A stretch of 64,000 bases of DNA from Candidatus Poribacteria bacterium (GTDB lineage Bacteria > Poribacteria > WGA-4E > WGA-3G): assembly GCA_022827625.1 (NCBI GenBank), contig JAJEIE010000023.1, positions 1 through 64,000 of the forward strand, given 5' to 3'. The notes beneath the pieces were generated by a model that saw only the letters and a list, made by a program, of their open reading frames with translations, was not told the DNA's origin and did not search any database. How positions within the stretch are numbered: position 1 is the stretch's first letter; every line of letters begins with the position of its first letter. Below are positions 1-64,000 of the stretch, piece by piece. The position numbers were made by a program, and so were the translations under genes.

Positions 1-2622
1 TGTCGGAGACGATAGATTCTGCGCCAAGAGGGTGACCCTGTTCCCCTGAACCGGACGGCTCTTGATCTTTCCAAGAATATCCGCCCAGTAGAGCGTCGTC
101 CCCGTGCTATCCACAGCAATACTCGTCATCAGCGTCAGAGACGTCTGTAGTGTTATCACACCCCTGCCGTTGAGTCCTGCGCGTTGGATCGCACTCTTGC
201 TCTGAGCGGTTTGGCGTGTCCAATAGAGCAACTGGTTTTGGGTATCAACGGTAAGGCTGAGGATATTATCAATATTGGGTGCGAGATTCTCGACTTCCGC
301 ATCCACGAGACGGTGAAGTTTCCCCTCTGTTCTGCTGACCCAGTACATCGGTGGACGCTGCGCTGCACTGACGAGTACCTCCGCGCCTGATGCGGCTGTG
401 AAGGTGACTCTATCCGTAAGCCCTGAGACGCTGGCGACGACGGTGTTATCACCGGGTTCATCGCCGAGTCTCAGATAGGTCTGAACACGTCCGGTGCCGT
501 TGGTGGTCGCTGTGGTCGTTGAGAGCGTTCCACCACCGGCGGTGACAGCAAACGTTACGGTCACACCTGACACGGGATCGTCGTTTCTATCAACAACTTC
601 CACGATAAACGGGTTGGCAAGCCGTTCGCTCGGTCGACCGCTCTGGTTATTCCCGGAGACGAGAACGAGTGCGGCTGGCGGTTCACCCATGGTGATCGTG
701 AACGTGACGGGTGTGAGATCGCCTGTGTAAGCCTCGACCTCAATCGTTCCCTGTGAACCTGGCGACCGCGGCGTGAAACTCACCTGTGCGATACCATCTC
801 CATCGGTTCTGTCAGTCACCGGTGACAGTCGACCGCTACCTTCAACAACCCGGAAACGGACGAGTTCAAAAGAGACACCACGACCGTTGGCATCTACGAC
901 TTGCACAGCTAAATCCTCATCCAGCCGACGATTGGGTTCACCATCCTGATCGTCGCCCCCATAAATCTCAATGGCTGACGGGTCTGATACTGTTTCTTGC
1001 TGATTTGTATCCGTCGCAGGACCTGTGACAGAGACGCTGGCATTCGCCGTGCCGTATCCGGGGGCATTCGCTATGACATTCGCATTGTTTGCAGGCAGTA
1101 GAATCTGCGTCGAGGCTTGACCGGCAGCATTCGTTGGCACTTGCGCCACCGGAATACCGTTGATAGAGAATGTGACGGTCACCCCCGCAGCCGCCGGACT
1201 CACGATAGCGGTAAGCGGCTGACTTGCCCCCGGTGCCCCCGATAGCGCGGTTGGAACCAACGAGACTTGCTGTTGTGGTTGTTGTGGTTGTTGTGGTTGT
1301 GGATTGCTACCACCGCTATATTCATAAACAATTGTAGCTGAAAACGTTCTACGATCAGAACCCGCAACAGAGACAGAGACCTCGTTACTCGTTCCACCCG
1401 TTTTAAGATACACATCAGCATCTTTATGTACCGACAAGTCTGCTGTAGGAGTTGTGTACTCTTCATCAATCGTTCCGACATATAGGGTTCCACTACCCTT
1501 AGCAACCCTATAACGAACTCTCGTATTATCATCTATGTTAGTTATGGTGAAACGTTCACTTACAGTCTCAATTTTCTCCGCAGTGTCTACCCTCTGATAC
1601 TGAGTATTCGTAGCAGCAATTACGATAGAAGGAGGAGTTCCAGCAGTAATAGGATCTTCCGTCGTTACATAAAGCGTAAACTGAATTGAAGAACGCGTTG
1701 GAGGTGCAACGTCCCTCGGGTAATCCTGATTAGGTGTTGAATCAGTAATTGTGATAGTGTACGTTCCTGCAGGAGGCGTACAAACCAAAGTAATCCTATT
1801 CTCAAGTTTCGCAAAAACGGCTGTCTCCAGCATATCACCAGTTGTACTGGCACTAATTACATTTTGACTATCCTTCTCGTTTACGAGGGTAATAGCCGTA
1901 TTGGAGGTGACGGTTATTTGCTCATTATTGTAATCGAATCGATCAAAAATATGTAGAGGGTCTTGTGGAAGCGCTCTCAACCGCTGGTAAGTATAGGGAT
2001 CATTCTCGTTAGCAGGCGTACCAGGATTATCGCGGGCACCTGTATTGCTCTGAACGTACACGGCAACTCCAGCAGCCGTATAAGCATAGCCACTGGCATC
2101 AACATGAGTAATGGCAGGGGCCGCGGTAGGTAGATTAAGGGTCGCCGCCCCGGGAGTGTACGTCGTTGGTTGGGTCGAAGTGTCCGCTACGTAAGGTTGG
2201 GTGGCGTACTGAGGCTGCGCGTTATTTGCTAATACGACTCGGGTACCCGTGCTCGGCACATACCCAGGTGTGCCGTGAATTACTCGCAGACTCCTACCGT
2301 CTGCTAAATAAGTAAGTTCGTACCCTTGACTATCAATAAAGTCGGTACCTTCTGGATTAGCTGCAAGTGCTGGTGTGACAGTAGCATCAGCTGGTGTGCC
2401 AGAATTAACTAATCGGCGCGGCCCACTGGTGGTGTATGTTGCAGTCCCTGACTTCAAATTAGCAGAGAATGTTATTTTAAACTCTGCGCCTACTCTTTTC
2501 GACTGAACCTTATCAGACACTGCCGTTAGTGTAAGCGCGTCTGCAACACCCTGCACGCTAAACGCCAGCACGAATGCCGTGAGCATACCGAGGGCGATTC
2601 TGTGTATTGTTAAATTTTTCAT
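1..2622 (-). CDS. Secreted Ig-like / YWTD-propeller protein, partial (C-terminus beyond the left edge)
   Basis: Reading the minus strand from ATG at 2622 gives 874 codons without a stop up to the window edge. GGAG lies nine bases before the ATG. The first ~29 residues look like a Sec signal peptide (charged start, hydrophobic core, cut near GVADA). Residues ~30-435 have no domain I can name. A Pro/Gln linker (about 440-452) leads into Ig-like modules of the Big_1/invasin kind (about 455-760), with repeated patterns such as VTVTFSI and TDGDGIAQVSF. From about 775 the protein changes to repeats with YWVSR, YWTRQ and YWADI, as in LDL-receptor YWTD or NHL beta-propellers, which continue off the edge. 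A surface or secreted adhesion/binding protein is inferred. Codons in the first half are visibly richer in A/T endings than after the linker. Confidence 0.85.
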   Translation of the reverse strand, partial: MKNLTIHRIALGMLTAFVLAFSVQGVADALTLTAVSDKVQSKRVGAEFKITFSANLKSGTATYTTSGPRRLVNSGTPADATVTPALAANPEGTDFIDSQGYELTYLADGRSLRVIHGTPGYVPSTGTRVVLANNAQPQYATQPYVADTSTQPTTYTPGAATLNLPTAAPAITHVDASGYAYTAAGVAVYVQSNTGARDNPGTPANENDPYTYQRLRALPQDPLHIFDRFDYNNEQITVTSNTAITLVNEKDSQNVISASTTGDMLETAVFAKLENRITLVCTPPAGTYTITITDSTPNQDYPRDVAPPTRSSIQFTLYVTTEDPITAGTPPSIVIAATNTQYQRVDTAEKIETVSERFTITNIDDNTRVRYRVAKGSGTLYVGTIDEEYTTPTADLSVHKDADVYLKTGGTSNEVSVSVAGSDRRTFSATIVYEYSGGSNPQPQQPQQPQQQVSLVPTALSGAPGASQPLTAIVSPAAAGVTVTFSINGIPVAQVPTNAAGQASTQILLPANNANVIANAPGYGTANASVSVTGPATDTNQQETVSDPSAIEIYGGDDQDGEPNRRLDEDLAVQVVDANGRGVSFELVRFRVVEGSGRLSPVTDRTDGDGIAQVSFTPRSPGSQGTIEVEAYTGDLTPVTFTITMGEPPAALVLVSGNNQSGRPSERLANPFIVEVVDRNDDPVSGVTVTFAVTAGGGTLSTTTATTNGTGRVQTYLRLGDEPGDNTVVASVSGLTDRVTFTAASGAEVLVSAAQRPPMYWVSRTEGKLHRLVDAEVENLAPNIDNILSLTVDTQNQLLYWTRQTAQSKSAIQRAGLNGRGVITLQTSLTLMTSIAVDSTGTTLYWADILGKIKSRPVQGNRVTLLAQNLSSPT

Positions 2623-2875
2623 GAAAAAATCTCCATTTATGTATCTATCAATTGACATTCCCTGCTTTTTGGGAATTTAAACCCCCTAACCGATTCTCTC
2701 CGGACTCGGTAGGTGCAGTTTTGCAGCGTACCCGACCAAATGCGATATGCATTCTAACCGCACCGGATGTTAGGGAAATACGTAGGTTCCAACCCATCAA
2801 GCAGTTCTTATATTTTCTGTAAAAAATTGTCGATATACTTAATAGCGTGCGGTTAGGTTAAGCGTGTTTATCAAT

Positions 2876-2958
2876 CCCCTTATCAAAGGATAAGCGTTGG
2901 ATTTGAACCCTTCTCCCCTATGGCATTCCCCGCCCCTATCAAGGAGGTAAGAGTTGGA
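2876..2958. repeat. Pair of 26-bp degenerate direct repeats
   Basis: 2876-2901 and 2933-2958 align over 26 bases: CCCC, then TATCAA, then a purine-rich block, then GTTGGA at the end. Each copy can form a small hairpin (CTTATC/GATAAG in the first). They lie in the 460-base gap between the two large secreted-protein genes. The rest of that gap (2623-2875) shows no gene. It must contain the promoter of the left gene, but I could not pick a convincing -35/-10 pair. A related TTATCAAAGGATAA occurs near 34100. Confidence 0.5.
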
Positions 2959-2990
2959 GGGGAATCTTTTTCTGAAGAAGATAAAAACAA

Positions 2991-3020
2991 TAAAGGCGGT
3001 GTAGGGATACACCGCCTTTA
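2991..3020 (-). terminator. Rho-independent terminator of the lamin-tail protein gene
   Basis: TAAAGGCGGTGTA at 2991-3003 pairs perfectly with TACACCGCCTTTA at 3008-3020 around a four-base loop. On the minus strand the 13-bp stem is followed by TTGTTTTTATC, a T-rich tail. It sits 63 bases after the stop codon of the gene ending at 3083. Confidence 0.85.
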
Positions 3021-3082
3021 CTGGTTGGTAGGTTAGTTCAAATAGATTGTATCCCTGAAATAACCTTTTTTGTATCTACAAC

Positions 3083-5914
3083 TTAGTCTTGATGTTTCAG
3101 GTCGCCCCACGTAGTCGTGACCTTTCCAGCTGCAGATACATGTCCTTTGAGGCGTTGTGTCGCAAGTGTCGTGCGTTGACCGTTTAAGGACACATCCTCA
3201 ATCTGATAATAATAAATGACGTTGGGTTTCGCAGTTGTATCCGTGAAGGTGTACACATGCTTTTCACTCGTCGTGCCATGGCCAGCAATAATACCTCTCA
3301 CGTTGACGACCTTGAATTCACCCGTCTTCGTTTCACTCCGCAGAACGTTGAATCCAGCATTGTTCAACTCAGATTCGGTGATCCAACGGACAACCACGTG
3401 TCCCGTGGCTGCGTCGCGTGTTGGACGGAAGCTGGAGAGCGAAACGGGTAGCGGCCCACCCAGACGGTAACCTGGTGTACTGATATCATCGCGATGTCCG
3501 TAGAAACTGATACCCGCACCTGCGATATCCGATTGCCTCCACGATTCTTCCATTGTGCCGTCATCCGCCATATCAGGCGTGCCGTCATAGAGTTCGCGTG
3601 TCCCGTATTGACGCAGTAACGACTGACGCATGGCTTCATCGCGAGATGGTAACTCCCACATCACATTGCGAGATGCACCATCAACCATGACATTTCCAGC
3701 CTCATCTACCATATCACCATTTCTATCGGTGAGTTGCAGATAAAAACCACTCGGACTCAAAAGCACACTCCGACGGTTCGTCAATCCTAACTCACGGCGA
3801 TGGTGTTGATAGAGGTTATAGACCCGATTCGGCGCAACATCGTTCGTCCCTGAACCACTGACGATCAACAGCGTCTGATTCGGCAGAATTATCGCTCTGT
3901 TGAAAACAAAACCCGAATCCACATACGACTCAACATCATCTGTGGCATTGCGGATCTCCATCTCCCAATCTTCGAGGTTGATGGCCTGTGTCATTGAGGA
4001 GTTATAGAGCTCTATCCACTGGACAAGGTTCCAGCGTGGGCCCGCATCAACCATCACTTCACTGATGCTGATTGCCCCCATGAACGCCTCATCATCAGCC
4101 GTGGCAGATGTGTTCATGTCGTCAACTAACTGAGTCTTCAGCGCATTGTTGGCATAACCCGGTGTCCCAGGAGCATACCGCAGATCAGCACCCGGATCGT
4201 ACCCGATGCCACCTACTGCACCGACCACACCCCATGCGTCTCCGTGGTGACCATCGTTCGCCTGATAACGTAGACGGACGGAAGCACTGCCGAAACTCCT
4301 ATTGAGAGCTTCGCCACCGGATGAACTCCAACCTCTAAGGGGCCATCTCTGCGTGTTATACTGATTTGTAGTTACGGCTATGGAATGACTACCGGCGTAA
4401 TCTTGGATATTCTGGCTGGGTTCCGTTGCCGTCGTAGCGCGCGCATCAGCGACTCTCTCTTTATCGGGATGAGCGTGACGCGCATTCCTTTCCACATGAT
4501 TCCTGAGAAGCAGCGTAAAGTTTGCATCCGGCAGGTTAAGCATATCACGAACAATAAACTGGTGCGTCGCACCCGCGTTGACATTTGTGCCAGCGATCAC
4601 GCCGTCAATGTTTATACCATCGGCGAGTACGGTCTCCCGCGGATCCCGGTTGACGATCAACAGATAGTCACCCGGTTGAAGTTTGAAGTCCTCGTTTCTT
4701 GGGAAACTTCTTGCATGTGCTTGCTCGGGCGTATATTCTGCGTCCCTACCTACGAGCACTCTGTCAGTCGCCGAGGCATCACCACCCTGAACGATCGTTA
4801 ACTCCCAATCGCGAAGCCCAACAGCCTCTGTACCACGGTTGTATAACTCGACCCAGTCAACATTCGCTGGCGAGGTGTCGTTACGTACTTCGTTGATAAC
4901 AACACTGTCCGACGCGACGTTAGTCATGGTAACGCCTGTATACACTAACGACTCAACATGCTGGACACCCGGGGAACCGACGAACAAGTCAGAGAGCGTG
5001 TTTCGCCGTCCCAGTGCGTTTGTTGCTATCCAACTGCCTGGACTATAGCCATTTCGTATACTATCACCTAGATGCAGTTGCCAGTTCCGATTCGCAACAG
5101 TGTTTACCGTGTTATCGTTGTTGAGGTTATTGATGCCTTGAACGCGGGCATAGTTGATATTCCGATATACGGAAACAAGGGGCGAGACAGGCGGATCTAG
5201 TGGATTATTAGCTCTAGGTACGGTGGTATTACCGCTCATACCCGGCAGATCCCATCTGACGAATTGTAGGTTACTCATAACGTCATAAACTACATTACCT
5301 GCTGGTATTGCTGCTGCAGTTGTTCCGTCTATAGCTACTGTCGTAGTGCCCAGTATGTTAGCATTCCCTTCTACATGTCTATAGGGTATAAACACAAGCG
5401 AAAGATCGCCAGCTGCAATCGCTTCCGTTGCCATAGGGCTACCCATATCATCAGACTGGGTATTGTAAATCTCAATCCACTGCCTGCGATCATTCGCAGT
5501 AGCCGCATCGTTATCAACATCAGCTGCCCACATGATTTCACTGATGACGAAATCCCGGGCTGACCCACCCACATCTGGACTTCCAACGAGGGCAAGCGTT
5601 CCCCCGAAACGGAAGAATGCTTCCAAGTCTGGCAAATCAATTTGTGCCTGGTTAACTAATGTTGCTGCTGCTATACCACTACCACCGGGTAGAGCGGCTT
5701 GAGCTGTCTCCGAATACACAACGAACCCAGCAGCACCAGCACCGTATGTTCCAGCATCTACAGTACCATCACCATCAGTATCAGCCCCAGATGGAGCGGG
5801 CAATGCTATTCTCGTCGGTACTTGTATGATCTGTGCACTGGCTGGCAAACACAGTCCGACCATTAGTAAAACAACTAAACTTGCTAAGGAAAATGTCAAT
5901 TTATTTGACAACAT
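3083..5914 (-). CDS. Secreted protein with three lamin-tail domains
   Basis: 943 residues. Residues 1-28 form a clear signal peptide (hydrophobic core, cleavage after PASAQ). Three lamin-tail (LTD) domains are recognisable by the motif I(S/N)E(I/V)M followed ~25 residues later by QWIEIYN or WVELYNRG: about 122-250, 335-450 and 613-760. Bacterial LTDs occur on exported proteins, often next to calcium-binding or nuclease modules; DTDGDGTVD near residues 45-53 is a dockerin-like calcium-binding segment. The last ~120 residues (from LPVSLSSFRP, ~822) form an Fn3-like module containing ELNNAGFNVLRSE and YYYQIEDVSLNG. I know this as a recurrent C-terminus of Poribacteria exported proteins; a sorting or anchoring role is inference. 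Monocistronic, with its own terminator. No enzyme motif seen. Confidence 0.85.
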   Translation of the reverse strand: MLSNKLTFSLASLVVLLMVGLCLPASAQIIQVPTRIALPAPSGADTDGDGTVDAGTYGAGAAGFVVYSETAQAALPGGSGIAAATLVNQAQIDLPDLEAFFRFGGTLALVGSPDVGGSARDFVISEIMWAADVDNDAATANDRRQWIEIYNTQSDDMGSPMATEAIAAGDLSLVFIPYRHVEGNANILGTTTVAIDGTTAAAIPAGNVVYDVMSNLQFVRWDLPGMSGNTTVPRANNPLDPPVSPLVSVYRNINYARVQGINNLNNDNTVNTVANRNWQLHLGDSIRNGYSPGSWIATNALGRRNTLSDLFVGSPGVQHVESLVYTGVTMTNVASDSVVINEVRNDTSPANVDWVELYNRGTEAVGLRDWELTIVQGGDASATDRVLVGRDAEYTPEQAHARSFPRNEDFKLQPGDYLLIVNRDPRETVLADGINIDGVIAGTNVNAGATHQFIVRDMLNLPDANFTLLLRNHVERNARHAHPDKERVADARATTATEPSQNIQDYAGSHSIAVTTNQYNTQRWPLRGWSSSGGEALNRSFGSASVRLRYQANDGHHGDAWGVVGAVGGIGYDPGADLRYAPGTPGYANNALKTQLVDDMNTSATADDEAFMGAISISEVMVDAGPRWNLVQWIELYNSSMTQAINLEDWEMEIRNATDDVESYVDSGFVFNRAIILPNQTLLIVSGSGTNDVAPNRVYNLYQHHRRELGLTNRRSVLLSPSGFYLQLTDRNGDMVDEAGNVMVDGASRNVMWELPSRDEAMRQSLLRQYGTRELYDGTPDMADDGTMEESWRQSDIAGAGISFYGHRDDISTPGYRLGGPLPVSLSSFRPTRDAATGHVVVRWITESELNNAGFNVLRSETKTGEFKVVNVRGIIAGHGTTSEKHVYTFTDTTAKPNVIYYYQIEDVSLNGQRTTLATQRLKGHVSAAGKVTTTWGDLKHQD

Positions 5915-6884
5915 TCGTTATTTTCCTCCTAAAGTAAAACATAAAACATTTATCGAAGTCTTATCATCACATCAATCGGACTCCGATTCTCGAAAAACAA
6001 AATGAATAAGAACGTATCCAGGGATTGTATACATTCTTTTCTTTTTTTGAACCTAACCTTGTGCTGCAGTATCTGCAGCGGGAAGAGTTGTTTTTCATTT
6101 GCGCTGCCGTTTTCTTTGCAGCGGGATATTCATTTCTAAACATCAAAATTAGCTCAAAAAAGAACTTTAAAATCATAATGCTATTAAGTATATAACATTT
6201 AACACAAAACGTAACCTTCGTTGAAGGATTTGAAAGGCGGTGCAATGACGGAAAAATCAGTAGGATAATTCGCGGAGATGGTAGGCGGGGCCTACGTCGA
6301 GGGCGTATGATAAAGGAAAATTGGGAGATGGAAATCGGTCTGCAACGGACGTTAAATTCGGACTTTTGGCCGAAAACGTAACCTTCAGGAAAAATAGGAG
6401 GGAATTAGGGGTTGAAAACCCCGACTGTGACGGACATTGGCGTTGGAAACCGCGTTTACAAGAATGTGTCAATATTTTGCCAAAGACGGCTTCTGCAGGT
6501 GAAAACGCCACTCGATCTCGTAGGGGACAGATCTCTTTGCCAGTGCCGTTCGTGTCAATCGGGCGGGGCAACCCCGCTCCTCCGTCCCGGATATCGGTAT
6601 GAGCAATCTAGCACGCGGAAAACGCGCCAACTTCACGTTTTTCTTAAAATTTCTTAAAATTGGTGAAAAAAACCACAATTATTGAAAAAAAACCGAAAAA
6701 AACCGAAAAAAAGGCGTAATTTTAGGTTTTTTCCTGTTTTTTTTTCATTTTTTTGTAACTTAAACTTGACAAAATGTGTTAAACGTCACCTTCGAGAAAC
6801 GCGCCCTTGTGAGCCGTGGGTTCTCTCCACTTTCATTTATCGCAAATTATAGGAATTCGGTGGCAAAATCTGTTAATTGGATGT
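5915..6884. other. Gene-poor 970-bp stretch with short repeats
   Basis: I see no convincing gene here: the short open frames overlap on both strands and have no usable ribosome-binding site. Near 5914 lies the promoter region of the lamin-tail gene. The motif AAACGTAACCTTC occurs at about 6207-6219 and 6374-6386, with a variant AAACGTCACCTTC at 6781-6793. Small palindromes occur at 6281-6295 and 6563-6577. 6655-6765 is low-complexity A/T (runs such as AACCGAAAAAAACC). Part of it could be decayed mobile DNA or a non-coding RNA locus, but nothing here proves either. Confidence 0.5.
6563..6577. repeat. REP-like palindrome (GCGGGG-CAA-CCCCGC)
   Basis: Perfect 6-3-6 palindrome in a GC-rich island of otherwise AT-rich intergenic DNA. 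It resembles the GGGGCG/CGCCCC elements at 43558, 54307 and 61490. Confidence 0.5.
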
Positions 6885-7397
6885 CTATTGTTCCGACCCG
6901 TTTTGTGGCGTGCCCGGGGGTGGTTCTGTGAAAGGCTCACCGCGCGCTTCCGCGGCTTTTCTACGTTCGTTCCATTCAGCAATCTGTTGATATACTTCTG
7001 CCCTGCCTTGTTCAAGTCCTTGTTCAAGTCCTTGTTCAATGCCTTGCTCAATGCCTTGCTCAATGCCTTGCTCGAGCCCTTCTGCTTTCGCTTCTTCTTG
7101 TGCTGCTTGTATACGCTTTTCTTGTCTTGCGAGATACCAGTCCGATAATAACATGATAATGTCAATGCCTCCTACAATGATGCCGACTAAGAACGCACCA
7201 ACCGGAATGAACGCCGAAATGTCCTTGACGACGTTCTGGACAGATAGGTGTCCGTCCCAGCCTTTGGCTACCTCATAATCTAATGCCATGTAACTGTAGA
7301 TGACACCGAAAAGCGAGATTAGAAACAAGACAAAGCCTGTTTTTCCGGTTTTCCAGAAATCCCGCAGAGTGCCCCACAATCCATACTGTTTTTTCAA
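6885..7397 (-). CDS. Hypothetical small membrane protein with a (G-I/L-E-Q) repeat
   Basis: 170 residues starting at TTG (7397) with GGAGG five bases upstream; no ATG alternative fits as well. Two membrane segments are visible (about 21-40 and 63-85), separated by a short acidic loop. A charged helix (RQEKRIQAAQEEAKAEG) follows, then six copies of a four-residue GIEQ/GLEQ unit (about 110-133), then a Pro-rich tail. The repeat is encoded by a 12-bp tandem array. A cytoplasmic coiled coil projecting from the membrane is likely. No known catalytic motif; function unknown. The same repeat unit occurs in the protein at 33605-33976. Confidence 0.7.
   Translation of the reverse strand: MKKQYGLWGTLRDFWKTGKTGFVLFLISLFGVIYSYMALDYEVAKGWDGHLSVQNVVKDISAFIPVGAFLVGIIVGGIDIIMLLSDWYLARQEKRIQAAQEEAKAEGLEQGIEQGIEQGIEQGLEQGLEQGRAEVYQQIAEWNERRKAAEARGEPFTEPPPGTPQNGSEQ
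7006..7077. repeat. Six-unit 12-bp tandem repeat inside the coding region
   Basis: Units of CCTTGTTCAAGT, CCTTGTTCAATG or CCTTGCTCAATG follow one another in frame, each encoding four residues (on the minus strand G-I/L-E-Q). The 12-mer CCTTGTTCAATG recurs twice at 33807-33830 in another gene. Confidence 0.85.
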
Positions 7398-7496
7398 TCT
7401 GTCCTCCGTGAAGTTACATTAATATATAATGTACCATGTATGAGAGAACATGTCAACGGATTAATGACCCTGAAACAGACCCAAATCGGTTTTAAT

Positions 7497-7524
7497 TTGA
7501 TTTTGGGAGCAAAAATGATATAAT
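7497..7524 (+). promoter_or_regulatory. Sigma70-type promoter for the first substrate-binding protein
   Basis: TTGATT (7497-7502), 16 bases, TATAAT (7519-7524). It lies 66 bases before the ATG at 7591, which is preceded by AAGGAG. Confidence 0.6.
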
Positions 7525-7590
7525 AAAAAAATCAAAGGTAATAAGCACCTCGTGTGCTGCCAATAGACAAAAGTAGACATAAGGAGTTTT

Positions 7591-8757
7591 ATGAACACGA
7601 ACAAATTTATACAATTCGTATTTCTATTCGCGATCGTTGCACTAATTGTTGGATTTTCCGCGTGTGATCGGGTCTCCCAGATTATCAAACCCGCCACACC
7701 TCAGATGATGGAAGTCGGTGAAGATATTTCTATCGGGGTCGTTTTACCGTTGACAGGTCGGTTCAGCTACGCGTCTGGTAGCCCACTCTTACAAAGTTTT
7801 GAGTTGGCACTCAGTGAAATTAACGCAGGGCACCCTAACGACATCGAACTCAGGTTTATCGTCGAAGACGATCAAAGCACCATAGAAGGTGCAATCGCGG
7901 CTTTCAATAAACTGATCCACCAAGACGGGGTGTCCGTTATCCTTGGACCCGCTACTTCAACGCAAACAAAGGAAGTTTTCCCGATTGCACAAGAGAATCA
8001 AGTCGTTGCAATAAGTCCGACATCCGCCGCACGGGGTCTCAGTGCGATCGGAGATTTTGTCTTTCGTGTCGCGCTTACGACAGACATACTTATCCCAAGC
8101 GGCATTGAAGCAACGCAAACGAAACTCGGTTATCAACGCGCCGCTACGATATATGATGAGACAGACCTTTTCTCCACCGATGGGGATGAGGCAGTGCGAA
8201 AGGTGCTCAAGGCTCGCGGTATTGAAGTGGTAGCCACTGAAACCTTTCAAGGTGGGGATACCAACTTTTCTGAACAGTTAACCCGAATACAGGCACTGGA
8301 TCCTGATGTTATCTTTGTTTCATCTCAACCCCCAGAAAAGCCTGGAATACTCACCCAAGGGCACGCACTCGGTATATCCGCGCCCTTTATCGTGCGCACA
8401 TTAACCGGCGCAGACGTCCAAGCCGCAGGCGCAGCCGCCGAGGGGGCGATGACGTTTATCGGATGGGGTACCGTTGTTGATACACCTGGAAATCAAGCGT
8501 TTGTCGAGAATTATACCACCCAATTCGGTATGGCACCCAGCAACTTCGCAGCGCGGGCGTATGCCGCATTTTATATTCTCGCGGAGGCGATCGAGAGGGC
8601 ACAATCAACCGATGCCGCCGCTCTCCGAGATGCCCTCGCAAGTATCAGAGATTTTGACACAATTTTAGGTAAATTCTCCTTTGATACTAACGGGGACGCA
8701 GTCTACAACCCGAAGATCCTGATTGTCAAAGACGGCGAATTGGTCCTCTTCCAATAG
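7591..8757 (+). CDS. Branched-chain amino-acid-type ABC substrate-binding lipoprotein (copy 1)
   Basis: 388 residues. The N-terminus has a hydrophobic segment ending in the lipobox FSAC (Cys at ~26), so the mature protein should be a lipid-anchored periplasmic protein. The body matches the Peripla_BP_6 / LivJ family: IGVVLPLTGRF near 50, the Asp-rich VEDDQST near 93, GPATSTQT near 117, and AISPTSAARGLS. Family members bind amino acids, amides or other small ligands. No permease or ATPase gene is nearby, so it either feeds a transporter encoded elsewhere or acts as a sensor. Good AAGGAG site four bases before ATG. It is a clear tandem paralogue of 9084-10250, sharing length, lipobox and most motifs. 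Confidence 0.9.
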   Translation: MNTNKFIQFVFLFAIVALIVGFSACDRVSQIIKPATPQMMEVGEDISIGVVLPLTGRFSYASGSPLLQSFELALSEINAGHPNDIELRFIVEDDQSTIEGAIAAFNKLIHQDGVSVILGPATSTQTKEVFPIAQENQVVAISPTSAARGLSAIGDFVFRVALTTDILIPSGIEATQTKLGYQRAATIYDETDLFSTDGDEAVRKVLKARGIEVVATETFQGGDTNFSEQLTRIQALDPDVIFVSSQPPEKPGILTQGHALGISAPFIVRTLTGADVQAAGAAAEGAMTFIGWGTVVDTPGNQAFVENYTTQFGMAPSNFAARAYAAFYILAEAIERAQSTDAAALRDALASIRDFDTILGKFSFDTNGDAVYNPKILIVKDGELVLFQ

Positions 8758-8771
8758 CCGACAATGATAGG

Positions 8772-8800
8772 TTGACTTTCTGGTTCACATAAAGTATAAT
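8772..8800 (+). promoter_or_regulatory. Near-consensus sigma70 promoter in the 326-bp gap between the paralogues
   Basis: TTGACT (8772-8777), exactly 17 bases, TATAAT (8795-8800). It would give a ~280-base leader before the ATG at 9084. That leader contains two palindromic repeats (8820-8843, 8895-8959), so the second copy is probably transcribed independently of the first. Confidence 0.65.
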
Positions 8801-8819
8801 AATTTAAGTTGCCCCCTTT

Positions 8820-8843
8820 GTAGCAGCATCTGTTAGATTGTGC
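8820..8843. repeat. Diverged copy of the GTAGCACAAACTGTTAGTTTGTG repeat family
   Basis: GTAGCAGCATCTGTTAGATTGTGCC resembles the repeats at 31069, 36751 and 52184, with several substitutions. It keeps the central CTGTTAG and the flanking GTAGC. Confidence 0.4.
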
Positions 8844-8894
8844 CTCTGAGGACGCAAATTATAGTGGATTCTATAATTAACTTTGCATCTGAAC

Positions 8895-8959
8895 TGTAGG
8901 AGGGAACTCCGATTCCCGACTCACAGCGGTTGGGTCGCGATTCGGAGAGTGCTTCTACA
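8895..8959. repeat. Paired inverted REP-like element
   Basis: TGTAGGAGGGAACTCCGAT... at 8895-8920 is mirrored by the reverse complement at 8934-8959 (19 of 26 positions match) across a 13-base spacer. It begins with TGTAGGAG like the elements at 12302 and 13737. It sits in the leader of the second substrate-binding protein gene. Confidence 0.65.
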
Positions 8960-9083
8960 GAATATATGTACACTTATTTGTTGACTTTACTATAAAAGTT
9001 TGCGGTACAGAACCTTGTGGATCATCAACGCCTTTGCGTGAAAAAGGAGGGCTGCATACTTAAAATCTGATAGGAGCATTATT

Positions 9084-10250
9084 ATGGATACTAAAAAATT
9101 CACATTATTCGCATTTCTATTTTTGATTACTGTACTAATTGCCGGATTTTCCGCGTGTGATCGGGTCTCCGAAATTATTCAACCCACCGCCCCGCAGATG
9201 ACAGAACCCAGCGAAGAAATGGCAATTGGGGTCGTCTTACCTCTGACAGGACGGCTTGCCAATTCCTTTGGCATACCAATACAACGGGGCTTTGAATTAG
9301 CACTGAGTGAAATTAACAGCACACAATCCAACGGTACGAGTCTTAAATTTATCATTGAGGACGATCAGAGTACCGTGGAAGAGTCAGTTGCGGCTTTCAA
9401 TAAACTGATCCATCAAGACGGCGTATCCATCATCCTCGGATCTGCGACCTCCAGCCAAACCGAGATGGTGTTCCCGATTGCCCAAGAAAATCAGGTTGTG
9501 GCAATCAGCTCGACTTCTTCTGCCCGCGGTCTCAGCGCAATTGGAGACTTTGTTTTTCGCGTCGCACTCACCACGGATAAACTCATTCCTGCCGGTATTG
9601 AAGTGACACAAGCAAAACTGGGCTATCAAACCGCTGCTACGCTGTATGATGAAACCGATCTTTTCTCTACGGATGGAGATGCAGCAGTGCGGGAAGTGCT
9701 CAAGGCTGGCGGTGTTGAAGTACTAACCACCGAAACCTTCAAGGGCGGTGATACCGACTTTCGTGAACAACTCACCCGAATACAGGCACTGAACCCTGAT
9801 GTTATTTTTGTTTCAAGTTTATCACCAGAAAAGCCTGGAATCCTAACGCAAGGGCACGAACTCGGTATATCCGCGCCCTTTATAATGCGGACCTTGACTG
9901 CAGACGAGGTACACGCCTCAGGCCCAGCTGCTGAGGGGGCAATAACTTTTATCGGGTGGGGCACTTCCATCAACACACCCGGAAATCAAGCCTTCATCCA
10001 GAATTACAGTACCAAATACGGCACGGCACCCAATAACTACGCCGCAAGATCGTACGCCGCACTCCATATTCTGGCGATGGCAATCAAGAACGCGCAATCA
10101 ACGGAGGCCATCTCAATTCGAGACGCGCTCGCGAATATCAGAGATGTCGATACAATTTTCGGTAAATTCTCCTTTGATGCCAACGGTGATGCTGTTTACG
10201 AGGCGAAAGTCTTGATTGTTAAGGATGGCGAATTGGTCCGCTTTGAGTAG
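9084..10250 (+). CDS. Branched-chain amino-acid-type ABC substrate-binding lipoprotein (copy 2)
   Basis: 388 residues, the same length as its upstream neighbour and collinear with it. The lipobox FSAC is conserved, as are GVVLPLTGR, IEDDQST, NKLIHQDGVS and the C-terminal KFSFDANGDAVY. AGGAG precedes the ATG by seven bases. The copies differ mostly in the ligand-pocket half (for example NSFGIPIQ against YASGSPLL near residue 58) and in the C-terminal third, which suggests a different ligand. The next gene starts 12 bases after the stop. Confidence 0.9.
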   Translation: MDTKKFTLFAFLFLITVLIAGFSACDRVSEIIQPTAPQMTEPSEEMAIGVVLPLTGRLANSFGIPIQRGFELALSEINSTQSNGTSLKFIIEDDQSTVEESVAAFNKLIHQDGVSIILGSATSSQTEMVFPIAQENQVVAISSTSSARGLSAIGDFVFRVALTTDKLIPAGIEVTQAKLGYQTAATLYDETDLFSTDGDAAVREVLKAGGVEVLTTETFKGGDTDFREQLTRIQALNPDVIFVSSLSPEKPGILTQGHELGISAPFIMRTLTADEVHASGPAAEGAITFIGWGTSINTPGNQAFIQNYSTKYGTAPNNYAARSYAALHILAMAIKNAQSTEAISIRDALANIRDVDTIFGKFSFDANGDAVYEAKVLIVKDGELVRFE

Positions 10251-10262
10251 CTCACAAAACCC

Positions 10263-11159
10263 GTGCAACATTCATTAGACCAATTTTATACCAAACCAGA
10301 GGTCGCAAGCACATGTTGGAAGCATTTCACTGACACGCTTTCAACGCTAAACCGAAGCCTCAGCGACCTCTTTTTTATAGAGCCTGCCGCTGGCACTGGT
10401 GCGTTTTACGAACTTTTACCCCCACAGAGACGATTCGGGATAGATCTCGCGCCGAAATGCGACGGTGTGAAACCTCAAGACTTTTTTAAAGTCACCAATC
10501 TCCCATTTGCCCCCAAAGACACCGCTATTATCGGCAATCCGCCATTTGGTAAACGTGGAAAAGTGGCGATAGCCTTCTTTAATCACGCCGCTCACCTGGC
10601 AGACCTTGTCGCATTTATTGTCCCCGTCAATTTCCGCAAATTTATCGTTCACAAACAGCTTAACCCGAACATGCGCTTTATCAGTAAGCTACTACTTCCA
10701 AGAAATGCGTTTCACCTTGGCACAGGTAAGTCCTACTCGGTCAACACGGAATTCCAGATATGGACGCGTCTGGCAAGCACACACCCCGACATGCGACAGT
10801 ATAAACGCCTCCCGATTTACCATCCAGATTTTCAGATATGGCAGTACAACAACACACGTAATGCACTGAAGGTTTTTCAAAACGCCTTCGATTTTGCTGT
10901 GCCGTGTCAAGGTTGGCAGGATTATTCGCGAAAAGAGACGGACGAAAAGCAGTGTGAAAGGAATAAACAATGGATACTTGTGAAAGCGAAAGATTCTACT
11001 GTCTTAGCACGGTTGATGGAGATGGATTACGAACACTTGGCACAAGAGTGTGGGACGGCTGTCCCAGGTTTTCGGAAGGGAGACCTTGTGAAGGCGTATA
11101 TAGAACACTACGAAAGTCTCAGGCAATCTATCCAAACCGCTCAAGTCGATACGGTTTGA
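10263..11159 (+). CDS. N6-adenine methyltransferase-like protein, orphan
   Basis: 298 residues from a GTG start; no clear Shine-Dalgarno site, but the stop of the upstream gene is only 12 bases away, so translation may be coupled. The SAM-binding motif I is EPAAGTGAFYELL (~43-55) and catalytic motif IV is GNPPFG (~95), as in gamma-type N6-adenine methyltransferases. The N-terminal DQFYTKP (~6-12) is common in this small-MTase family. There is no obvious target-recognition domain of the usual size and no restriction enzyme nearby. It could methylate DNA, RNA or protein. The last 32 bases overlap the 3' end of the convergent oxidoreductase gene. Confidence 0.75.
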   Translation: MQHSLDQFYTKPEVASTCWKHFTDTLSTLNRSLSDLFFIEPAAGTGAFYELLPPQRRFGIDLAPKCDGVKPQDFFKVTNLPFAPKDTAIIGNPPFGKRGKVAIAFFNHAAHLADLVAFIVPVNFRKFIVHKQLNPNMRFISKLLLPRNAFHLGTGKSYSVNTEFQIWTRLASTHPDMRQYKRLPIYHPDFQIWQYNNTRNALKVFQNAFDFAVPCQGWQDYSRKETDEKQCERNKQWILVKAKDSTVLARLMEMDYEHLAQECGTAVPGFRKGDLVKAYIEHYESLRQSIQTAQVDTV

Positions 11160-12246
11160 ACCACTCTACCTGTACATCATCAATAATTTCCAGAGCCGCC
11201 ATCTCACCCACCAAAGGTGCCAACGTCACACCACTGTGCATTAACGCAATATATAGGTTGGGAACGGCTTTCGTAAATCCGAGTACTGGAAACCCATCAA
11301 GCGGCATCGGACGATAGCCAACCGGTGTCGGAATGGCTTTCGCATCTCCTATCGCCGGAAAATAGATTTTGGCACGCTCAAGGAGGGCATCAGCGTGCTG
11401 CTGCGAGTCATCACGATTGATACCTTCTTGGGTACCCTGCCCGATTCTGAGACTCCCATCAGTGAGTTGTCGGAGATGGAGGTGTTGATGCCGCTTCGCA
11501 TCCATCGGGGGCGCGTGAATGATCGCTACGTTGTGTAAAACTTCAGCGCACGGTGTCGTTTGAATCACGATCCCTGGACTCCGCTGTTGTGGGATACGTA
11601 CGTCCACCAGCGACCCGAGCGCAGTCGTCTGAACACCGCTTGCCAAAATAGCGACATCACACGGAAATTCGGTATCAGCGGTCTTGACGACAGCAATGCT
11701 ACCCTTGTGAACGACAAACCCTGTGACTTCAGTTTCGGAATGCACAACCGCCCCCGATTCACAAGCATACTGGAGACATACATCAATAAATGTATCCGTT
11801 TCAATATGAATATCCGCTTCAGAGAAAGACGCAGCCAACACGTCACCGGGTTGTAGCTGCGGTTCAAGTGCTAACACCTCATCCCGCGTGATGAGTCGGC
11901 ACGGATATCCCCATGCCTGTATCTGTTGGATACGCTGACGAAGCTGCGCCGCACGGTCTGGACTGTTTTCCCACCGCATCTCACCGCCGTAACGGACACC
12001 AATATCGCCTTCAAATTGATGTGCCAACCGATACCACATATCCAAGGAACGCCGATTGAGGGTGTGATATTCACGCGGATCTTTCCCAAAGGCGTTTGCC
12101 CACGCGAAAGAATGTCCCGATGCCCCCGATCCCGGTGCACCTCGCTCCAAAAGCGTTAGAGAAACATCATCTCTTCGGGACAAATAGTAACCAAGCGTCG
12201 CACCGACAATACCGGCACCGATTATTACGACTTTTTTTCTTTTCGT
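11128..12246 (-). CDS. FAD-dependent oxidoreductase (DAO family) with a non-canonical or lost start codon
   Basis: D-amino-acid-oxidase / glycine-oxidase type flavoenzyme. Reading in frame from ACG at 12246 gives TKRKKVVIIGAGIVGATLG, a complete FAD-binding Rossmann motif, so the real protein should be ~372 residues. The first conventional start, TTG at 12183, would delete that motif. There is no in-frame ATG, GTG or TTG further upstream and no good ribosome-binding site before the ACG. The body has GSGASGHSFAW and, near the C-terminus, TPVGYRPMPLDGFPVLG, both typical of DAO-family enzymes oxidising amines or imino acids. Either ACG initiates weakly, or an ATG to ACG change (or assembly error) has damaged the gene. 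It overlaps the convergent methyltransferase gene by 32 bases. Confidence 0.8.
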   Translation of the reverse strand, partial: TKRKKVVIIGAGIVGATLGYYLSRRDDVSLTLLERGAPGSGASGHSFAWANAFGKDPREYHTLNRRSLDMWYRLAHQFEGDIGVRYGGEMRWENSPDRAAQLRQRIQQIQAWGYPCRLITRDEVLALEPQLQPGDVLAASFSEADIHIETDTFIDVCLQYACESGAVVHSETEVTGFVVHKGSIAVVKTADTEFPCDVAILASGVQTTALGSLVDVRIPQQRSPGIVIQTTPCAEVLHNVAIIHAPPMDAKRHQHLHLRQLTDGSLRIGQGTQEGINRDDSQQHADALLERAKIYFPAIGDAKAIPTPVGYRPMPLDGFPVLGFTKAVPNLYIALMHSGVTLAPLVGEMAALEIIDDVQVEWFKPYRLERFG

Positions 12247-12301
12247 ACTGGGGGAAGGATTAGAATTTCTATTTGCTGTATGTATGTGGATATTTCTCCG
12301 C

Positions 12302-12326
12302 TGTAGGAGCGAGCTGTGCTCGCGAC
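12302..12326. repeat. REP-like palindrome TGTAGGAGCGAGC-TGT-GCTCGC
   Basis: GCGAGC (12309-12314) and GCTCGC (12318-12323) pair around TGT. It differs by one base from the copy at 13737-13762. It resembles Pseudomonas REP sequences, which begin TGTAGGAGCGGGC. Confidence 0.7.
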
Positions 12327-12407
12327 ATTTCCGAAAACCGTTAACTGTATGTAAACGAAAACCCAGAGCGAAACCGAAAACTAAATAGTCTTAGTGCCAA
12401 TAACAAA

Positions 12408-13028
12408 TCAGCGATGCGCTGCAACGATGAATCCTGTTAAACCCGCAATCAACAACTGAAATCCTGTTTGATAGAACAGCATTAGAAAGGGTTGGCAGAG
12501 CGCAATCAAACCGAGCGCAATTAAACCGATAGAGATACGTTCACACAAAGTCTTCTGTGAAAAGACAATTGAAAAAACAATTATTCCCGGTAGAAGTAGA
12601 TGCAAAGCAGTCCCGCCGAGTGACGGAAAAAAAGGCTGATAAAGGAAAACAATGCCAATACACGCAAGGAGTGTTGAACCGATAGTCGCCGCTTGCCGCG
12701 CCGCGGTCGTCATACCAAATGCGATAGCACAGGAAAACAAAATATGAAACGCTGAACCGGACAAAATTGACGGAACAGGTAGATAAAGGAAACCGAGTCC
12801 AACCCCCAAGCCGATGCCAGATATAACTGCAATCCGCTGCGTGTGCGCAAAAGAGGTCCCAGCCAAAATCGCAGCAATACTCAAAAACACCAATGCGATG
12901 CCTTTGAGCAAAACAGCACTTTGAGCGATAACAGTTGGAACCATCGAGAGGCTTGGTACATAGAGAAAGGCAATACCAAGCAGGAAGAACCCAATCGCAA
13001 GCAGCTGATTCCGTTTTTCTTTTTCCAT
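12408..13028 (-). CDS. Hypothetical polytopic membrane protein with four internal repeats
   Basis: 206 residues, almost entirely hydrophobic, with about eight predicted membrane segments. A repeated motif of the form G-(I/L)-x-F-L-Y-x-P appears at about 19 (GIAFLYVPSL), 77 (GLGFLYLPVP), 125 (GIVFLYQPFF) and 173 (GLIALCQPFL). The last three are 48 residues apart and each is followed by G-x-x-F/L-H/Q-(I/L)L. The protein was therefore probably built by duplication of a two-helix unit. No transporter signature recognised; function unknown. It starts at ATG, followed by EKEKRN, a short cytoplasmic head. Confidence 0.7.
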   Translation of the reverse strand: MEKEKRNQLLAIGFFLLGIAFLYVPSLSMVPTVIAQSAVLLKGIALVFLSIAAILAGTSFAHTQRIAVISGIGLGVGLGFLYLPVPSILSGSAFHILFSCAIAFGMTTAARQAATIGSTLLACIGIVFLYQPFFPSLGGTALHLLLPGIIVFSIVFSQKTLCERISIGLIALGLIALCQPFLMLFYQTGFQLLIAGLTGFIVAAHR

Positions 13029-13084
13029 AGCGATACTTTAAGAACCTACGAACGCTTTAACTTAGCAGTCTTCGCCGAGGTGTC

Positions 13085-13549
13085 TCAATATTTCCGTTTC
13101 AGCAGGCGGCTTACCCAGGTTTTAGATTGTTCCTCACTCAATTGATTCGTCAGTTCGTTAACTTGCGCTGACAAATCTCCTCTCTCGTCTTGGAAAGATG
13201 CAATCTTTGCCCGGAGTTGCTCATTTTCGACGATGAGCGCTCGATTCTCTGCTTCCAATTTGTCGCATGTTTCTTGTAGGTGCGTGATATGAAAAACCTG
13301 GCAGCTAAGATTTTCAATAATATCGTCCGTCGGGATATTATAGGCGAGTTTTTTTATCAGCATTGCGAGTCCATCAACCCGTAATTGAATTTGCGGCTTC
13401 GGAGGGGCACCTCGTCTGTCAGGAGGAGCAGAGACGACGCGGATATACGATTCAATATCTATATCTCTCCGTTCCAATGTTCGGGTGATGATGTCCTCTT
13501 CCACACCTATGATTTCGGTGATTTTGGAAGGATTTATATAGAGGTCCAT
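13085..13549 (-). CDS. Hypothetical coiled-coil protein
   Basis: 154 residues from ATG at 13549 (AGGA nine bases upstream); TTG at 13555 is a possible start two codons earlier. The N-terminal ~85 residues look globular (INPSKITEIIGVEEDIITR could be a helix-turn-helix, but this is weak). Residues ~95-140 form a heptad-rich coiled coil (LEAENRALIVENEQLRAK), and a basic tail ends KTWVSRLLKRKY. Not a family I know. It is followed in the same direction by the membrane protein at 12408-13028, with 57 bases between them. Confidence 0.6.
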   Translation of the reverse strand: MDLYINPSKITEIIGVEEDIITRTLERRDIDIESYIRVVSAPPDRRGAPPKPQIQLRVDGLAMLIKKLAYNIPTDDIIENLSCQVFHITHLQETCDKLEAENRALIVENEQLRAKIASFQDERGDLSAQVNELTNQLSEEQSKTWVSRLLKRKY

Positions 13550-13736
13550 TCCCAAGTTTCCTAACCAGTTGCTCCTGATAAAAAATCAATAATTCAATAT
13601 ACGTAATACTATGACCGTATAAAAACAGATCAAAGATAGCGTAACAGATGTCCAATTATTTCGCAAGTTAAAATCTGACGCGCACAGGCGCATTTAGTTC
13701 TCCATATTTTTCCTCGTTTTTTCAAATGACCTCTTC

Positions 13737-13762
13737 TGTAGGAGCGAGCTGCGCTCGCGACC
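13737..13762. repeat. REP-like palindrome TGTAGGAGCGAGC-TGC-GCTCGC
   Basis: Second copy of the element at 12302-12326. GCGAGC (13744-13749) pairs with GCTCGC (13753-13758). It lies just downstream of the PhyH gene ending at 13800. Confidence 0.7.
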
Positions 13763-13799
13763 GTCCGAGGAAAAGGTCTAAAAAACACGAAACCTGCAC

Positions 13800-14537
13800 T
13801 TATGAAATGCCGTCCCAATACTTCCACATATCGTCAGGGGTCTCAAACTTGATTTGGTCCAAATCTTTGCGACGGTATCTACCGATGAGCGCAATTCTGA
13901 CCCGACGTCCACAGTTCGGACCAGCGGTATGGCTCATCTGGTGATGCCAGAAGCAGACATCGCCCGCTTCACCCGTAAACTCATAACTCGGTCCCAAATC
14001 AAACGGCGCAATGCCACCAGGCAGACTATCTAAGTCGTGATGCCTGAAATATTCCGCCCAAATCCGATGGCTTCCGGGCCAAACTGTAAATCCGCCACCT
14101 TGTTTCTCAACTTTGTCGAGATACGCGGTCGCACCGAGCGTGAAGGCACCGACAACACCTTTCGGCACACCGTTTGTCGGCGTGTGGTAACCGTCAAGAT
14201 GTCCGCGCGGCTCGCGCCACTCTCTGTCTGGATCCGGGAAATTGATGTGTGGGCCCGCACCACCCCCTGTATTCAATCTTCCCTTGCCGACGAGTTCCTC
14301 ACCCATCGCGAAGACCCGGTTTCCGTATATTGTGCCACGGATAACATCTTCACCACCGACAGGCACAGTGCGATACCCCTTACGGATCCAAGATTCTGGA
14401 TCGTTTTTATTCTCGTCAAGGGACTCCCAAAGCCTATCAAGCGCAGCGTCAACGACCTCTGGCTCCACAGCACCCCGCACAACCAGATAGCCGTTTTCTT
14501 TAAAGAATGCTTTATCTTCCGCTGTTAAGTACGCCAT
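13800..14537 (-). CDS. Phytanoyl-CoA dioxygenase (PhyH) family protein
   Basis: 245 residues, the usual size for this Fe(II)/2-oxoglutarate oxygenase family. The iron ligands are visible as H113-L-D115 (in GHLDGYH) and H203 (in MSHTAGPN), with the 2-oxoglutarate-binding Arg at about 214 (RRVRIAL). The N-terminus AEDKAFFKENGYLVVRG is typical of PhyH proteins. Such enzymes hydroxylate fatty acyl-CoAs or diverse small metabolites; the substrate is unknown. It is the second gene after the enolase-superfamily enzyme (32-base gap, same strand), so the two probably act in one catabolic route. It is one of three PhyH paralogues in the window, and they are quite divergent. Confidence 0.9.
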   Translation of the reverse strand: MAYLTAEDKAFFKENGYLVVRGAVEPEVVDAALDRLWESLDENKNDPESWIRKGYRTVPVGGEDVIRGTIYGNRVFAMGEELVGKGRLNTGGGAGPHINFPDPDREWREPRGHLDGYHTPTNGVPKGVVGAFTLGATAYLDKVEKQGGGFTVWPGSHRIWAEYFRHHDLDSLPGGIAPFDLGPSYEFTGEAGDVCFWHHQMSHTAGPNCGRRVRIALIGRYRRKDLDQIKFETPDDMWKYWDGIS

Positions 14538-14569
14538 AGTTCCATTTCTCCTATAGTTTTCGGCAACCT

Positions 14570-15694
14570 TTACGCACGAACCTCAAATCCGTTCTCTGCT
14601 CGCGCTTTCTGATAAGGTGCTTCCTCCAGATTCAACCCAAAGCCGGGGCTTTGTGGAACATCCACATAGCCATCAGATATAGAATATCCAGAATCGTCTA
14701 ACCCTGGTGTCGTGGCATGATCCCATTCAACGAACTCAAATCGCTCAACCTTCGCAGCAAGATGACACGATACATAATTCCCGTAGTGACCCCCATAATG
14801 ATGCGGTGCCGTGCCGACATCCGATACATCTAACTCAGGACCCAACTCAAGCCAACGCGAGAAACCGGGGGAGAAAATATCGTATTGAACGATGTCAATA
14901 AGACCGTCTTTTGCCCAATCCACAAGATGCGGTGATGCCCCACCCTCACCATCAGCGATGCGGGTTTCCAAGCCTTCAGCGTTCAGCCATTCTTTCAGAA
15001 TACCGTAGACCCGTGCATCTTCATGGAACGCCTCTTCCATCCAATAAACGTTTGCGTCGGCGGCACCACCCAATACCTGCTTGGTGAGGTTAAGGTTATA
15101 ACCGTTATTTGCATCTATCAAAATTGTAGCATCGCTACCAACAGCCTCACGCACGGCACGAATGACATCAATATCACGTTGTGTCCCTTTCTCAAGTGGC
15201 ATGTGCATTGCCCCGCGCCCGACCTTAATTTTGTAGGCGTTATGTCCACGCGCCTTCCCCTCCAACGCCTCGGAAGCGATAAGTGCCGCAGCCTCAGCAT
15301 TGTCGTCAAGATGTAGATCATCAATGTAGAGTGAGGTATCATAGCACGGGGCGCGAAAGGCTTCATTCTCTCCAGAAAGCATCGCATAAACCGGTTTTTG
15401 CGCTAACTTTCCTACGAGATCCCAGATCGGGTACTCCAATATTCTGAATGCTTCAGCAACACCGTTTTCTGCATCGAACGCCGCATCGAGTTGAAACCCG
15501 ACGATGGCTTCCGCTTTTTCAGCGGAAATCGGGGAGAACCCGAAACCGCTGGCACCCTCCGTTGTTGTTATACGAGCAATAGGCGGACGCACATGCAGTC
15601 CGTGTTCACCAAGCCGCGAATTACAACCAGCCTTGCGCGGACGTTCACCTGTCAAACGTGCCCATTCAATTCGTTCAATTCTTACATTTTCCAA
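14570..15694 (-). CDS. Mandelate racemase / muconate lactonizing enzyme family protein
   Basis: 374 residues from TTG (15694) with GGAGG nine bases upstream. Enolase-superfamily features in order: the Lys pair in YKIKVGRG (~156-158); metal ligands in LIDANNGYN (~193), WMEEAF (~220) and ADGEGG (~246); then VQYDIFSPG; and PHHYGGHYG (~320) supplying a His as in the mandelate racemase subgroup. These enzymes abstract the proton alpha to a carboxylate, mostly as sugar-acid dehydratases or racemases. The exact substrate cannot be read from sequence. It is likely co-transcribed with the PhyH gene 32 bases downstream. Confidence 0.88.
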   Translation of the reverse strand: MENVRIERIEWARLTGERPRKAGCNSRLGEHGLHVRPPIARITTTEGASGFGFSPISAEKAEAIVGFQLDAAFDAENGVAEAFRILEYPIWDLVGKLAQKPVYAMLSGENEAFRAPCYDTSLYIDDLHLDDNAEAAALIASEALEGKARGHNAYKIKVGRGAMHMPLEKGTQRDIDVIRAVREAVGSDATILIDANNGYNLNLTKQVLGGAADANVYWMEEAFHEDARVYGILKEWLNAEGLETRIADGEGGASPHLVDWAKDGLIDIVQYDIFSPGFSRWLELGPELDVSDVGTAPHHYGGHYGNYVSCHLAAKVERFEFVEWDHATTPGLDDSGYSISDGYVDVPQSPGFGLNLEEAPYQKARAENGFEVRA

Positions 15695-15850
15695 TCTTAA
15701 CGACCTCCATAAATGTATGTAAATTGAGTAGTCCGGCTTCTAATCCGTTACCGGTGAGATTTGAAACTTGCCAGTAGTGATGTATTAAATGATATAAGAA
15801 ACCTGCAAATCGGGTCTGAAGGAAGATAGGGATACTGTTAGAATAGGAGA

Positions 15851-16360
15851 CTACAATTGGGTTTCAAGCAAGGCGATGCTATCTGGATCTAAACGATGGT
15901 AATTCTCAATCTCGTAGCGATTGCCATCAACATCTTTAATAAAGACTCGTCCATTTTCAAGACTGACGACATCGTATCGGGTACGCATACCAAAGGTAAC
16001 GGGACCTCGGTTTGTCTCCACGACCCACTGTGTGACACCGAATTCTCCTTCCAACTGGTGAATTTTGGTAATCTTTGGCATAAAATATCGTTTCTGCAGC
16101 TCTGACACAAGCACCTTCGCAGATTCTCGTGACAGATGCTTAACATCCCGAATAATGCCTATCTCGCTGCCTTCATCATCTAATAATGAAATATATTTGT
16201 CAGAGTCGGTGAGTGGAAACGAGCGAACGGGTTCAACGTTTGCATAACTCGTGCCGTCAGGCAGTTCAACGATGAGTTCTTCAAATGAATTGCGTGCGAT
16301 TTTGACGTTGGCAGCATCAAGGAATTTCACCTCATCGGTAATCAAGGTAGGTTCCGGCAT
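15851..16360 (-). CDS. DUF1854 family protein
   Basis: 169 residues from ATG at 16360, chosen because GGAG sits ten bases upstream; an ATG 11 codons earlier has no such site. The sequence matches DUF1854 as I know it: an early RNSFEELIVELPDG, a central SFPLTDSDKYISLLDDEG, then ELQKRYFMPKI and a C-terminal DVDGNRYEI. DUF1854 proteins are typically encoded beside an ABC exporter and have been annotated as cyanophycin-metabolism-associated. Here too it follows the ABC exporter (start 18898, end 16445) on the same strand, separated by a strong hairpin at 16397-16431. No cyanophycin synthetase gene is present in this window. Role unknown; a regulatory or accessory subunit of the exporter is plausible. 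Confidence 0.85.
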   Translation of the reverse strand: MPEPTLITDEVKFLDAANVKIARNSFEELIVELPDGTSYANVEPVRSFPLTDSDKYISLLDDEGSEIGIIRDVKHLSRESAKVLVSELQKRYFMPKITKIHQLEGEFGVTQWVVETNRGPVTFGMRTRYDVVSLENGRVFIKDVDGNRYEIENYHRLDPDSIALLETQL

Positions 16361-16396
16361 CAGGTTGTTTCTCCTTGTTATATGTAACAACACATT

Positions 16397-16431
16397 TTTA
16401 TAGTGCGCGCCGCCGCAGCACGCACTATAAA
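16397..16431 (-). promoter_or_regulatory. Strong intercistronic hairpin between ABC exporter and DUF1854
   Basis: TTTATAGTGCG (16397-16407) is perfectly complementary to CGCACTATAAA (16421-16431), an 11-bp stem with a 13-base GC-rich loop. On the coding strand it is followed by AAAATG rather than T residues, so it is not a classic terminator. It may stabilise the upstream mRNA, attenuate read-through, or be a protein-binding site. Confidence 0.65.
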
Positions 16432-16444
16432 CATCTGTGCCTGT

Positions 16445-18898
16445 CTATAAAGCACGAATTTTCGACAGTTCCGTCTGCTTTTCGCACAAGACAGCATACG
16501 TGCCATCCTTAGCAAGCAGTTCTTCATGCGTGCCGATTTCATCGACTTTCCCATCTTTCAGGACAACTAACCGATCAGCATACTTGAGTGTGGAAAGTCG
16601 GTGTGCAATTGCAAAAACAGTACGACCGCGGATGAGCCGTTCCAACGCCTCCTGAATATTCGACTCCGTCTCTGTATCCACAGAGGATGTCGCTTCGTCC
16701 AAGATAAGAATTCTCGGATTTTTCAGGATTGCGCGGGCGATAGAAATCCGTTGACGTTCACCACCGGAGACACGCGCCCCTCGCTCACCAACCATCGTAT
16801 CGTAGCCATCGGGGAACTTGATGATAAACTCGTGTGCGTTTGCGGCTTTTGCTGCGGCAATAATCTCATGTCGAGTTGCACCCGGTTTTGAATAACCAAT
16901 ATTTTCAGCAATTGTACCTTGGAACAGGAATGGATCTTGCAAGACCACACCAATCTGTTGACGCAACGCTTTTACCGTAACATCGCGTAAGTTGTGTCCA
17001 TCAATTTCTATAGAGCCTTCGCTCGGATCGTAGAAACGAGAAATGAGGTTAATAACAGTACTCTTCCCCGCACCACTATGCCCGACAAGTCCAATCATTT
17101 CACCGGCTTCCGCACGGAAGCTGATACCGTTGATTGCATTCTTTTCGGAATCGTAAGAGAAGTAGACATCCTTGAATTCAACTTCACCTTTAATATTTTC
17201 AAGGGTAACCGCATCCTTTCTATCTGCAACACTCGGGGGTGTATCTATGATTTCAAACACGCGGTCGGCAGAAGTTGCGGCACGGATGAAGCGTTCATTC
17301 ATGTGACAGAGTGTGTAGACAGGTCTGAAAAATTGTCCCATGAGCCCTTGGAACATCACGAGTTCGCCAAGACTTAACTCACCACCGAAAATCTGCGAAC
17401 CGCCTACCAACCAGATCAGGATTGTACCAGAGTAAATAATAAATTCCATGATTGGACGATAGAGGGTGTACAACTTCGCTGCATTCATTTCACCATCAAA
17501 AACCTGATATGTCTCTTCACTAAATCGGTTTATTTCATAACGCTCACGTGCAAAGGCTTTGACAACCCGCACACCGGGGATGGTACTTGCCAATATCGTG
17601 CTAATATTAGCATACCGCTTCCACAGCGAGGAAAAAACCTTGCTCATCTTTTTTCCAAAAAAGATGGTGAAGAAAATTAAACACGGCACCGGAATCAACG
17701 TCCACGCAGCCAGTTTCCAATTGGTGAGAAACATAATGAGGCAGATGTTGACAAGTGTAAAAGAATCACCGATGAAGTCTTGTAAACTGTTGGCAATGAA
17801 ATCCCGTAACCTACCGACATCGTTCGTAATCCGCGACATCAGGTTACCGGTATCCCGCTGATTGTAAAAATCTAATGAGAGCGCGTTGAGGTGTTCATAA
17901 GTTTCATTCCGAAGCCGGCGCGTGATATTTTGACCCACCCATGCCATCATATAACCGCGCACAGCAGAACTCCCCAATGTAAACACTCGGAATCCTGCCA
18001 TTAAAAAGATAATCGCGAGGAGGTGTCCCCAACTCCCAGCCACCGGAAGCGTCAGCCATCCTGACACACTTTCAACAATTCCGCTAAGCATCCCCCACGT
18101 TGGGGCTTCAAGCGGTTCACCAGTCGCAGTTAATGTAGCACCGCTTATAGACCGCTCTGCCGGGACAAGGATGTTATCAATCATCTCTTGGCTCAACACA
18201 GTCGGCAAGAGCGAAACAAACCGGATGACCATCATCAATAAAAGTGCGGGGAGAGCGACATGCCAGAACGGAAACGAATATCTGATGAGGCGGAAGATAA
18301 GTTTCCGTTTTTCGATACAATTGACACATACCTCGGACCAACGAGGCATCGGTTGTCCACATTTTTCGCATCTGTGTTTATTTTTTCCCGCCCCGTTGGG
18401 ACGGCGTCGCTTCTCTTGATCCGCTTCTGGATTTGCCTCCTGTACCAGGGTCTCCAATTCAGGAGTTGCCAGTTCAAATTTTGGTGATAAGCGGCGTGAG
18501 TAACGTGCAACTTCGATCGCTTTATCGGATGTTTTTACTTTTAAGATGTTATTACCGTGCATCTCAACGATTTCAACAGCCAAAACAGATGCAAGCGAAA
18601 TTTCCTGGACCTGATGTTCTGGAGTACCATTCTGATTAAAAGCGATGAGCCGCCTATCCGTAGCGATCAACCAATCTTTGCCATAGTTACCATCAAACTT
18701 AAGATCGGTTGAAAGAGCGACTTTAATTTCCTCGCCATCGGCAAGCATCGCATGTGCCTGCTGCTCCAGTTCCTCAGGCACTTCTTCCATTGTGGTTAGC
18801 GCGTCGTCATCCAATTGTTTAAAAGCGGAACTTCCATTCGGTTTTTTCCGCATAAAATCCCGCCGCACATTGGATGACCTCGGCATTATCCCTCGCAT
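16445..18898 (-). CDS. ABC exporter (fused permease-ATPase) with N-terminal PH-like domain and zinc ribbon
   Basis: 817 residues, about 220 longer than an ordinary half-transporter. Residues ~50-135 (IKVALSTDLKFDG... TDRRLIAF) resemble a bacterial PH-like domain. A CxxC...CxxC zinc ribbon follows at ~176-193 (CEKCGQPMP, CVNC). The six-helix type-1 permease spans ~205-545 and the nucleotide-binding domain follows: Walker A GHSGAGKST (~627), Q-loop VLQDPFLF, signature VSGGERQ, Walker B ILILDEATSSVD and the H-loop AHRLST. It should work as a homodimeric inner-membrane exporter. The pairing with DUF1854 matches the cyanophycin-metabolism-associated ABC transporter type. The substrate is unknown; the PH-like head and zinc ribbon suggest cytoplasmic regulation. 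Confidence 0.9.
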   Translation of the reverse strand: MRGIMPRSSNVRRDFMRKKPNGSSAFKQLDDDALTTMEEVPEELEQQAHAMLADGEEIKVALSTDLKFDGNYGKDWLIATDRRLIAFNQNGTPEHQVQEISLASVLAVEIVEMHGNNILKVKTSDKAIEVARYSRRLSPKFELATPELETLVQEANPEADQEKRRRPNGAGKNKHRCEKCGQPMPRWSEVCVNCIEKRKLIFRLIRYSFPFWHVALPALLLMMVIRFVSLLPTVLSQEMIDNILVPAERSISGATLTATGEPLEAPTWGMLSGIVESVSGWLTLPVAGSWGHLLAIIFLMAGFRVFTLGSSAVRGYMMAWVGQNITRRLRNETYEHLNALSLDFYNQRDTGNLMSRITNDVGRLRDFIANSLQDFIGDSFTLVNICLIMFLTNWKLAAWTLIPVPCLIFFTIFFGKKMSKVFSSLWKRYANISTILASTIPGVRVVKAFARERYEINRFSEETYQVFDGEMNAAKLYTLYRPIMEFIIYSGTILIWLVGGSQIFGGELSLGELVMFQGLMGQFFRPVYTLCHMNERFIRAATSADRVFEIIDTPPSVADRKDAVTLENIKGEVEFKDVYFSYDSEKNAINGISFRAEAGEMIGLVGHSGAGKSTVINLISRFYDPSEGSIEIDGHNLRDVTVKALRQQIGVVLQDPFLFQGTIAENIGYSKPGATRHEIIAAAKAANAHEFIIKFPDGYDTMVGERGARVSGGERQRISIARAILKNPRILILDEATSSVDTETESNIQEALERLIRGRTVFAIAHRLSTLKYADRLVVLKDGKVDEIGTHEELLAKDGTYAVLCEKQTELSKIRAL

Positions 18899-19077
18899 AA
18901 ATTAAAACCCCCAAAGATTAAAGGCATGGTTTATTGCCTATATTAAACACTTAGGATATTTTATTTAACGAAGGTTTTAGAAAAAAGTTGAATTAAAAAT
19001 GCAAAAAACACAGTAAAAACGTGGATACAACCAAAATTAGGGGCTTAAAGCACGAAAAATAGGACTTTTCGGTCACT

Positions 19078-19494
19078 TTATGGGTTCGGCGGCGAGGTAC
19101 AGATGAGCACCTCCATGGATTCATCACCCGTGTTTTCAATGCCGTGTTCGCACCACGGTGGAAGATGGATGAACGTCCCCGCCTCAACAGGGACTTTTTC
19201 ACCGGCGAGGGTCATTACGCCTTTTCCTTTTAGAATGACATAGCACTCCTCAGTGTGATGACTCCCCGGTTCAAGAACGACATGCGGTGGCACAAAAAAC
19301 ATAACTAAACCCAAATTTTGTGCAGGCGCGCTTGGGTTCGCTGGATGCACGACACGGACACCGATACCGTCGCAACCTGAATACTTTACCGGGACTCCGT
19401 CTTGGACTGTGACAACGTTCGCCTGGACCTGATGGTCGGGTTTCGGAACAGGCGGTTCGCCTTGATACCCTTTAAACATAGTAATTTTTGCCAT
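19078..19494 (-). CDS. Small cupin-domain protein
   Basis: 138 residues; AAGGAG precedes the ATG by five bases. A single cupin barrel with motif 1 PGSHHTEECYVILKGKG (~75-92: two His, a Glu and the later H of motif 2) and motif 2 PVEAGTFIHLPPWCEHGIEN (~101-120), giving a metal site of the 3-His-1-Glu kind. Metal-binding cupins of this size act as isomerases, dioxygenases or sugar-binding proteins; no substrate can be assigned. It is the last gene of a likely NhaC-SDR-cupin run, 78 bases after the SDR stop, with a CAGC-type palindromic repeat between them. Confidence 0.85.
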   Translation of the reverse strand: MAKITMFKGYQGEPPVPKPDHQVQANVVTVQDGVPVKYSGCDGIGVRVVHPANPSAPAQNLGLVMFFVPPHVVLEPGSHHTEECYVILKGKGVMTLAGEKVPVEAGTFIHLPPWCEHGIENTGDESMEVLICTSPPNP

Positions 19495-19510
19495 CTTATC
19501 TCCTTTTTAG

Positions 19511-19536
19511 TGGCTGTCGGCTGTCAGCCATCAGCG
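19511..19536. repeat. Intergenic GGCTGTC-GGCTGTCAGCC repeat
   Basis: TGGCTGTCGGCTGTCAGCC is a near-palindromic run. The same words (GCTGTC, CAGCCATCAGC) recur in the gaps at 37942-38010, 44620-44697 and 59905-59936. Confidence 0.55.
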
Positions 19537-19572
19537 GTTCGTAACGCTGCTTTATTCATTACGCCGTAAAAT

Positions 19573-20406
19573 TTACCAATCTCGTGTGTAACCGGCAGTC
19601 CAACCGCCGTCTACCGTCAGGATACTCCCGTTAATATAACTCGCGTCTGGTGAGACAAGAAAAAGGACTGCTGCTGCCATTTCCGTGGTCCGCCCCGGTC
19701 TTCCGAGTGGAATATGCGATAGCAGACTCGCGGCGTTTTCCGTATACGCGCCATCATCTCCGTAAAAGAGGGCTTCCGTGCCGCGGGTCAACGTCGAACC
19801 CGGAGCGACAGCGTTAACCAAGATGCCTTCGGGTCCCAATTCTAACGCCATAGAACGCGTCAGATTCGCGACCCCTGCTTTCGCCGCCACATAAGCACTC
19901 TGTAAGCGTAAAGGCACTAATCCTGCGATGGAACTAATGTTAACGATCCGACCCGTGGCGTTCTTGGAATCAGATTTGCCACCCCGTTCGCTGGATATGT
20001 GGGCAAGGATATGCGGAATAACAGCACGACTCGTCGTAAAAACACCCGTAAGGTCTATATCCAGAATCCGTTGCCAATCCTCAAGCGTATACTGATGGAT
20101 CGGGACTCTATCGCTCCGTGTGTTAATCCCTGCATTGTTCACCAGAATCTCGATCTTACCAAAATGCGATGCAATCTGATCGGCAGCAGACACCATCTCT
20201 GATGCGTTAGAAACATCGCCTTCTACGAATAGACACATTCCACCGCTCTGTTGAATTTCTGTAGCCGTCTGCTTACCTGCTTCTTTGTCTATATCGACGA
20301 CTGCTACCTGTGCGCCGTTGTCAACCAAGGCATCCACAATCGCGCGACCGATGCCTTGCGCACCACCTGTAACAACCGCAACCTTTCCTTCAAGGTCAAC
20401 CTTCAT
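19573..20406 (-). CDS. SDR family oxidoreductase (FabG-like)
   Basis: 277 residues with a perfect GGAGG upstream of ATG. Classical short-chain dehydrogenase: cofactor motif TGGAQGIG (~14-21), an Asp after beta-2 (VVDIDKE) pointing to NAD(H) rather than NADP(H), NNAGIN (~89), catalytic Ser in ISSIAG (~157) and YVAAK (~172-176). A C-terminal SILTVDGGWTAG is typical of the 3-oxoacyl-ACP reductase / glucose-dehydrogenase subgroup. The substrate is probably a sugar or secondary alcohol, given the neighbourhood. It starts 16 bases after the NhaC antiporter stop. Confidence 0.9.
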   Translation of the reverse strand: MKVDLEGKVAVVTGGAQGIGRAIVDALVDNGAQVAVVDIDKEAGKQTATEIQQSGGMCLFVEGDVSNASEMVSAADQIASHFGKIEILVNNAGINTRSDRVPIHQYTLEDWQRILDIDLTGVFTTSRAVIPHILAHISSERGGKSDSKNATGRIVNISSIAGLVPLRLQSAYVAAKAGVANLTRSMALELGPEGILVNAVAPGSTLTRGTEALFYGDDGAYTENAASLLSHIPLGRPGRTTEMAAAVLFLVSPDASYINGSILTVDGGWTAGYTRDW

Positions 20407-20422
20407 AGTATTCCTCCTTCAA

Positions 20423-22105
20423 CTAATTCCCGCGCGATTCTTGAATCCTGCGAAAACCAGCAACACCGAAAAATAACAAAACAATCACACCCGTCCCGCT
20501 AACAATTCCAATCCCTGAAGTGACACCGAGAGCTGCAGGCAGATAGCCACAAAACAGGGCAATAATTGCGACTGTAAGACTATAGGGCAACTGTGTTCTG
20601 ACATGATGTAACGGATCACAACTACTGGCAATAGAACTGAGAATCGTTGTATCGGAAAGCGGCGAACAGTGGTCCCCGAAAATTGCACCATCTAATACTG
20701 CCCCGAGACATATAATTGTCGTGAGTCCGTAACTCCCACCGTCAAGCGAGAACGCCACGGGAATCGCAGTCGGAATCAGAATCGCCATCGTCCCCCAACT
20801 CGTCCCGGTTGCGAAAGAGGTCACAGACGCGCAGACAAAGACAAAAATCGGAAACCAGAGCGGAGAAACGACATCACTCAGCATCGTCGCAAGAAATTGA
20901 CCCGTCATCAATCTATCGCAGCTCGCCTTTAACCCCCACGCCAACAACAGAATACCCAAGGGTGTGAGACTCCCCTTCACACCACCCCAAATGACCGGCA
21001 CGATCTCTGAGAACCGCAATTTTGAGAGCCAGCGTGCACAGATAACGCCAATAACAAACGCACTCGCAGCAGCACAAGCGAGAATCTTGACGTTGTCTGC
21101 TGCTGACAGCGCGTCGCGCCAAGCGGTAAGTGAGAGAATAGATCCCGTCCCGTTGCCATCTATCCAGAAACCTCCTAAGAGCAGTCCAAAAAGTGCGAGG
21201 AGCGGTAGCACCGCCGATAAAGGCTGGATAACGGCATTTGGCAAACTGGTGAAGGATGCAGCGTGTCCGAGGGCTTCGGCATCTGGGGCGGCAACGTCTC
21301 CTGTCTCCCGCGCCCGGGTCTCTGCTCTGTGCATCGCGCCGTAGTCTTTACCGCTAATCGCATTGATGATAACAAAGAGAATCGTCAGGATGCAGTAAAA
21401 CCGAAAACCGAGTGCATCGAAGAACATGGAATACCCGTCACGGTCGAGTCCAATCGTCTCAGCGACATCGTTAAAGAGACCGACCTCATAACCGATCCAG
21501 GTGCTAACAAAAGCGAGACCCGCAATCGGTGCACTTGTGGAATCTACGAGAAATGCCAACTTTTCACGGCTGACGCGATGGTGATCAGTGAGCGGACGCA
21601 TCGTAGGTCCGACAATCATCGCATTGGAATAGTCCCCAATGAAGATGACGATACCCATCACACCTGTGATGAATTGCGCCGACCGCGGTCCCTTTGCAAA
21701 TCGAGAGAGCCATACAACAACGCCGCTAATACCCCCGGAGGCGACGACTATAGAAATCGTCGCCATAATTAGACACACAAACAGCACGACCCAGAAATTG
21801 AAGAGGTCCACCCCGTCATTTCCGATGCTCACGGCACGGACGAACCAGACAGATTCCGTCAAAAAGCCGATGGGTGTGAAGTGTTGTTGATACCACGAGA
21901 GCAGCAGCCCGACACCGACTGCTATACAGAGACTCGGAAACAGTCGCGTTGTCAAAATCGCTAACGTGACAGCAAGCAGCGGTGGGATGACGCTGTACCA
22001 TACAAGCGTCTCTGCACTGCTAACCTGCGCTGCACGCCACCTGAATAGAAAGCAGATTGCAAAAAAAATTAAAAAGCCGATTCCATATTTCAGTTTAGTA
22101 TTCAT
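20423..22105 (-). CDS. NhaC-family sodium/proton antiporter
   Basis: 560 residues with about 12 hydrophobic segments. Hallmarks of the NhaC family are present: GDYSNAMIVGPTMRPL (~165), DSTSAPIAGLAFVSTWIGYE (~190-208) and, late in the protein, GAIFGDHCSPLSDTTILSS (~475-495), whose Asp, His and Ser residues line the cation path. It exchanges external or internal Na+ for protons, in some members coupled to a carboxylate. It is the first gene of a probable operon with the SDR and cupin, which may mean the ligand is an organic acid, but this is speculation. The promoter side faces the divergent ATPase-nuclease gene. Confidence 0.88.
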   Translation of the reverse strand: MNTKLKYGIGFLIFFAICFLFRWRAAQVSSAETLVWYSVIPPLLAVTLAILTTRLFPSLCIAVGVGLLLSWYQQHFTPIGFLTESVWFVRAVSIGNDGVDLFNFWVVLFVCLIMATISIVVASGGISGVVVWLSRFAKGPRSAQFITGVMGIVIFIGDYSNAMIVGPTMRPLTDHHRVSREKLAFLVDSTSAPIAGLAFVSTWIGYEVGLFNDVAETIGLDRDGYSMFFDALGFRFYCILTILFVIINAISGKDYGAMHRAETRARETGDVAAPDAEALGHAASFTSLPNAVIQPLSAVLPLLALFGLLLGGFWIDGNGTGSILSLTAWRDALSAADNVKILACAAASAFVIGVICARWLSKLRFSEIVPVIWGGVKGSLTPLGILLLAWGLKASCDRLMTGQFLATMLSDVVSPLWFPIFVFVCASVTSFATGTSWGTMAILIPTAIPVAFSLDGGSYGLTTIICLGAVLDGAIFGDHCSPLSDTTILSSIASSCDPLHHVRTQLPYSLTVAIIALFCGYLPAALGVTSGIGIVSGTGVIVLLFFGVAGFRRIQESRGN

Positions 22106-22230
22106 CAGCGCATTCAGCTCCCCGCTTTGGGTGCGTAGACTTTCGCCCGAATGTGCCTACATCATATCAGTTTGCGTTGTAACTTGCAAGCCGAAACCCA
22201 GAGAGAATTGAATGTCTCTGAATATAGTTC

Positions 22231-22259
22231 TTGACGCGCTTCGTCAAACATGTTATCCT
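22231..22259 (+). promoter_or_regulatory. Sigma70-type promoter for the ATPase-nuclease gene
   Basis: TTGACG (22231-22236), 17 bases, TATCCT (22254-22259). The -10 box lies downstream of the earliest possible start (22250), which supports initiation at the ATG at 22328. Confidence 0.6.
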
Positions 22260-22327
22260 TTTGGCGCGTGCGGGTGCCACGACACGTAATCTACACTTCT
22301 TCTGGATCTTGTAAAAAGGAGCGACAC

Positions 22328-23920
22328 ATGCGACGCTTTGGAACCCAAGGGCGCGTGCGTCCTGAGCAGCATTATATTGTCTCACGCACTGAGGAGATTA
22401 CCGATTTCATCAACCGAATCAAAGAGGGCAGGTATATCGTCCTTTTCGCGCCGCGGCAAACCGGGAAAACAACGTTCTTCCGATTGGCACTTGAGACGCT
22501 CACCGCAGCGGATCCGACCTATTTCCCAATCCAGTTGGACTTCCAAACAATGCGCAATGTTGCACCGGATACTTTTTATGAGCAGTTCTACTATTTCATT
22601 TGCCTGCAAATTGAGAGCGTTTTCCAAAAACGTGGCAATATACCTTCTGAGGCACTGACCGAATTTATGGCGGACACGACCGTCACGAATCATTTGTCGA
22701 TGGTTAGGTGCTTTGGAAATCTCGCAAATTTATTGGAAAATCAGAAAATCGTGCTTCTCATTGACGAGTTCGATGGCATCCCGAAAACCGTTGTGAGCGA
22801 TTTTTTGTATGCCCTGCGCCAGATTTACCTCTCCGATGAGATGCAATGCCCTTACAGTATGGGTATCGTCGGGGTCAAGAACATCAGACAACTTGACTAC
22901 GATCGGTCTATTTCACCCTTCAATATCCAAGACGAGTTTCGTTTGCCAAACTTTACGCTCGAACAAGTGCAAGAACTGTTCGCACAGTATACAGATGAAG
23001 TCGGACAAGCCTTCGCACCGGAAGTCACTGCAGCGATCCATAAACAGACAGCCGGTCAACCTTTTCTCGTCAATCGATGTGCGCAGATACTCACAGAGGA
23101 ACTGGACATCCCGAAAACAGAGACGCTTACGATGCCGCATTTTGCCAAGGCGCATAGGCGGCTTCTGGGGGATGGAAACACGAACATCGATCACCTGCGA
23201 ACGAATATCCGTCGCGACCGACGCTTTGAAACAATCCTACTGCAAATCGCTTCTTACGACAGCGGCGTGCGCTTCAACCCGGATGATGACCTCATGAATG
23301 AACTCGTCACGTACGGCGTTATTGCAGAAGGTCCCGACGGTATGTGTGAGATTGTTAACCCGATTTATCAACACCGCATCCTACAGATATTCAAGCCTAC
23401 ATTTAACGGACTTGAGAACATATACTTTCCCGAAGAGACCGGTGAGCATTTTATTGATTACCTCACACCTACGGGTCAACTTGAGATGGAAGGACTTCTC
23501 AATAACTTTCAGGCGTTCATCGAGCGCGCCGGATTCCGTATCTTGCAGGTGCCAGACACCCCACAAGAATACGTCGGACAGCACCTGCTTTATGCGTATC
23601 TCGACCACTTCGTTCACGTTGTAGGTGCGAACATGTTTCTTGAGGTCCAAACAGGACGTGGCAGAATAGACCTTCTTATCATACACAATCACCGAAAATA
23701 CATTGTTGAAACAAAGATATGGGAGGGCGATAAGTATTATCAGGCGGGTAAAAAGCAACTCGCGGCTTATCTGAAATCGGAATCCGCGGTGGAGGGATAC
23801 TATGTCGTCTTCGATCATCGCCAGAACCCGGAGCCACGGAAAGAAACTGAACAGGTAGAAGACGTGGAAATTCGGAGTTACGTCATTCCTGTCGTTCAAA
23901 AATCACCGTCAGCAGTTTAG
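22328..23920 (+). CDS. AAA-like ATPase fused to a PD-(D/E)XK nuclease domain
   Basis: 530 residues from ATG 22328 (GGAG six bases before). The N-terminal half is an AAA-like ATPase: Walker A APRQTGKTT (~42-50), Walker B VLLIDEFDG (~145), and a sensor-like VGVKNIRQLDYD. The C-terminal ~130 residues carry a PD-(D/E)XK core: FLEVQTGRGRIDLLI (~440-455, Asp) and YIVETKIW (~465, the ExK pair). This architecture (AAA_16/AAA-ATPase_like plus PDDEXK) is widespread and multi-copy in several phyla. It is suspected to be linked to mobile or defence functions, but its role is unproven. It stands alone between NhaC (divergent) and ribokinase; no partner gene is visible. Confidence 0.85.
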   Translation: MRRFGTQGRVRPEQHYIVSRTEEITDFINRIKEGRYIVLFAPRQTGKTTFFRLALETLTAADPTYFPIQLDFQTMRNVAPDTFYEQFYYFICLQIESVFQKRGNIPSEALTEFMADTTVTNHLSMVRCFGNLANLLENQKIVLLIDEFDGIPKTVVSDFLYALRQIYLSDEMQCPYSMGIVGVKNIRQLDYDRSISPFNIQDEFRLPNFTLEQVQELFAQYTDEVGQAFAPEVTAAIHKQTAGQPFLVNRCAQILTEELDIPKTETLTMPHFAKAHRRLLGDGNTNIDHLRTNIRRDRRFETILLQIASYDSGVRFNPDDDLMNELVTYGVIAEGPDGMCEIVNPIYQHRILQIFKPTFNGLENIYFPEETGEHFIDYLTPTGQLEMEGLLNNFQAFIERAGFRILQVPDTPQEYVGQHLLYAYLDHFVHVVGANMFLEVQTGRGRIDLLIIHNHRKYIVETKIWEGDKYYQAGKKQLAAYLKSESAVEGYYVVFDHRQNPEPRKETEQVEDVEIRSYVIPVVQKSPSAV

Positions 23921-24020
23921 AGGACGCGCGATTCGGATCTCCGTCTATGGAAAAACGCAACGACAACAGCTCGATGTCAACCATAATTGTCTAAAATCGT
24001 TAGAAAGATAGGAACAGATC

Positions 24021-24968
24021 ATGATGAACAGCAGAACACCGAAAGTTGCCGTTGTCGGCAGTCTCAATATTGATCTCGTGTGCCACGCAACGCGGCGACC
24101 CGACAAAGGCGAAACGCTCATCGGCGATGCCTTCGATATTTTCACGGGCGGCAAAGGATTTAATCAGGCAACCGCTGCCGCACGACTGGGTGCTGATGTC
24201 ACGCTCGTCGGAAGTGTCGGTGCGGATCCTTTCGGGGAGATGCTGCTCAGCGCAACAGAAAATGAAGGGATTGACAGCAGATTTGTCACAAAGCGCACGG
24301 ACACTGGGACGGGTGTTGCAACGATTGTTATCGAACCCGATGGCGACAATAGCATCATCGTCGTACCGCGCGCAAATATGGCATTGACAACAGCAGAGAT
24401 AGACGCTGCCGCCGATGCCATCGCAAACGCCGATGTACTGCTCTTGCAATTAGAGACACCCATTGCTGCCTCCGAACACGCCGCAGCGATTGCGAAAGCA
24501 CACGGGACAACTGTGATACTAAACCCGGCACCTGCGCAGCCACTCCCGGATAGCCTACTGGCTTATGTGGATATTTTGACACCGAACCAATCCGAAACAG
24601 AGTTACTCTCAAAAATGCGGGTAAGCAACGACGAAGAGGCACGTAACGCAGCAGTGGTACTCCGCGCTCGCATGACGCACACAGAAACGTCCACTGTCGT
24701 ACTAACGCTTGGAGAACGAGGTGCGTTGATACTCACAGCCACTACATCCGAACGCGTCCCCGCACGCGCCGTTGAGGCTGTAGATACAACAGGGGCAGGC
24801 GACGCTTTTTGTGGCGCACTCGCAACGGCGTTGGCAAGCGGTGAAACCTTACATGCAGCGATTGTGTTCGCAAACGCCGCCGGTGCAGCAGCGGTAACTG
24901 TTGTTGGCGCAACACCATCTATGCCGACACGCGAAAAAGTAGAACTTTTAACGTCTCAATCCAAATGA
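24021..24968 (+). CDS. rbsK: Ribokinase (PfkB family)
   Basis: 315 residues. The protein opens with VAVVGSLNIDLV and then the substrate motif GGKGFNQATAAARLGA (~48-63), the classical ribokinase signature 1. Near the C-terminus DTTGAGDAFCGAL (~255-267) supplies the anion hole and catalytic Asp. It phosphorylates D-ribose, or a related sugar, at O5 with ATP in the cytoplasm. No ribose transporter is adjacent. AGGA precedes the double ATG. Ribokinase is the best guess within PfkB because of the full GGKG-N-Q pattern, but deoxyribose or other pentose use cannot be excluded. Confidence 0.85.
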   Translation: MMNSRTPKVAVVGSLNIDLVCHATRRPDKGETLIGDAFDIFTGGKGFNQATAAARLGADVTLVGSVGADPFGEMLLSATENEGIDSRFVTKRTDTGTGVATIVIEPDGDNSIIVVPRANMALTTAEIDAAADAIANADVLLLQLETPIAASEHAAAIAKAHGTTVILNPAPAQPLPDSLLAYVDILTPNQSETELLSKMRVSNDEEARNAAVVLRARMTHTETSTVVLTLGERGALILTATTSERVPARAVEAVDTTGAGDAFCGALATALASGETLHAAIVFANAAGAAAVTVVGATPSMPTREKVELLTSQSK

Positions 24969-25010
24969 AACCCAATTGCTAAAAACATCAGGAACTGAGG
25001 AAAAGAAACA

Positions 25011-27959
25011 ATGAAAAAAATAGTAAAAAATACCACCTTATGTATAGCCTTAATTACATGCTTATGGAGTAATACAGTCGCGACACAAGTACTCGCAGCG
25101 GAGAAGTGGGAATCGAACATGAAAAAAGATTTCACAAAGGTGTTGCGAGAAAAAAGACGTCCGGCAGAGAAACATCGAGACCTTATCGGTAAATGGCAAA
25201 AGGAGGGACGACTTTCGCCGCTCCTGACGCTGTATGAGACAGAGAAGGAAAATCGGAAACCCGCTCCCGCGACAATCGACGCAGCGTTTTATTACGGTCT
25301 GGGCTATACACACGCACTGCACGCTACGGAGACAGGCGAAACGCTTGATCCTGCGATCACCTACTTAAAACATGCCGTTGAGATTGCACCGGATCTGTTT
25401 TGGGCACATTTCAATCTCGGTGGCATTTACCAACAGCAGGCAGAAAACGCGTCAGCACTTGCCGAATTTGAAATCTGTGTCCGTCTGAATCCGAACCACT
25501 ATCCCGCTCACTATCGCATGGGTGAGATTCACCTGGAACAGCAGAACTACGCCGCGGCACTCCAGGCTTTTGATACGGCACGGACGTTAAACTGGAAATG
25601 GGAATATCCACAATACGGTATCGGTTTGGTCCGATTCGCACAAGGCGATATAGACCGCGCACGAGAGACGTTTGAGAACCTCACGCAACGGAAGAAAAAG
25701 TTTGCACCCGCCTACTTCAAATTGGGGCAAGTCCTCGCTACTGAAGGGTTCTTTGATGATGCATTGGCAGAATACGCCAAGGGTGCCCAGTATGAGCCTT
25801 ACTCAGCCGAGGCGGTCTACGAACTCGCTGTGATTTTCGACGAAAGAGGCAACACGGAGGGTGCTATTAAGTTATACCAACGCACGCTTGAAATCGAGCC
25901 AAATCACGCGCAGGCACACCTCTCCCTTGGCGATAATCTCTACGCCGCTGACGATACCGCAACAGCACTACAGCACTACCAAAAGGCACTCTCCTTGATG
26001 CCGCATATCAAGGAGGATTTCTTTGAACCGCTTGAACCTTATTTCGCCGGGTTAATGTCAGCGGAGGAAGCAACACCCATTTTAGAGAAAGCGATGCTCG
26101 TCCTGCCTGACGATCCGCGTTCTTACTTCTATACAGCCAATCTCCAAGCAGACACAGGCAACGTCGAAGAAGCCATTCAGCACTACAAAAAGACGATTCA
26201 AATCATTGAAGCGGACGCAAGTTATTTGCAAATGGAACTCCCGTTGGGAAACTTCAATGATGTTTATTTCAAACTCGGTGAACTCTATCACCAGCAAGGC
26301 GATATAGATCAAGCCGTCGTCTACTTTAAACAGGCTTTGGTAGTAGACCCAGGATTAGCAAACAGATTCATCTCACAGGGACAACAGGCTTTCGAGGCAG
26401 GGCATTATCAAGCTGCGATTGAACCGCTAAACACACATCTGTTGTTGTTTCCAGAGGATGTAGGGGCTACCTATCTGTTAGGGCAAAGCTACGAGGCAAA
26501 CGGCAACACAGATGCCGCACTCGTCTTTTATGAACGCACACTGAGGTTGGATTCACAGCGACCGGATGTGCTTTTCAAAATGGTTCACATCTACCGAGGC
26601 CGCGAGGCACATCAACAAGCCGTTGATACGCTACAGAAAATTATTGAGATCGCACCTGACACCACTGAAGCACACTACCTATTGGCAATCTCTTATCTTA
26701 CTTTAGCAAAACCCGATGCTGCCTTATCGGCGTTTCTTGCAACTATTCAGTTGAATCCGGAAGATGTTGCAGCGCACTATCACGCCGCAATTCTGCTTGA
26801 ACAGCACGGCGAAATAGATGCAGCTATTGAACACTATGAAAAAACGATTGCACTCGATACGACCCTGATCGAAAATGACAGAGGACGGCATCTACAAAGT
26901 CCTTTGCCAAATATCGAAGCAACAGAAACGGAACCGTTTTTCCGTCTCGGGGCGATCTATCGCGCACGCAATGACGAAGACAACATTATCCGCGTCTACC
27001 AACCTGCGTTAGAAATTGAACCCGCACACCCCGAACTGCATCACCTGCTCGCGGTTATCTTTGAGAAACGGGACGATCGCGAGAACGCCATCCACCACTA
27101 TGGATTGGCGAATCAGTACAACCCCGAAAACTTCGAGTGGCACTACAGTTATGCGCGTCTCCTCGACCAGCACGCAGAAACATTGGGAGATGGCTATCAT
27201 ACATACGCAGAGATGGCTGTCAAGGAATATACCGCTACGATCGCTTTGAATTCAAACTATGCGGACGCTTATTTCTACCGGGGTCTCCTCACACTCCGCT
27301 ACAAGCAGATTGGCGATACACTCTATCGCTATAGCCAAATTTTAGAGGATTTCAAACAGGTCGCAGAACTGCAGCCGAGAAACCGTGAAGCAAACTACCA
27401 GATGGGTGTTCTTTATCTTGAGATCGACCGATACGAACCTGCGAAAAGGGTTTTTGAAAATATGCTTTCCTACGCCCCAGAACACAGAGGCATCCACATG
27501 TATTTAGGAGAAATCGCAGAGTGGGAACGGGCATGGAAAGAAGCAATCCAATACTACGAGGCGGAAGCTAAACGCATTGCGCAGCCAGCGAAGGAAGATG
27601 ATAAAATCGCGATAAAGACGTATCAACGCCTCGGCAATCTTTATTATGCCCACGCCTTAGATTATAATAGGGCAAAAGAGACGTTAGAAAAGGCACTCGC
27701 TTTAGATGAAACACATGTCCCGACGCTTCTTAACTACGCTAACAACCTCTTCAGCATGGATTTACTCGGTTCAGCGACGGAACAGTTTGAAAGGGTGATA
27801 CAACTCGAACCCCGTAACTTAACGGCAAACTATAACCTTGCATTGATGTACGAATATAGAGAAAAGTACGGGATGGCAAGAGAACAGTGGCAACGTTTCC
27901 TCGATCTGGATCCACCGGAACAGTGGAAGATTGAAGCAGAAAAGCACCTAAACCAATAG
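25011..27959 (+). CDS. Exported TPR-repeat protein
   Basis: 982 residues. A hydrophobic N-terminus (about 8-30, ending TQVLAAE) is a likely signal peptide. From about residue 95 to the end the sequence is almost continuous tetratricopeptide repeats, recognised by the W/Y-L-G-Y-A-F-A-P spacing. Examples are AHFNLGGIYQQQAE, AHYRMGEIHLEQQ, AHLSLGDNLYAADD, ATYLLGQSYEANG, AHYLLAISYLTL and ANYNLALMYEYRE. I estimate 18 or more repeats. It is a protein-protein interaction scaffold, possibly periplasmic; no enzymatic domain is seen. It lies between ribokinase and biotin ligase on the plus strand, and the biotin-ligase gene starts 5 bases after its stop. Confidence 0.88.
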   Translation: MKKIVKNTTLCIALITCLWSNTVATQVLAAEKWESNMKKDFTKVLREKRRPAEKHRDLIGKWQKEGRLSPLLTLYETEKENRKPAPATIDAAFYYGLGYTHALHATETGETLDPAITYLKHAVEIAPDLFWAHFNLGGIYQQQAENASALAEFEICVRLNPNHYPAHYRMGEIHLEQQNYAAALQAFDTARTLNWKWEYPQYGIGLVRFAQGDIDRARETFENLTQRKKKFAPAYFKLGQVLATEGFFDDALAEYAKGAQYEPYSAEAVYELAVIFDERGNTEGAIKLYQRTLEIEPNHAQAHLSLGDNLYAADDTATALQHYQKALSLMPHIKEDFFEPLEPYFAGLMSAEEATPILEKAMLVLPDDPRSYFYTANLQADTGNVEEAIQHYKKTIQIIEADASYLQMELPLGNFNDVYFKLGELYHQQGDIDQAVVYFKQALVVDPGLANRFISQGQQAFEAGHYQAAIEPLNTHLLLFPEDVGATYLLGQSYEANGNTDAALVFYERTLRLDSQRPDVLFKMVHIYRGREAHQQAVDTLQKIIEIAPDTTEAHYLLAISYLTLAKPDAALSAFLATIQLNPEDVAAHYHAAILLEQHGEIDAAIEHYEKTIALDTTLIENDRGRHLQSPLPNIEATETEPFFRLGAIYRARNDEDNIIRVYQPALEIEPAHPELHHLLAVIFEKRDDRENAIHHYGLANQYNPENFEWHYSYARLLDQHAETLGDGYHTYAEMAVKEYTATIALNSNYADAYFYRGLLTLRYKQIGDTLYRYSQILEDFKQVAELQPRNREANYQMGVLYLEIDRYEPAKRVFENMLSYAPEHRGIHMYLGEIAEWERAWKEAIQYYEAEAKRIAQPAKEDDKIAIKTYQRLGNLYYAHALDYNRAKETLEKALALDETHVPTLLNYANNLFSMDLLGSATEQFERVIQLEPRNLTANYNLALMYEYREKYGMAREQWQRFLDLDPPEQWKIEAEKHLNQ

Positions 27960-27964
27960 CGTCT

Positions 27965-28642
27965 ATGGACCTCAACTTCACAAAAGGGATACTTAAGACT
28001 TCATTTATCGGATGCAAGATTGAGCACCACGCACAAGTCGCTTCTACCAACGATATCGCCATTGCCCGTGGGAAAGCGGGTGCAGTAGAGGGAAGTGTCA
28101 TAATTGCAGAACACCAAACCGCTGGACGTGGAAGATACGGAAGGAGATGGGACGCGCCATCGGGAAAGTGCCTCCTCGTGTCCGTGGTCTTTAGGCATCG
28201 GTTGCTCCGCGGCCAAGTTGCGCTTCCCAATCTTATTGGCGCAATTGCAATCGCGCAGGCAATTCACACAACATACGAACTCGACGCTCGGATTAAAGCA
28301 CCCAACGATGTCCGTATCAAAAGAAAAAAAGTGGCAGGCGTGCTAACGGAACTCGTCTATGACAATCAGCGTCAACCTTTTTTTGTCTTAGGCTTCGGCG
28401 TGAATGTTAACAGCACTTTAGAAGATTTTCCATCCGAACTCCGTGAAACCGCAACCTCCGTGAGAATAGCGGCTGCCGACGTGAAAAATAAGGACGCTGA
28501 AATCTGCCGGACCTCACTGTTATGCACTATACTCCGCCAGTTGGAAAAGACCTACCTGCAACTAAAAGCCGGTGAGACGGATTTAATCATCAATCAGTTT
28601 GAGGCGTTACAGGAGACACCGCCAGATGAAAGTAATCATTAG
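27965..28642 (+). CDS. birA: Biotin--[acetyl-CoA-carboxylase] ligase
   Basis: 225 residues, the monofunctional type without the DNA-binding domain of E. coli BirA. Catalytic-core motifs: STNDIA (~29), the biotinyl-AMP loop GRGRYGRRW (~53-61), KAPNDV (~118, usually KWPND) and KKVAGVLTEL (~126-135) with the catalytic Lys. It attaches biotin to the carboxyl-carrier protein. The C-terminal SH3-like cap appears short. ATG begins 5 bases after the TPR gene stop, and the 3' end overlaps the DUF523 gene by 17 bases, so the three genes are probably translated from one message. Confidence 0.88.
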   Translation: MDLNFTKGILKTSFIGCKIEHHAQVASTNDIAIARGKAGAVEGSVIIAEHQTAGRGRYGRRWDAPSGKCLLVSVVFRHRLLRGQVALPNLIGAIAIAQAIHTTYELDARIKAPNDVRIKRKKVAGVLTELVYDNQRQPFFVLGFGVNVNSTLEDFPSELRETATSVRIAAADVKNKDAEICRTSLLCTILRQLEKTYLQLKAGETDLIINQFEALQETPPDESNH

Positions 28643-29063
28643 TGCTTGTCTTTTGGGTGTCCACTGCCGATACGACGGCGGTCATAGCCGAAACGAAACG
28701 GCTCTGCAGCACCAGAAAACCTATCAACTGATTCCTGTCTGTCCAGAGGAAGCAGGCGGTCTACCGACACCGCGACCACCCGCAGAAATTGTCGGAGGCG
28801 ACGGTACCGATGTCTTAGATGGCAAAGCAAAGGTTATGACTGCGGACGGCGTAGACGTAACGGAAGCCTATCTACGAGGGGCACGCCACGCCTTAGCGGT
28901 TGCCCAATCACACGATGCAACACAAGTAATCCTCAAAGCGAGAAGTCCGTCCTGTGGTTGCGGTAATATTTACGACGGCACTTTTTCGGGAACCCTCACG
29001 TCCGGTGACGGTGTAACCGCAGCACTCCTGAAACGGCACGGTATTACTGTGACTTCTATGTAG
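28626..29063 (+). CDS. DUF523 family protein
   Basis: 145 residues from ATG 28626; GGAGA sits about eleven bases upstream, within the birA gene. Conserved DUF523 signatures: the N-terminal ISACLLGVHCRYDGGH (~4-19), CPEEAGGLPTPRPPAEI (~39-55) and KARSPSCGCG (~108-117). Four Cys residues (in ACLLG, HCRY, SCGCG) plus CPEE could bind metal or an Fe-S cluster. Biochemical function is unknown; some homologues are fused to DUF1722. It overlaps birA by 17 bases and converges with trpC. Confidence 0.88.
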   Translation: MKVIISACLLGVHCRYDGGHSRNETALQHQKTYQLIPVCPEEAGGLPTPRPPAEIVGGDGTDVLDGKAKVMTADGVDVTEAYLRGARHALAVAQSHDATQVILKARSPSCGCGNIYDGTFSGTLTSGDGVTAALLKRHGITVTSM

Positions 29064-29072
29064 TTCCCATAT

Positions 29073-29879
29073 TCATGAGATTAAACATCTAACTTGTTGC
29101 CCAATATTAGGACTCCGCATCAACGACTCACCAACAAGCATCGCATGAACGTCAGCGTCCTTCAGTTTCTCAACATCTTCACGGGTATAAATGCCACTCT
29201 CACTCACCACGATCTTGTCCGCTGGAATAGCGTCCCGCAAACGGAACGTTGTGGCAAGGTCTGTATGAAACGTGCGTAAGTCTCGGTTATTTATCCCGAT
29301 AATTTGCGCATCTACATCCAATGCAACCGATAATTCCTCTCGTGTATGCACCTCAACCAGAGATGCCAACGACAGCGAATCGGCGATATCCATGAACGTC
29401 CTTAACCGTGCTGGTGTCAACGCCGCAACAATCAGTAAGATTGCATCTGCGCCAGCAACCCGCGCTTGGTAGATGTGATACGGATCAATCGTGAAATCTT
29501 TTCGGAGGAGCGGTACATCAACAACTTCCCGTATTGCGCGCAGATAGTCGAGTTCGCCTGCGAAGAAATGTTTATCTGTGAGTACGGAAATCGCAGCGGC
29601 ACCGTTTCCGACGTAGGTCTCAGCGATTGATACCGGATGGAAATCTTCGCGGATGATACCTTTACTCGGTGATTTCTTCTTCACCTCCGCGATAAGTCTG
29701 ACGGTCCCGCTACCCTTGATAGCACCGCTGAAATTTCGCGTCGGCGGGAGGTCCTTGACCTCTCCTTCCAACTCCCTAAGTGGTACTTCCGTCTGTTCCA
29801 CTGTCAACTCTTTTTGTTTATGCGTGATGATGGTGTCGAGTATCAATCTGTTAGCCTCTTTCTTTAACAGGTTAGTCAT
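29073..29879 (-). CDS. trpC: Indole-3-glycerol-phosphate synthase
   Basis: 268 residues from ATG at 29879, giving an eight-base overlap with the end of trpD; longer in-frame reading would run 120 bases into trpD. TIM-barrel enzyme of tryptophan synthesis converting CdRP to indoleglycerol phosphate. Motifs: AEVKKKSPSKGII (catalytic Lys), ISVLTDKHFFAG, LLRKDFTID (catalytic Lys), the late LVEVHTREEL, GINNRDL, and VVSESGI with the phosphate-binding segment AMLVGESLMR. It is translationally coupled to trpD. The rest of the trp operon is not in the window. Confidence 0.95.
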   Translation of the reverse strand: MTNLLKKEANRLILDTIITHKQKELTVEQTEVPLRELEGEVKDLPPTRNFSGAIKGSGTVRLIAEVKKKSPSKGIIREDFHPVSIAETYVGNGAAAISVLTDKHFFAGELDYLRAIREVVDVPLLRKDFTIDPYHIYQARVAGADAILLIVAALTPARLRTFMDIADSLSLASLVEVHTREELSVALDVDAQIIGINNRDLRTFHTDLATTFRLRDAIPADKIVVSESGIYTREDVEKLKDADVHAMLVGESLMRSPNIGQQVRCLIS

Positions 29880-30912
29880 TGGAAACTGTCTTGAGTCCTT
29901 CCAATTTCGCGAGTGCTGCACCAGAGTCAATAGATTCCGATGCCAGTTCAATCCCCGCCTCAAGGCTATCCACCTTTCCACTCGCGACAATCGCTGCACC
30001 AGCGTTTAGCACGACAATATCGCGTTTGGGTCCCTTTTCACCTTTTAGCATATTAACGATGATTTCAGCGTTCTCCTCCGGTGCGCCGCCCAAGAGTGCT
30101 TCAGGTGCTGCTCTCGGAATTCCGAGTGTCGTCGGATCAAGGGTATAGGTCTCGACAGTTCCGTTCCGAAGTTCCGAGACGCGCGAGGTTGTCGTTGTCG
30201 TGATGTCGTCCAAACCATCATCGCCACGCACGATAAATGCGTGCTGACATCCGAGATTGCGCAAGGCATTCGCGTGCGCCTCAGTTAACGCCGGCGCATA
30301 CACCCCAATCACCTGTGCCTGTGGTCCCGCAGGATTGGTTAGGGGTGCTATGGCATTGAAAATCGTACGAATCCCGATCTCCCGCCGCGGTCCGATGGCA
30401 TATTTCATCGCCCCATGAAGTATAGGTGCGAATAAGAAACCGACACCGACCTCGTCGATGCACCGCCCGACGTGTTCGGGACCGATCTCAATGTTCACGC
30501 CGAGTGCCATTAGCACATTCGCGCTCCCACTCTGCCGCGTTACACCCCGATTCCCGTGCTTCGCAACCGGCACGCCTGCGCCTGCAGTAACGATAGCAGA
30601 GGTCGTTGAGATATTGAAATGGTTCAAACCCGTACCGCCTGTACTACATGTATCAACAAGCCGTGGCACTTTCGGCGTGGCTTGCAAATCAGGCACATGC
30701 CGTGTCGGAACAGGGGTGGCTTTGGCACGCATCGCACGCGTCGCACCTGTAAGTTCCTCTATCGTCTCGCCTTTGAGCCGGAGCGCGGTCAGAAAACAGG
30801 CGATCTGCGCATCTGTCGTCTCACCTTCCATGATCTCATTCATCGTCTCGACCATCTCTGCTTCGGTTAAGGCATCGCCTTCCATAACCTTCTGAATTGC
30901 TTCACGAATCAC
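29872..30912 (-). CDS. trpD: Anthranilate phosphoribosyltransferase
   Basis: 346 residues from GTG at 30912, with GGAGG eight bases upstream. The N-terminal helical domain (MEGETTDAQIACFLTALRLKG) precedes the PRPP-binding loop, here CSTGGTG (~91-97; the usual form is GTGGDG). NISTTSAIVTAGAGVPVAKHGNRG follows in two conserved blocks, then GPRREIGIRTIFNAIAP and the Mg-binding GDDGLDD. It transfers phosphoribose to anthranilate. The loop variant STGGTGLNHFN is close to that of many bona fide TrpD proteins, so activity is expected. It is the upstream partner of trpC. Confidence 0.95.
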   Translation of the reverse strand: MIREAIQKVMEGDALTEAEMVETMNEIMEGETTDAQIACFLTALRLKGETIEELTGATRAMRAKATPVPTRHVPDLQATPKVPRLVDTCSTGGTGLNHFNISTTSAIVTAGAGVPVAKHGNRGVTRQSGSANVLMALGVNIEIGPEHVGRCIDEVGVGFLFAPILHGAMKYAIGPRREIGIRTIFNAIAPLTNPAGPQAQVIGVYAPALTEAHANALRNLGCQHAFIVRGDDGLDDITTTTTSRVSELRNGTVETYTLDPTTLGIPRAAPEALLGGAPEENAEIIVNMLKGEKGPKRDIVVLNAGAAIVASGKVDSLEAGIELASESIDSGAALAKLEGLKTVSND

Positions 30913-31068
30913 GCAATGTTCCTCCTAAAAATATTCTGCCCACAATTATAGCAGATGTCAACAGATATTTCAAGAACGACCGCTAAATCCAACCCACAGA
31001 AAACTTGTAATTTTTCCTCAGGTGATATAACATATCAAGGCACCGCTCACGTAAAAAGCAGCTCTCTT

Positions 31069-31092
31069 GTAGCACAAACTGTTAGTTTGTGG
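31069..31092. repeat. GTAGCACAAACTGTTAGTTTGTG repeat, single half-element
   Basis: The 23-base word contains the palindrome ACAAACT-GTT-AGTTTGT. It matches the right arm of the element at 36751-36806 and the left arm at 52184. Confidence 0.7.
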
Positions 31093-31150
31093 AATTTAGT
31101 ATATAATCCTTCAAACGAGCAACCTTGAAACCAGATTCACGTTTGTAAAG

Positions 31151-31648
31151 ATGATCCGAAAATATAAACCCAGTGACCTCCAGACGCTTCGACAGATTAC
31201 CGCTATCTGTTTTGAAAAAGTGTCTATAGATAAAAATATTGAAGACCGATTCGGACGTATCGGTGATATGAGCTGGCAAGAACGCAAAATGTCCCATATT
31301 GACGATGATGCAGCAGCAAACCCAGAGGGTGTCTTTGTAGCAGAAGTCGATGGTGAGATTGCTGGTTACATCACAACCCGAATTAACCACGAAACCCGGA
31401 TTGGTGGTATCCCGAACCTTGCTGTGCTGCCGAAATTTCAACGCCGTGGTCTCGGGCAGCAGTTGATTGAAAAAGCGTTAGCGTATTTACAGACAGAAGG
31501 GATGCTTTACGCCCGAATTGAGACGTTGGACCAGAATCCTGTAGGCACCAGTTTTTATCCCAACATGGGCTTTACGGAAGTTGCGAGGCAGATTCACTAT
31601 ATTCAACCGCTTAAAACAGGAACCGATACATCGGTTGATTCGTCGTAA
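31151..31648 (+). CDS. GNAT family N-acetyltransferase
   Basis: 165 residues. Typical small GNAT fold: an N-terminal MIRKYKPSDLQTLRQI, central strands GVFVAEVDGEIAGYI and ripples to the acetyl-CoA loop LPKFQRRGLGQQLIEKAL (Q/RxxGxG/A at ~96-102). The C-terminal YPNMGFTEVAR (~140-150) is motif B. It transfers an acetyl group to an amine or peptide N-terminus; the substrate is unknown. Its last 38 bases overlap the convergent membrane-protein gene. Confidence 0.88.
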   Translation: MIRKYKPSDLQTLRQITAICFEKVSIDKNIEDRFGRIGDMSWQERKMSHIDDDAAANPEGVFVAEVDGEIAGYITTRINHETRIGGIPNLAVLPKFQRRGLGQQLIEKALAYLQTEGMLYARIETLDQNPVGTSFYPNMGFTEVARQIHYIQPLKTGTDTSVDSS

Positions 31649-33587
31649 TTCCTATAATGCTCCAGATGCTACCGATGATGAATTCACCTAAGATGAGACC
31701 GAGGAAGAAAGGAATGAGTTTCCGATGTGCGCTCACACCGCCGTGCCGCAGGATAATCCATTTGATGACCGAACTCACTAAGATCGAAAACCAGAACACA
31801 TTCATAGACCAACTGCTGGAGATAGCGAACCCCGCTGGATGAAAGGGCCACCAGAAAAGCCGCATCCGCATTATCATTAGGAAACCAGTGATGAGGAAAC
31901 CGATACACATGGCGATAATCGCCGGTACATCTGGATTTCTCGGTGATGTCAACCAACTCTGGAGTCGGTTGAAGGGTCTCCCAGCAAACCAATCGCGCGC
32001 CCCTTCAACGTAAGAGATATGATAGAATGCCCAGAACGAGGCGAACGTCCCGATAACAATCGCAATACACATCGCAATTAGCAACCGTCGATTAGAAATT
32101 CCAGTTCGTTCCGCTAATTTAAACCCCTCTAAGATATGTGGCATCGGGTGTCCGCGATAGGCACGGTTAAAAAAGAACAGATACGCCATTATCGTCAAGT
32201 TGTGTGGGCCGAGGAGCCGCGTGCCAAAAATGCGGGGCATCATCTCATCGGGACCGATGAAGTGCAAGTCGTGGACAGGCGAACCGAGTTCTGCGCGCAT
32301 ACGGGTCACCGCCGTGGAGATCGCATAATAGATGCCGAAAAATACGAGGACTACCCAGATAGACATGCCGCCGGTTTTGCAGAAACCTACAATGAACGCA
32401 AAACTGACAACAAGCCCTAACACTGTTACACGATAAGACATCGGTTCGTCCGAGTCATCAACACTTCGATCATTCCTAAATAGCTTCCGCCCGACCTGTG
32501 CGAGGTGTTTCCGCGTCGCTATAATTGCAATAACAAACAGACCGAGATAGGCACCAAAAGACTGCTCATCGGTGAACGGGAAGTTCGGCATACCACGCAC
32601 CCCTAAAGCATCTCCAAAGACCCGTTCTGCCTTCCAGAAGAGATAGAAAAACCAACAAGAGAACGACAAATCAAGTGGAATAAAGAAAGCCATACCCACG
32701 GCGAACGGAAAGACGGCTATCGGGGTCCAACCGACTGCGCTCCACGGTTTCTGCGTAAAGAACGGACGTAAATCGTAGAGCCTGCCGCCGAGACTCGGCA
32801 CAGTCGGGTAGAGATGATGGAGTCCATTGAGTATATCAATCGCACCCGCAATCCCAAAACCGAGCCACATCATCTTATTTGTGAGCAAATTCGACCGACT
32901 TCCGATGCTCGTCAGTTCAAGCGGCAACTGGATAATAGGGTAACTGAGTTTCTCATGCTCTGTCCATTGCTTCCGAACAAGCGTATTGATACAGACCATC
33001 AGGAACACCATCGCGCAGAGGAAACCACCCCAGACGATCGTTGTCGTTAACCATCCTTGCACAGTCTCCCATTGGTAAAAGGTCGTCTCGCCACGATAAT
33101 ATTCCGTCAGAAAGGTGCGGTCTTTGACTGCCATCCAATCCGGGATATACCGATGAAACAGGTCTGCCCAGTCGTTCTCTGGCGTTGCGTACCAGAAGGC
33201 GTAGGGGATCATCGGGATTAGGACGCGGAGTACATCGTGCCCCGCCAGCGAGGACGCTATCGCTAACATGACGTAGATCGTCAACAACTCGCCTTGTCGC
33301 ATTGCGAGCCTGGGTGCGACTTGAACGAAAAAAAGATTAGCACTTGTGATGGCAAAGACGCAGAAGATAACGTTAAAGTAGAGGGAGATCGTCGTTGGAT
33401 AGCCCTGCCCGACCGAATCCAAAATCCAGTACATGTTTGGAACGATGAGGACGGTTCCGAGTAAGATCGCTCGCCATGAGGCACCAAACCTCGCGCTATT
33501 GAAGCGCGAAGTTTGATTTCGCTGGACATTTTGACTATTCTGTTGAAAGGGCAGTTTATGAGATTCTGAAGTCAATTCGCTTCTCAA
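31611..33587 (-). CDS. Polytopic membrane protein, DUF6785/DUF6784-like
   Basis: 658 residues with about 12-14 hydrophobic segments, starting after a polar head of ~35 residues. Sequence features I associate with the DUF6785/DUF6784 pair are present: FFVQVAPRLAMRQGELLTIYVM near 90-110, EHEKLSYPIIQLPLEL (~213-228) and, in the C-terminal part, GSPVHDLHFIGPDEMMPR plus YRGHPMPHILEGFKLAERTG. The overall look recalls the oligopeptide-transporter (OPT) fold, for which EKLSYP-type motifs are known, so a transporter role is inferred. The 3' end overlaps the convergent GNAT gene by 38 bases. The start at 33587 lies 17 bases after the Rpn-tail gene on the same strand. Confidence 0.75.
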   Translation of the reverse strand: MRSELTSESHKLPFQQNSQNVQRNQTSRFNSARFGASWRAILLGTVLIVPNMYWILDSVGQGYPTTISLYFNVIFCVFAITSANLFFVQVAPRLAMRQGELLTIYVMLAIASSLAGHDVLRVLIPMIPYAFWYATPENDWADLFHRYIPDWMAVKDRTFLTEYYRGETTFYQWETVQGWLTTTIVWGGFLCAMVFLMVCINTLVRKQWTEHEKLSYPIIQLPLELTSIGSRSNLLTNKMMWLGFGIAGAIDILNGLHHLYPTVPSLGGRLYDLRPFFTQKPWSAVGWTPIAVFPFAVGMAFFIPLDLSFSCWFFYLFWKAERVFGDALGVRGMPNFPFTDEQSFGAYLGLFVIAIIATRKHLAQVGRKLFRNDRSVDDSDEPMSYRVTVLGLVVSFAFIVGFCKTGGMSIWVVLVFFGIYYAISTAVTRMRAELGSPVHDLHFIGPDEMMPRIFGTRLLGPHNLTIMAYLFFFNRAYRGHPMPHILEGFKLAERTGISNRRLLIAMCIAIVIGTFASFWAFYHISYVEGARDWFAGRPFNRLQSWLTSPRNPDVPAIIAMCIGFLITGFLMIMRMRLFWWPFHPAGFAISSSWSMNVFWFSILVSSVIKWIILRHGGVSAHRKLIPFFLGLILGEFIIGSIWSIIGITTNQPMYRFLF

Positions 33588-33604
33588 ATTGCGTAGTGCT
33601 TTCT

Positions 33605-33976
33605 CTATTCAATTCCGCTTTCGTCTTCATGTAACATTTGCGCAAATGTTCCAAGGCTGTATGTTCGTAGTGCTTCACGACGCAATTCCTTGAGACGCTG
33701 CAACGTTTCAACACTTTCAAGAATTGGCTTTAATTCTCCCACGCCGCTGGCAGAAAATCGAAACTCCAGCGATTCAAGAATACCTTCAATGATGCTTTCT
33801 CGGGCACCTTGTTCAATGCCTTGTTCAATGCCCAGTTTTTTGAAGTATTGGACAACATCTGATTGCATTAGGATTTCCTCCGGGCTGCCTCGAACAATAT
33901 TTTTTACGACAGTATCATATTGCCCGCTCGGAAAAGCGGACGCGTCGGACTCAGGTTGTTCTATATTTTCTTCCAT
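33605..33976 (-). CDS. Small protein resembling the C-terminal tail of Rpn/PD-(D/E)XK transposase-like proteins
   Basis: 123 residues. After an acidic N-terminus, LGIEQGIEQGARESIIEGIL followed by a ~60-residue helical end (LKPILESVETLQRLKELRR, SLGTFAQML) matches the C-terminal region that follows the nuclease domain in Rpn-type recombination-promoting nucleases. No PD-(D/E)XK residues are present, so this is either a truncated copy or a stand-alone regulator. Its in-gene 12-bp repeats (33807-33830) are identical to one unit in the gene at 6885-7397. It lies 17 bases upstream of the membrane-protein gene, same strand. Confidence 0.65.
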   Translation of the reverse strand: MEENIEQPESDASAFPSGQYDTVVKNIVRGSPEEILMQSDVVQYFKKLGIEQGIEQGARESIIEGILESLEFRFSASGVGELKPILESVETLQRLKELRREALRTYSLGTFAQMLHEDESGIE

Positions 33977-34016
33977 ATTAAATTCTCACCAATTCACTTA
34001 GGAAAATGAAATTGCT

Positions 34017-34045
34017 TTGATTTTTTTCAGTATATCCCATATAAT
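34017..34045 (+). promoter_or_regulatory. Sigma70-type promoter for PhyH gene 2
   Basis: TTGATT (34017-34022), 17 bases, TATAAT (34040-34045), 71 bases before the ATG at 34117. Confidence 0.65.
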
Positions 34046-34116
34046 ATGTCCTACGATCAGGATCTCAATCAGTAGTAGATTGAAGCTCTCTCCAACATTA
34101 TCAAAGGATAAACCCT

Positions 34117-34959
34117 ATGGATACGACAATTGATGCTGCCCAAGCAGGTGTTTTTACACCAGAAGACAAGGAATTCGTTGAAAATAACGGCTATTTGCTA
34201 ATCAAGAACGCGTTGTCCCCCGACGTAGTAGCCGAAATTGATGCTGCTGTTGACGAAGTTTATGCCAAAGAAGAAGAAGCCGGTCGTCTCGAAGCAGGTG
34301 GAAAGTTGAACCTGCGTAACTGTATCGTACACCACGAGGCGTTCCTACAACTCCTTGACTGGGAAAAAACCGTCCCCCTCGCCTACGATGTCCTTAATTG
34401 GAACGTCCAGATGATTACATCGCATCTGATTGTGCTGCCCTCTAAAGAAGAACCGCCGGACAACGTAAAGAACCGTATCGGTTTGCATCGTGACGGCGGC
34501 ACATCGTATCGCGAGATGCAGGAACCTCACCCGCGTATTATGCTCAAGATTGCTTATGCGATCAGCGACCAATCTGACCCGGCTTCTGGGGCAACGGTGG
34601 TCGTTCCAGGAAGCAACCGACTCACAGGTAGACCCGCAGCCGACCCAGAAACGGGTTGGGCACGCGGCGCGATCTCCATGAATATCAACGCAGGTGACGC
34701 ATTCCTTTTTGAACAACGCACATGGCACGGCATCGGACACAATTGGTCGGGTATGCCACGCAAAACCATTTTTATGGGCTACGCCTATCGGTGGGTGAAG
34801 CCGATGGATTACATAACGATGCCTGATGAACTCGTCGCTAAATGCAATCCAATCCAGAAACAACTGATCGGTGTCGTCAGCGATCCACTCAGCTACTATC
34901 TACCGAAAGACCAAGATGTGCCACTGCGGGCATTGCTCGATAACGGCAGTCAGACTTAA
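34117..34959 (+). CDS. Phytanoyl-CoA dioxygenase (PhyH) family protein
   Basis: 280 residues. Fe(II)/2-oxoglutarate oxygenase with H124-R-D126 (in GLHRDGG) and distal H204 (in RTWHGIGHN); Arg215 in MPRKTIF is the probable 2-oxoglutarate ligand. VPGSNRLTG and NAGDAFLFEQRTWH are characteristic of the family, and closer to the mitomycin/ectoine-hydroxylase-like branch than the paralogue at 13800. Substrate unknown. Own promoter upstream. The stop codon overlaps that of the convergent cytochrome gene by four bases. Confidence 0.9.
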   Translation: MDTTIDAAQAGVFTPEDKEFVENNGYLLIKNALSPDVVAEIDAAVDEVYAKEEEAGRLEAGGKLNLRNCIVHHEAFLQLLDWEKTVPLAYDVLNWNVQMITSHLIVLPSKEEPPDNVKNRIGLHRDGGTSYREMQEPHPRIMLKIAYAISDQSDPASGATVVVPGSNRLTGRPAADPETGWARGAISMNINAGDAFLFEQRTWHGIGHNWSGMPRKTIFMGYAYRWVKPMDYITMPDELVAKCNPIQKQLIGVVSDPLSYYLPKDQDVPLRALLDNGSQT

Positions 34960-35867
34960 TCGTTTAACAATTCGCTCTTGAGCGAAAGACTGTAATCCAG
35001 CAGCGCATTCGCGTAGGGCATATTGTGGAGACCATACCCACTATCGCCTTTAACCATGTCGTAGTTCAACTTCGCGTCAAGATAGGCTTGCGAGGTCCTG
35101 TTAGGCGAGGCATCAAGCATCGCTTTAACGGCTTGCATTTTCGCCTCGATCTCAGCGCGATATTGTGGTAGTTTCACCGTCATGTCGTTATCGGCACTAT
35201 CGTGGCAGCCGGAAGCACTACACGTCGAAAAATCTGCAACGAACGTATGCCCGCCGTGTTGCGCAACGACTTCGGGGTCCTCTTTCGCCATGTGGCAGTG
35301 GACACACCGCTTCTTCATCGCACGGACATGCGGCGACGGCATGCGCTTGACACCCGCACCCTCGCGGCCAAGGAACATCTCCGATTGAGACTGGTGGACG
35401 ATACCCGCCCCAGCACAACCGCAATCCATTTTGTGGCACGTGACACATAAATGTTTCGCAGGTTTCACCAATAGGTGTTCCGATCTGCTCGTGTGCGAGT
35501 GGCAGGAAGAGCAGGAAACGGCATTCACCGCTGTCTCTACATTATAGGTATGTCCCGGATAAACACGCTCATCGAATACTTCGTAGCCAGCGGAGTGGCA
35601 GCTCAGACAGGAGGTTTGTAATTCATACGGACCTTCAATCAGATTGACAAGGGCATGAAAATGTCCGGCTTGCTGCCATTCTTGATAGGCGGGTTCCTGA
35701 CCGTGACACTTCTCACATCCTTCGGCAAAAGGCGTTTTCGTCTCAGGCGTAGCGGCTTCTACCGGTGCTGCATGAAGCGTCGAAACTTCATCGTAACCAT
35801 AAAGGGCAAAAAGGGCAATTGTTCCCATTAAAATGGATAACCCTAAAAATAATAAAGATTGTTTCAT
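34956..35867 (-). CDS. Multihaem cytochrome c family protein
   Basis: 303 residues with an N-terminal membrane anchor or uncleaved signal (~4-24). Five CXXCH sites at 51-55, 87-91, 119-123, 141-145 and 188-192 plus one CX4CH at 216-222 would bind six c-type haems outside the cytoplasmic membrane. Distal His ligands are available (for example HFHALVN, SPHVRAMKKR, QHGGHTF). The C-terminal YGLHNMPYANALLDYSL is a helical segment found in NrfA-like and related cytochromes. An electron-transfer role is likely; the partner and acceptor are not encoded next to it. CcmA and CcmB, needed for cytochrome c assembly, occur at 60016-61455. Confidence 0.88.
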   Translation of the reverse strand: MKQSLLFLGLSILMGTIALFALYGYDEVSTLHAAPVEAATPETKTPFAEGCEKCHGQEPAYQEWQQAGHFHALVNLIEGPYELQTSCLSCHSAGYEVFDERVYPGHTYNVETAVNAVSCSSCHSHTSRSEHLLVKPAKHLCVTCHKMDCGCAGAGIVHQSQSEMFLGREGAGVKRMPSPHVRAMKKRCVHCHMAKEDPEVVAQHGGHTFVADFSTCSASGCHDSADNDMTVKLPQYRAEIEAKMQAVKAMLDASPNRTSQAYLDAKLNYDMVKGDSGYGLHNMPYANALLDYSLSLKSELLND

Positions 35868-36044
35868 AATGTTTTAGTTTCCTTGTACGCGTCCGTTTCG
35901 GCACCACTTGTCCGCCGAACTTGTTCTACAAAAGGCTGTTTTACCCAAGGCTTCGGTATTTATTCTATAATTGGTAATGGTAAATATAATACCTGATTTC
36001 TGGAAATATGTCAAAGGTTTTTAGCGAATATAGGAGGGTTATTG

Positions 36045-36710
36045 ATGTCTCAATCCAAAAACGGAATTAATCTTTTCAACGGCAAAAATATGGACGGTTG
36101 GCTCGCACGAGGCGGTGCACCTGAACACGAATGGGATGCCGCTGGCAGCGTCGTCCTTAATTCAGACGATCCGAAACTTCTCACAACAACGACCGGTGAA
36201 GGCATTTTTTACAACGGTCCCACTGGACGCACTGCCGACATTTACACGGCAGCAGAACACGGCGATTGTGAACTCCATGTCGAGTTCATAGTGCCACAAG
36301 GCTCTAATTCTGGGGTCTACCTCATGGGTAGATATGAAATCCAGATATTGGACAGTTGGGGTGAAACGGAACTGCGCTACGGTTCTTGTGGTGGCGTGTA
36401 TTGTCGCTGGATCAACAATCAGCCCGCAGACGGTACACCCCCGCGCGTTAATGCGAGTAAGCCTCCCGGCGAATGGCAAACGTATGACATTACCTTCCGC
36501 GCCCCAAAATTCGATGCCGATGGCAATAAGATTGCCAACGCGACCTTCGCTAAAGTTGTATGGAACGGACAAGTCGTCCATGAAGATGTCGAGGTCGTGG
36601 GTGTCACACGGGGTGCGATGTTAGAAGAAGAAGCCGCTACCGGTCCACTCCTGTTACAAGGCGATCATGGACCCGTTGCCTTCCGCAACGTCGTGCTGAA
36701 ACCTGCTTAA
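36045..36710 (+). CDS. DUF1080 (3-keto-disaccharide hydrolase-like) protein
   Basis: 221 residues from ATG 36045 with AGGAGG nearby; TTG three bases earlier is a weaker start. A concanavalin-like beta-sandwich: NLFNGKNMDGWL (~8-19) opens the domain, then FYNGPTG, ELHVEFIVPQGSNSGVYLMG (~67-86) and YEIQILDSWG (~88-97), and the end GPLLLQGDHGPVAFRNVVLKP is very typical. Family members hydrolyse 3-keto-glycosides or bind glycans. No signal peptide is seen, so a cytoplasmic location is likely. The neighbouring Gfo/Idh/MocA gene (36848) could supply 3-keto sugars, which fits such pathways. Confidence 0.88.
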   Translation: MSQSKNGINLFNGKNMDGWLARGGAPEHEWDAAGSVVLNSDDPKLLTTTTGEGIFYNGPTGRTADIYTAAEHGDCELHVEFIVPQGSNSGVYLMGRYEIQILDSWGETELRYGSCGGVYCRWINNQPADGTPPRVNASKPPGEWQTYDITFRAPKFDADGNKIANATFAKVVWNGQVVHEDVEVVGVTRGAMLEEEAATGPLLLQGDHGPVAFRNVVLKPA

Positions 36711-36750
36711 ACGGTCTTGACGATAAATATATTGTCCTAAAGTGAGTATT

Positions 36751-36806
36751 GTAGCGTAAACTGTTAGTTTGCGCAAAAAAGAACACAAACTAACAGTTTG
36801 TGCTAC
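36751..36806. repeat. Complete two-armed GTAGC...GCTAC palindromic element
   Basis: Left arm GTAGCGTAAACTGTTAGTTT (36751-36770) is the near-complement of the right arm ending GCTAC (36784-36806), with A-rich DNA between. The single-stranded form would make a ~24-bp hairpin. It sits between the DUF1080 and Gfo/Idh/MocA genes. Copies: 31069 (one arm), 52184 (two arms), 8820 (diverged). Confidence 0.8.
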
Positions 36807-36847
36807 GGGACTGTTTTATCGGACTCATATTGTATAAAGGAATTGTT

Positions 36848-37939
36848 ATGGAAAAACTAAAACTCGGCGTTATCGGTGCAGGCGGTATCGTCTGTCGAAT
36901 GCATCTGCCCGACCTCGCAGAAAGCAGCGATTTTGAAGTCACCGTCATTAGTGGCAGACGTGAACACCGCCTCAAACACCAGTGCCAAGAATTCAATATA
37001 CCGCGTTGGACCCAGGATTATGATGCAATCATCGCTGACGACACACTTGATGCCATCTTAGTCGGTACGCCCCACCCACTACACGTCTCATGGGGTGTGA
37101 AAGCACTTGAAGCCGGTAAGCACGTGCTGATGCAGAAACCGCTCTGTGGCGATATGGACGAGGCGAACGCATTTGTCGCTGCAACCGAGGCGAGCGGTAA
37201 AACAGTAATGTGTCTCCCACATTTTAACGCCGCCATTTATAAGATCCGCCAATTGATTGCAGAGGAAGCAATCGGACGCGTCTCTGGCGCGAGAATGCGG
37301 AGTAGCCACGGCGGTCCCGAAATCTACTACGCCGAAATCCGTGATATTTTCGGTGAAACCGGGGACGATCTCTGGTTCTTCGATGCCAAGCAGGCGAGTG
37401 TGGGCGCGCTTTTCGATATGGGAGTCTATGCCGTCTCGGGCCTCGTTGCCATGCTCGGTACGTTCAAACGCGTGACAGGCTTCGTTTCGACCTTCGATAA
37501 ACCGACGGAATTAGAGGACGTCGCCACGCTTGTGCTTGAGATGCAGTCGGGCGGCATTGTTACTGCGGAGACAAGTTGGTGTGATCCTGCGCGGACGGGG
37601 GAAGCGAGCGTACACGGCACAGCAGGCAAGTTCACGATGCCCGGCAAAGACGGCGCGACACTCAGCCAGTGGACACCGACCTCTTACACGCGTGAGCACG
37701 CACCGGTCGATGTCAAAGCGATCGACTGTTCAGATGTCGCACCGAGCGGCATGCACGAACACTTCGCGGAACATATCCGTGCGGGAACGCAACCGCCGCT
37801 CTCAAACGCGTATACGGCGCGGCATGTTACTGAGATTCTGCTTGCGGGTCTCGAATCGTCTGAAAAGGGTAGAGCAATCGAACTGACGACAGAAGCGGAC
37901 AATTGTGGAGATTGCTGCACAGCGTCGGATTGTTGTTAA
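36848..37939 (+). CDS. Gfo/Idh/MocA family oxidoreductase with Cys-rich tail
   Basis: 363 residues from ATG 36848, the only start followed at once by the NAD(P)-binding KLGVIGAGGIVCRMHLP. After the Rossmann fold comes the EKP-equivalent MQKPLCGDMDEA (~97-108), then the alpha/beta substrate domain with GAMRSSHGG, DMGVYAVSGLVAMLG (~195-210) and RHVTEILLAG near the end. It oxidises or reduces sugars or sugar derivatives at a hydroxyl. The last 12 residues (NCGDCCTASDCC) add five cysteines, which is not usual for the family. Follows DUF1080 by 137 bases including a palindromic repeat. Confidence 0.88.
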   Translation: MEKLKLGVIGAGGIVCRMHLPDLAESSDFEVTVISGRREHRLKHQCQEFNIPRWTQDYDAIIADDTLDAILVGTPHPLHVSWGVKALEAGKHVLMQKPLCGDMDEANAFVAATEASGKTVMCLPHFNAAIYKIRQLIAEEAIGRVSGARMRSSHGGPEIYYAEIRDIFGETGDDLWFFDAKQASVGALFDMGVYAVSGLVAMLGTFKRVTGFVSTFDKPTELEDVATLVLEMQSGGIVTAETSWCDPARTGEASVHGTAGKFTMPGKDGATLSQWTPTSYTREHAPVDVKAIDCSDVAPSGMHEHFAEHIRAGTQPPLSNAYTARHVTEILLAGLESSEKGRAIELTTEADNCGDCCTASDCC

Positions 37940-37941
37940 AT

Positions 37942-38010
37942 AGCTGTTGGCTGTCAGCAGATAGCAATTAGCGAACAGTGAATTGCTAACCGCGAATAGC
38001 CGACAGCCAA
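37942..38010. repeat. Nested palindromic repeat between convergent genes
   Basis: TTGGCTGTC (37947-37955) pairs with GACAGCCAA (38002-38010). Inside it TTAGCAATT-type words pair as well. It lies exactly between the two convergent stops (37939 and 38020), so it could act as a bidirectional terminator, though it has no T tract. Confidence 0.65.
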
Positions 38011-38019
38011 ATACCTAAC

Positions 38020-38448
38020 CTATAAACTGGCGTGCAATTCATACCAGTCATCAAGGTTGTTAAGATTAACAGCGTCTAAGATAGAACCGTCGTCACCAAT
38101 ACCGCTCGCACCGAGGATGCTCCCACGGGTATCGTCGTCGTGATTATAACCCGCAATTGCAGCGTTCAGTTCCTCGACCGCCGCTTGGTCAAAACTTCCA
38201 TTTTCCGAAACCCACGCTTCAAACTGTGGATAGGTGGGGGAATTGTCACTGATATATGCCAGTGTCGTATCTTTGTCCAATCCGAGTCCATCCAATACCA
38301 TCTGATCGAAGCCCGCGCCGCATGCCGGATAATCTTCATGCAGTACACCCTTGGCATCCATCAGCACTTTCGACCAGAATCGGGGGAGGTGTAACACGCC
38401 GAGCGGTCCTGCAACCCCGGAACTAATTGTCGGAATCATTCCTGCCAT
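38020..38448 (-). CDS. DUF5069 family protein
   Basis: 142 residues from ATG 38448, chosen because AGGAG is seven bases upstream. The sequence VLHLPRFWSKVLMDAKGVLHEDYPACGAGFD (split: LPRF near 18, KGVLHEDYP near 30, GAGFD near 42) fits DUF5069. A central DNSPTYPQFEAWV and a late SILDAVNLNNLDDWYELH fit too. Function unknown; short, soluble, acidic, no signal. Transcribed alone towards the Gfo/Idh/MocA gene. Confidence 0.8.
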   Translation of the reverse strand: MAGMIPTISSGVAGPLGVLHLPRFWSKVLMDAKGVLHEDYPACGAGFDQMVLDGLGLDKDTTLAYISDNSPTYPQFEAWVSENGSFDQAAVEELNAAIAGYNHDDDTRGSILGASGIGDDGSILDAVNLNNLDDWYELHASL

Positions 38449-38574
38449 TCTATTTCTCCTTGTCTTGAAAAAATTAAAAAGAGAGTTTTTGCACAACACG
38501 TGCTATTGCCTGTTATGTAACATGCCATAGCATTGTAGCACAACATGCAAAAAAATCAAGGAAAAATTCAAACC

Positions 38575-39837
38575 CTACTCACGTACCTGACCGTCTCCGT
38601 ACACAATGTACTTATAAGTCGTTAACCCTTCAAGTCCCATCGGACCGCGGGAGTGGAGCTTCTGCGTACTGATGCCAACCTCTGCCCCTAATCCGAACTC
38701 ATAACCGTCGGTGAAGACAGTACTGGCGTTGACGTAGACAGCAGCGGAATCCACCTCTTTGAGGAAACGTTGTGCTGCGCCGTAACTTTCAGTGATGATT
38801 GCATCAGAATGGTGCGAGCCGTAGGTCTCGATGTGGTCGATCGCTGCGTCCATATCATCTACCACCCGAACAGATAAGATATAATCAAGGTATTCTGTAC
38901 GCCAATCCGCTTCCGTTGCGGATTTCGCCGCGGGATAGAGGTGCTGCGTGCGTTCACATCCGCGAATTTCAACACCGGCATTCTGTAAGGCTGCACAGAA
39001 AGTCGGAAGGAACTTCTCGGCAGCATCGGCATGGACAAGGAGCGTTTCTAAGGCGTTGCAGACGGCGACCTTATACCCAACTTTCGCATTCATGCAAATA
39101 TTGTTTGCCATTTCGAGGTCGGCAGCCTCGTCAACGTAGATGTGGCAGATACCGTCAGCATGTCCCAGTACCGGAACATCCGACTCCTTCATCAAAAACT
39201 GGACAAACTCGTTGCTACCGCGTGGAATGATGAGGTCAACGTATTCCGGCAGACGGATGAGTTCATAAACGGCTTGTCGGTCGGTGGTATCAACGAATTG
39301 TATGGCATCCGGTACGCCTGCTGCAGCAGCGGTATCACTGAGGATACGCGCAAGTGTCGCATTGGAGTGAATCGCCTCGGAACCGCCTCGGAGGATGACG
39401 CCGTTTCCAGATTTGATGCAGAGCGCCGAGACTTCAACGGTCACATCAGGTCTCGACTCATATACAACAGCAACAACGCCGATGGGGACGCGGACTGTTC
39501 CGATCTTGAGTCCGTTCGGACGTTCACCCATGCTGATGACAGCACCAATCGGATCAGGAAGCGCAGCGACTTGGCGGAGGTTGTCCACCATCCGTTCGAT
39601 TTTCTGATCGTCAAGCAGGAGGCGTTGCATTAGAGGTGCAGCGAGTCCCGTTTTTTCGCCGTTTTCGAGATCAATACGGTTTGCCGCCTGGATTTTGTCC
39701 TTAGACTCCTGTAGGCTTTCCGCCATTGCTAAGAGGGCGTTGTTTCGGACATCGGCGGAACTCCGCGAGAGGACACGCATCGCCGATTTTGCCTTTCGAG
39801 CTTGCAATTGGATGTGTTGTTGGATATTTTCGTTCAT
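38575..39837 (-). CDS. proA: Glutamate-5-semialdehyde dehydrogenase (gamma-glutamyl phosphate reductase)
   Basis: 420 residues, the normal length. Second step of proline synthesis, NADPH-dependent reduction of gamma-glutamyl phosphate. Visible motifs: VYESRPDVTVEVSALCIKSGN (~126-146, in two blocks), the ILRGGSEA segment, catalytic Cys in KVAVCNALETLL (~258-269), and the C-terminal EFGLGAEVGISTQKLHSRGP. Follows proB on the same strand, separated by ~90 bases. Confidence 0.96.
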   Translation of the reverse strand: MNENIQQHIQLQARKAKSAMRVLSRSSADVRNNALLAMAESLQESKDKIQAANRIDLENGEKTGLAAPLMQRLLLDDQKIERMVDNLRQVAALPDPIGAVISMGERPNGLKIGTVRVPIGVVAVVYESRPDVTVEVSALCIKSGNGVILRGGSEAIHSNATLARILSDTAAAAGVPDAIQFVDTTDRQAVYELIRLPEYVDLIIPRGSNEFVQFLMKESDVPVLGHADGICHIYVDEAADLEMANNICMNAKVGYKVAVCNALETLLVHADAAEKFLPTFCAALQNAGVEIRGCERTQHLYPAAKSATEADWRTEYLDYILSVRVVDDMDAAIDHIETYGSHHSDAIITESYGAAQRFLKEVDSAAVYVNASTVFTDGYEFGLGAEVGISTQKLHSRGPMGLEGLTTYKYIVYGDGQVRE

Positions 39838-39926
39838 AGTATTCCTTCTGTAAGGTAGGGCAATAGATAAATTGTAGTTAGAAATGATGGTGAGTATTAT
39901 AGCACAAGGTTTGGAAAAATTTCAAG

Positions 39927-41090
39927 TCAGTCAAGCAGAACAAGATTATCTCGGTGTATGATTTCGTCGTAATCGCGGTAGCCGAGGATTTCTTCAATGT
40001 CTTTAGTGTGTTTTCCTGCGAGTTTCATGGTCTCCACGGCATTATAGTTTACCAAACCGCGTGCGAACTCCACGCCATTCTCTGTGAGACACGAGACGGT
40101 ATCACTATAGTCAAAATTACCTTCAACGCGACGGATACCAGCAGGAAGTAGGCTTTTACCACCTCGCACGAGGGCATTCCGGGCACCATCATCTACAACA
40201 AGCCTGCCTTTCGGAGGACGGGAATAGGCGATCCACCGTTTACGTCCAGAGATACGGGATTGTGGAAGGAAGAGGGTGCCGAGCAACTCACCCTTCAAGA
40301 GTCTTGTCACGACAAGCGGTTCGCGTCCGTGCGCCAGCACCATCATCTCACCAGACCCAGTGACGATGTCAGCAGCGCGCAGTTTCGTCACCATTCCACC
40401 CGTGCCACTCGTTGTACCCGCCTCGCCAGCGGCTTGCCATATCTCCTCCGAAATTACCTCGACAGTGTGGATGAGTTCCGGTTCTGGCTCCTGACGCGGA
40501 TCGGCAGTGTAAAAGCCTGCCTGATCAGAAAGAATAACCAAGAGGTCCGCTTGGGCAAGGTTTGTTACGTAAGCAGAGAGGGTATCGTTGTCACCGACTT
40601 TGATTTCGTCAACCGCAACGGTGTCGTTTTCGTTGATAATCGGAATCACGTCGTGATGGAGTAGTGCGCGGAGGGTATCATTCATCCGGGTATAGCGTTC
40701 CCGATCCGAGAAATCGTCTCGTGTGAGGAGCATAAGCGCCGTCCGCTGTGCGTAACTCCGAAACCACTCCTCATAAGCCGCCATTAATCGGATCTGTCCG
40801 ACGGCAGCAGAGGCTTGTAAATGTGGTAGGGTTTGCGGACGTTGTTTCAGACCGAGTCCAGGCCATCCAGCGGCGATTGCCCCTGATGTGACAAGGATGA
40901 CCTCCACTCCCTCCTGCTTTACGAGTGCTAAATCGTGGACCAGCCCAATTAGCGCGGCTTCATTGAGGTGCCCGTCGTCTGCAATGGTACTACTACCCAC
41001 TTTCACAACAACCCGTTTCACGTTCGATAAACAGGCGCGTGCCTCAGGCAGATCGCATCGCTCTTGGACTATAGGTGAACTCGAATTCAT
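39927..41090 (-). CDS. proB: Glutamate 5-kinase
   Basis: 387 residues from ATG 41090; other in-frame starts are ATG 41138 and GTG 41021, and no ribosome-binding site decides between them. Amino-acid-kinase domain: VKRVVVKVGSSTIADDG (~22), LVTSGAIAAG (~68), INENDTVAVDEIKVGDNDTLSAYV (~150-172, two blocks), GTGGMVTKL (~222). The C-terminal ~95 residues (GRLVVDDGARNALVRGGKSLL onwards) are a PUA domain, as in full-length bacterial ProB. It phosphorylates glutamate as the first step of proline synthesis, and is normally feedback-inhibited by proline. Overlaps the end of obgE by 47 bases with this start. Confidence 0.93.
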   Translation of the reverse strand: MNSSSPIVQERCDLPEARACLSNVKRVVVKVGSSTIADDGHLNEAALIGLVHDLALVKQEGVEVILVTSGAIAAGWPGLGLKQRPQTLPHLQASAAVGQIRLMAAYEEWFRSYAQRTALMLLTRDDFSDRERYTRMNDTLRALLHHDVIPIINENDTVAVDEIKVGDNDTLSAYVTNLAQADLLVILSDQAGFYTADPRQEPEPELIHTVEVISEEIWQAAGEAGTTSGTGGMVTKLRAADIVTGSGEMMVLAHGREPLVVTRLLKGELLGTLFLPQSRISGRKRWIAYSRPPKGRLVVDDGARNALVRGGKSLLPAGIRRVEGNFDYSDTVSCLTENGVEFARGLVNYNAVETMKLAGKHTKDIEEILGYRDYDEIIHRDNLVLLD

Positions 41091-42333
41091 CAATCTGGAC
41101 CGTGTCTCCTTCCACCGCGCCTTCGCGGGCGAGCGCATTCATCACTCCCATATTTTTCAACTTCCGATACAACAAAATCAACGCCTGTTCGTTTGCCATA
41201 TCCGTCATAAGGACCGCCCGCCGCGGTTCTGCCCCACTGATGATAAACCCCTCCTCGGTTTTAGCGAGTTCAAACCGTGCCGTCGGTTCAGGCGGTAGTT
41301 CCTGTTCAAATGTAATCGTCGTCTCCGCCTCCTCTCGGGCGCGCGCCTCAAGGTATTGTAAGGAGCGATACGCCTGCTGCATAAGTCCATTGACCCCTTC
41401 ACCCGTAACGGCAGAGACAGGAAAGATTTTCCGTTGACCGAAGTATGCTTCAACGCGCGTCAGGTTCGCCTTTGCTTCGGGCATATCTATCTTATTTACG
41501 GCAATAATCTGCGGAAGTTTCGTTAGGAGTTCGTTGTAATGCCCCAACTCCCGGTCAAGCTGCTCGTAGTCTTCAATAGGATCGCGCCCATCCGTAGCAC
41601 TCAGATCAATAACATGGATGAGCATTTTGGTGCGTTCAATGTGACGGAGGAATTGATGTCCTAAACCAGCCCCTTTGTGCGCCCCCTCTATCAGTCCCGG
41701 GATATCAGCAAGAATGAAGTTCTGCTCTTGGTCAATACGGACAACGCCTAAATTCGGGCGGAGGGTGGTGAAGGGATAGGGCGCAATTTTCGGGGTCGCA
41801 GCGGAGGTCCGGGCGAGTAGCGTCGATTTACCGGCATTAGGATAACCGACGAGTCCGACATCGGCAATGAGTTTGACCTCAAGGCTGACCTCGCGTTCTT
41901 CCCCGGGTTCTCCCTTTTCGGCGACACGTGGGGCTTGAAAGGTGCTGCTTTTAAAATGAGCATTGCCCTTTCCACCGATACCCCCGCGTGCGACAACAAC
42001 GGCTTGATTAGGCGCTGTCAGATCCGCGAGCATTTCCAGCGTGTCCTGATCTCTGACGATGGTGCCAGCGGGGACTTTAATGACCCGGTCTGGACCATCG
42101 GCACCGTGTTTCTGTTTGCCGGTGCCGTGTCCACCGTTTTCAGCAACTTGACGCGGGTTATGACGCAAATCAATCAGCGTGCTCATGCCGAGGGTAGTGA
42201 CGAGGACGACATTGCCGCCGTTCCCACCATCGCCGCCATCGGGACCCCCACGCGGCACAAACTTTTCTCGGCGGAAACTGATACATCCGTTCCCACCATT
42301 GCCTGCTTTGACTTGAATCCTTGCTGTGTCCAT
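41044..42333 (-). CDS. obgE: Obg family GTPase
   Basis: 429 residues, three domains. The Gly-rich Obg fold comes first (GNGGNGCISFRREKFVPRGGPDGGDGG, residues ~12-38, in two stretches). The G domain follows with GYPNAGKSTLL (G1, ~165-175), DIPGLIEGAHKGAGLGHQFL (G3/switch region) and NKIDMPEAK (G4). The C-terminal OCT domain ends with GDTVQIDEFEFTY. A ribosome-assembly and stress GTPase acting on the 50S subunit. Same strand as proB and proA, as is common in many bacteria (obg-proB-proA). Confidence 0.96.
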   Translation of the reverse strand: MDTARIQVKAGNGGNGCISFRREKFVPRGGPDGGDGGNGGNVVLVTTLGMSTLIDLRHNPRQVAENGGHGTGKQKHGADGPDRVIKVPAGTIVRDQDTLEMLADLTAPNQAVVVARGGIGGKGNAHFKSSTFQAPRVAEKGEPGEEREVSLEVKLIADVGLVGYPNAGKSTLLARTSAATPKIAPYPFTTLRPNLGVVRIDQEQNFILADIPGLIEGAHKGAGLGHQFLRHIERTKMLIHVIDLSATDGRDPIEDYEQLDRELGHYNELLTKLPQIIAVNKIDMPEAKANLTRVEAYFGQRKIFPVSAVTGEGVNGLMQQAYRSLQYLEARAREEAETTITFEQELPPEPTARFELAKTEEGFIISGAEPRRAVLMTDMANEQALILLYRKLKNMGVMNALAREGAVEGDTVQIDEFEFTYSPRAMRSA

Positions 42334-42356
42334 AGGTTCACACTTTTGTCCTAACC

Positions 42357-42563
42357 TTATAACACCTCAAACCCAGCGTCTGTTATTGCATCCTTAAGAT
42401 GGGTGGGCGTGATACACAGTTCATCAAAACGGACAACCGCCTCGCCTTTGCGTAGGTTCACTTTCGCGCGCCGAACCCCCTCCAATTCGGTCAAGGCTTC
42501 GGTCACGGTTTTGACGCAATGCTCACACGACATACCACGGATTTTTAACTTCGTTTTCTGCAT
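42357..42563 (-). CDS. Heavy-metal-associated (copper-chaperone-like) protein
   Basis: 68 residues, a single HMA ferredoxin-like fold. The metal-binding loop is GMSCEHC (~9-15), then VTEALTELEGV and KVNLRKGEAVVRFD, ending in a hydrophobic DAGFEVL. CopZ/Atx1-like proteins carry Cu(I) to ATPases or regulators. No copper ATPase is nearby. It lies four bases after the endonuclease IV stop and 23 bases before obgE, on the same strand. Confidence 0.9.
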   Translation of the reverse strand: MQKTKLKIRGMSCEHCVKTVTEALTELEGVRRAKVNLRKGEAVVRFDELCITPTHLKDAITDAGFEVL

Positions 42564-42567
42564 AACA

Positions 42568-43407
42568 TTATTCCTTTAGTTCCCGTAACGTGGAAAGATT
42601 CACCTTATGCATGGTTTTCATTTCTGGCGTTTCGATAATAAGCGGAATTTCGGCAAACCGGGGATCGTTGAGGATATACGCGAAGGCTGTCGCACCAATA
42701 TTGCCTTTGCCAATATGTTCGTGCCGATCCACCCGGCTCTGATAGGTCGATTTCGCGTCGTTGAGGTGAAAAGCCTTTAATCGGTTTAACCCGACGCTAT
42801 CGTCAAATTCACTGAAGATCATAGCGCAATCCGTTTCCGTCCGCATGTCGTACCCAGCAGCAAAGACATGGCAGGTATCAAAACAGACTCCGAACCGATC
42901 CGGATATTTCGACATACCCATCACATCACGGATGTGTTCAAAACAGTAGCCGAGGTTCGTGCCTTGCCCGGCAGTCGTTTCGAGGAGAACGATGACATCG
43001 GGTGCTTCGGCGATTTCAAACAGACGATCAAAACTCTCAGTCAGCCGTTTTAATCCGAACGCCTCGCCTTCACCGAGATGCGCACCGAGGTGCGTGACAA
43101 TACAGCGGAGACCGAGGACCTGCGCGAGTTCCATCTGTTCCCGGAACGCTTGGCTTGACTTTTCAAGAACATCTGGCTTCGGAGAGGCAAGGTTGCTCAA
43201 ATGGATGTCGTGAACGATTATATCCGAGAGAGCCGCTGCCGCCCATGCTGTACGGAATTTTTCGATAATCTCAGGGGTCGGAGATTTTCCTTGCCACTGG
43301 TTCGGGTTTCTCAAGAAAATCTGTATTGCTTCACAATCGAGGTCGGTCCCGTTTTTGATGGCATTGTGTATGCCGCCTGCTGTGGATACATGTGCGCCGA
43401 GAATCAT
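42568..43407 (-). CDS. nfo: Endonuclease IV (apurinic/apyrimidinic site endonuclease)
   Basis: 279 residues, TIM barrel with three-metal (Zn) site. Motifs: GAHVSTAGGIHNAIKNGTD (~4-22), IFLRNPNQW (~31-39), HDIHLSNLASP (~64), the CFDTCHVFAAGYD metal motif (~175-187), the AFHLNDAKSTYQSR segment with RHEHIGKGNIG (~222-240) and the end IPLIIETPEM. It cleaves 5' of abasic sites in base-excision repair. The first gene of a run continuing into the HMA protein, obgE, proB and proA. Confidence 0.96.
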   Translation of the reverse strand: MILGAHVSTAGGIHNAIKNGTDLDCEAIQIFLRNPNQWQGKSPTPEIIEKFRTAWAAAALSDIIVHDIHLSNLASPKPDVLEKSSQAFREQMELAQVLGLRCIVTHLGAHLGEGEAFGLKRLTESFDRLFEIAEAPDVIVLLETTAGQGTNLGYCFEHIRDVMGMSKYPDRFGVCFDTCHVFAAGYDMRTETDCAMIFSEFDDSVGLNRLKAFHLNDAKSTYQSRVDRHEHIGKGNIGATAFAYILNDPRFAEIPLIIETPEMKTMHKVNLSTLRELKE

Positions 43408-43557
43408 ATTTTCTGTTGGTATCTCCTCGTATGAGGTACTGGAATTACGTTAAAGATACCACAAAAACGGGACAAAGTCAAATCAAAGACGGTTTAAGGG
43501 GAAGTATTGTCTAAAAAATTTTAGAAGGAAGAATGAGAGGTTGGAGTGGCTGGAATT

Positions 43558-43578
43558 GGCGAGGTTAAAAACCTCGCC
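43558..43578. repeat. Perfect REP-like palindrome GGCGAGGTT-AAA-AACCTCGCC
   Basis: 9-3-9 perfect inverted repeat, followed by TACC. It lies just 3' of the zinc-dehydrogenase stop at 43591, so it may stop or stabilise that mRNA. Similar words occur at 54349-54372 and 6281-6295. Confidence 0.7.
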
Positions 43579-43590
43579 TACCAATTTAAA

Positions 43591-44607
43591 TCACGGATGT
43601 ACGACGGTCTTGACACCGCGTTGCGCAGCGGCGTTATCAAATGCTGCAAGCCCGTCTGCAATTGGGAACCGATCCGTCAGCAGCGGTTCAAAGGTGAGTG
43701 CCTTTTCAATGAGAAGCTGGCGCGATGCTTCAAGACTGGCGCGAGAGAACGCCCACGATGCCATCAGTTTATGACCGGCATAGTGAAATTCCTCTAAGTT
43801 GACACGGATTTCTTCGCCCTCCGGGGCAAGCCCAAAGAAATTGAGACATCCGCCCCTACGGACAACTTCAAAAGCGACTGCAATCGCTGCGGCGTTGTTC
43901 GTCGTTGCGGAGATCACGGTATCAACGCCACCACGGGTGAGGTCTCGGAGATGCGCGATAGCCTCAGGTGAAGTGTCAAAAGTGCGGTCAGCACCGAGTG
44001 TTTCAGCGACCCCTCTGCGGTGCGGTAATGGCTCAACCACATAGGTCGCTAAACCCGCCCGTTTTGCGAGTTGGGTGAGTATCAGTCCAATCGGACCGGC
44101 ACCAAGGATGGCGACGGAATCCTTGAAAAGGGTTTCCTGCATAGCGTTTAGGCAGCATCCCAACGGTTCCAGAAACAGCAATTCCTCGTGTGGAATGCTG
44201 TCGGGGACTCGGATGAGTTTTCCGGTATCCACACCGTGTTTCGGCATTCGCATGTACTCGGCGTACCCCCCGTCGATATCGTGTCCGATACCTTCAATGC
44301 TCGTACAGTATTTGTCAAGATCATTCTGGCATTCAGCACATGCCCCGCAGGAGAGCATGGGATTGACAGTAACGCGTTCGCCGATCCTGACATCGGGACG
44401 CCGACTCTCTACTACTATACCTGCAAGTTCGTGCCCCATGACGACGGGTGGTGCGTAATCTGAGACATCTCCACGGAGCGCTGCAAGGTCGGAAGCGCAG
44501 ATACCGCAGAGCTCTGTCTGGATGAGGACATCTCCCACAGCAAGCGTAGGAATCGGCATTTCGTGGACGCGTAATTGCTGGATTTTCTCAAAAACAATGG
44601 CTTTCAT
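43591..44607 (-). CDS. Zinc-dependent alcohol/sorbitol dehydrogenase family protein
   Basis: 338 residues, medium-chain dehydrogenase. Catalytic zinc ligands: Cys in ELCGICASD (~34-38), His-Glu in MGHELAGIV (~58-60) and a Glu in FLEPLGCCLNA (~146). The structural zinc lobe is CGACAECQNDLDKYC (~91-105). NAD(P)-binding GAGPIGLI (~168-175). Sorbitol- or threonine-dehydrogenase-like; the substrate is not definable. Follows the oxidoreductase at 44706 on the same strand, with a palindromic repeat between them. Confidence 0.9.
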   Translation of the reverse strand: MKAIVFEKIQQLRVHEMPIPTLAVGDVLIQTELCGICASDLAALRGDVSDYAPPVVMGHELAGIVVESRRPDVRIGERVTVNPMLSCGACAECQNDLDKYCTSIEGIGHDIDGGYAEYMRMPKHGVDTGKLIRVPDSIPHEELLFLEPLGCCLNAMQETLFKDSVAILGAGPIGLILTQLAKRAGLATYVVEPLPHRRGVAETLGADRTFDTSPEAIAHLRDLTRGGVDTVISATTNNAAAIAVAFEVVRRGGCLNFFGLAPEGEEIRVNLEEFHYAGHKLMASWAFSRASLEASRQLLIEKALTFEPLLTDRFPIADGLAAFDNAAAQRGVKTVVHP

Positions 44608-44619
44608 ATATTTGTTAAT

Positions 44620-44697
44620 AGTTGTCAGTTATCAGTTGCTGGTTAAGAGATTTTCTGTAACAACTCGCTCTTTCCTTTTAACCGGCGACTGACAACT
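44620..44697. repeat. Long inverted repeat AGTTGTCAGT...ACTGACAACT
   Basis: AGTTGTCAGTTATCAGTTGC near 44620-44639 is roughly complementary to the run ending GACTGACAACT at 44687-44697. The TTAACCGG/GGTTAA words also pair. Another member of the CAGC/GTCAG family of gap repeats. Confidence 0.6.
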
Positions 44698-44705
44698 CCA
44701 CGATT

Positions 44706-45734
44706 CTATTCAAACTCGTAGGGGACGGTTTCTGCCTGATGCGTCTTAGCGGATTTTTCTGCCAAATCCATGACAGCGATAACGCGGCGAGCCGACTCCG
44801 GTGTCACCAATAAAGGCGTGCCATCGCTCAAATGCGCCACGATATTCTCATAGTAACTCGGGCCCGGTCGACTCTGGTAACCGACCGTCTGTTCTTTAGG
44901 TTCGCCCTCAACTTCAGACAGCACTTTAAATGCCCCGTCTTCAGAGGTAATCGCCCCATGCGAACCGAGCAGTTTCCAACGGGGTCCGCCGATCTTCGCG
45001 ATGTTAGACATCTGGATGTTCGCCATTGTCCCGTCCGCTACCACCGCTCCACCGGCGAAACGGATAACCGCTTGGACGTGGTCCTCATTGGTAATGTCGT
45101 CCCAGACAAGATTCGGCTGATAGAAGCCGGTAACGTTGATCATCGGTGCCTCAAGTACATTGAGAAGCCAATCGAGATAGTGGGCGCCCCAGTCGTAGAA
45201 TTGTCCGCCAGAGATGGCTTTGACGCTGCGCCACCAATTCGGATTCGGTTTACTGTAGCCGCCGCCCCACATTTCGACGTTAAAGACCTTACCGATGTTA
45301 CCAGAGTGGACGAGCTCACGGAGCGTCCAGAAATCGGCATCCCAACGTCGGTTGTGATGCACAGATAGCATCACGCCATTTTCTTCGGCAGTGCTAATCA
45401 TCTCTGTCGCTTCTGCGATCGTGACACACATCGGTTTTTCAACAATAACGTGTTTTCCTGCCTTGAGACTCGCGACGGTTGTGCTGCAGTGCAGGCTATG
45501 CGGGAGGACGTTTGCGATGAGATCTACACCCGCATCGGCGTTGAGTGCCTCAATTTCATTATAAGTGCGGACGCCTGGAAAATCTTCTTTCGCTGCATCT
45601 GTCCGCTCTGGATCAATGTCGCAGATAGCGACACATTCAATGCCGTCGGTGCGTTGCATCATATTTGCATGGGCTTTGCCCATATTAAATGCCGCCCCAT
45701 ACCCGATGACGGCACCTCTGATGGTATCTGCCAT
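44706..45734 (-). CDS. Gfo/Idh/MocA family oxidoreductase
   Basis: 342 residues. Rossmann motif GYGAAFNMGKAH (~12-23), then EKPMCVTIAEA (~97-107), SVHHNRRWDADFW (~125) with the catalytic-region His, WGAHYLDWLL (~182-191) and a C-terminal SARRVIAVMDLAEKS. The GGGYSKPN and WWRSVKAISGGQF segments mark a substrate-binding domain of this family. Sugar or inositol-like substrate expected. It is the upstream partner of the zinc dehydrogenase at 43591-44607; together they may oxidise a polyol. Confidence 0.9.
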   Translation of the reverse strand: MADTIRGAVIGYGAAFNMGKAHANMMQRTDGIECVAICDIDPERTDAAKEDFPGVRTYNEIEALNADAGVDLIANVLPHSLHCSTTVASLKAGKHVIVEKPMCVTIAEATEMISTAEENGVMLSVHHNRRWDADFWTLRELVHSGNIGKVFNVEMWGGGYSKPNPNWWRSVKAISGGQFYDWGAHYLDWLLNVLEAPMINVTGFYQPNLVWDDITNEDHVQAVIRFAGGAVVADGTMANIQMSNIAKIGGPRWKLLGSHGAITSEDGAFKVLSEVEGEPKEQTVGYQSRPGPSYYENIVAHLSDGTPLLVTPESARRVIAVMDLAEKSAKTHQAETVPYEFE

Positions 45735-45853
45735 TACTTTCGGCTCCTTCTCTCTACATGTATGAATATCTTATTTTACCACAAAAGGAGAAAAATTGTG
45801 TAAAAATTAGCCAAGAGATTACGTAAAAATTGGGTGACCTGAGGGAAAATTAA

Positions 45854-45882
45854 TTGACTTTTCCAAAAACCTATGCTAAATT
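45854..45882 (+). promoter_or_regulatory. Sigma70-type promoter for the beta-hydroxyacid dehydrogenase gene
   Basis: TTGACT (45854-45859), 17 bases, TAAATT (45877-45882), giving a leader of about 100 bases to the ATG at 45991. Confidence 0.5.
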
Positions 45883-45990
45883 TCATAGGGCATGTGAGTG
45901 AAATCGCAGCAGACGCGCTGCATTTACCATGGACATACCCACGAAGCGTAGACGTTTAATTATTCTTGTAGGAGACTTTTGAGGTAATTT

Positions 45991-46884
45991 ATGGCTAAAG
46001 TTGGACTCATCGGGGTTGGCAACATGGGCATGGGGATGTCAAGGAACATCCTAAAAGCAGGGCACGAACTGACTGTGTATGATGTCCGTTCAGAGCCGTT
46101 GGAAACATTAGCAAAAGAAGGCGCAGATACCGCTGCATCACCACACGAAGTTGGGAACGCTGCCGATAGCGTCTTTATTATGGTGCTGAACGTTGAACAG
46201 GCCAAAGCAGCACTGTTAGGCGCAGACGGTTTGTTGGCAGGGCTTAAGCCAGGATCTACAGTCATCTGCACAGCGACGATCGGACGTTCACAGGTGATAG
46301 AGGTCGGCGAACTCGTAAGCGCGAAAGGGTTTCATATCGTTGACGCGCCCGTTAGTGGCGGCGCGCCGGGTGCAGCGGCAGGAACGCTCACAATGATGGT
46401 AGCGGCACCACAGGAAACATTTGAAGCATCGAAACCGGTGCTTGAAGCCGTAGGCCGCGACATCTACCACGTCGGAGAAGAAGTCGGGATGGGTCAAACC
46501 GTCAAGTCGGCACTCGCTGTGCTGATTGGCACAACTTACGCCGGTATCTTTGAAGCACTCACGTTAGCAGTGAAGGCAGGCGTAAAACCAGAAACGCTAC
46601 GGGATGTTGTCAGCACAAGTGTCGTCGGAAATTTCCTGTTTAAGGATACAACGGAAAATATTTTGACGCGTAACTTCAAGGGGCAGAGTAACATTGGTAC
46701 AATGTATAAGGACCTTAGCCTCGCGAAAAACATGGCAAACGATTGTGGCGTGCCGCTCTTTGCAGCAAGCGCGGCTTTTGAACTATTTCAGGCAGGGAAA
46801 GCAGTGAACCCAGACGAAGATAACTGGACGATTATCAAAATTTTGGAAAACATCGCGGGTATTGAAATCAAAAAGACAGAATGA
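45991..46884 (+). CDS. Beta-hydroxyacid dehydrogenase (3-hydroxyisobutyrate / tartronate-semialdehyde reductase type)
   Basis: 297 residues. NAD-binding GVGNMGMGMSRNI (~8-20), substrate loop VDAPVSGGAPGAAAGTL (~114-130) and catalytic Lys in GMGQTVKSALAVL (~165-177) define the family. It interconverts a beta-hydroxyacid and its semialdehyde, as in glycerate, taurine-derived or valine catabolism. The following gene, a sugar-phosphate isomerase-like TIM barrel, is on the same strand 73 bases away; together they suggest a glyoxylate/hydroxypyruvate-type branch, which is inference. Confidence 0.9.
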   Translation: MAKVGLIGVGNMGMGMSRNILKAGHELTVYDVRSEPLETLAKEGADTAASPHEVGNAADSVFIMVLNVEQAKAALLGADGLLAGLKPGSTVICTATIGRSQVIEVGELVSAKGFHIVDAPVSGGAPGAAAGTLTMMVAAPQETFEASKPVLEAVGRDIYHVGEEVGMGQTVKSALAVLIGTTYAGIFEALTLAVKAGVKPETLRDVVSTSVVGNFLFKDTTENILTRNFKGQSNIGTMYKDLSLAKNMANDCGVPLFAASAAFELFQAGKAVNPDEDNWTIIKILENIAGIEIKKTE

Positions 46885-46957
46885 TTGTGCACCAGGATTA
46901 TTAACACTTCTTGGCACTTTGAACCCCCGCGAAGATCGAGAACACGGAGGGAGCTAA

Positions 46958-47809
46958 ATGCGTAAACTGGGAACCATCACAGACGGAATCAGCCGGGACT
47001 TTGAGTATGCATTGGATGTTATGGTAGAGACTGGCTTGGAATACGTTGAATTACAATATCTTTGGAAAAAACAGGTCGGCGATCTGACGGATAGGGACCT
47101 CAGACGGGTCAAGAGATTAATCGAGGAACGAGATTTAAAGGTGTCCTGTATTTCGCATCACAACTTGTCGGCAATCCCAGTGGATACATCGGTAGTCGCG
47201 CCTGTATATCGTTCACACATTAAAACGCTGCAAAGATGTATTGACGTTGCCCAAGCCGTCGGCACGAATTTAGTCCGTATTTTCAGCTTCCGAAAAGAGA
47301 TGGTGCTCTTTGGTGCCGAGCCGATTATCTCCGAGGGGGTATGGTCAATGTTATTAGAGGGGCTGGAAGAACCGCTGCAAATCGCTGACGAGGCAGGGAT
47401 CACGCTTGTCATTGAAACCGCGATTTCCGGGAACGTGACATCGGCACTCCTTGCGAAAAAGTTGATTGACGAATTAGACGTACCACACCTGAAAGTTCTC
47501 TGGGATCCGTGCAGTTCCCTTTACTGTACCGAGGTGCCGTATCCAGACGGTTACGAGGCGATCCGTGAGCACATCGCTCACGTACATCTCAAGGACGGGG
47601 TCGTAAATCTACCAGCGGCGACGTTCGATTTCTGTGCGATGCGTCAAGGGCAGATGGACCCCTACTACAACGACATCGTGAAAGCGTTGGATCGCGATGG
47701 ATACGACGGTGCCATCTCTTTGGAGAGCGTCTATACGCCACCGGGCGGAACGCGTGAAGACGGATTCAGAGAATCCCTCCCCATTTTTATGGAGCTCATG
47801 GGGAGATAA
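46958..47809 (+). CDS. Sugar phosphate isomerase/epimerase family (AP endonuclease 2-like TIM barrel)
   Basis: 283 residues with GGAGGGAG before the ATG. Xylose-isomerase-like TIM barrel: GLEYVELQYLWKKQ (~25), TLVIETAISGNV (~146, Glu metal ligand), LKVLWDPCSSLY (~178, Asp ligand), HVHLKDGVVN (~207, His ligand) and GAISLESVYTPPGG (~250, Glu ligand). These give the usual E-D-H-E divalent metal centre. Sugar or hydroxypyruvate isomerisation is likely; the specific substrate is unknown. Adjacent to the beta-hydroxyacid dehydrogenase. Confidence 0.88.
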   Translation: MRKLGTITDGISRDFEYALDVMVETGLEYVELQYLWKKQVGDLTDRDLRRVKRLIEERDLKVSCISHHNLSAIPVDTSVVAPVYRSHIKTLQRCIDVAQAVGTNLVRIFSFRKEMVLFGAEPIISEGVWSMLLEGLEEPLQIADEAGITLVIETAISGNVTSALLAKKLIDELDVPHLKVLWDPCSSLYCTEVPYPDGYEAIREHIAHVHLKDGVVNLPAATFDFCAMRQGQMDPYYNDIVKALDRDGYDGAISLESVYTPPGGTREDGFRESLPIFMELMGR

Positions 47810-47827
47810 CTTCCCATAGCGCGTTCC

Positions 47828-48766
47828 TCAATCGCTACGTAATTGTTCCAAAACGCTGCTCGGTAGCGGGTTCGCGTCTGAAGTTGCGACCCCGTCGTCA
47901 ACCTGTGCCGGTGTCATCATTCCGGGGACAACGCTGGAGACAGCGGGATGTGCTAAAATAAATTTAAGGGCGGCTTGTGGGAGACTTTTCGCTCTGTCTC
48001 CAATGATTGACTTCGCCTCTTCTACCCGTTCCAAGTCGGCGAGGAATTTCTCACGGGGCCAAGTTTTTCGATAATCGTTTTCTGCGAACACAGTGTCCGG
48101 CCCGAGATGCCCAGAGAGGAGCCCTGATGATAAGGGTTGTCGGACAACGACAGCGACCCCTTTTTCGGCAGCGGTCTCCATAACGGATGCCGCCATCTCT
48201 TGGGAGAGGATATTATACGTCAGCAGTAACGAAGAAACGTTGGTCTCCGACATCGCTTTGAGTGCGTCCGCCTCGCTGCCGAGGCACAAGCCGTAAAAAC
48301 GGATTTTCCCTTCGGCTTTGAGTTCTTCCATCGTTCCGAAGGCATCATCCCACTCCGATGGCGGTGGCGGTGAGTGGAATTGATAGATATCAACGACATC
48401 CCTTTTCAAACGTTTGAGACTCCCTTCGACTGCCTGTCGGATATAGTCGGGTGAGACGTTGAACGATGGATGCTCCCATCCATGGCTAATCCAACCATCA
48501 GAATCCAACTCATAACCGAGTTTGGTAGCGATAACGACCCTATTGCCGAGTGCCGAAAAAGCCTCACCGAGGAGACGTTCGGCGCGTCCACCGCCGTATT
48601 GGTCCGCCGTATCGTAATAGGTGACGCCGCTTTCAAAGGCGTACCGAAGAAGATCTACAGCCTCCGTTTCACCGATGTCTCCCCATTCGCGTCCGCCGAG
48701 TTCCCATGTTCCCAGACCAATTTCGGAGACGATGAGTCCTGTCCTTCCCAATCTACGTTGGTGCAT
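47828..48766 (-). CDS. Aldo/keto reductase
   Basis: 312 residues from ATG 48766, with AAGGA seven bases upstream; reading further in would add an unrelated 33 residues. AKR catalytic set: Asp and Tyr in YYDTADQYG (~46-54), Lys in VIATKLGYE (~77) and His in IYQFHSPPP (~118). The NADPH end motif KFILAHPAVSSVVPGM (~265-280) is clear. Aldehyde or keto-sugar reductase; substrate unknown. It is transcribed towards the sugar isomerase gene, with only 18 bases between the stops. Confidence 0.9.
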   Translation of the reverse strand: MHQRRLGRTGLIVSEIGLGTWELGGREWGDIGETEAVDLLRYAFESGVTYYDTADQYGGGRAERLLGEAFSALGNRVVIATKLGYELDSDGWISHGWEHPSFNVSPDYIRQAVEGSLKRLKRDVVDIYQFHSPPPPSEWDDAFGTMEELKAEGKIRFYGLCLGSEADALKAMSETNVSSLLLTYNILSQEMAASVMETAAEKGVAVVVRQPLSSGLLSGHLGPDTVFAENDYRKTWPREKFLADLERVEEAKSIIGDRAKSLPQAALKFILAHPAVSSVVPGMMTPAQVDDGVATSDANPLPSSVLEQLRSD

Positions 48767-48924
48767 TATTTTTTCCTTCGCAAGGCGCGAGTCCCGCACT
48801 GTGGTAAATATTATGAATCTAAACTTGCCCATCATTTTACAACACTCACTATTATTTGTCAACAATGTTCGATTCTGGACACAAGGCTACTTAGTTTTCC
48901 ATATTTTGAGGGATGAATTTACAT

Positions 48925-48953
48925 TGACGGGCTTGTCCGTTTTTGATAAGATA
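48925..48953 (+). promoter_or_regulatory. Sigma70-type promoter for the NDP-sugar dehydratase gene
   Basis: TTGACG (48925-48930), 17 bases, TAAGAT (48948-48953). The ATG at 49080 is preceded by AAGGAG. Confidence 0.55.
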
Positions 48954-49079
48954 TAGGTGTTTATGGTAAAAAAATATCACACGCAGAAAGATGGAAACAC
49001 TTGAGGATGACGCTATGGTAATTGAAGAGACACACCCAGATCAGCCCATAATATCCGATCTCTTAAAAGGAGATTCGCG

Positions 49080-50117
49080 ATGAAATTACTGGTTACGGGC
49101 GGTGCTGGGTTTATCGGTACAAACTTCATCCGGTATTGGCTGCGACACCATTCGGACGATACTATTATTAACCTCGACCTATTGACGTACGCTGGAAATC
49201 TCTCTAACCTGACAGATATAGCAGAAACGCGCCCCGCGAAGCGTTACAAATTCGTCCAAGGCGATATTCTCAAGACAACGCTTGTAGAAGACGTTTTGAA
49301 AATAGAGCGTCCAGATGTGATTGTCAATTTCGCCGCCGAATCACACAACAGTCGTGCCATACTACATCCGAGGCGTTTCTTTGAAACGAATGTGATGGGC
49401 ACACAGGTCCTACTGGACGCAGCTCGCAAGTACGGCGTAGAGCGGTTTCACCATATCTCCACCTGTGAAGTCTACGGTGAACTCCCTTTAGATTCTCCCG
49501 ATGCATTCAGTGAAAATGCGCCATATCGTCCGCAGACCCCTTACAACGCCTCTAAAGCCGCCGCCGATCATCTCGTGAACGCCTATTTTCACAGCTTCGG
49601 TATGCCAATTACCATCTCCAATTGTGCGAACAACTACGGTCCTTATCAACACCCAGAGAAACTCATTCCGCTGTTCACAACAAACGCGCTCCAAAACTTA
49701 CCCTTAACACTGTATCGAAGCAGTCATAACCGTCGGGAATGGTTGCATGTCGAAGACCACTGCCGAGCCGTCGCAGCGGTTATCAAGCACGGCAAAATTG
49801 GAGAAACTTACAACGTCGGGAGCGGTGTAGAGAAGAGCATTGAGGAAATCAGCGACTTCATCTTAGACGCTTTGGACAAACCGCAGGAATTAAAAACCTA
49901 TGTCCCCGACCGACCCGGACACGACTGTAGGTATCTATTGGACTCCCGGAAGATCGCCCGCGAGATCGGATGGCAACCGAAAATCCCCTTTGAAGTCGGA
50001 ATGCGTGAGACGATTCAGTGGTACATAGAAAACCAAAAATGGTGGCAAACAATTCAACAACAAGCAGACAGCGAAACCGTTCAAGAGGACAAATGGGAAA
50101 CGTTCACACGGAGGTAA
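49080..50117 (+). CDS. NAD-dependent NDP-sugar dehydratase/epimerase, RmlB-like with altered catalytic loop
   Basis: 345 residues, extended SDR. TGGAGFIGTNFIRYW (~6-20) binds NAD; Tyr155 and Lys159 in YNASK are the catalytic dyad. The overall layout (LDLLTYAGNLSNL, HNRREWLHVEDHC, NVGSG, RPGHDCRY) is that of dTDP-glucose 4,6-dehydratase. However the RmlB Asp-Glu pair (TDEVYG) reads TCEVYG here (C129-E130), and the HVDRS box reads HNSRA. The Asp used for water elimination is thus missing. It may be a related 4,6-dehydratase, 4-epimerase or decarboxylase acting on another nucleotide sugar. First gene of a plus-strand run with PhyH and a dehydrogenase, 4- and 18-base gaps. Confidence 0.85.
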   Translation: MKLLVTGGAGFIGTNFIRYWLRHHSDDTIINLDLLTYAGNLSNLTDIAETRPAKRYKFVQGDILKTTLVEDVLKIERPDVIVNFAAESHNSRAILHPRRFFETNVMGTQVLLDAARKYGVERFHHISTCEVYGELPLDSPDAFSENAPYRPQTPYNASKAAADHLVNAYFHSFGMPITISNCANNYGPYQHPEKLIPLFTTNALQNLPLTLYRSSHNRREWLHVEDHCRAVAAVIKHGKIGETYNVGSGVEKSIEEISDFILDALDKPQELKTYVPDRPGHDCRYLLDSRKIAREIGWQPKIPFEVGMRETIQWYIENQKWWQTIQQQADSETVQEDKWETFTRR

Positions 50118-50121
50118 TAGC

Positions 50122-51090
50122 ATGCAACTCACAACGGAACAATTGGCAGCGTGGAAACGGGATGGAATAATCGTAGTGCCGAACGTGTTTTCACCAGAAA
50201 CAGTTTTGCCCGCGCTGGAAGAGATGGAACGGAATGCTTACGATGGCTTGACCTACGCCGAATATCGCGCGAAATGGGACCCGCAGCCGGACGCTCTGAA
50301 AAGTGCCTATGAGAAGAACAGTGATATGCAACGTCTCGCCGGTCCTTTTGGTAAAGCCGTTCATTTTCCGACAGGCTTGGAAGCAGTGGACAAACTGATC
50401 GAAAATAAGACATACCTCACAATCGCGCAGCAACTGTTGGGGACGGAAGAGATTCGACTCGGTTATGGACAAATATTCCTCCGAGAAGGGCTCACCGATA
50501 GCCGTCACAGCGAACATCCGTGGCAGGGGTATCATATTGATAATGCGACGAACTCCGCCTTACCGCCACACCCCGATTGGCAACGCTACGGATATATTTT
50601 GTCCGCTATTTTCCTACATGACATCGAATTGGACGGTGCCCCGATGCTTGTCTGTCCGGGTTCACAGGACCAACTGGATACAATATGGGAGAAATATCCC
50701 GGCAGAGCGGGCGGAATGGGTATTCCTGACTTACGTGAATTTAAAAAAGAACTCGGAGATCCGATTCCTCTGACGGCGAAAGCCGGGAGTGTTGCATTTC
50801 GTTCCAGTTATTTGGTCCACGCGGCACAACCCTTTCAGAACAAGAGCAAACAGCGCGGGTGGGTGGGGTACCATTTCCACCGTGCCGACAATGCGGATTG
50901 GTGTAAAACCACGCGGCCGGTGCCGGGGTGGGGGAGTCCACAGTATATGAAATTCGTGGCGCAAACGACCCCTGCTGTGCGACGTGTTCTGGGTTGGCCC
51001 GCCCCTGGCGATGCATATTACACCCCGGAGGCACTTGCACGTCTTGAACAAGCGTATCCGGGGATTGATCTGGAGCCTTACGAAAAATAA
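50122..51090 (+). CDS. Phytanoyl-CoA dioxygenase (PhyH) family protein
   Basis: 322 residues, the longest of the three PhyH proteins. Metal ligands H138-I-D140 (in GYHIDNATN) and H233 (in YLVHAAQPF); Arg245 (KQRGWVGYHF) probably binds 2-oxoglutarate. VCPGSQDQ and AKAGSVAFRSSYLVH are family features. It begins four bases after the dehydratase stop, so they are co-transcribed and perhaps both act on a sugar or sugar-lipid. The C-terminus (from residue ~285) has no assigned motif. Confidence 0.9.
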   Translation: MQLTTEQLAAWKRDGIIVVPNVFSPETVLPALEEMERNAYDGLTYAEYRAKWDPQPDALKSAYEKNSDMQRLAGPFGKAVHFPTGLEAVDKLIENKTYLTIAQQLLGTEEIRLGYGQIFLREGLTDSRHSEHPWQGYHIDNATNSALPPHPDWQRYGYILSAIFLHDIELDGAPMLVCPGSQDQLDTIWEKYPGRAGGMGIPDLREFKKELGDPIPLTAKAGSVAFRSSYLVHAAQPFQNKSKQRGWVGYHFHRADNADWCKTTRPVPGWGSPQYMKFVAQTTPAVRRVLGWPAPGDAYYTPEALARLEQAYPGIDLEPYEK

Positions 51091-51108
51091 AAGCAGAAAG
51101 GACAATTT

Positions 51109-52158
51109 ATGAGTAAAACAAGAAAAGTTTTGATGATGAACGAAGCCGGACGTATCTGGACGGAAGAGCAAGAAACGCCTGCACCGAAACCCGGTCAACT
51201 CTTGATTGAAGTCCAAGCTTCGATGGTAAGTCCCGGTACAGAACTCGGTGGCGTCAAACGTCGCCGCGAGAATCCAGGATCTGAAGCGCGGCAGCGTCCG
51301 TTCGGATACACAAACGCCGGGGTCGTCATCGGCAAAGAAGGCGACTGCGATGAGTTTGAGGTCGGCGATAGGGTCGCCGGTATGGGTGGCGGTTACGCAC
51401 TCCACGCCACGTATGCCTGTGTGCCACACAACTTATGCGCGAAGGTTCCCGAGAACATCGCCAGCGAAGAAGCCGCCTCCATTCATCTTGCGGCAACAGC
51501 ACTCCACGCCGTACAACGCGGACGTATCCGTATCGGCGAAAACGTTGTCGTCGCCGGATTGGGCATCGTCGGGCAATTCGCATGTCAAATAGCCAAAACC
51601 GCAGGTGCCTACGTTATCGGCTTGGACAGGTTACCCCTACGGATAGGGATTGCTGAAAACGCCGGAATACACCGCGCAATAAACGTCTCGGAGGCGGATC
51701 CGATTCCCATCGCAGCGGAATTCACGAACGGCTACGGCATGGATTGCGGGATTATTGCTTTCGGTGGCGACGCAACGAGCGCGTTTCAGCAGATCCGAGC
51801 GATGTTGAAGACTGCACCCGATACACACAAAGTCGGACGGATTGTTATCGTTGGCGGCGCGAACATTACGCACGGCTTCGCAGCAGGACTTGGCAACGTG
51901 GACGTTATCAGTGCAGCGCGGACGGGTCCCGGTTATCACGATGAAGATTACGAACACGGCGCGGATTACCCCCCCGTATTTGTCCCGTGGCCGACACAAC
52001 GCAACTTGGAACTATCGCTGCGACTCATGTCAGAGGGCAAGATTCAGGTAAATCCGCTGATTACAGATATTATCCCGATTGATCAAGCACCTGAAGGGTG
52101 TGAGAAACTAATTCAAACACCGAACGAGGCATTGGGTGTTGTCTTTTCAATGCAATGA
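51109..52158 (+). CDS. Zinc-binding alcohol dehydrogenase family protein without the structural zinc lobe
   Basis: 349 residues, medium-chain dehydrogenase/reductase. The domain order is a GroES-like fold (SMVSPGTELGG near 45, SPGTE being typical of this branch), then FGYTNAGVVIG and CDEFEVGDRVAGMGG, then the cofactor domain with VAGLGIVGQFA (~148). The Cys-rich structural-zinc lobe is absent. It is close to the branch containing bacteriochlorophyllide dehydrogenase-like enzymes and sugar dehydrogenases. It begins 18 bases after the PhyH stop, closing the dehydratase-PhyH-dehydrogenase cluster. Confidence 0.85.
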   Translation: MSKTRKVLMMNEAGRIWTEEQETPAPKPGQLLIEVQASMVSPGTELGGVKRRRENPGSEARQRPFGYTNAGVVIGKEGDCDEFEVGDRVAGMGGGYALHATYACVPHNLCAKVPENIASEEAASIHLAATALHAVQRGRIRIGENVVVAGLGIVGQFACQIAKTAGAYVIGLDRLPLRIGIAENAGIHRAINVSEADPIPIAAEFTNGYGMDCGIIAFGGDATSAFQQIRAMLKTAPDTHKVGRIVIVGGANITHGFAAGLGNVDVISAARTGPGYHDEDYEHGADYPPVFVPWPTQRNLELSLRLMSEGKIQVNPLITDIIPIDQAPEGCEKLIQTPNEALGVVFSMQ

Positions 52159-52183
52159 CGTGAGTTCGATAAAAGGCTTACTT

Positions 52184-52239
52184 GTACCGCAAACTGTTAG
52201 TTTGCGAAGCCCACGCCACAAACTCACAGTTGCTGCTAC
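52184..52239. repeat. Two-armed GTACC/GTAGC palindromic element
   Basis: Left arm GTACCGCAAACTGTTAGTTT (52184-52203) is mirrored, less perfectly, by the right arm ending GCTAC (52216-52239). Same family as 36751-36806, and likewise just 3' of a gene. Confidence 0.7.
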
Positions 52240-52430
52240 AATTTAGGGCGTTGACAGGGAAAAAAGAGAACCTTTAGCATTGACGCAGTGTTTAAGTCGA
52301 ACTGACGCTGCAATAGTCTAAAAAATTGGCCAAAGTTAGCAGCACTGCAACAACGGCAGCAGTGCGGACCTGAAAGGAGGAGCTGCACGTCCAAGTGATC
52401 TTGACACCTCGCTTGCGTTAGCTTAAAAAA

Positions 52431-53669
52431 TTGGAAATTAGAGGAGTTCGAGAATCAGAGTTAGAACAAGTTGTTGAACTTTGTTGCTTAGCTTTTGATT
52501 CAGATGATCATGAACGCTATCGGCAGTATGTCCGAGGCGATAGCAGTTACCGTCCATCCCAAACCCGCGTTGTTGTAGTGAACGACAAGGTTGTCTCGAC
52601 TTTGCGCGTTTGGGAGCGCCGGATACGGGTCGGGGCATCCCTCGTAAGGATGGGTGGTATCGGCGGTGTCTGCACACATCCACGCTATCGCGGTGTCGGG
52701 TACGCCTCCGCGCTCATGCGGGATACGATTGCGTACTTGCGGACAACCGGGTATGACATAGGTGCTTTGTTTACTATCATCCCAGATGAGTTCTACAGTC
52801 GACTCGGTTGGGTTTCCTTGCCCTTGCGGAGTTCTATTGTGACATGTAGAGCGTCCATGGAGGCGGAACCCCCACCCGGATGGCAAATAACCGATTTTAA
52901 CCCAGAAACCGATTTAGATGCTGTGGCGAGGCTATACAACATCGCGAATGAACAGCAGAGCGGCGCTATTGCTCGGACGCGCGCCTACTGGGATATGGCA
53001 CCCTCCCGTCTACGGAGTATTCTTCCGACCGTCGTTGCACGCCGAGTAGAAGAAACTGATGCTTCCAAATTAGGTGGGTATCTCAATTATCAGTTAGGTA
53101 GAAAAGTCGCCGAAGTCCTTGAGGTTGGATACATGCCTGACAATTCGGAGGAAACCTTGGATGTGCTTGTGTCTCATCTTTTTCAAACACACAGCGTTGA
53201 GAAAGTTGTCTGCACATTTTCGTCGATGCTCTCGTCTCAACACGCTTTCGTGCCACGCGTTGTAGAGAAGGGTCATGGTACCTTAACGCTGGTAGACGGA
53301 ACACCGATGATGTTCTATGCCGTGAACCTACCCGTGTTTTTGCGGCGTCTTGTTGTCGGATGGGAATCGCGCATTGCGGATGCCGAAGCGGCATTTCCAC
53401 CGCTTGCTGTCAAATTGCCTGCTCTCAACAATCAACACACCGTGCTGCGACACAACCGTGATGGCACCCTGCAAATCGTCCCTGAGGATGCCGATGCAGC
53501 TGATTTCAGCATAGACTTATCTGAAGCAGATTTTTGGAAACTCCTATTTGGCGAAATAGGGTGGGAACAGGTCAGTGCGGATGCTACAGTACCCGCAGAA
53601 ATCTCGGCGTTTTTGGCGGTTTTGTTTCCCAAACGGGATGTCATTTATTGGCGTCCAGACCGGTATTAG
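52431..53669 (+). CDS. GNAT family acetyltransferase, Eis-like
   Basis: 412 residues from TTG 52431; an in-frame TAG lies ten bases before it and there is no nearby ATG. The N-terminal GNAT domain has VRMGGIGGVCTHPRYRGVGYASALM (~75-98, acetyl-CoA loop RGVGYA). A second GNAT-like part and a C-terminal sterol-carrier-like domain complete the Eis/Acetyltransf_9-type layout (~400 residues is the family norm). Eis-like enzymes acetylate amines including aminoglycosides; this one's substrate is unknown. A perfect AAAGGAGGAG lies 50 bases upstream but drives no visible long reading frame. Confidence 0.85.
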   Translation: MEIRGVRESELEQVVELCCLAFDSDDHERYRQYVRGDSSYRPSQTRVVVVNDKVVSTLRVWERRIRVGASLVRMGGIGGVCTHPRYRGVGYASALMRDTIAYLRTTGYDIGALFTIIPDEFYSRLGWVSLPLRSSIVTCRASMEAEPPPGWQITDFNPETDLDAVARLYNIANEQQSGAIARTRAYWDMAPSRLRSILPTVVARRVEETDASKLGGYLNYQLGRKVAEVLEVGYMPDNSEETLDVLVSHLFQTHSVEKVVCTFSSMLSSQHAFVPRVVEKGHGTLTLVDGTPMMFYAVNLPVFLRRLVVGWESRIADAEAAFPPLAVKLPALNNQHTVLRHNRDGTLQIVPEDADAADFSIDLSEADFWKLLFGEIGWEQVSADATVPAEISAFLAVLFPKRDVIYWRPDRY

Positions 53670-53708
53670 CACCTACTAACGCTATACCTTTTCTGATTAA
53701 CATATCTC

Positions 53709-53825
53709 TTAGCTGAGGTTGTGTCGACGACATACTTCTGCTTGTGAACTTTCACCGCTAAGTGCCTCAAGAACAACTCTGCCTTTAAACTCGGGGGTGA
53801 AGGTTCTTCGTTTACGTTTCGCCAT
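53709..53825 (-). pseudogene. IS3-type orfA (transposase) stub
   Basis: ATG at 53825 with AAAGGAGG upstream begins a 38-codon frame ending in TAA at 53709. It contains the start of an IS3/IS911-type orfA helix-turn-helix: MAKRKRRTFTPEFK, ALSGESSQAE, then CRRHNLS, where an intact protein continues with the rest of the HTH. The stop cuts it there. No orfB is present. A transposase remnant with its translation signals still intact. Confidence 0.75.
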
Positions 53826-53890
53826 TGGGGCCTCCTTTCAAGTTGTGGAGATTATACCACAATCTTGGTTTAGGGAGTGGCCCGAATTTA

Positions 53891-54161
53891 GGGGGCAGTA
53901 CACGTTCCTCATTCTTACGAACCACGTCCTTACACTCACAATGCGGGCAAATAGGCTTATCGCCCCACCTAATGCGTTCTAATCTAAATGTTCAATACAA
54001 CTTTCTTGGTCAGGAAAACGCTCCATGACTTCTATGAGGTTCATAAAAAACTCCCTTGTATTTCAAAAGGAGTTGCTTTAATCCTGCAATTTTTGCTATA
54101 ATAACAGGAACCAAAGTGAAAAGCAACTCCGCTTTTTACCAATAAGGAAGTTCCCGCCCCC
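53891..54161 (-). mobile_element. Internally deleted IS1595-type element (non-autonomous remnant)
   Basis: The ends read GGGGGCAGT (53891 on) and, inverted, GGGGGCGGG (from 54161). Inside, on the minus strand, are a promoter-like TTGCTT-17-TATTAT, a GGGAG site and the first ~42 codons of an IS1595-type transposase, which then run directly into the far terminal repeat, so almost the whole transposase is deleted. An inverted repeat AAGGAGTTGCTTT / AAAGCAACTCC (about 54060-54130) lies in its leader. No target duplication could be confirmed. Confidence 0.6.
53900..54044 (-). pseudogene. IS1595-family transposase fragment, frameshifted
   Basis: From ATG 54044 the frame reads NLIEVMERFPDQESCIEHL, then a stop. 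A duplicated TCTAA (53978-53987) shifts the frame. Past it, in the next frame, come ERIRWGDKPICPHCECKDVV and RKNEE, the zinc-ribbon region of IS1595/IS1016 transposases (C-P-H-C). The catalytic DDE/N region is missing. Confidence 0.75.
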
Positions 54162-54280
54162 TATTAACTACCTATATTATAGCACATTCTAACGAAGCAA
54201 ATTAAGGAAAAACCTACTATTTACAAGGGTTCATCGCACTTTTTCAAAAATTATTTTCCATTCCAAAACGATTTATTGCG

Positions 54281-54431
54281 GGGTGTGTAAAGTTTTCGTC
54301 ACTGGACGTAGGGGCGGGGTCTCCCCGCCTGATTCAGAAGCATTATTTGGGCGAGGGGACCTCGCCCCTACGAGGTCAGATGTAGTTTTCTCACATTCGG
54401 AAGTTAACTATGACAAAATATTTACACACCC
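54281..54431. mobile_element. MITE, 151 bp, with 9-bp target-site duplication and nested REP pair
   Basis: Perfect 11-bp terminal inverted repeats GGGTGTGTAAA (54281-54291; reversed at 54421-54431), extending to 18 matches of 21. They are flanked on both sides by the identical 9-mer TTTATTGCG (54272-54280 and 54432-54440). Inside, CGTAGGGGCGGGGTCTCCCC (from 54307) and its near-complement ending at 54372 form a second palindrome. No coding capacity. The duplication length and GGG-starting ends fit an IS256-like parent, but none is in the window. Confidence 0.88.
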
Positions 54432-54447
54432 TTTATTGCGAAAACAT

Positions 54448-54477
54448 TTGACTTTTAGGTGTGTTTTGTGGTATAAT
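54448..54477 (+). promoter_or_regulatory. Promoter of tnpB
   Basis: TTGACT (54448-54453), 18 bases, TATAAT (54472-54477). The MITE and its target duplication end 8 bases upstream of the -35 box. Confidence 0.6.
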
Positions 54478-54578
54478 TACTATTACGCGTGGGTGAGGAC
54501 TTCTTAACTACCTGCATAGGTAGCCTCCTCACCAACCGACTTAAGAAGCGGTTAAAGCGCGTACGCGGACACCACAAA

Positions 54579-55670
54579 ATGGCATTAAAATCACATAAGA
54601 TTGCGTTACGTCCGAGCGATGCCCAAAAGACTTGGTTTGCACAGCAGTGCGGTTATGCACGCTTCGCTTTCAATGCTGCATTATCCGACTTCAAAGCAGG
54701 ATTGGATGAGGACGATTGGCGTTCTTTCATAGACCTTAACAACCGATTTAACACATCGAAAAAGGCGTTTGACTGGACGAAAGGTATGGATCAACGCGCT
54801 GCGTTGTATGGTATCAAAAACCTATCAGAAGGCATCATTCGTTGGAAAAACAAGATCAGTCGCTTTCCCAGATTCAAGAAACGCGGGTGTAAACAATCTT
54901 ACTCTACAGACGAACAGGCAGTAAAGGTAGAAGGCAAACGTATCAAATTACCCAAAATCGGTTGGGTCAAGATGTTTCAAGAACTCCGTTTTGAGGGGGA
55001 GCTCATAAGGGTTACAATCTCAAGGACTGCACATCGTTGGTTTGTAAGCATCACTATTGACACAGGATTACCTAATGTTCCACGTGACACTCGTGGACTC
55101 CCTGCTGTCGGCGTTGATGTGGGTATCAATAGTTTAGCAACCCTTGATAACGGAAAGCAGTATGAGAACCCAAGACCGCTGCAACGGTATGAGCGGAAAC
55201 TTGCCAGGGAACAACGTAAGCTAAGCCGTAAGGTTTTTCGTTCTAACAACTGGTATAAACAAAAGCGGGTTGTAGAGAAACTGTATTATCGGATTGCTTG
55301 TATCCGCAATGATGCACACCATCAAGCGACGACAGCGATTGTTAAGTCTGCATCGGTTATTGGCATTGAGAAGCTTAAGGTTACCAACTTGCTAAAAAAT
55401 AAGCGGTTGGCAAAAGCCTTATCCGATTCTGCATTAGGTGGGTTTCTTTCAAAACTCAAGACGAAAACCGATACGCTTGGGATTCCGGTTATCCAGGCCC
55501 CACAGTTTTTTGCGAGTAGTAAAACCTGCAGCCGTTGCGGGTATGTTAAAGACGAGTTGTTATTATCGGAGCGCACCTATCATTGCGAATGGTGTAATAC
55601 GAAAATAGGTAGAGACCAGAACGCTGCGATAAATCTTAAGAACTTCGCCGTGGGCTACACGGAGAAGTAA
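54579..55670 (+). CDS. tnpB: RNA-guided endonuclease TnpB
   Basis: 363 residues from ATG 54579; reading further in would add 30 residues translated from the left-end hairpin, which is unlikely. Typical length for TnpB. N-terminal YARFAFNAAL (~27-36) and the HTH/WED region with RFPRFKKRG (~92-100). RuvC residues are all present: D180 (GVDVG), E264 (GIEKL) and D346 (RDQNAA). The zinc ribbon is C317/C320 and C336/C339. With its omega RNA it should cut DNA next to the element's target motif, helping the transposon persist. No tnpA: mobility would depend on a transposase elsewhere. Confidence 0.93.
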   Translation: MALKSHKIALRPSDAQKTWFAQQCGYARFAFNAALSDFKAGLDEDDWRSFIDLNNRFNTSKKAFDWTKGMDQRAALYGIKNLSEGIIRWKNKISRFPRFKKRGCKQSYSTDEQAVKVEGKRIKLPKIGWVKMFQELRFEGELIRVTISRTAHRWFVSITIDTGLPNVPRDTRGLPAVGVDVGINSLATLDNGKQYENPRPLQRYERKLAREQRKLSRKVFRSNNWYKQKRVVEKLYYRIACIRNDAHHQATTAIVKSASVIGIEKLKVTNLLKNKRLAKALSDSALGGFLSKLKTKTDTLGIPVIQAPQFFASSKTCSRCGYVKDELLLSERTYHCEWCNTKIGRDQNAAINLKNFAVGYTEK

Positions 55671-55760
55671 AACGCTTGTGGAGTTTGTGTAAGTCCTCCA
55701 CTTGCGGGAGGCTACGAATGAAGAAGCAAGAAGCCCATGACTTCAGGCATGGGAGTATCA
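55560..55760 (+). ncRNA. Omega (reRNA) guide-scaffold RNA of TnpB
   Basis: By analogy with characterised TnpB systems, the RNA scaffold spans the 3' end of tnpB and the right end. Two stems are seen after the stop: CCTCC (55695-55699) / GGAGG (55707-55711) and CCCATG / CATGGG (55734-55753). The guide would be the ~16-20 bases just beyond the right end (from about 55761, beginning CCACATCG). The 5' boundary is approximate. Confidence 0.6.
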
Positions 55761-56140
55761 CCACATCGTTTGAAAGACCTTACAGACCCGTAGATCTGAA
55801 TACATCATTAACAAAAGCATTTCCACTCGTGTCAATGGCTGAAAAACTCATGGAAGAAGCCACGTCCGCGACATCAGGGAGAGCCGCGTTGACATTAGCC
55901 CGCGGGGATGAATTGACTATTCTCCTAACCGCCATGAAATCGGAAGTTACACTTGAGGAGCATTCAGCACCCGCGGCCGCTACCGTCATTCTGCTCAGTG
56001 GAAACATTATATTTACAACAAGTAACGACAAAATAACGCTCGCACAAGGCGATAGCGTTACCTTCACAGCCGACATCCCTCACAGTGTCCACGCCAGTGA
56101 AGATAGTGCGTTCCTTATCGTAATTGGCGGCAGCAGCTAA
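55718..56140 (+). CDS. Cupin-domain protein whose start codon lies inside the IS right end
   Basis: 140 residues from ATG 55718, which has GGGAGG six bases upstream; both lie within the transposon right end. The first ~15 codons (MKKQEAHDFRHG...) are transposon sequence, then the frame runs on through ITTSFERPYRPVD into a single cupin barrel (TLARGDELTILLTAM, LEEHSAPAAATVILLSGNII, ITLAQGDSVTFTADIPHSV). The first motif keeps the EEHS and the second a His in IPHSVHA. ATG 55834 (MAEKLMEE) or GTG 55828 may be the ancestral starts. Thus the insertion seems to have replaced the gene's 5' end. Function unknown; a metal-dependent small-molecule cupin is likely. Confidence 0.7.
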   Translation: MKKQEAHDFRHGSITTSFERPYRPVDLNTSLTKAFPLVSMAEKLMEEATSATSGRAALTLARGDELTILLTAMKSEVTLEEHSAPAAATVILLSGNIIFTTSNDKITLAQGDSVTFTADIPHSVHASEDSAFLIVIGGSS

Positions 56141-56172
56141 GTAGGAGAAAGATAATACCGGTTGGTAAAAGG

Positions 56173-57096
56173 ATGGCGCATACGAATAAACACAACTCAG
56201 AATCTCGGAAGGGTGGAACTCAGACGAGTGCGTTCGGCACCCCTGGAAGAATCAATCACGATGCCAGTGAATTTTACGGGAGCAGACTTTACGCCGATCA
56301 GGAAATTCCCGAACCCGATACGTGGACAGAAAACCCAATCCCCGTCAAAAATCTCAACCAACTTTATTGTGCGTCCAGCGTAGAGATGTCCAAAATTCCT
56401 GATGCGAGTATCCATCTGATGGTCACGTCTCCGCCGTACAACGCTAAAAAAGAGTACGACGAGGACCTATCCCTCGCAGAATATAGGGAACTTCTCTACA
56501 CTGTTTTCGCTGAAACCTACAAAAAATTGGTTACGGGTGGTAGGGCATGCATTAATATCGCCAACTTAGGGCGGAAACCCTATATCCCGTTGCACAGTTA
56601 CATCATAGAAGATATGTTAGCGATAGGCTACCACATGCGGGGTGAAATCATCTGGGACAAAGCCTCAAGTGCTGGCAGTTCAACAGCGTGGGGAAGTTGG
56701 TTATCGGCAGCGAACCCTGTGCTGAGAGATGTTCACGAATACATCCTCGTTTTCTCCAAAGGCGCCTTCTCACGAAAACGCAACACAAAAGAAAATTCAA
56801 TCCGCAAAGAGGATTTTTTAGAGTGGACAAAAAGCGTCTGGACTTTCCCGTCCGTCTCAGCGAAACGCATCGGTCATCCCGCCCCGTTTCCTGAGGAGCT
56901 TCCGCATCGGCTCATTCAACTCTATACTTTCGTCGGGGATGTCGTCCTGGATCCGTTCTGTGGGAGCGGTACAACGTGCTTGAGTGCCTTGAAGTCGCGG
57001 CGACACTATATCGGATACGACATTGAGGAGAGTTATATCGAATTGGCAACAGAGAGAATTAAAGCATACACGAATCAGACCCGATTACCAATATAA
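56173..57096 (+). CDS. Orphan site-specific DNA methyltransferase (TSPPY type)
   Basis: 307 residues. Catalytic motif IV TSPPYN (~88-93) comes before motif I DPFCGSGTTCLSALKSRRHYIGYD (~260-283, in two blocks), the beta-class permuted order of N4-cytosine and many N6-adenine MTases. A target-recognition region lies in between (~140-235). ATG at 56173, with AAAGG almost touching it and a GTAGGAGAAAG about 25 bases upstream. No restriction endonuclease is seen on either side (cupin upstream, ankyrin protein downstream), so an epigenetic or protective orphan is likely. Confidence 0.88.
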   Translation: MAHTNKHNSESRKGGTQTSAFGTPGRINHDASEFYGSRLYADQEIPEPDTWTENPIPVKNLNQLYCASSVEMSKIPDASIHLMVTSPPYNAKKEYDEDLSLAEYRELLYTVFAETYKKLVTGGRACINIANLGRKPYIPLHSYIIEDMLAIGYHMRGEIIWDKASSAGSSTAWGSWLSAANPVLRDVHEYILVFSKGAFSRKRNTKENSIRKEDFLEWTKSVWTFPSVSAKRIGHPAPFPEELPHRLIQLYTFVGDVVLDPFCGSGTTCLSALKSRRHYIGYDIEESYIELATERIKAYTNQTRLPI

Positions 57097-57164
57097 GCAG
57101 ATTTAGATCGAGACTGAGAGTGTATTTGATACCATCAAACGATTGTTTGTAGTTGTGTCTGTCA

Positions 57165-58079
57165 TTAACGTCCCGCTAAAGTCCTTAACCACGATCCTTT
57201 ACTTCGACGAACACCCAGCATCTTTACCGCCTCAAGGGCTCCCCGCTGTTCAGCAAGATTTAACGGCGTATATCCGTCTTTGTCCTTCATATTGAGGTTC
57301 GCCCCATTTTCCAACAGCACTGCTACGATTTGACGGGCATTGTCCCGCGCTGCGATGTGCAGCGGCGTATAATCATTTTCGCCGACCGCGTTGACATTAG
57401 CTCCATCTCTGACCAGATCGGCTGCCGTTTCATGCGAATTGTGAGATGCCGCAACATGGAGCGCGGTATCACCATTTTCATCCGTCGCATTAATATCGGC
57501 ACCGTGATCTATCAAGGCAATTGCTACCTCATGGGCGTTGTCTTCAGCTGCAATGTGTAAAGGCGTATAGCCTTTATGATTCCGTGCGTTAACGTCGGCA
57601 CCACTCTCTATCAACACGCACGCTGTTCTATAAGCGTTACGCCACGCTGCCCAGTGTAAGAGCGTATAGCCCGACTTTTCTCTCGGATTGATACCCGTGC
57701 GATTTTCGAGCGACAGTGCCTCCACCTCATAAACATTGCGCCACGCCGCCCAATGTAACGGTGTATCCCCATCATCGTTCTCCCCGTTAATATCAGCACC
57801 GTTCTCCAGTAACACCGTTGCGGTTTCATGTGCGTTGTTCCACGCCGCCCAGTGTAAAGGGATAAACCCTTTATCATTCTGGGCGTTGACATCAGCACCA
57901 TGTTCCAGCAATATCGCCGCGGCTTCCGAAGCGTTGTGCCACGCTGCCCAATGTAGCGGTGGGTACCCATATTGATCCAATGCGTTGACATCAACACCGT
58001 TTTTTAATAACGCCGCCGTCGCTTCACAAGCGTTGTCCCGTGCTGCATCGTGTAGAGAAGTATAGCCAGATTGGTTCAT
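57165..58079 (-). CDS. Ankyrin-repeat protein
   Basis: 304 residues from ATG 58079 (AAGG eight bases upstream), chosen over the GTG at 58202 because a promoter (58124-58152) lies between the two. Nine 33-residue ankyrin repeats fill the protein. Repeats 2-5 are almost identical around LHWAAWxN, e.g. GYPPLHWAAWHN, GFIPLHWAAWNN, GDTPLHWAAWRN, which suggests recent duplication. No signal peptide, no other domain. Ankyrin proteins bind other proteins, and in host-associated bacteria they can be effectors, which this sequence neither supports nor rules out. Downstream of the FtsB-like gene, same strand. Confidence 0.8.
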   Translation of the reverse strand: MNQSGYTSLHDAARDNACEATAALLKNGVDVNALDQYGYPPLHWAAWHNASEAAAILLEHGADVNAQNDKGFIPLHWAAWNNAHETATVLLENGADINGENDDGDTPLHWAAWRNVYEVEALSLENRTGINPREKSGYTLLHWAAWRNAYRTACVLIESGADVNARNHKGYTPLHIAAEDNAHEVAIALIDHGADINATDENGDTALHVAASHNSHETAADLVRDGANVNAVGENDYTPLHIAARDNARQIVAVLLENGANLNMKDKDGYTPLNLAEQRGALEAVKMLGVRRSKGSWLRTLAGR

Positions 58080-58123
58080 CAAATTAGCCTTAGATGTAGC
58101 GTGCAAGATAGAGCTCTGCTTAT

Positions 58124-58152
58124 ATTCTAATAGACGCTGCGTGAAAATACAA
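58124..58152 (-). promoter_or_regulatory. Promoter for the ankyrin gene
   Basis: On the minus strand TTGTAT (58147-58152), 17 bases, TAGAAT (58124-58129). Transcription would start near 58115, i.e. after the GTG at 58202. Confidence 0.55.
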
Positions 58153-58198
58153 TACTTTTTTCCATGCCGAGACAATTTAATCGTAGGACAGCGCGAAA

Positions 58199-58486
58199 TC
58201 ACTCAACCGCATCAGGCTTGACGACTTTAAACTTAAGTTCTCCCGGTCTAACGTAGCCGAGCCGTTTTCGGGCAAGCCGTTCTTTGGTGAGTGTATCACT
58301 TTTCAGCATTTCCACACGCTCTTGAAGCAGATCCCGTTCAGCTTCCAACTTCCGTATCTCGGCGCGGTAAGCCTCCTCAGCGATCTGTGCCTGTTGCCAG
58401 TCGTCGTAACCGTTCATAAACTGCCTAACACTCACTAAAAGCAAGCCAAGTACGATAATAAATAAGATGAGACGCACAACGCGCAT
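58199..58486 (-). CDS. FtsB/DivIC-like septum formation initiator
   Basis: 95 residues. One membrane segment (~4-22), then a heptad coiled coil (~30-65: EEAYRAEIRKLEAERDLLQ) and a C-terminal ARKRLGYVRPGELKFKVV, the usual FtsB ending GxxxPGE. FtsB-type proteins recruit the division machinery at the septum. The gene follows enolase on the same strand, a common order (eno-ftsB) in many bacteria, with a 100-base gap holding a repeat. The stop codon overlaps the GTG of the possible long form of the ankyrin gene. Confidence 0.85.
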   Translation of the reverse strand: MRVVRLILFIIVLGLLLVSVRQFMNGYDDWQQAQIAEEAYRAEIRKLEAERDLLQERVEMLKSDTLTKERLARKRLGYVRPGELKFKVVKPDAVE

Positions 58487-58506
58487 AAGGTAGACCTCAT
58501 TACGGG

Positions 58507-59936
<1,430 letters not shown>

Positions 59937-60015
59937 AGTAGCATGTGTGGCAGGTGAAACGTTTGTAGTGCCACAAGCGAGTTACTGAAAGCCAATGGTT
60001 TCCGATAGGCGATCA

Positions 60016-60708
60016 CTATTCCTCAATAACAGCATCGGCGAGTAGGTACGCAGATGCCAGAAAAATTAAACTGTATCCTATAAGCAGCTGTAGCCAAAAT
60101 TTGTTTTCTAACCCACCCGTTACCAGAAGCGAGACGGTGCATTTCGCGCCCCCCATAATGATTGGAATAACAAGCGGGAGTAAAATAACAGAGAGAAGAC
60201 TTTCACCGCCATTCGCGCTTGTAGACATACCGGCTAACAGCACACCAACCGCACAAAAACCGAGTGTCCCGATACTCAACACGCCGAACAACTTCAGTAA
60301 TATGCTCACTGTCGCCACATCAAGTAGGTCTAAGAATTGAAGCGCGATGGGCGTTATAACAATTTCCAATAAAAATAGAAAAACGACGTTACTGATAACC
60401 TTAGAGAGGTAGAGGTTACCCGCATCAACACCGGTAAGTCGAATACCTTGTAAAGCGGCGTGTGTGCGTTCTATCGTAAACGAGCGGTTCAAGGTGATAA
60501 TTCCTGCAAAAACGAACGCTGCCCAGAGGACACTCGCGGTTAATTTACCACGCTCTACCTTTTCAGGGAAAATCGGACCAAACGCAAAAGCAAAGATAAG
60601 AACAACGAGCACGCTAAAGACGAAGATTAATGCCAGCGTCTCCATTGAACGGAATTGAAGTCCAAGGTCCTTGCGAATCAACGCGCCAATTTGACGGAAC
60701 GGCTTCAT
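60016..60708 (-). CDS. ccmB: Haem exporter permease CcmB
   Basis: 230 residues with six membrane segments. N-terminal IRKDLGLQFRSMETLALI (~13-30) is characteristic, then WAAFVFAGIITLNRSF (~63-78), LEIVITPIA (~113), GFCAVGVLLAGMS (~151), and the closing region LLPLVIPIIMGGAKCTV (~175-191). It is the membrane partner of CcmA in cytochrome c maturation system I, releasing haem-loaded CcmE. Follows ccmA by 51 bases. No ccmC, D, E or F is visible in the window. The six-haem protein at 34956-35867 is a plausible client. Confidence 0.9.
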   Translation of the reverse strand: MKPFRQIGALIRKDLGLQFRSMETLALIFVFSVLVVLIFAFAFGPIFPEKVERGKLTASVLWAAFVFAGIITLNRSFTIERTHAALQGIRLTGVDAGNLYLSKVISNVVFLFLLEIVITPIALQFLDLLDVATVSILLKLFGVLSIGTLGFCAVGVLLAGMSTSANGGESLLSVILLPLVIPIIMGGAKCTVSLLVTGGLENKFWLQLLIGYSLIFLASAYLLADAVIEE

Positions 60709-60759
60709 GTCTGTCTCAATTTAGAAGTACCTATCTATATCTGCCTCAGATCGGTGTGC

Positions 60760-61455
60760 CTATAACTGCTCCTCATACGTGAGCAAAAGAGTCTCTGCCG
60801 AGATTTCATCTTTCCGTGCAACTTCTTCGAGCTCGCCATTTATCATAAAGAGAAACCGGGTACCCACGAGATAACCCAACGCCGTGTTGTGTGTCGTAAC
60901 AACAACACCTGTCCCTTTTTCGCGTTCTTTGGCAATGCGTTCAAGGACAAACTGTTGAGCAGAAGTGTCCAATCCAGAGAAGGGTTCATCAAGTAACAAT
61001 ACTGAAGGACGATGGAGAAGAGCTCTGGCAATCATAAAGCGCTGCGTCATGCCACGTGAGAAGATATGCAGGGGTTCATGGATAAAACGTTGCAGCCCGA
61101 CTTCTGTGAGAAGCGTTGTTGCGCGGTGTTCAAGATGCTCGACACCATACATCTGCCCGAAAAATTTGAGATTTTCATAAGGACTGAAGGTCGGGTAAGC
61201 CAGATGTTCATGAATGACGACTCCCAATGCCCGTCTCACATCTGAAGGATTCTCGATTGCATCCGTGCCTTCAATTTCAAGTCCTCCCGATGTCGGTCGG
61301 AGAAGCGTTGCGAGCATTTTGACGAACGTAGTTTTCCCGGCACCGTTAGGACCGAAAATCGTAACCACTTCCCCGGGATGAACTGAAAGTGTCGCGTTTT
61401 TGACAATTGAGCGGTCGCCAAAGTGCTTTGTGAGTCCGAAAGCACGGATGCGCAT
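60760..61455 (-). CDS. ccmA: ABC transporter ATPase, CcmA-like
   Basis: 231 residues. Walker A FGPNGAGKTTF (~33-43), Q-loop with VVIHEHLAYP, the signature FSRGMTQRF (~131-139, slightly degenerate from SGGQ), Walker B LLLDEPFSGLD (~150-160) and the H-loop VVTTHNT. The short form and pairing with the downstream ccmB gene identify it as CcmA rather than a generic ATPase. Acts at the inner membrane with CcmB. The gene lies 122 bases after korB on the same strand. Confidence 0.85.
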   Translation of the reverse strand: MRIRAFGLTKHFGDRSIVKNATLSVHPGEVVTIFGPNGAGKTTFVKMLATLLRPTSGGLEIEGTDAIENPSDVRRALGVVIHEHLAYPTFSPYENLKFFGQMYGVEHLEHRATTLLTEVGLQRFIHEPLHIFSRGMTQRFMIARALLHRPSVLLLDEPFSGLDTSAQQFVLERIAKEREKGTGVVVTTHNTALGYLVGTRFLFMINGELEEVARKDEISAETLLLTYEEQL

Positions 61456-61489
61456 GGTCTAAACGATTCCGTAGGAACTAAAAAAGACA

Positions 61490-61514
61490 TAGGACGGAGT
61501 ATGACCCCGCCCTA
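61490..61514. repeat. REP-like palindrome TAGGACGGAGT-ATG-ACCCCGCCCTA
   Basis: An 11-3-11 inverted repeat with two mismatches, just 3' of korB and before ccmA. Belongs with the GGGGCG-type palindromes listed at 6563, 43558 and 54307. Confidence 0.5.
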
Positions 61515-61577
61515 CAGTCAACCAATATTGTGAACAAAAGGTAGACGTGCACAACAACCTACCGACACTACATCCGT

Positions 61578-62489
61578 CTACATCATACGCCGGATAATGG
61601 CATCGCCCTGTTCTTCGGTAATACCAAGCGGTTGATGTGCAACGGGACCGTTCTGTAAAACTGGTTCCATCTCATGCAAAGCCGGACGACTGGTATCTTG
61701 ATAGAACAACCCGATCGGGATTTCGTCGCCCCATTTGACGGCTTCCTCAAGTGCTGCGGCTTTATCACTCGGATCGTGGTCCTCGAGCTCTCTGACGCGT
61801 TGTTTGAAAAAAGCACTCGTATTGTCCCTATTGAAAGTAATACATGGACTAAACACATCAATAAGAGCAAATCCGCTATGTTGCATGCCGTTGTATATCA
61901 ATTCTGTCAGTTGTCTTGGATTCCCACTAAATCCTCTGGCAACGTAAGTGGCACCGGTAACAATTGCCATCGCAATCGGATTGAGTGGTGCCTCTATATT
62001 CCCGAAGGGCGTGCTTTTCGTCTTCATATCCATCAAGCTTGTTGGCGAGGCTTGGCCAACTGTTAATCCGTAAATCTGGTTATCCATGACGATATAAAGG
62101 ATGTCAATATTTTTTCGCATCGTATGGATGAAATGGTTTCCTCCGATACCGTATCCATCTCCATCTCCGCCAGTGACAACTACGTTCATCTCATGATTGG
62201 CAAATTTCGCACCTGTTGCCACCGCAAGTGCCCGGCCATGGAGTGTATGCATCCCATAAGTCTGAATGTAGCCGGGAAGGTTAGAGGAACAACCAATACC
62301 ACTTACAGTGAGGTGTTCATGATTGCCTTTGCCGAGTTTTGCATAAGCACTCTGCAGAGAACTAAGTACACCGTAATCACCACACCCCGCACACCAATCC
62401 GGCCGCACATCGCCTTGAAAATCTTTCGCCGTAGGCGCGCCTTTAATGGGTCTTTCTCGTTTAGGTCTTTCTCGTCTTGTTCTCGCCAT
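61578..62489 (-). CDS. korB: 2-oxoacid:ferredoxin oxidoreductase, beta subunit
   Basis: 303 residues. Thiamine-diphosphate subunit: CAGCGDYGVLSSLQ (~34-47), HTLHGRALAVATG (~79-91), the TPP/Mg motif GGDGDGYGIGGNHF (~106-119) and the conserved MDNQIYGLTVGQASPTS (~136-152). With the alpha/gamma subunit encoded directly upstream (18-base gap) it oxidises 2-oxoglutarate, pyruvate or another 2-oxoacid to the acyl-CoA, reducing ferredoxin. The pair with a fused gamma-alpha subunit is most like 2-oxoglutarate synthase, but substrate choice cannot be read reliably. Confidence 0.93.
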   Translation of the reverse strand: MARTRRERPKRERPIKGAPTAKDFQGDVRPDWCAGCGDYGVLSSLQSAYAKLGKGNHEHLTVSGIGCSSNLPGYIQTYGMHTLHGRALAVATGAKFANHEMNVVVTGGDGDGYGIGGNHFIHTMRKNIDILYIVMDNQIYGLTVGQASPTSLMDMKTKSTPFGNIEAPLNPIAMAIVTGATYVARGFSGNPRQLTELIYNGMQHSGFALIDVFSPCITFNRDNTSAFFKQRVRELEDHDPSDKAAALEEAVKWGDEIPIGLFYQDTSRPALHEMEPVLQNGPVAHQPLGITEEQGDAIIRRMM

Positions 62490-62507
62490 TTGATTTATCC
62501 TCCCTTA

Positions 62508-64000
62508 TTAGACAACAATTTCTTGGTACGGCACGTAGAGGTCCGCTTTACTCGCTAAGAGTTCACGGACACCATCAGCAATGTGGTGCGGCATAAAGGG
62601 TTCGCCATCGTATTTGCGGATGTGACCATCGGCTGTAAAGCCGGTTTCACCGCGCAGGAAGCGTGCAAATTGACCGGTATAGTTACACTCCACCACAATG
62701 GCGTGCGCCGACTTTGCGAGCACTTCGTTTACCGCATCTTCGTCCATCGGATAGAGCCATTTAAAGTGAATATGGTTGGTCGGGATACCCACTTCCGCGA
62801 GCAATTCTGCAGCTTCCCCAATTACACTATGGGTCGATCCCCAACCAATGAGCGTAACTTGGGCATCTTCAGGTCCTTCAAGCATCGGCGGCGGTAAGAG
62901 TTCAAGGATACCCTCCATTTTCCGTTGCCGCTTCTCCATAATGTCGCGCCGCTTGTGCGGATTCGTGAACTCATCACTAATCAAAGTCCCATCTTCGGCG
63001 TGGTCATCGGTAGCAACGACATGAACGTGCCCTGGAGTACCAGGAATTGCTCGGGGTGAGATGCCACTATCGGTGATTTGATACCGAAGATATTCACCTT
63101 CGGGCTGGACGGGACCACTGATAAGTGCGCCGCGATCGATTTCCGGCTGCCAATTGATGGAGGCAGGGTCAAAGGTTGTGAAACCCATTGAGAGGGTGAG
63201 GTCGGAAAGGACCATAGTGGGGCACTGGAATTTGTCTGCAAGATTGAAGACTTCAGGGATGGTGTCGAAACCGTCCATGATACTCGTGGGTGCAACAACG
63301 ATTTTCGGAAAATCGCCTTGGCTGGCACCGAGAATTTGCCAGAGATCGCCCTGTTCGGTTTTTGTAGGCAGTCCTGTGGAGGGGCCCCCGCGTTGGACGT
63401 TGATAACGACAATCGGGATCTCCATCATGCCGGCACTGCCAATAGCTTCCGACATGAGTGCGAATCCACCGCCTGACGTTGCACACATCGCGCGGGCCCC
63501 GGCGTGTGCCGCGCCAATAACCATATTAACAACGCTAATTTCGTCTTCGCACTGGCGAACCATAATGCTCAGATCGCGAGCATTGTTTGCCATCCAGTGT
63601 AGTACCCCCGTTGAGGGACTCATCGGATAGGCAGCGTAAAATTTAACCCCTGCCGCTGCGCCTCCCATCGCCATCGCTGAATTCCCATCAACGACAGCAA
63701 GAGCAGGTTCCTGTTTCTCAAATTGCGTATCGAATGCCGTGAAGTTTTCAGCTGCATGAGTATACCCCGCCCTTGCAACATCAATATTCGCATCAACGAG
63801 TGCTTGCCCTTTCCGGCTGAATGTCAGGTCAAGGATATCCTCAAACACCTTTAAATCTGCCCCTACCAGTTTCAAAGCTACACCGAGCATACAGACGTTT
63901 AGCATTAGTTTTCTTCTATCAGTGTTGTTAGATAACGCCGAATAGGAGATAGGACAGAGTTGGATGTCGTTGCGTTCGGGTTCGGTTTTAACATCATCGC
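62508..64000 (-). CDS. korA: 2-oxoacid:ferredoxin oxidoreductase, fused gamma/alpha subunit, partial (N-terminus beyond the right edge)
   Basis: The frame is open from the stop at 62508 to the window edge (497 visible codons; ATG 63905 is internal). The edge segment (ERNDIQLCPISYSALSNN then RRKLMLNVCMLG) belongs to the gamma domain, so the start is further right. The alpha part follows from about residue 95 of the visible protein: GNSAMAMGGAAAGVKFYAAYPMSPSTG in two blocks, ARAMCATSGGGFALMSEAIG, and VVINVQRGGPSTGLPT. GDLWQILGASQGDFP comes next, and FKWLYPMDEDAVNEVL near the C-terminus. Overall the classic gamma-alpha fusion of the KorA type. Followed by korB with an 18-base gap. Electrons go to ferredoxin. 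Confidence 0.92.
   Translation of the reverse strand, partial: DDVKTEPERNDIQLCPISYSALSNNTDRRKLMLNVCMLGVALKLVGADLKVFEDILDLTFSRKGQALVDANIDVARAGYTHAAENFTAFDTQFEKQEPALAVVDGNSAMAMGGAAAGVKFYAAYPMSPSTGVLHWMANNARDLSIMVRQCEDEISVVNMVIGAAHAGARAMCATSGGGFALMSEAIGSAGMMEIPIVVINVQRGGPSTGLPTKTEQGDLWQILGASQGDFPKIVVAPTSIMDGFDTIPEVFNLADKFQCPTMVLSDLTLSMGFTTFDPASINWQPEIDRGALISGPVQPEGEYLRYQITDSGISPRAIPGTPGHVHVVATDDHAEDGTLISDEFTNPHKRRDIMEKRQRKMEGILELLPPPMLEGPEDAQVTLIGWGSTHSVIGEAAELLAEVGIPTNHIHFKWLYPMDEDAVNEVLAKSAHAIVVECNYTGQFARFLRGETGFTADGHIRKYDGEPFMPHHIADGVRELLASKADLYVPYQEIVV

What the first reader, a model, noticed from the sequence alone, without database searches (positions are those of the whole stretch)
54448..56140. 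TnpB element whose right end provides the start of a downstream cupin gene
A strong GGGAGG and ATG in the transposon right end are in frame with the cupin protein, so the insertion created a new 5' end, while the omega RNA scaffold overlaps the same DNA. Thus a guide RNA region, an mRNA leader and a coding start share about 45 bases. TnpB-to-guide RNA transcription could regulate the cupin, or TnpB could use the gene's own sequence as its guide.
Basis: partly seen in the sequence, partly recalled or inferred. Interest (0 to 1): 0.7.

Follow-up and report, generated by a model that had tools for sequence, protein, structure and literature searches.

The report
Jumping gene that replaces start codons
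A family of TnpB jumping genes in Poribacteria lands directly behind the start codon of host genes and carries its own ribosome site and start codon in matching frame, so that the interrupted gene, sometimes an essential one, can apparently still be translated.

Summary
In Poribacteria relatives the cupin starts SD-ATGAA|CACATCG. In the window this is replaced by the TnpB element's right end (RE), which carries GGGAGG and ATG 55718 in frame. It is a family property: related elements have (A/T)TGAA at the left outer border, and their RE carries a start codon 44 nt (one subfamily 50) from its tip, so insertion behind a start codon ATGAA always fuses in frame. Of 49 distinct insertions with RE ATG+SD, the RE frame runs at least 100 codons into a host gene in 38; the other two frames do so in 1 and 3. 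RE copies without start/SD: 3 of 21. Hosts include single-copy TsaD and LeuC. In six insertions shared by two species the host genes evolved with pooled dN/dS 0.14. The RNA fold alone does not explain the start: ATG-less relatives keep the fold with other stems. The window copy has lost its left end and is probably immobile. A new variant of IS200/IS605 (tnpB-only) elements; translation from the RE, regulation of the cupin and cleavage by TnpB are untested.

The parts
54448..54477 (+). tnpB promoter of the element (TTGACT-18-TATAAT, TG before -10)
   Evidence: 11 of 12 consensus positions; the same TTGAC...TATAAT in related copies. Consensus match, not proof.
54579..55670 (+). tnpB, 363 aa, full length
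   Evidence: Pfam OrfB_IS605, Cas12f1-like_TNB, HTH_OrfB_IS605; PDB match to ISDra2 TnpB over residues 5-357, acidic RuvC positions present
55657..55761 (+). right end; 3' part of the presumed omega-RNA scaffold
   Evidence: 47-sequence alignment and consensus fold; covariance model match
55706..55711 (+). GGGAGG, SD-like; pairs with CCTCC 55695-55699 in the predicted fold
   Evidence: sequence; GGAGG present in 41 of 43 ATG-type copies, 2 of 8 others
55718..55761 (+). RE start codon ATG and 44-nt frame-matched leader (MKKQEAHDFRHGSI + 2 nt)
   Evidence: open frame; same distance 44 nt in most copies
55734..55753 (+). subterminal hairpin CCCATG...CATGGG
   Evidence: sequence, conserved fold
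55762..55777 (+). expected 16-nt guide, equal to the first native bases of the cupin
   Evidence: position by analogy with ISDra2 reRNA (PMC8612924); identical behind ATGAA in L006 and L029
55762..56140 (+). native part of the cupin gene (Cupin_2); with the RE leader 55718-56140
   Evidence: Pfam; homology to relatives from 55762 on; N-terminal codons under purifying selection
54280..54431 (.). MITE-like insert between the remnants and the element, 8-bp duplication TTTATTGC on both sides
   Evidence: read from sequence

Best explanation
This is a copy of an IS200/IS605 element family (tnpB only, IS1341-type) that inserts 3' of ATGAA or TTGAA, which is often a start codon plus two bases. Its right end carries an SD and a start codon 44 (or 50) nt from its tip. 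Both lengths are 2 modulo 3, like the 5 nt of ATGAA, so when the element lands on a start codon its own start is always in frame with the host gene. The host protein loses its native first residue or two and gains about 14 element-encoded residues. Shown by sequence: replacement of the cupin start, target motif, phase rule, exact empty sites, purifying selection on host genes after insertion. Inferred: that ribosomes start at the RE ATG; that the mRNA comes from the tnpB promoter or the host operon; that the start was selected because it makes such insertions tolerable. Once in place the RE is retained as the gene's start even when tnpB or the left end decays, as here.
For: Cupin: native start replaced exactly. 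49 distinct insertions: RE frame >=100 codons in 38, other frames 1 and 3; longest frame in 44, p 2.7e-16; no-start copies 3 of 21, Fisher 1.7e-6. Left border ATGAA/TTGAA in 25 of 26. Start codons are at most 4.6% of WTGAA motifs in the window. Fused proteins are complete from the first profile positions: TsaD, LeuC, PyrE, HrpB, ThiO and others. TsaD and LeuC are single matches in their genomes. LeuC empty site joined equals orthologue L315; TsaD orthologues start ATGAAAATACT. Six shared insertions: pooled dN/dS 0.14 over 156 changes, p 3e-31. ATG-less copies have other stems and a G-C pair where ATG copies have G-U.
Against: No transcript or protein data. Six of 43 copies in the first set do not lead into a long in-frame gene. 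The SD is paired in the predicted scaffold, which could hinder initiation. One origin of the ATG-type RE could make the phase match luck. The window copy lacks its left end, so its own target motif cannot be read there. Genomes are MAGs, so 'single copy' depends on completeness (95% for G010).
Confidence: 0.82

Rival explanations
1. Survivorship only: GGAGG and ATG are by-products of the omega-RNA fold and the phase match is luck. Insertions fall on any WTGAA; those at start codons persist because the chance start keeps the gene alive and then ties the host to the right end. The start is used, but was never selected in the element.
For: SD and AUG lie inside conserved stems. A start-dependent host would retain the RE, and RE copies do persist after loss of tnpB.
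Against: ATG-less copies keep the fold with AAGG or GAGG stems and ACG instead of ATG, so the fold does not need SD or ATG. A second spacing, 50 nt, keeps the same phase.
Confidence: 0.35
2. Regulatory device: TnpB bound to the scaffold, or guide maturation, blocks or cuts the leader and so controls the downstream gene.
For: Scaffold, leader, start and guide overlap in about 120 nt. TnpB processes its own mRNA into omega RNA (PMC10278001).
Against: No expression data. The fusion persists where TnpB is truncated or absent (L127, L154, L156, L163), so regulation cannot be the general reason. Host genes share no function.
Confidence: 0.15
3. The fused genes are dead or dying and the in-frame match is a coincidence of this window.
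For: None beyond the general harm of insertions at gene starts.
Against: 38 of 49 in frame; pooled dN/dS 0.14 after insertion; single-copy TsaD and LeuC; cupin N-terminus conserved.
Confidence: 0.03

Closest known systems
IS200/IS605 elements with TnpB (ISDra2; IS1341-type tnpB-only elements)
   Same: TnpB with RuvC and zinc-ribbon domains, subterminal hairpins, insertion 3' of an AT-rich pentamer without duplication, RE as guide scaffold (PMC8612924, PMC10278001)
   Different: motif ATGAA/TTGAA coincides with start codons; RE carries SD and a frame-matched start; most sampled insertions sit on gene starts
IStrons (group I intron + IS)
   Same: a transposon that makes insertion into genes tolerable (PMC4227781)
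   Different: IStrons are spliced out of RNA; here the start codon is replaced and the protein gets an element-encoded N-terminus
PATEs, terminal-only derivatives of IS605-type elements
   Same: short copies with ends but no tnpB, for example L131 with about 283 bp (PMC3119063)
   Different: the short copies here keep the start-supplying RE in frame with genes
TldR, nuclease-dead TnpB regulators
   Same: TnpB relative next to a host gene that its RNA could affect
   Different: acidic RuvC residues kept; still a transposon; no regulatory role shown (mentioned in PMC13418256 abstract)

Membership tests
IS200/IS605 (IS1341-type) | TnpB with OrfB_IS605 and Cas12f1-like TNB domains | tested here: met
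IS200/IS605 (IS1341-type) | subterminal hairpins at both ends | tested here: inconclusive
   RE hairpin met in the window; LE hairpin present in relatives, lost in the window
IS200/IS605 (IS1341-type) | insertion 3' of a short fixed motif without target duplication | tested here: met
   family level: (A/T)TGAA in 25 of 26, LeuC empty site exact; not readable at the window's lost left junction
IS200/IS605 (IS1341-type) | moved by a Y1 transposase, here in trans | not testable with these tools
   two full Y1 genes in the genome, but without the element's ends
OMEGA RNA-guided nuclease | RE transcript as guide RNA with 3' guide from flanking DNA | not testable with these tools
   conserved fold only; no RNA data
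OMEGA RNA-guided nuclease | RuvC acidic residues | tested here: met
   aligned with the ISDra2 TnpB type
IStron | group I intron in the element | tested here: not met
   no Rfam intron match in 54000-56300
TldR | inactivated RuvC site | tested here: not met

The most novel reading that the evidence does not exclude
A TnpB transposon lineage has specialised on start codons: its target motif is the start-codon context and its right end evolved into a replacement ribosome site, start codon and frame-matched leader. It can thus settle even in essential genes and makes the host depend on its right end; since the same RNA is guide scaffold and leader, TnpB may also tune the host gene.
Probability: 0.45. 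Interest if true: 0.88.

Novelty: new variant of a known kind. Interest (0 to 1): 0.76.

Why it matters
It is a way, other than splicing, for a transposon to sit in a gene without destroying it, and it ties the target motif of a TnpB element to the start of genes. It predicts a set of host proteins with an element-encoded N-terminus that proteomics can find, explains why right ends outlive tnpB in these genomes, and sets up a conflict between guide-RNA maturation and translation on one RNA. Gene callers may misplace the starts of such genes.

Tried and rejected
Rfam gave only weak microRNA matches below the gathering scores, on a GC-rich hairpin in the MITE. Viral contigs held only distant TnpB relatives. 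A strict RE pattern outside the phylum hit one MAG (G154) whose flank equals the Poribacteria locus L128, so likely contamination. Distant RE copies have tips beyond the model end; only those ending in TCA were kept for statistics. Y1 transposase loci of the genome lack the element's ends. The window leader alone is not more stable than shuffles. Paper searches for TnpB with start codons, ATGAA or in-frame insertion found no earlier description; the library is open-access only. The left flank of the window could not be used to read the target motif because the left end is gone.

Full report
Observation. The window belongs to a Poribacteria genome (closest matches are Candidatus Poribacteria MAGs). 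At 55706-55711 lies GGGAGG and at 55718 an ATG whose frame runs through the end of a TnpB element into a small cupin. The closest relatives carry this cupin between the same flanking DNA without an element; their gene starts ATGAACACATCGTTTGAAAGACC behind their own SD. DNA homology to them stops at about 53711 and resumes at 55762, CACATCG. So the native SD and ATGAA are gone and the RE supplies the start. The first 23 native codons are conserved mainly by synonymous change.

The element. TnpB is full length, matches ISDra2 TnpB over residues 5-357 and keeps the acidic RuvC positions. The tnpB promoter is 54448-54477. The left end of related elements (motif ATGAA, then GGGnnTTnnCTAACAATCCCA and a hairpin) is absent in the window. 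To the left lie a transposase remnant with an HTH_Tnp_1 domain, an IS1595-type remnant and a MITE-like insert with an 8-bp duplication. The left junction at the cupin is therefore lost and the copy is probably immobile (inference).

The family rule. I fetched 120 right-end loci from relatives after DNA and covariance-model searches. At the left outer border 25 of 26 recognised copies have ATGAA or TTGAA, one ATGGA (the pattern favours this motif, but the broader listing agrees). The RE start codon lies 44 nt from the tip in most copies and 50 nt in a subfamily, both 2 modulo 3, the same phase as the 5 nt of ATGAA. Among 49 distinct insertions with RE ATG and SD, the RE frame is open for at least 100 codons downstream in 38, the other two frames in 1 and 3; it is the longest frame in 44 (p 2.7e-16 against one third). 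RE copies without start or SD give 3 of 21 (Fisher 1.7e-6). In the first set alone: 37 of 43. Start codons make up at most 4.6% of WTGAA motifs in the window (18 of 390; 50 are intergenic).

The fused genes are real. NCBIfam and Pfam models match from their first positions right behind the RE leader: TsaD, LeuC, HrpB, ThiO, nucleotide-sugar dehydrogenase, sulfatase, Gfo/Idh/MocA, and others; PyrE from position 6. A lipid A acyltransferase in the window's own genome is another. TsaD in G010 (one contig) and LeuC in G001 give a single match each. Orthologues of TsaD mostly start ATGAAAATACT or ATGAAGATACT. For LeuC the left flank ...gatATGAA joined to the right flank AAAAACGATGTACG equals the uninterrupted start in L315 up to synonymous differences further on, and exactly that in L310 and L314 over the junction. 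Six insertions are shared by two species with the same RE, so later change in the host gene happened with the element in place: pooled dN/dS 0.14 over 156 changes (p 3e-31). One of the six (PyrE, 9 changes) has 0.55 alone, with little data. The fusion persists where tnpB is truncated or missing, including TsaD.

Is the start a by-product of the guide RNA? The RE folds as a conserved structured RNA with GGAGG and AUG inside stems. ATG-less copies keep the fold with AAGG or GAGG stems, and have ACG at the AUG position, giving a G-C pair where ATG copies have G-U. So the fold does not require SD or ATG. This favours selection for a start, but a single origin plus survivorship cannot be excluded.

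Mechanism. Shown: replacement of the start, motif, phase rule, maintained host genes. Inferred: transcription from the tnpB promoter or host operon, initiation at the RE ATG, a 14-residue leader on the protein. The expected guide, 55762-55777, equals the uninterrupted allele of L006 and L029 behind ATGAA, so TnpB could act against empty alleles as proposed for ISDra2 (PMC8612924); not tested. Regulation of the cupin is neither supported nor excluded.

Known relatives. IS200/IS605 elements in general (PMC8612924, PMC10278001); IStrons solve the same problem by splicing (PMC4227781); PATEs are terminal-only relatives (PMC3119063). No paper found in the searched open-access library describes TnpB elements that replace start codons. 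Apart from one likely contaminated MAG, all matches were in Poribacteria; other phyla were only lightly sampled.

Noticed in passing
window 53715-53825 (-): Start of a transposase gene (MAKRKRRTFTPEFKGRVVLEALSGE..., HTH_Tnp_1), a remnant probably of an IS3-type element, at the border where homology to relatives stops.
   Followed up: partly
window 53904-54160 (-): Remnant of an IS1595-type transposase with a broken frame (the Pfam match used a reading across the break).
   Followed up: partly
window 54280-54431: MITE-like insert with ends GGGGTGTGTAAA...TTTACACACCC and 8-bp duplication TTTATTGC; holds a GC-rich hairpin that Rfam mistakes for microRNAs.
   Followed up: partly
L298 (G154, other phylum): A Poribacteria-type right end with the same flank as L128, in a MAG of another phylum; likely contamination.
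   Followed up: partly
L171, L241, L242: The start of the same lipid A acyltransferase gene carries a 50-nt-type right end in one species and a 44-nt-type in two others, which looks like repeated insertion at one start codon.
   Followed up: partly
left ends, e.g. L145, L146, L131: The displaced native ATGAA runs into the element as a short frame that in many copies stops at codon 6 (such as ATG AAG GGA CTC CCT TAA).
   Followed up: no
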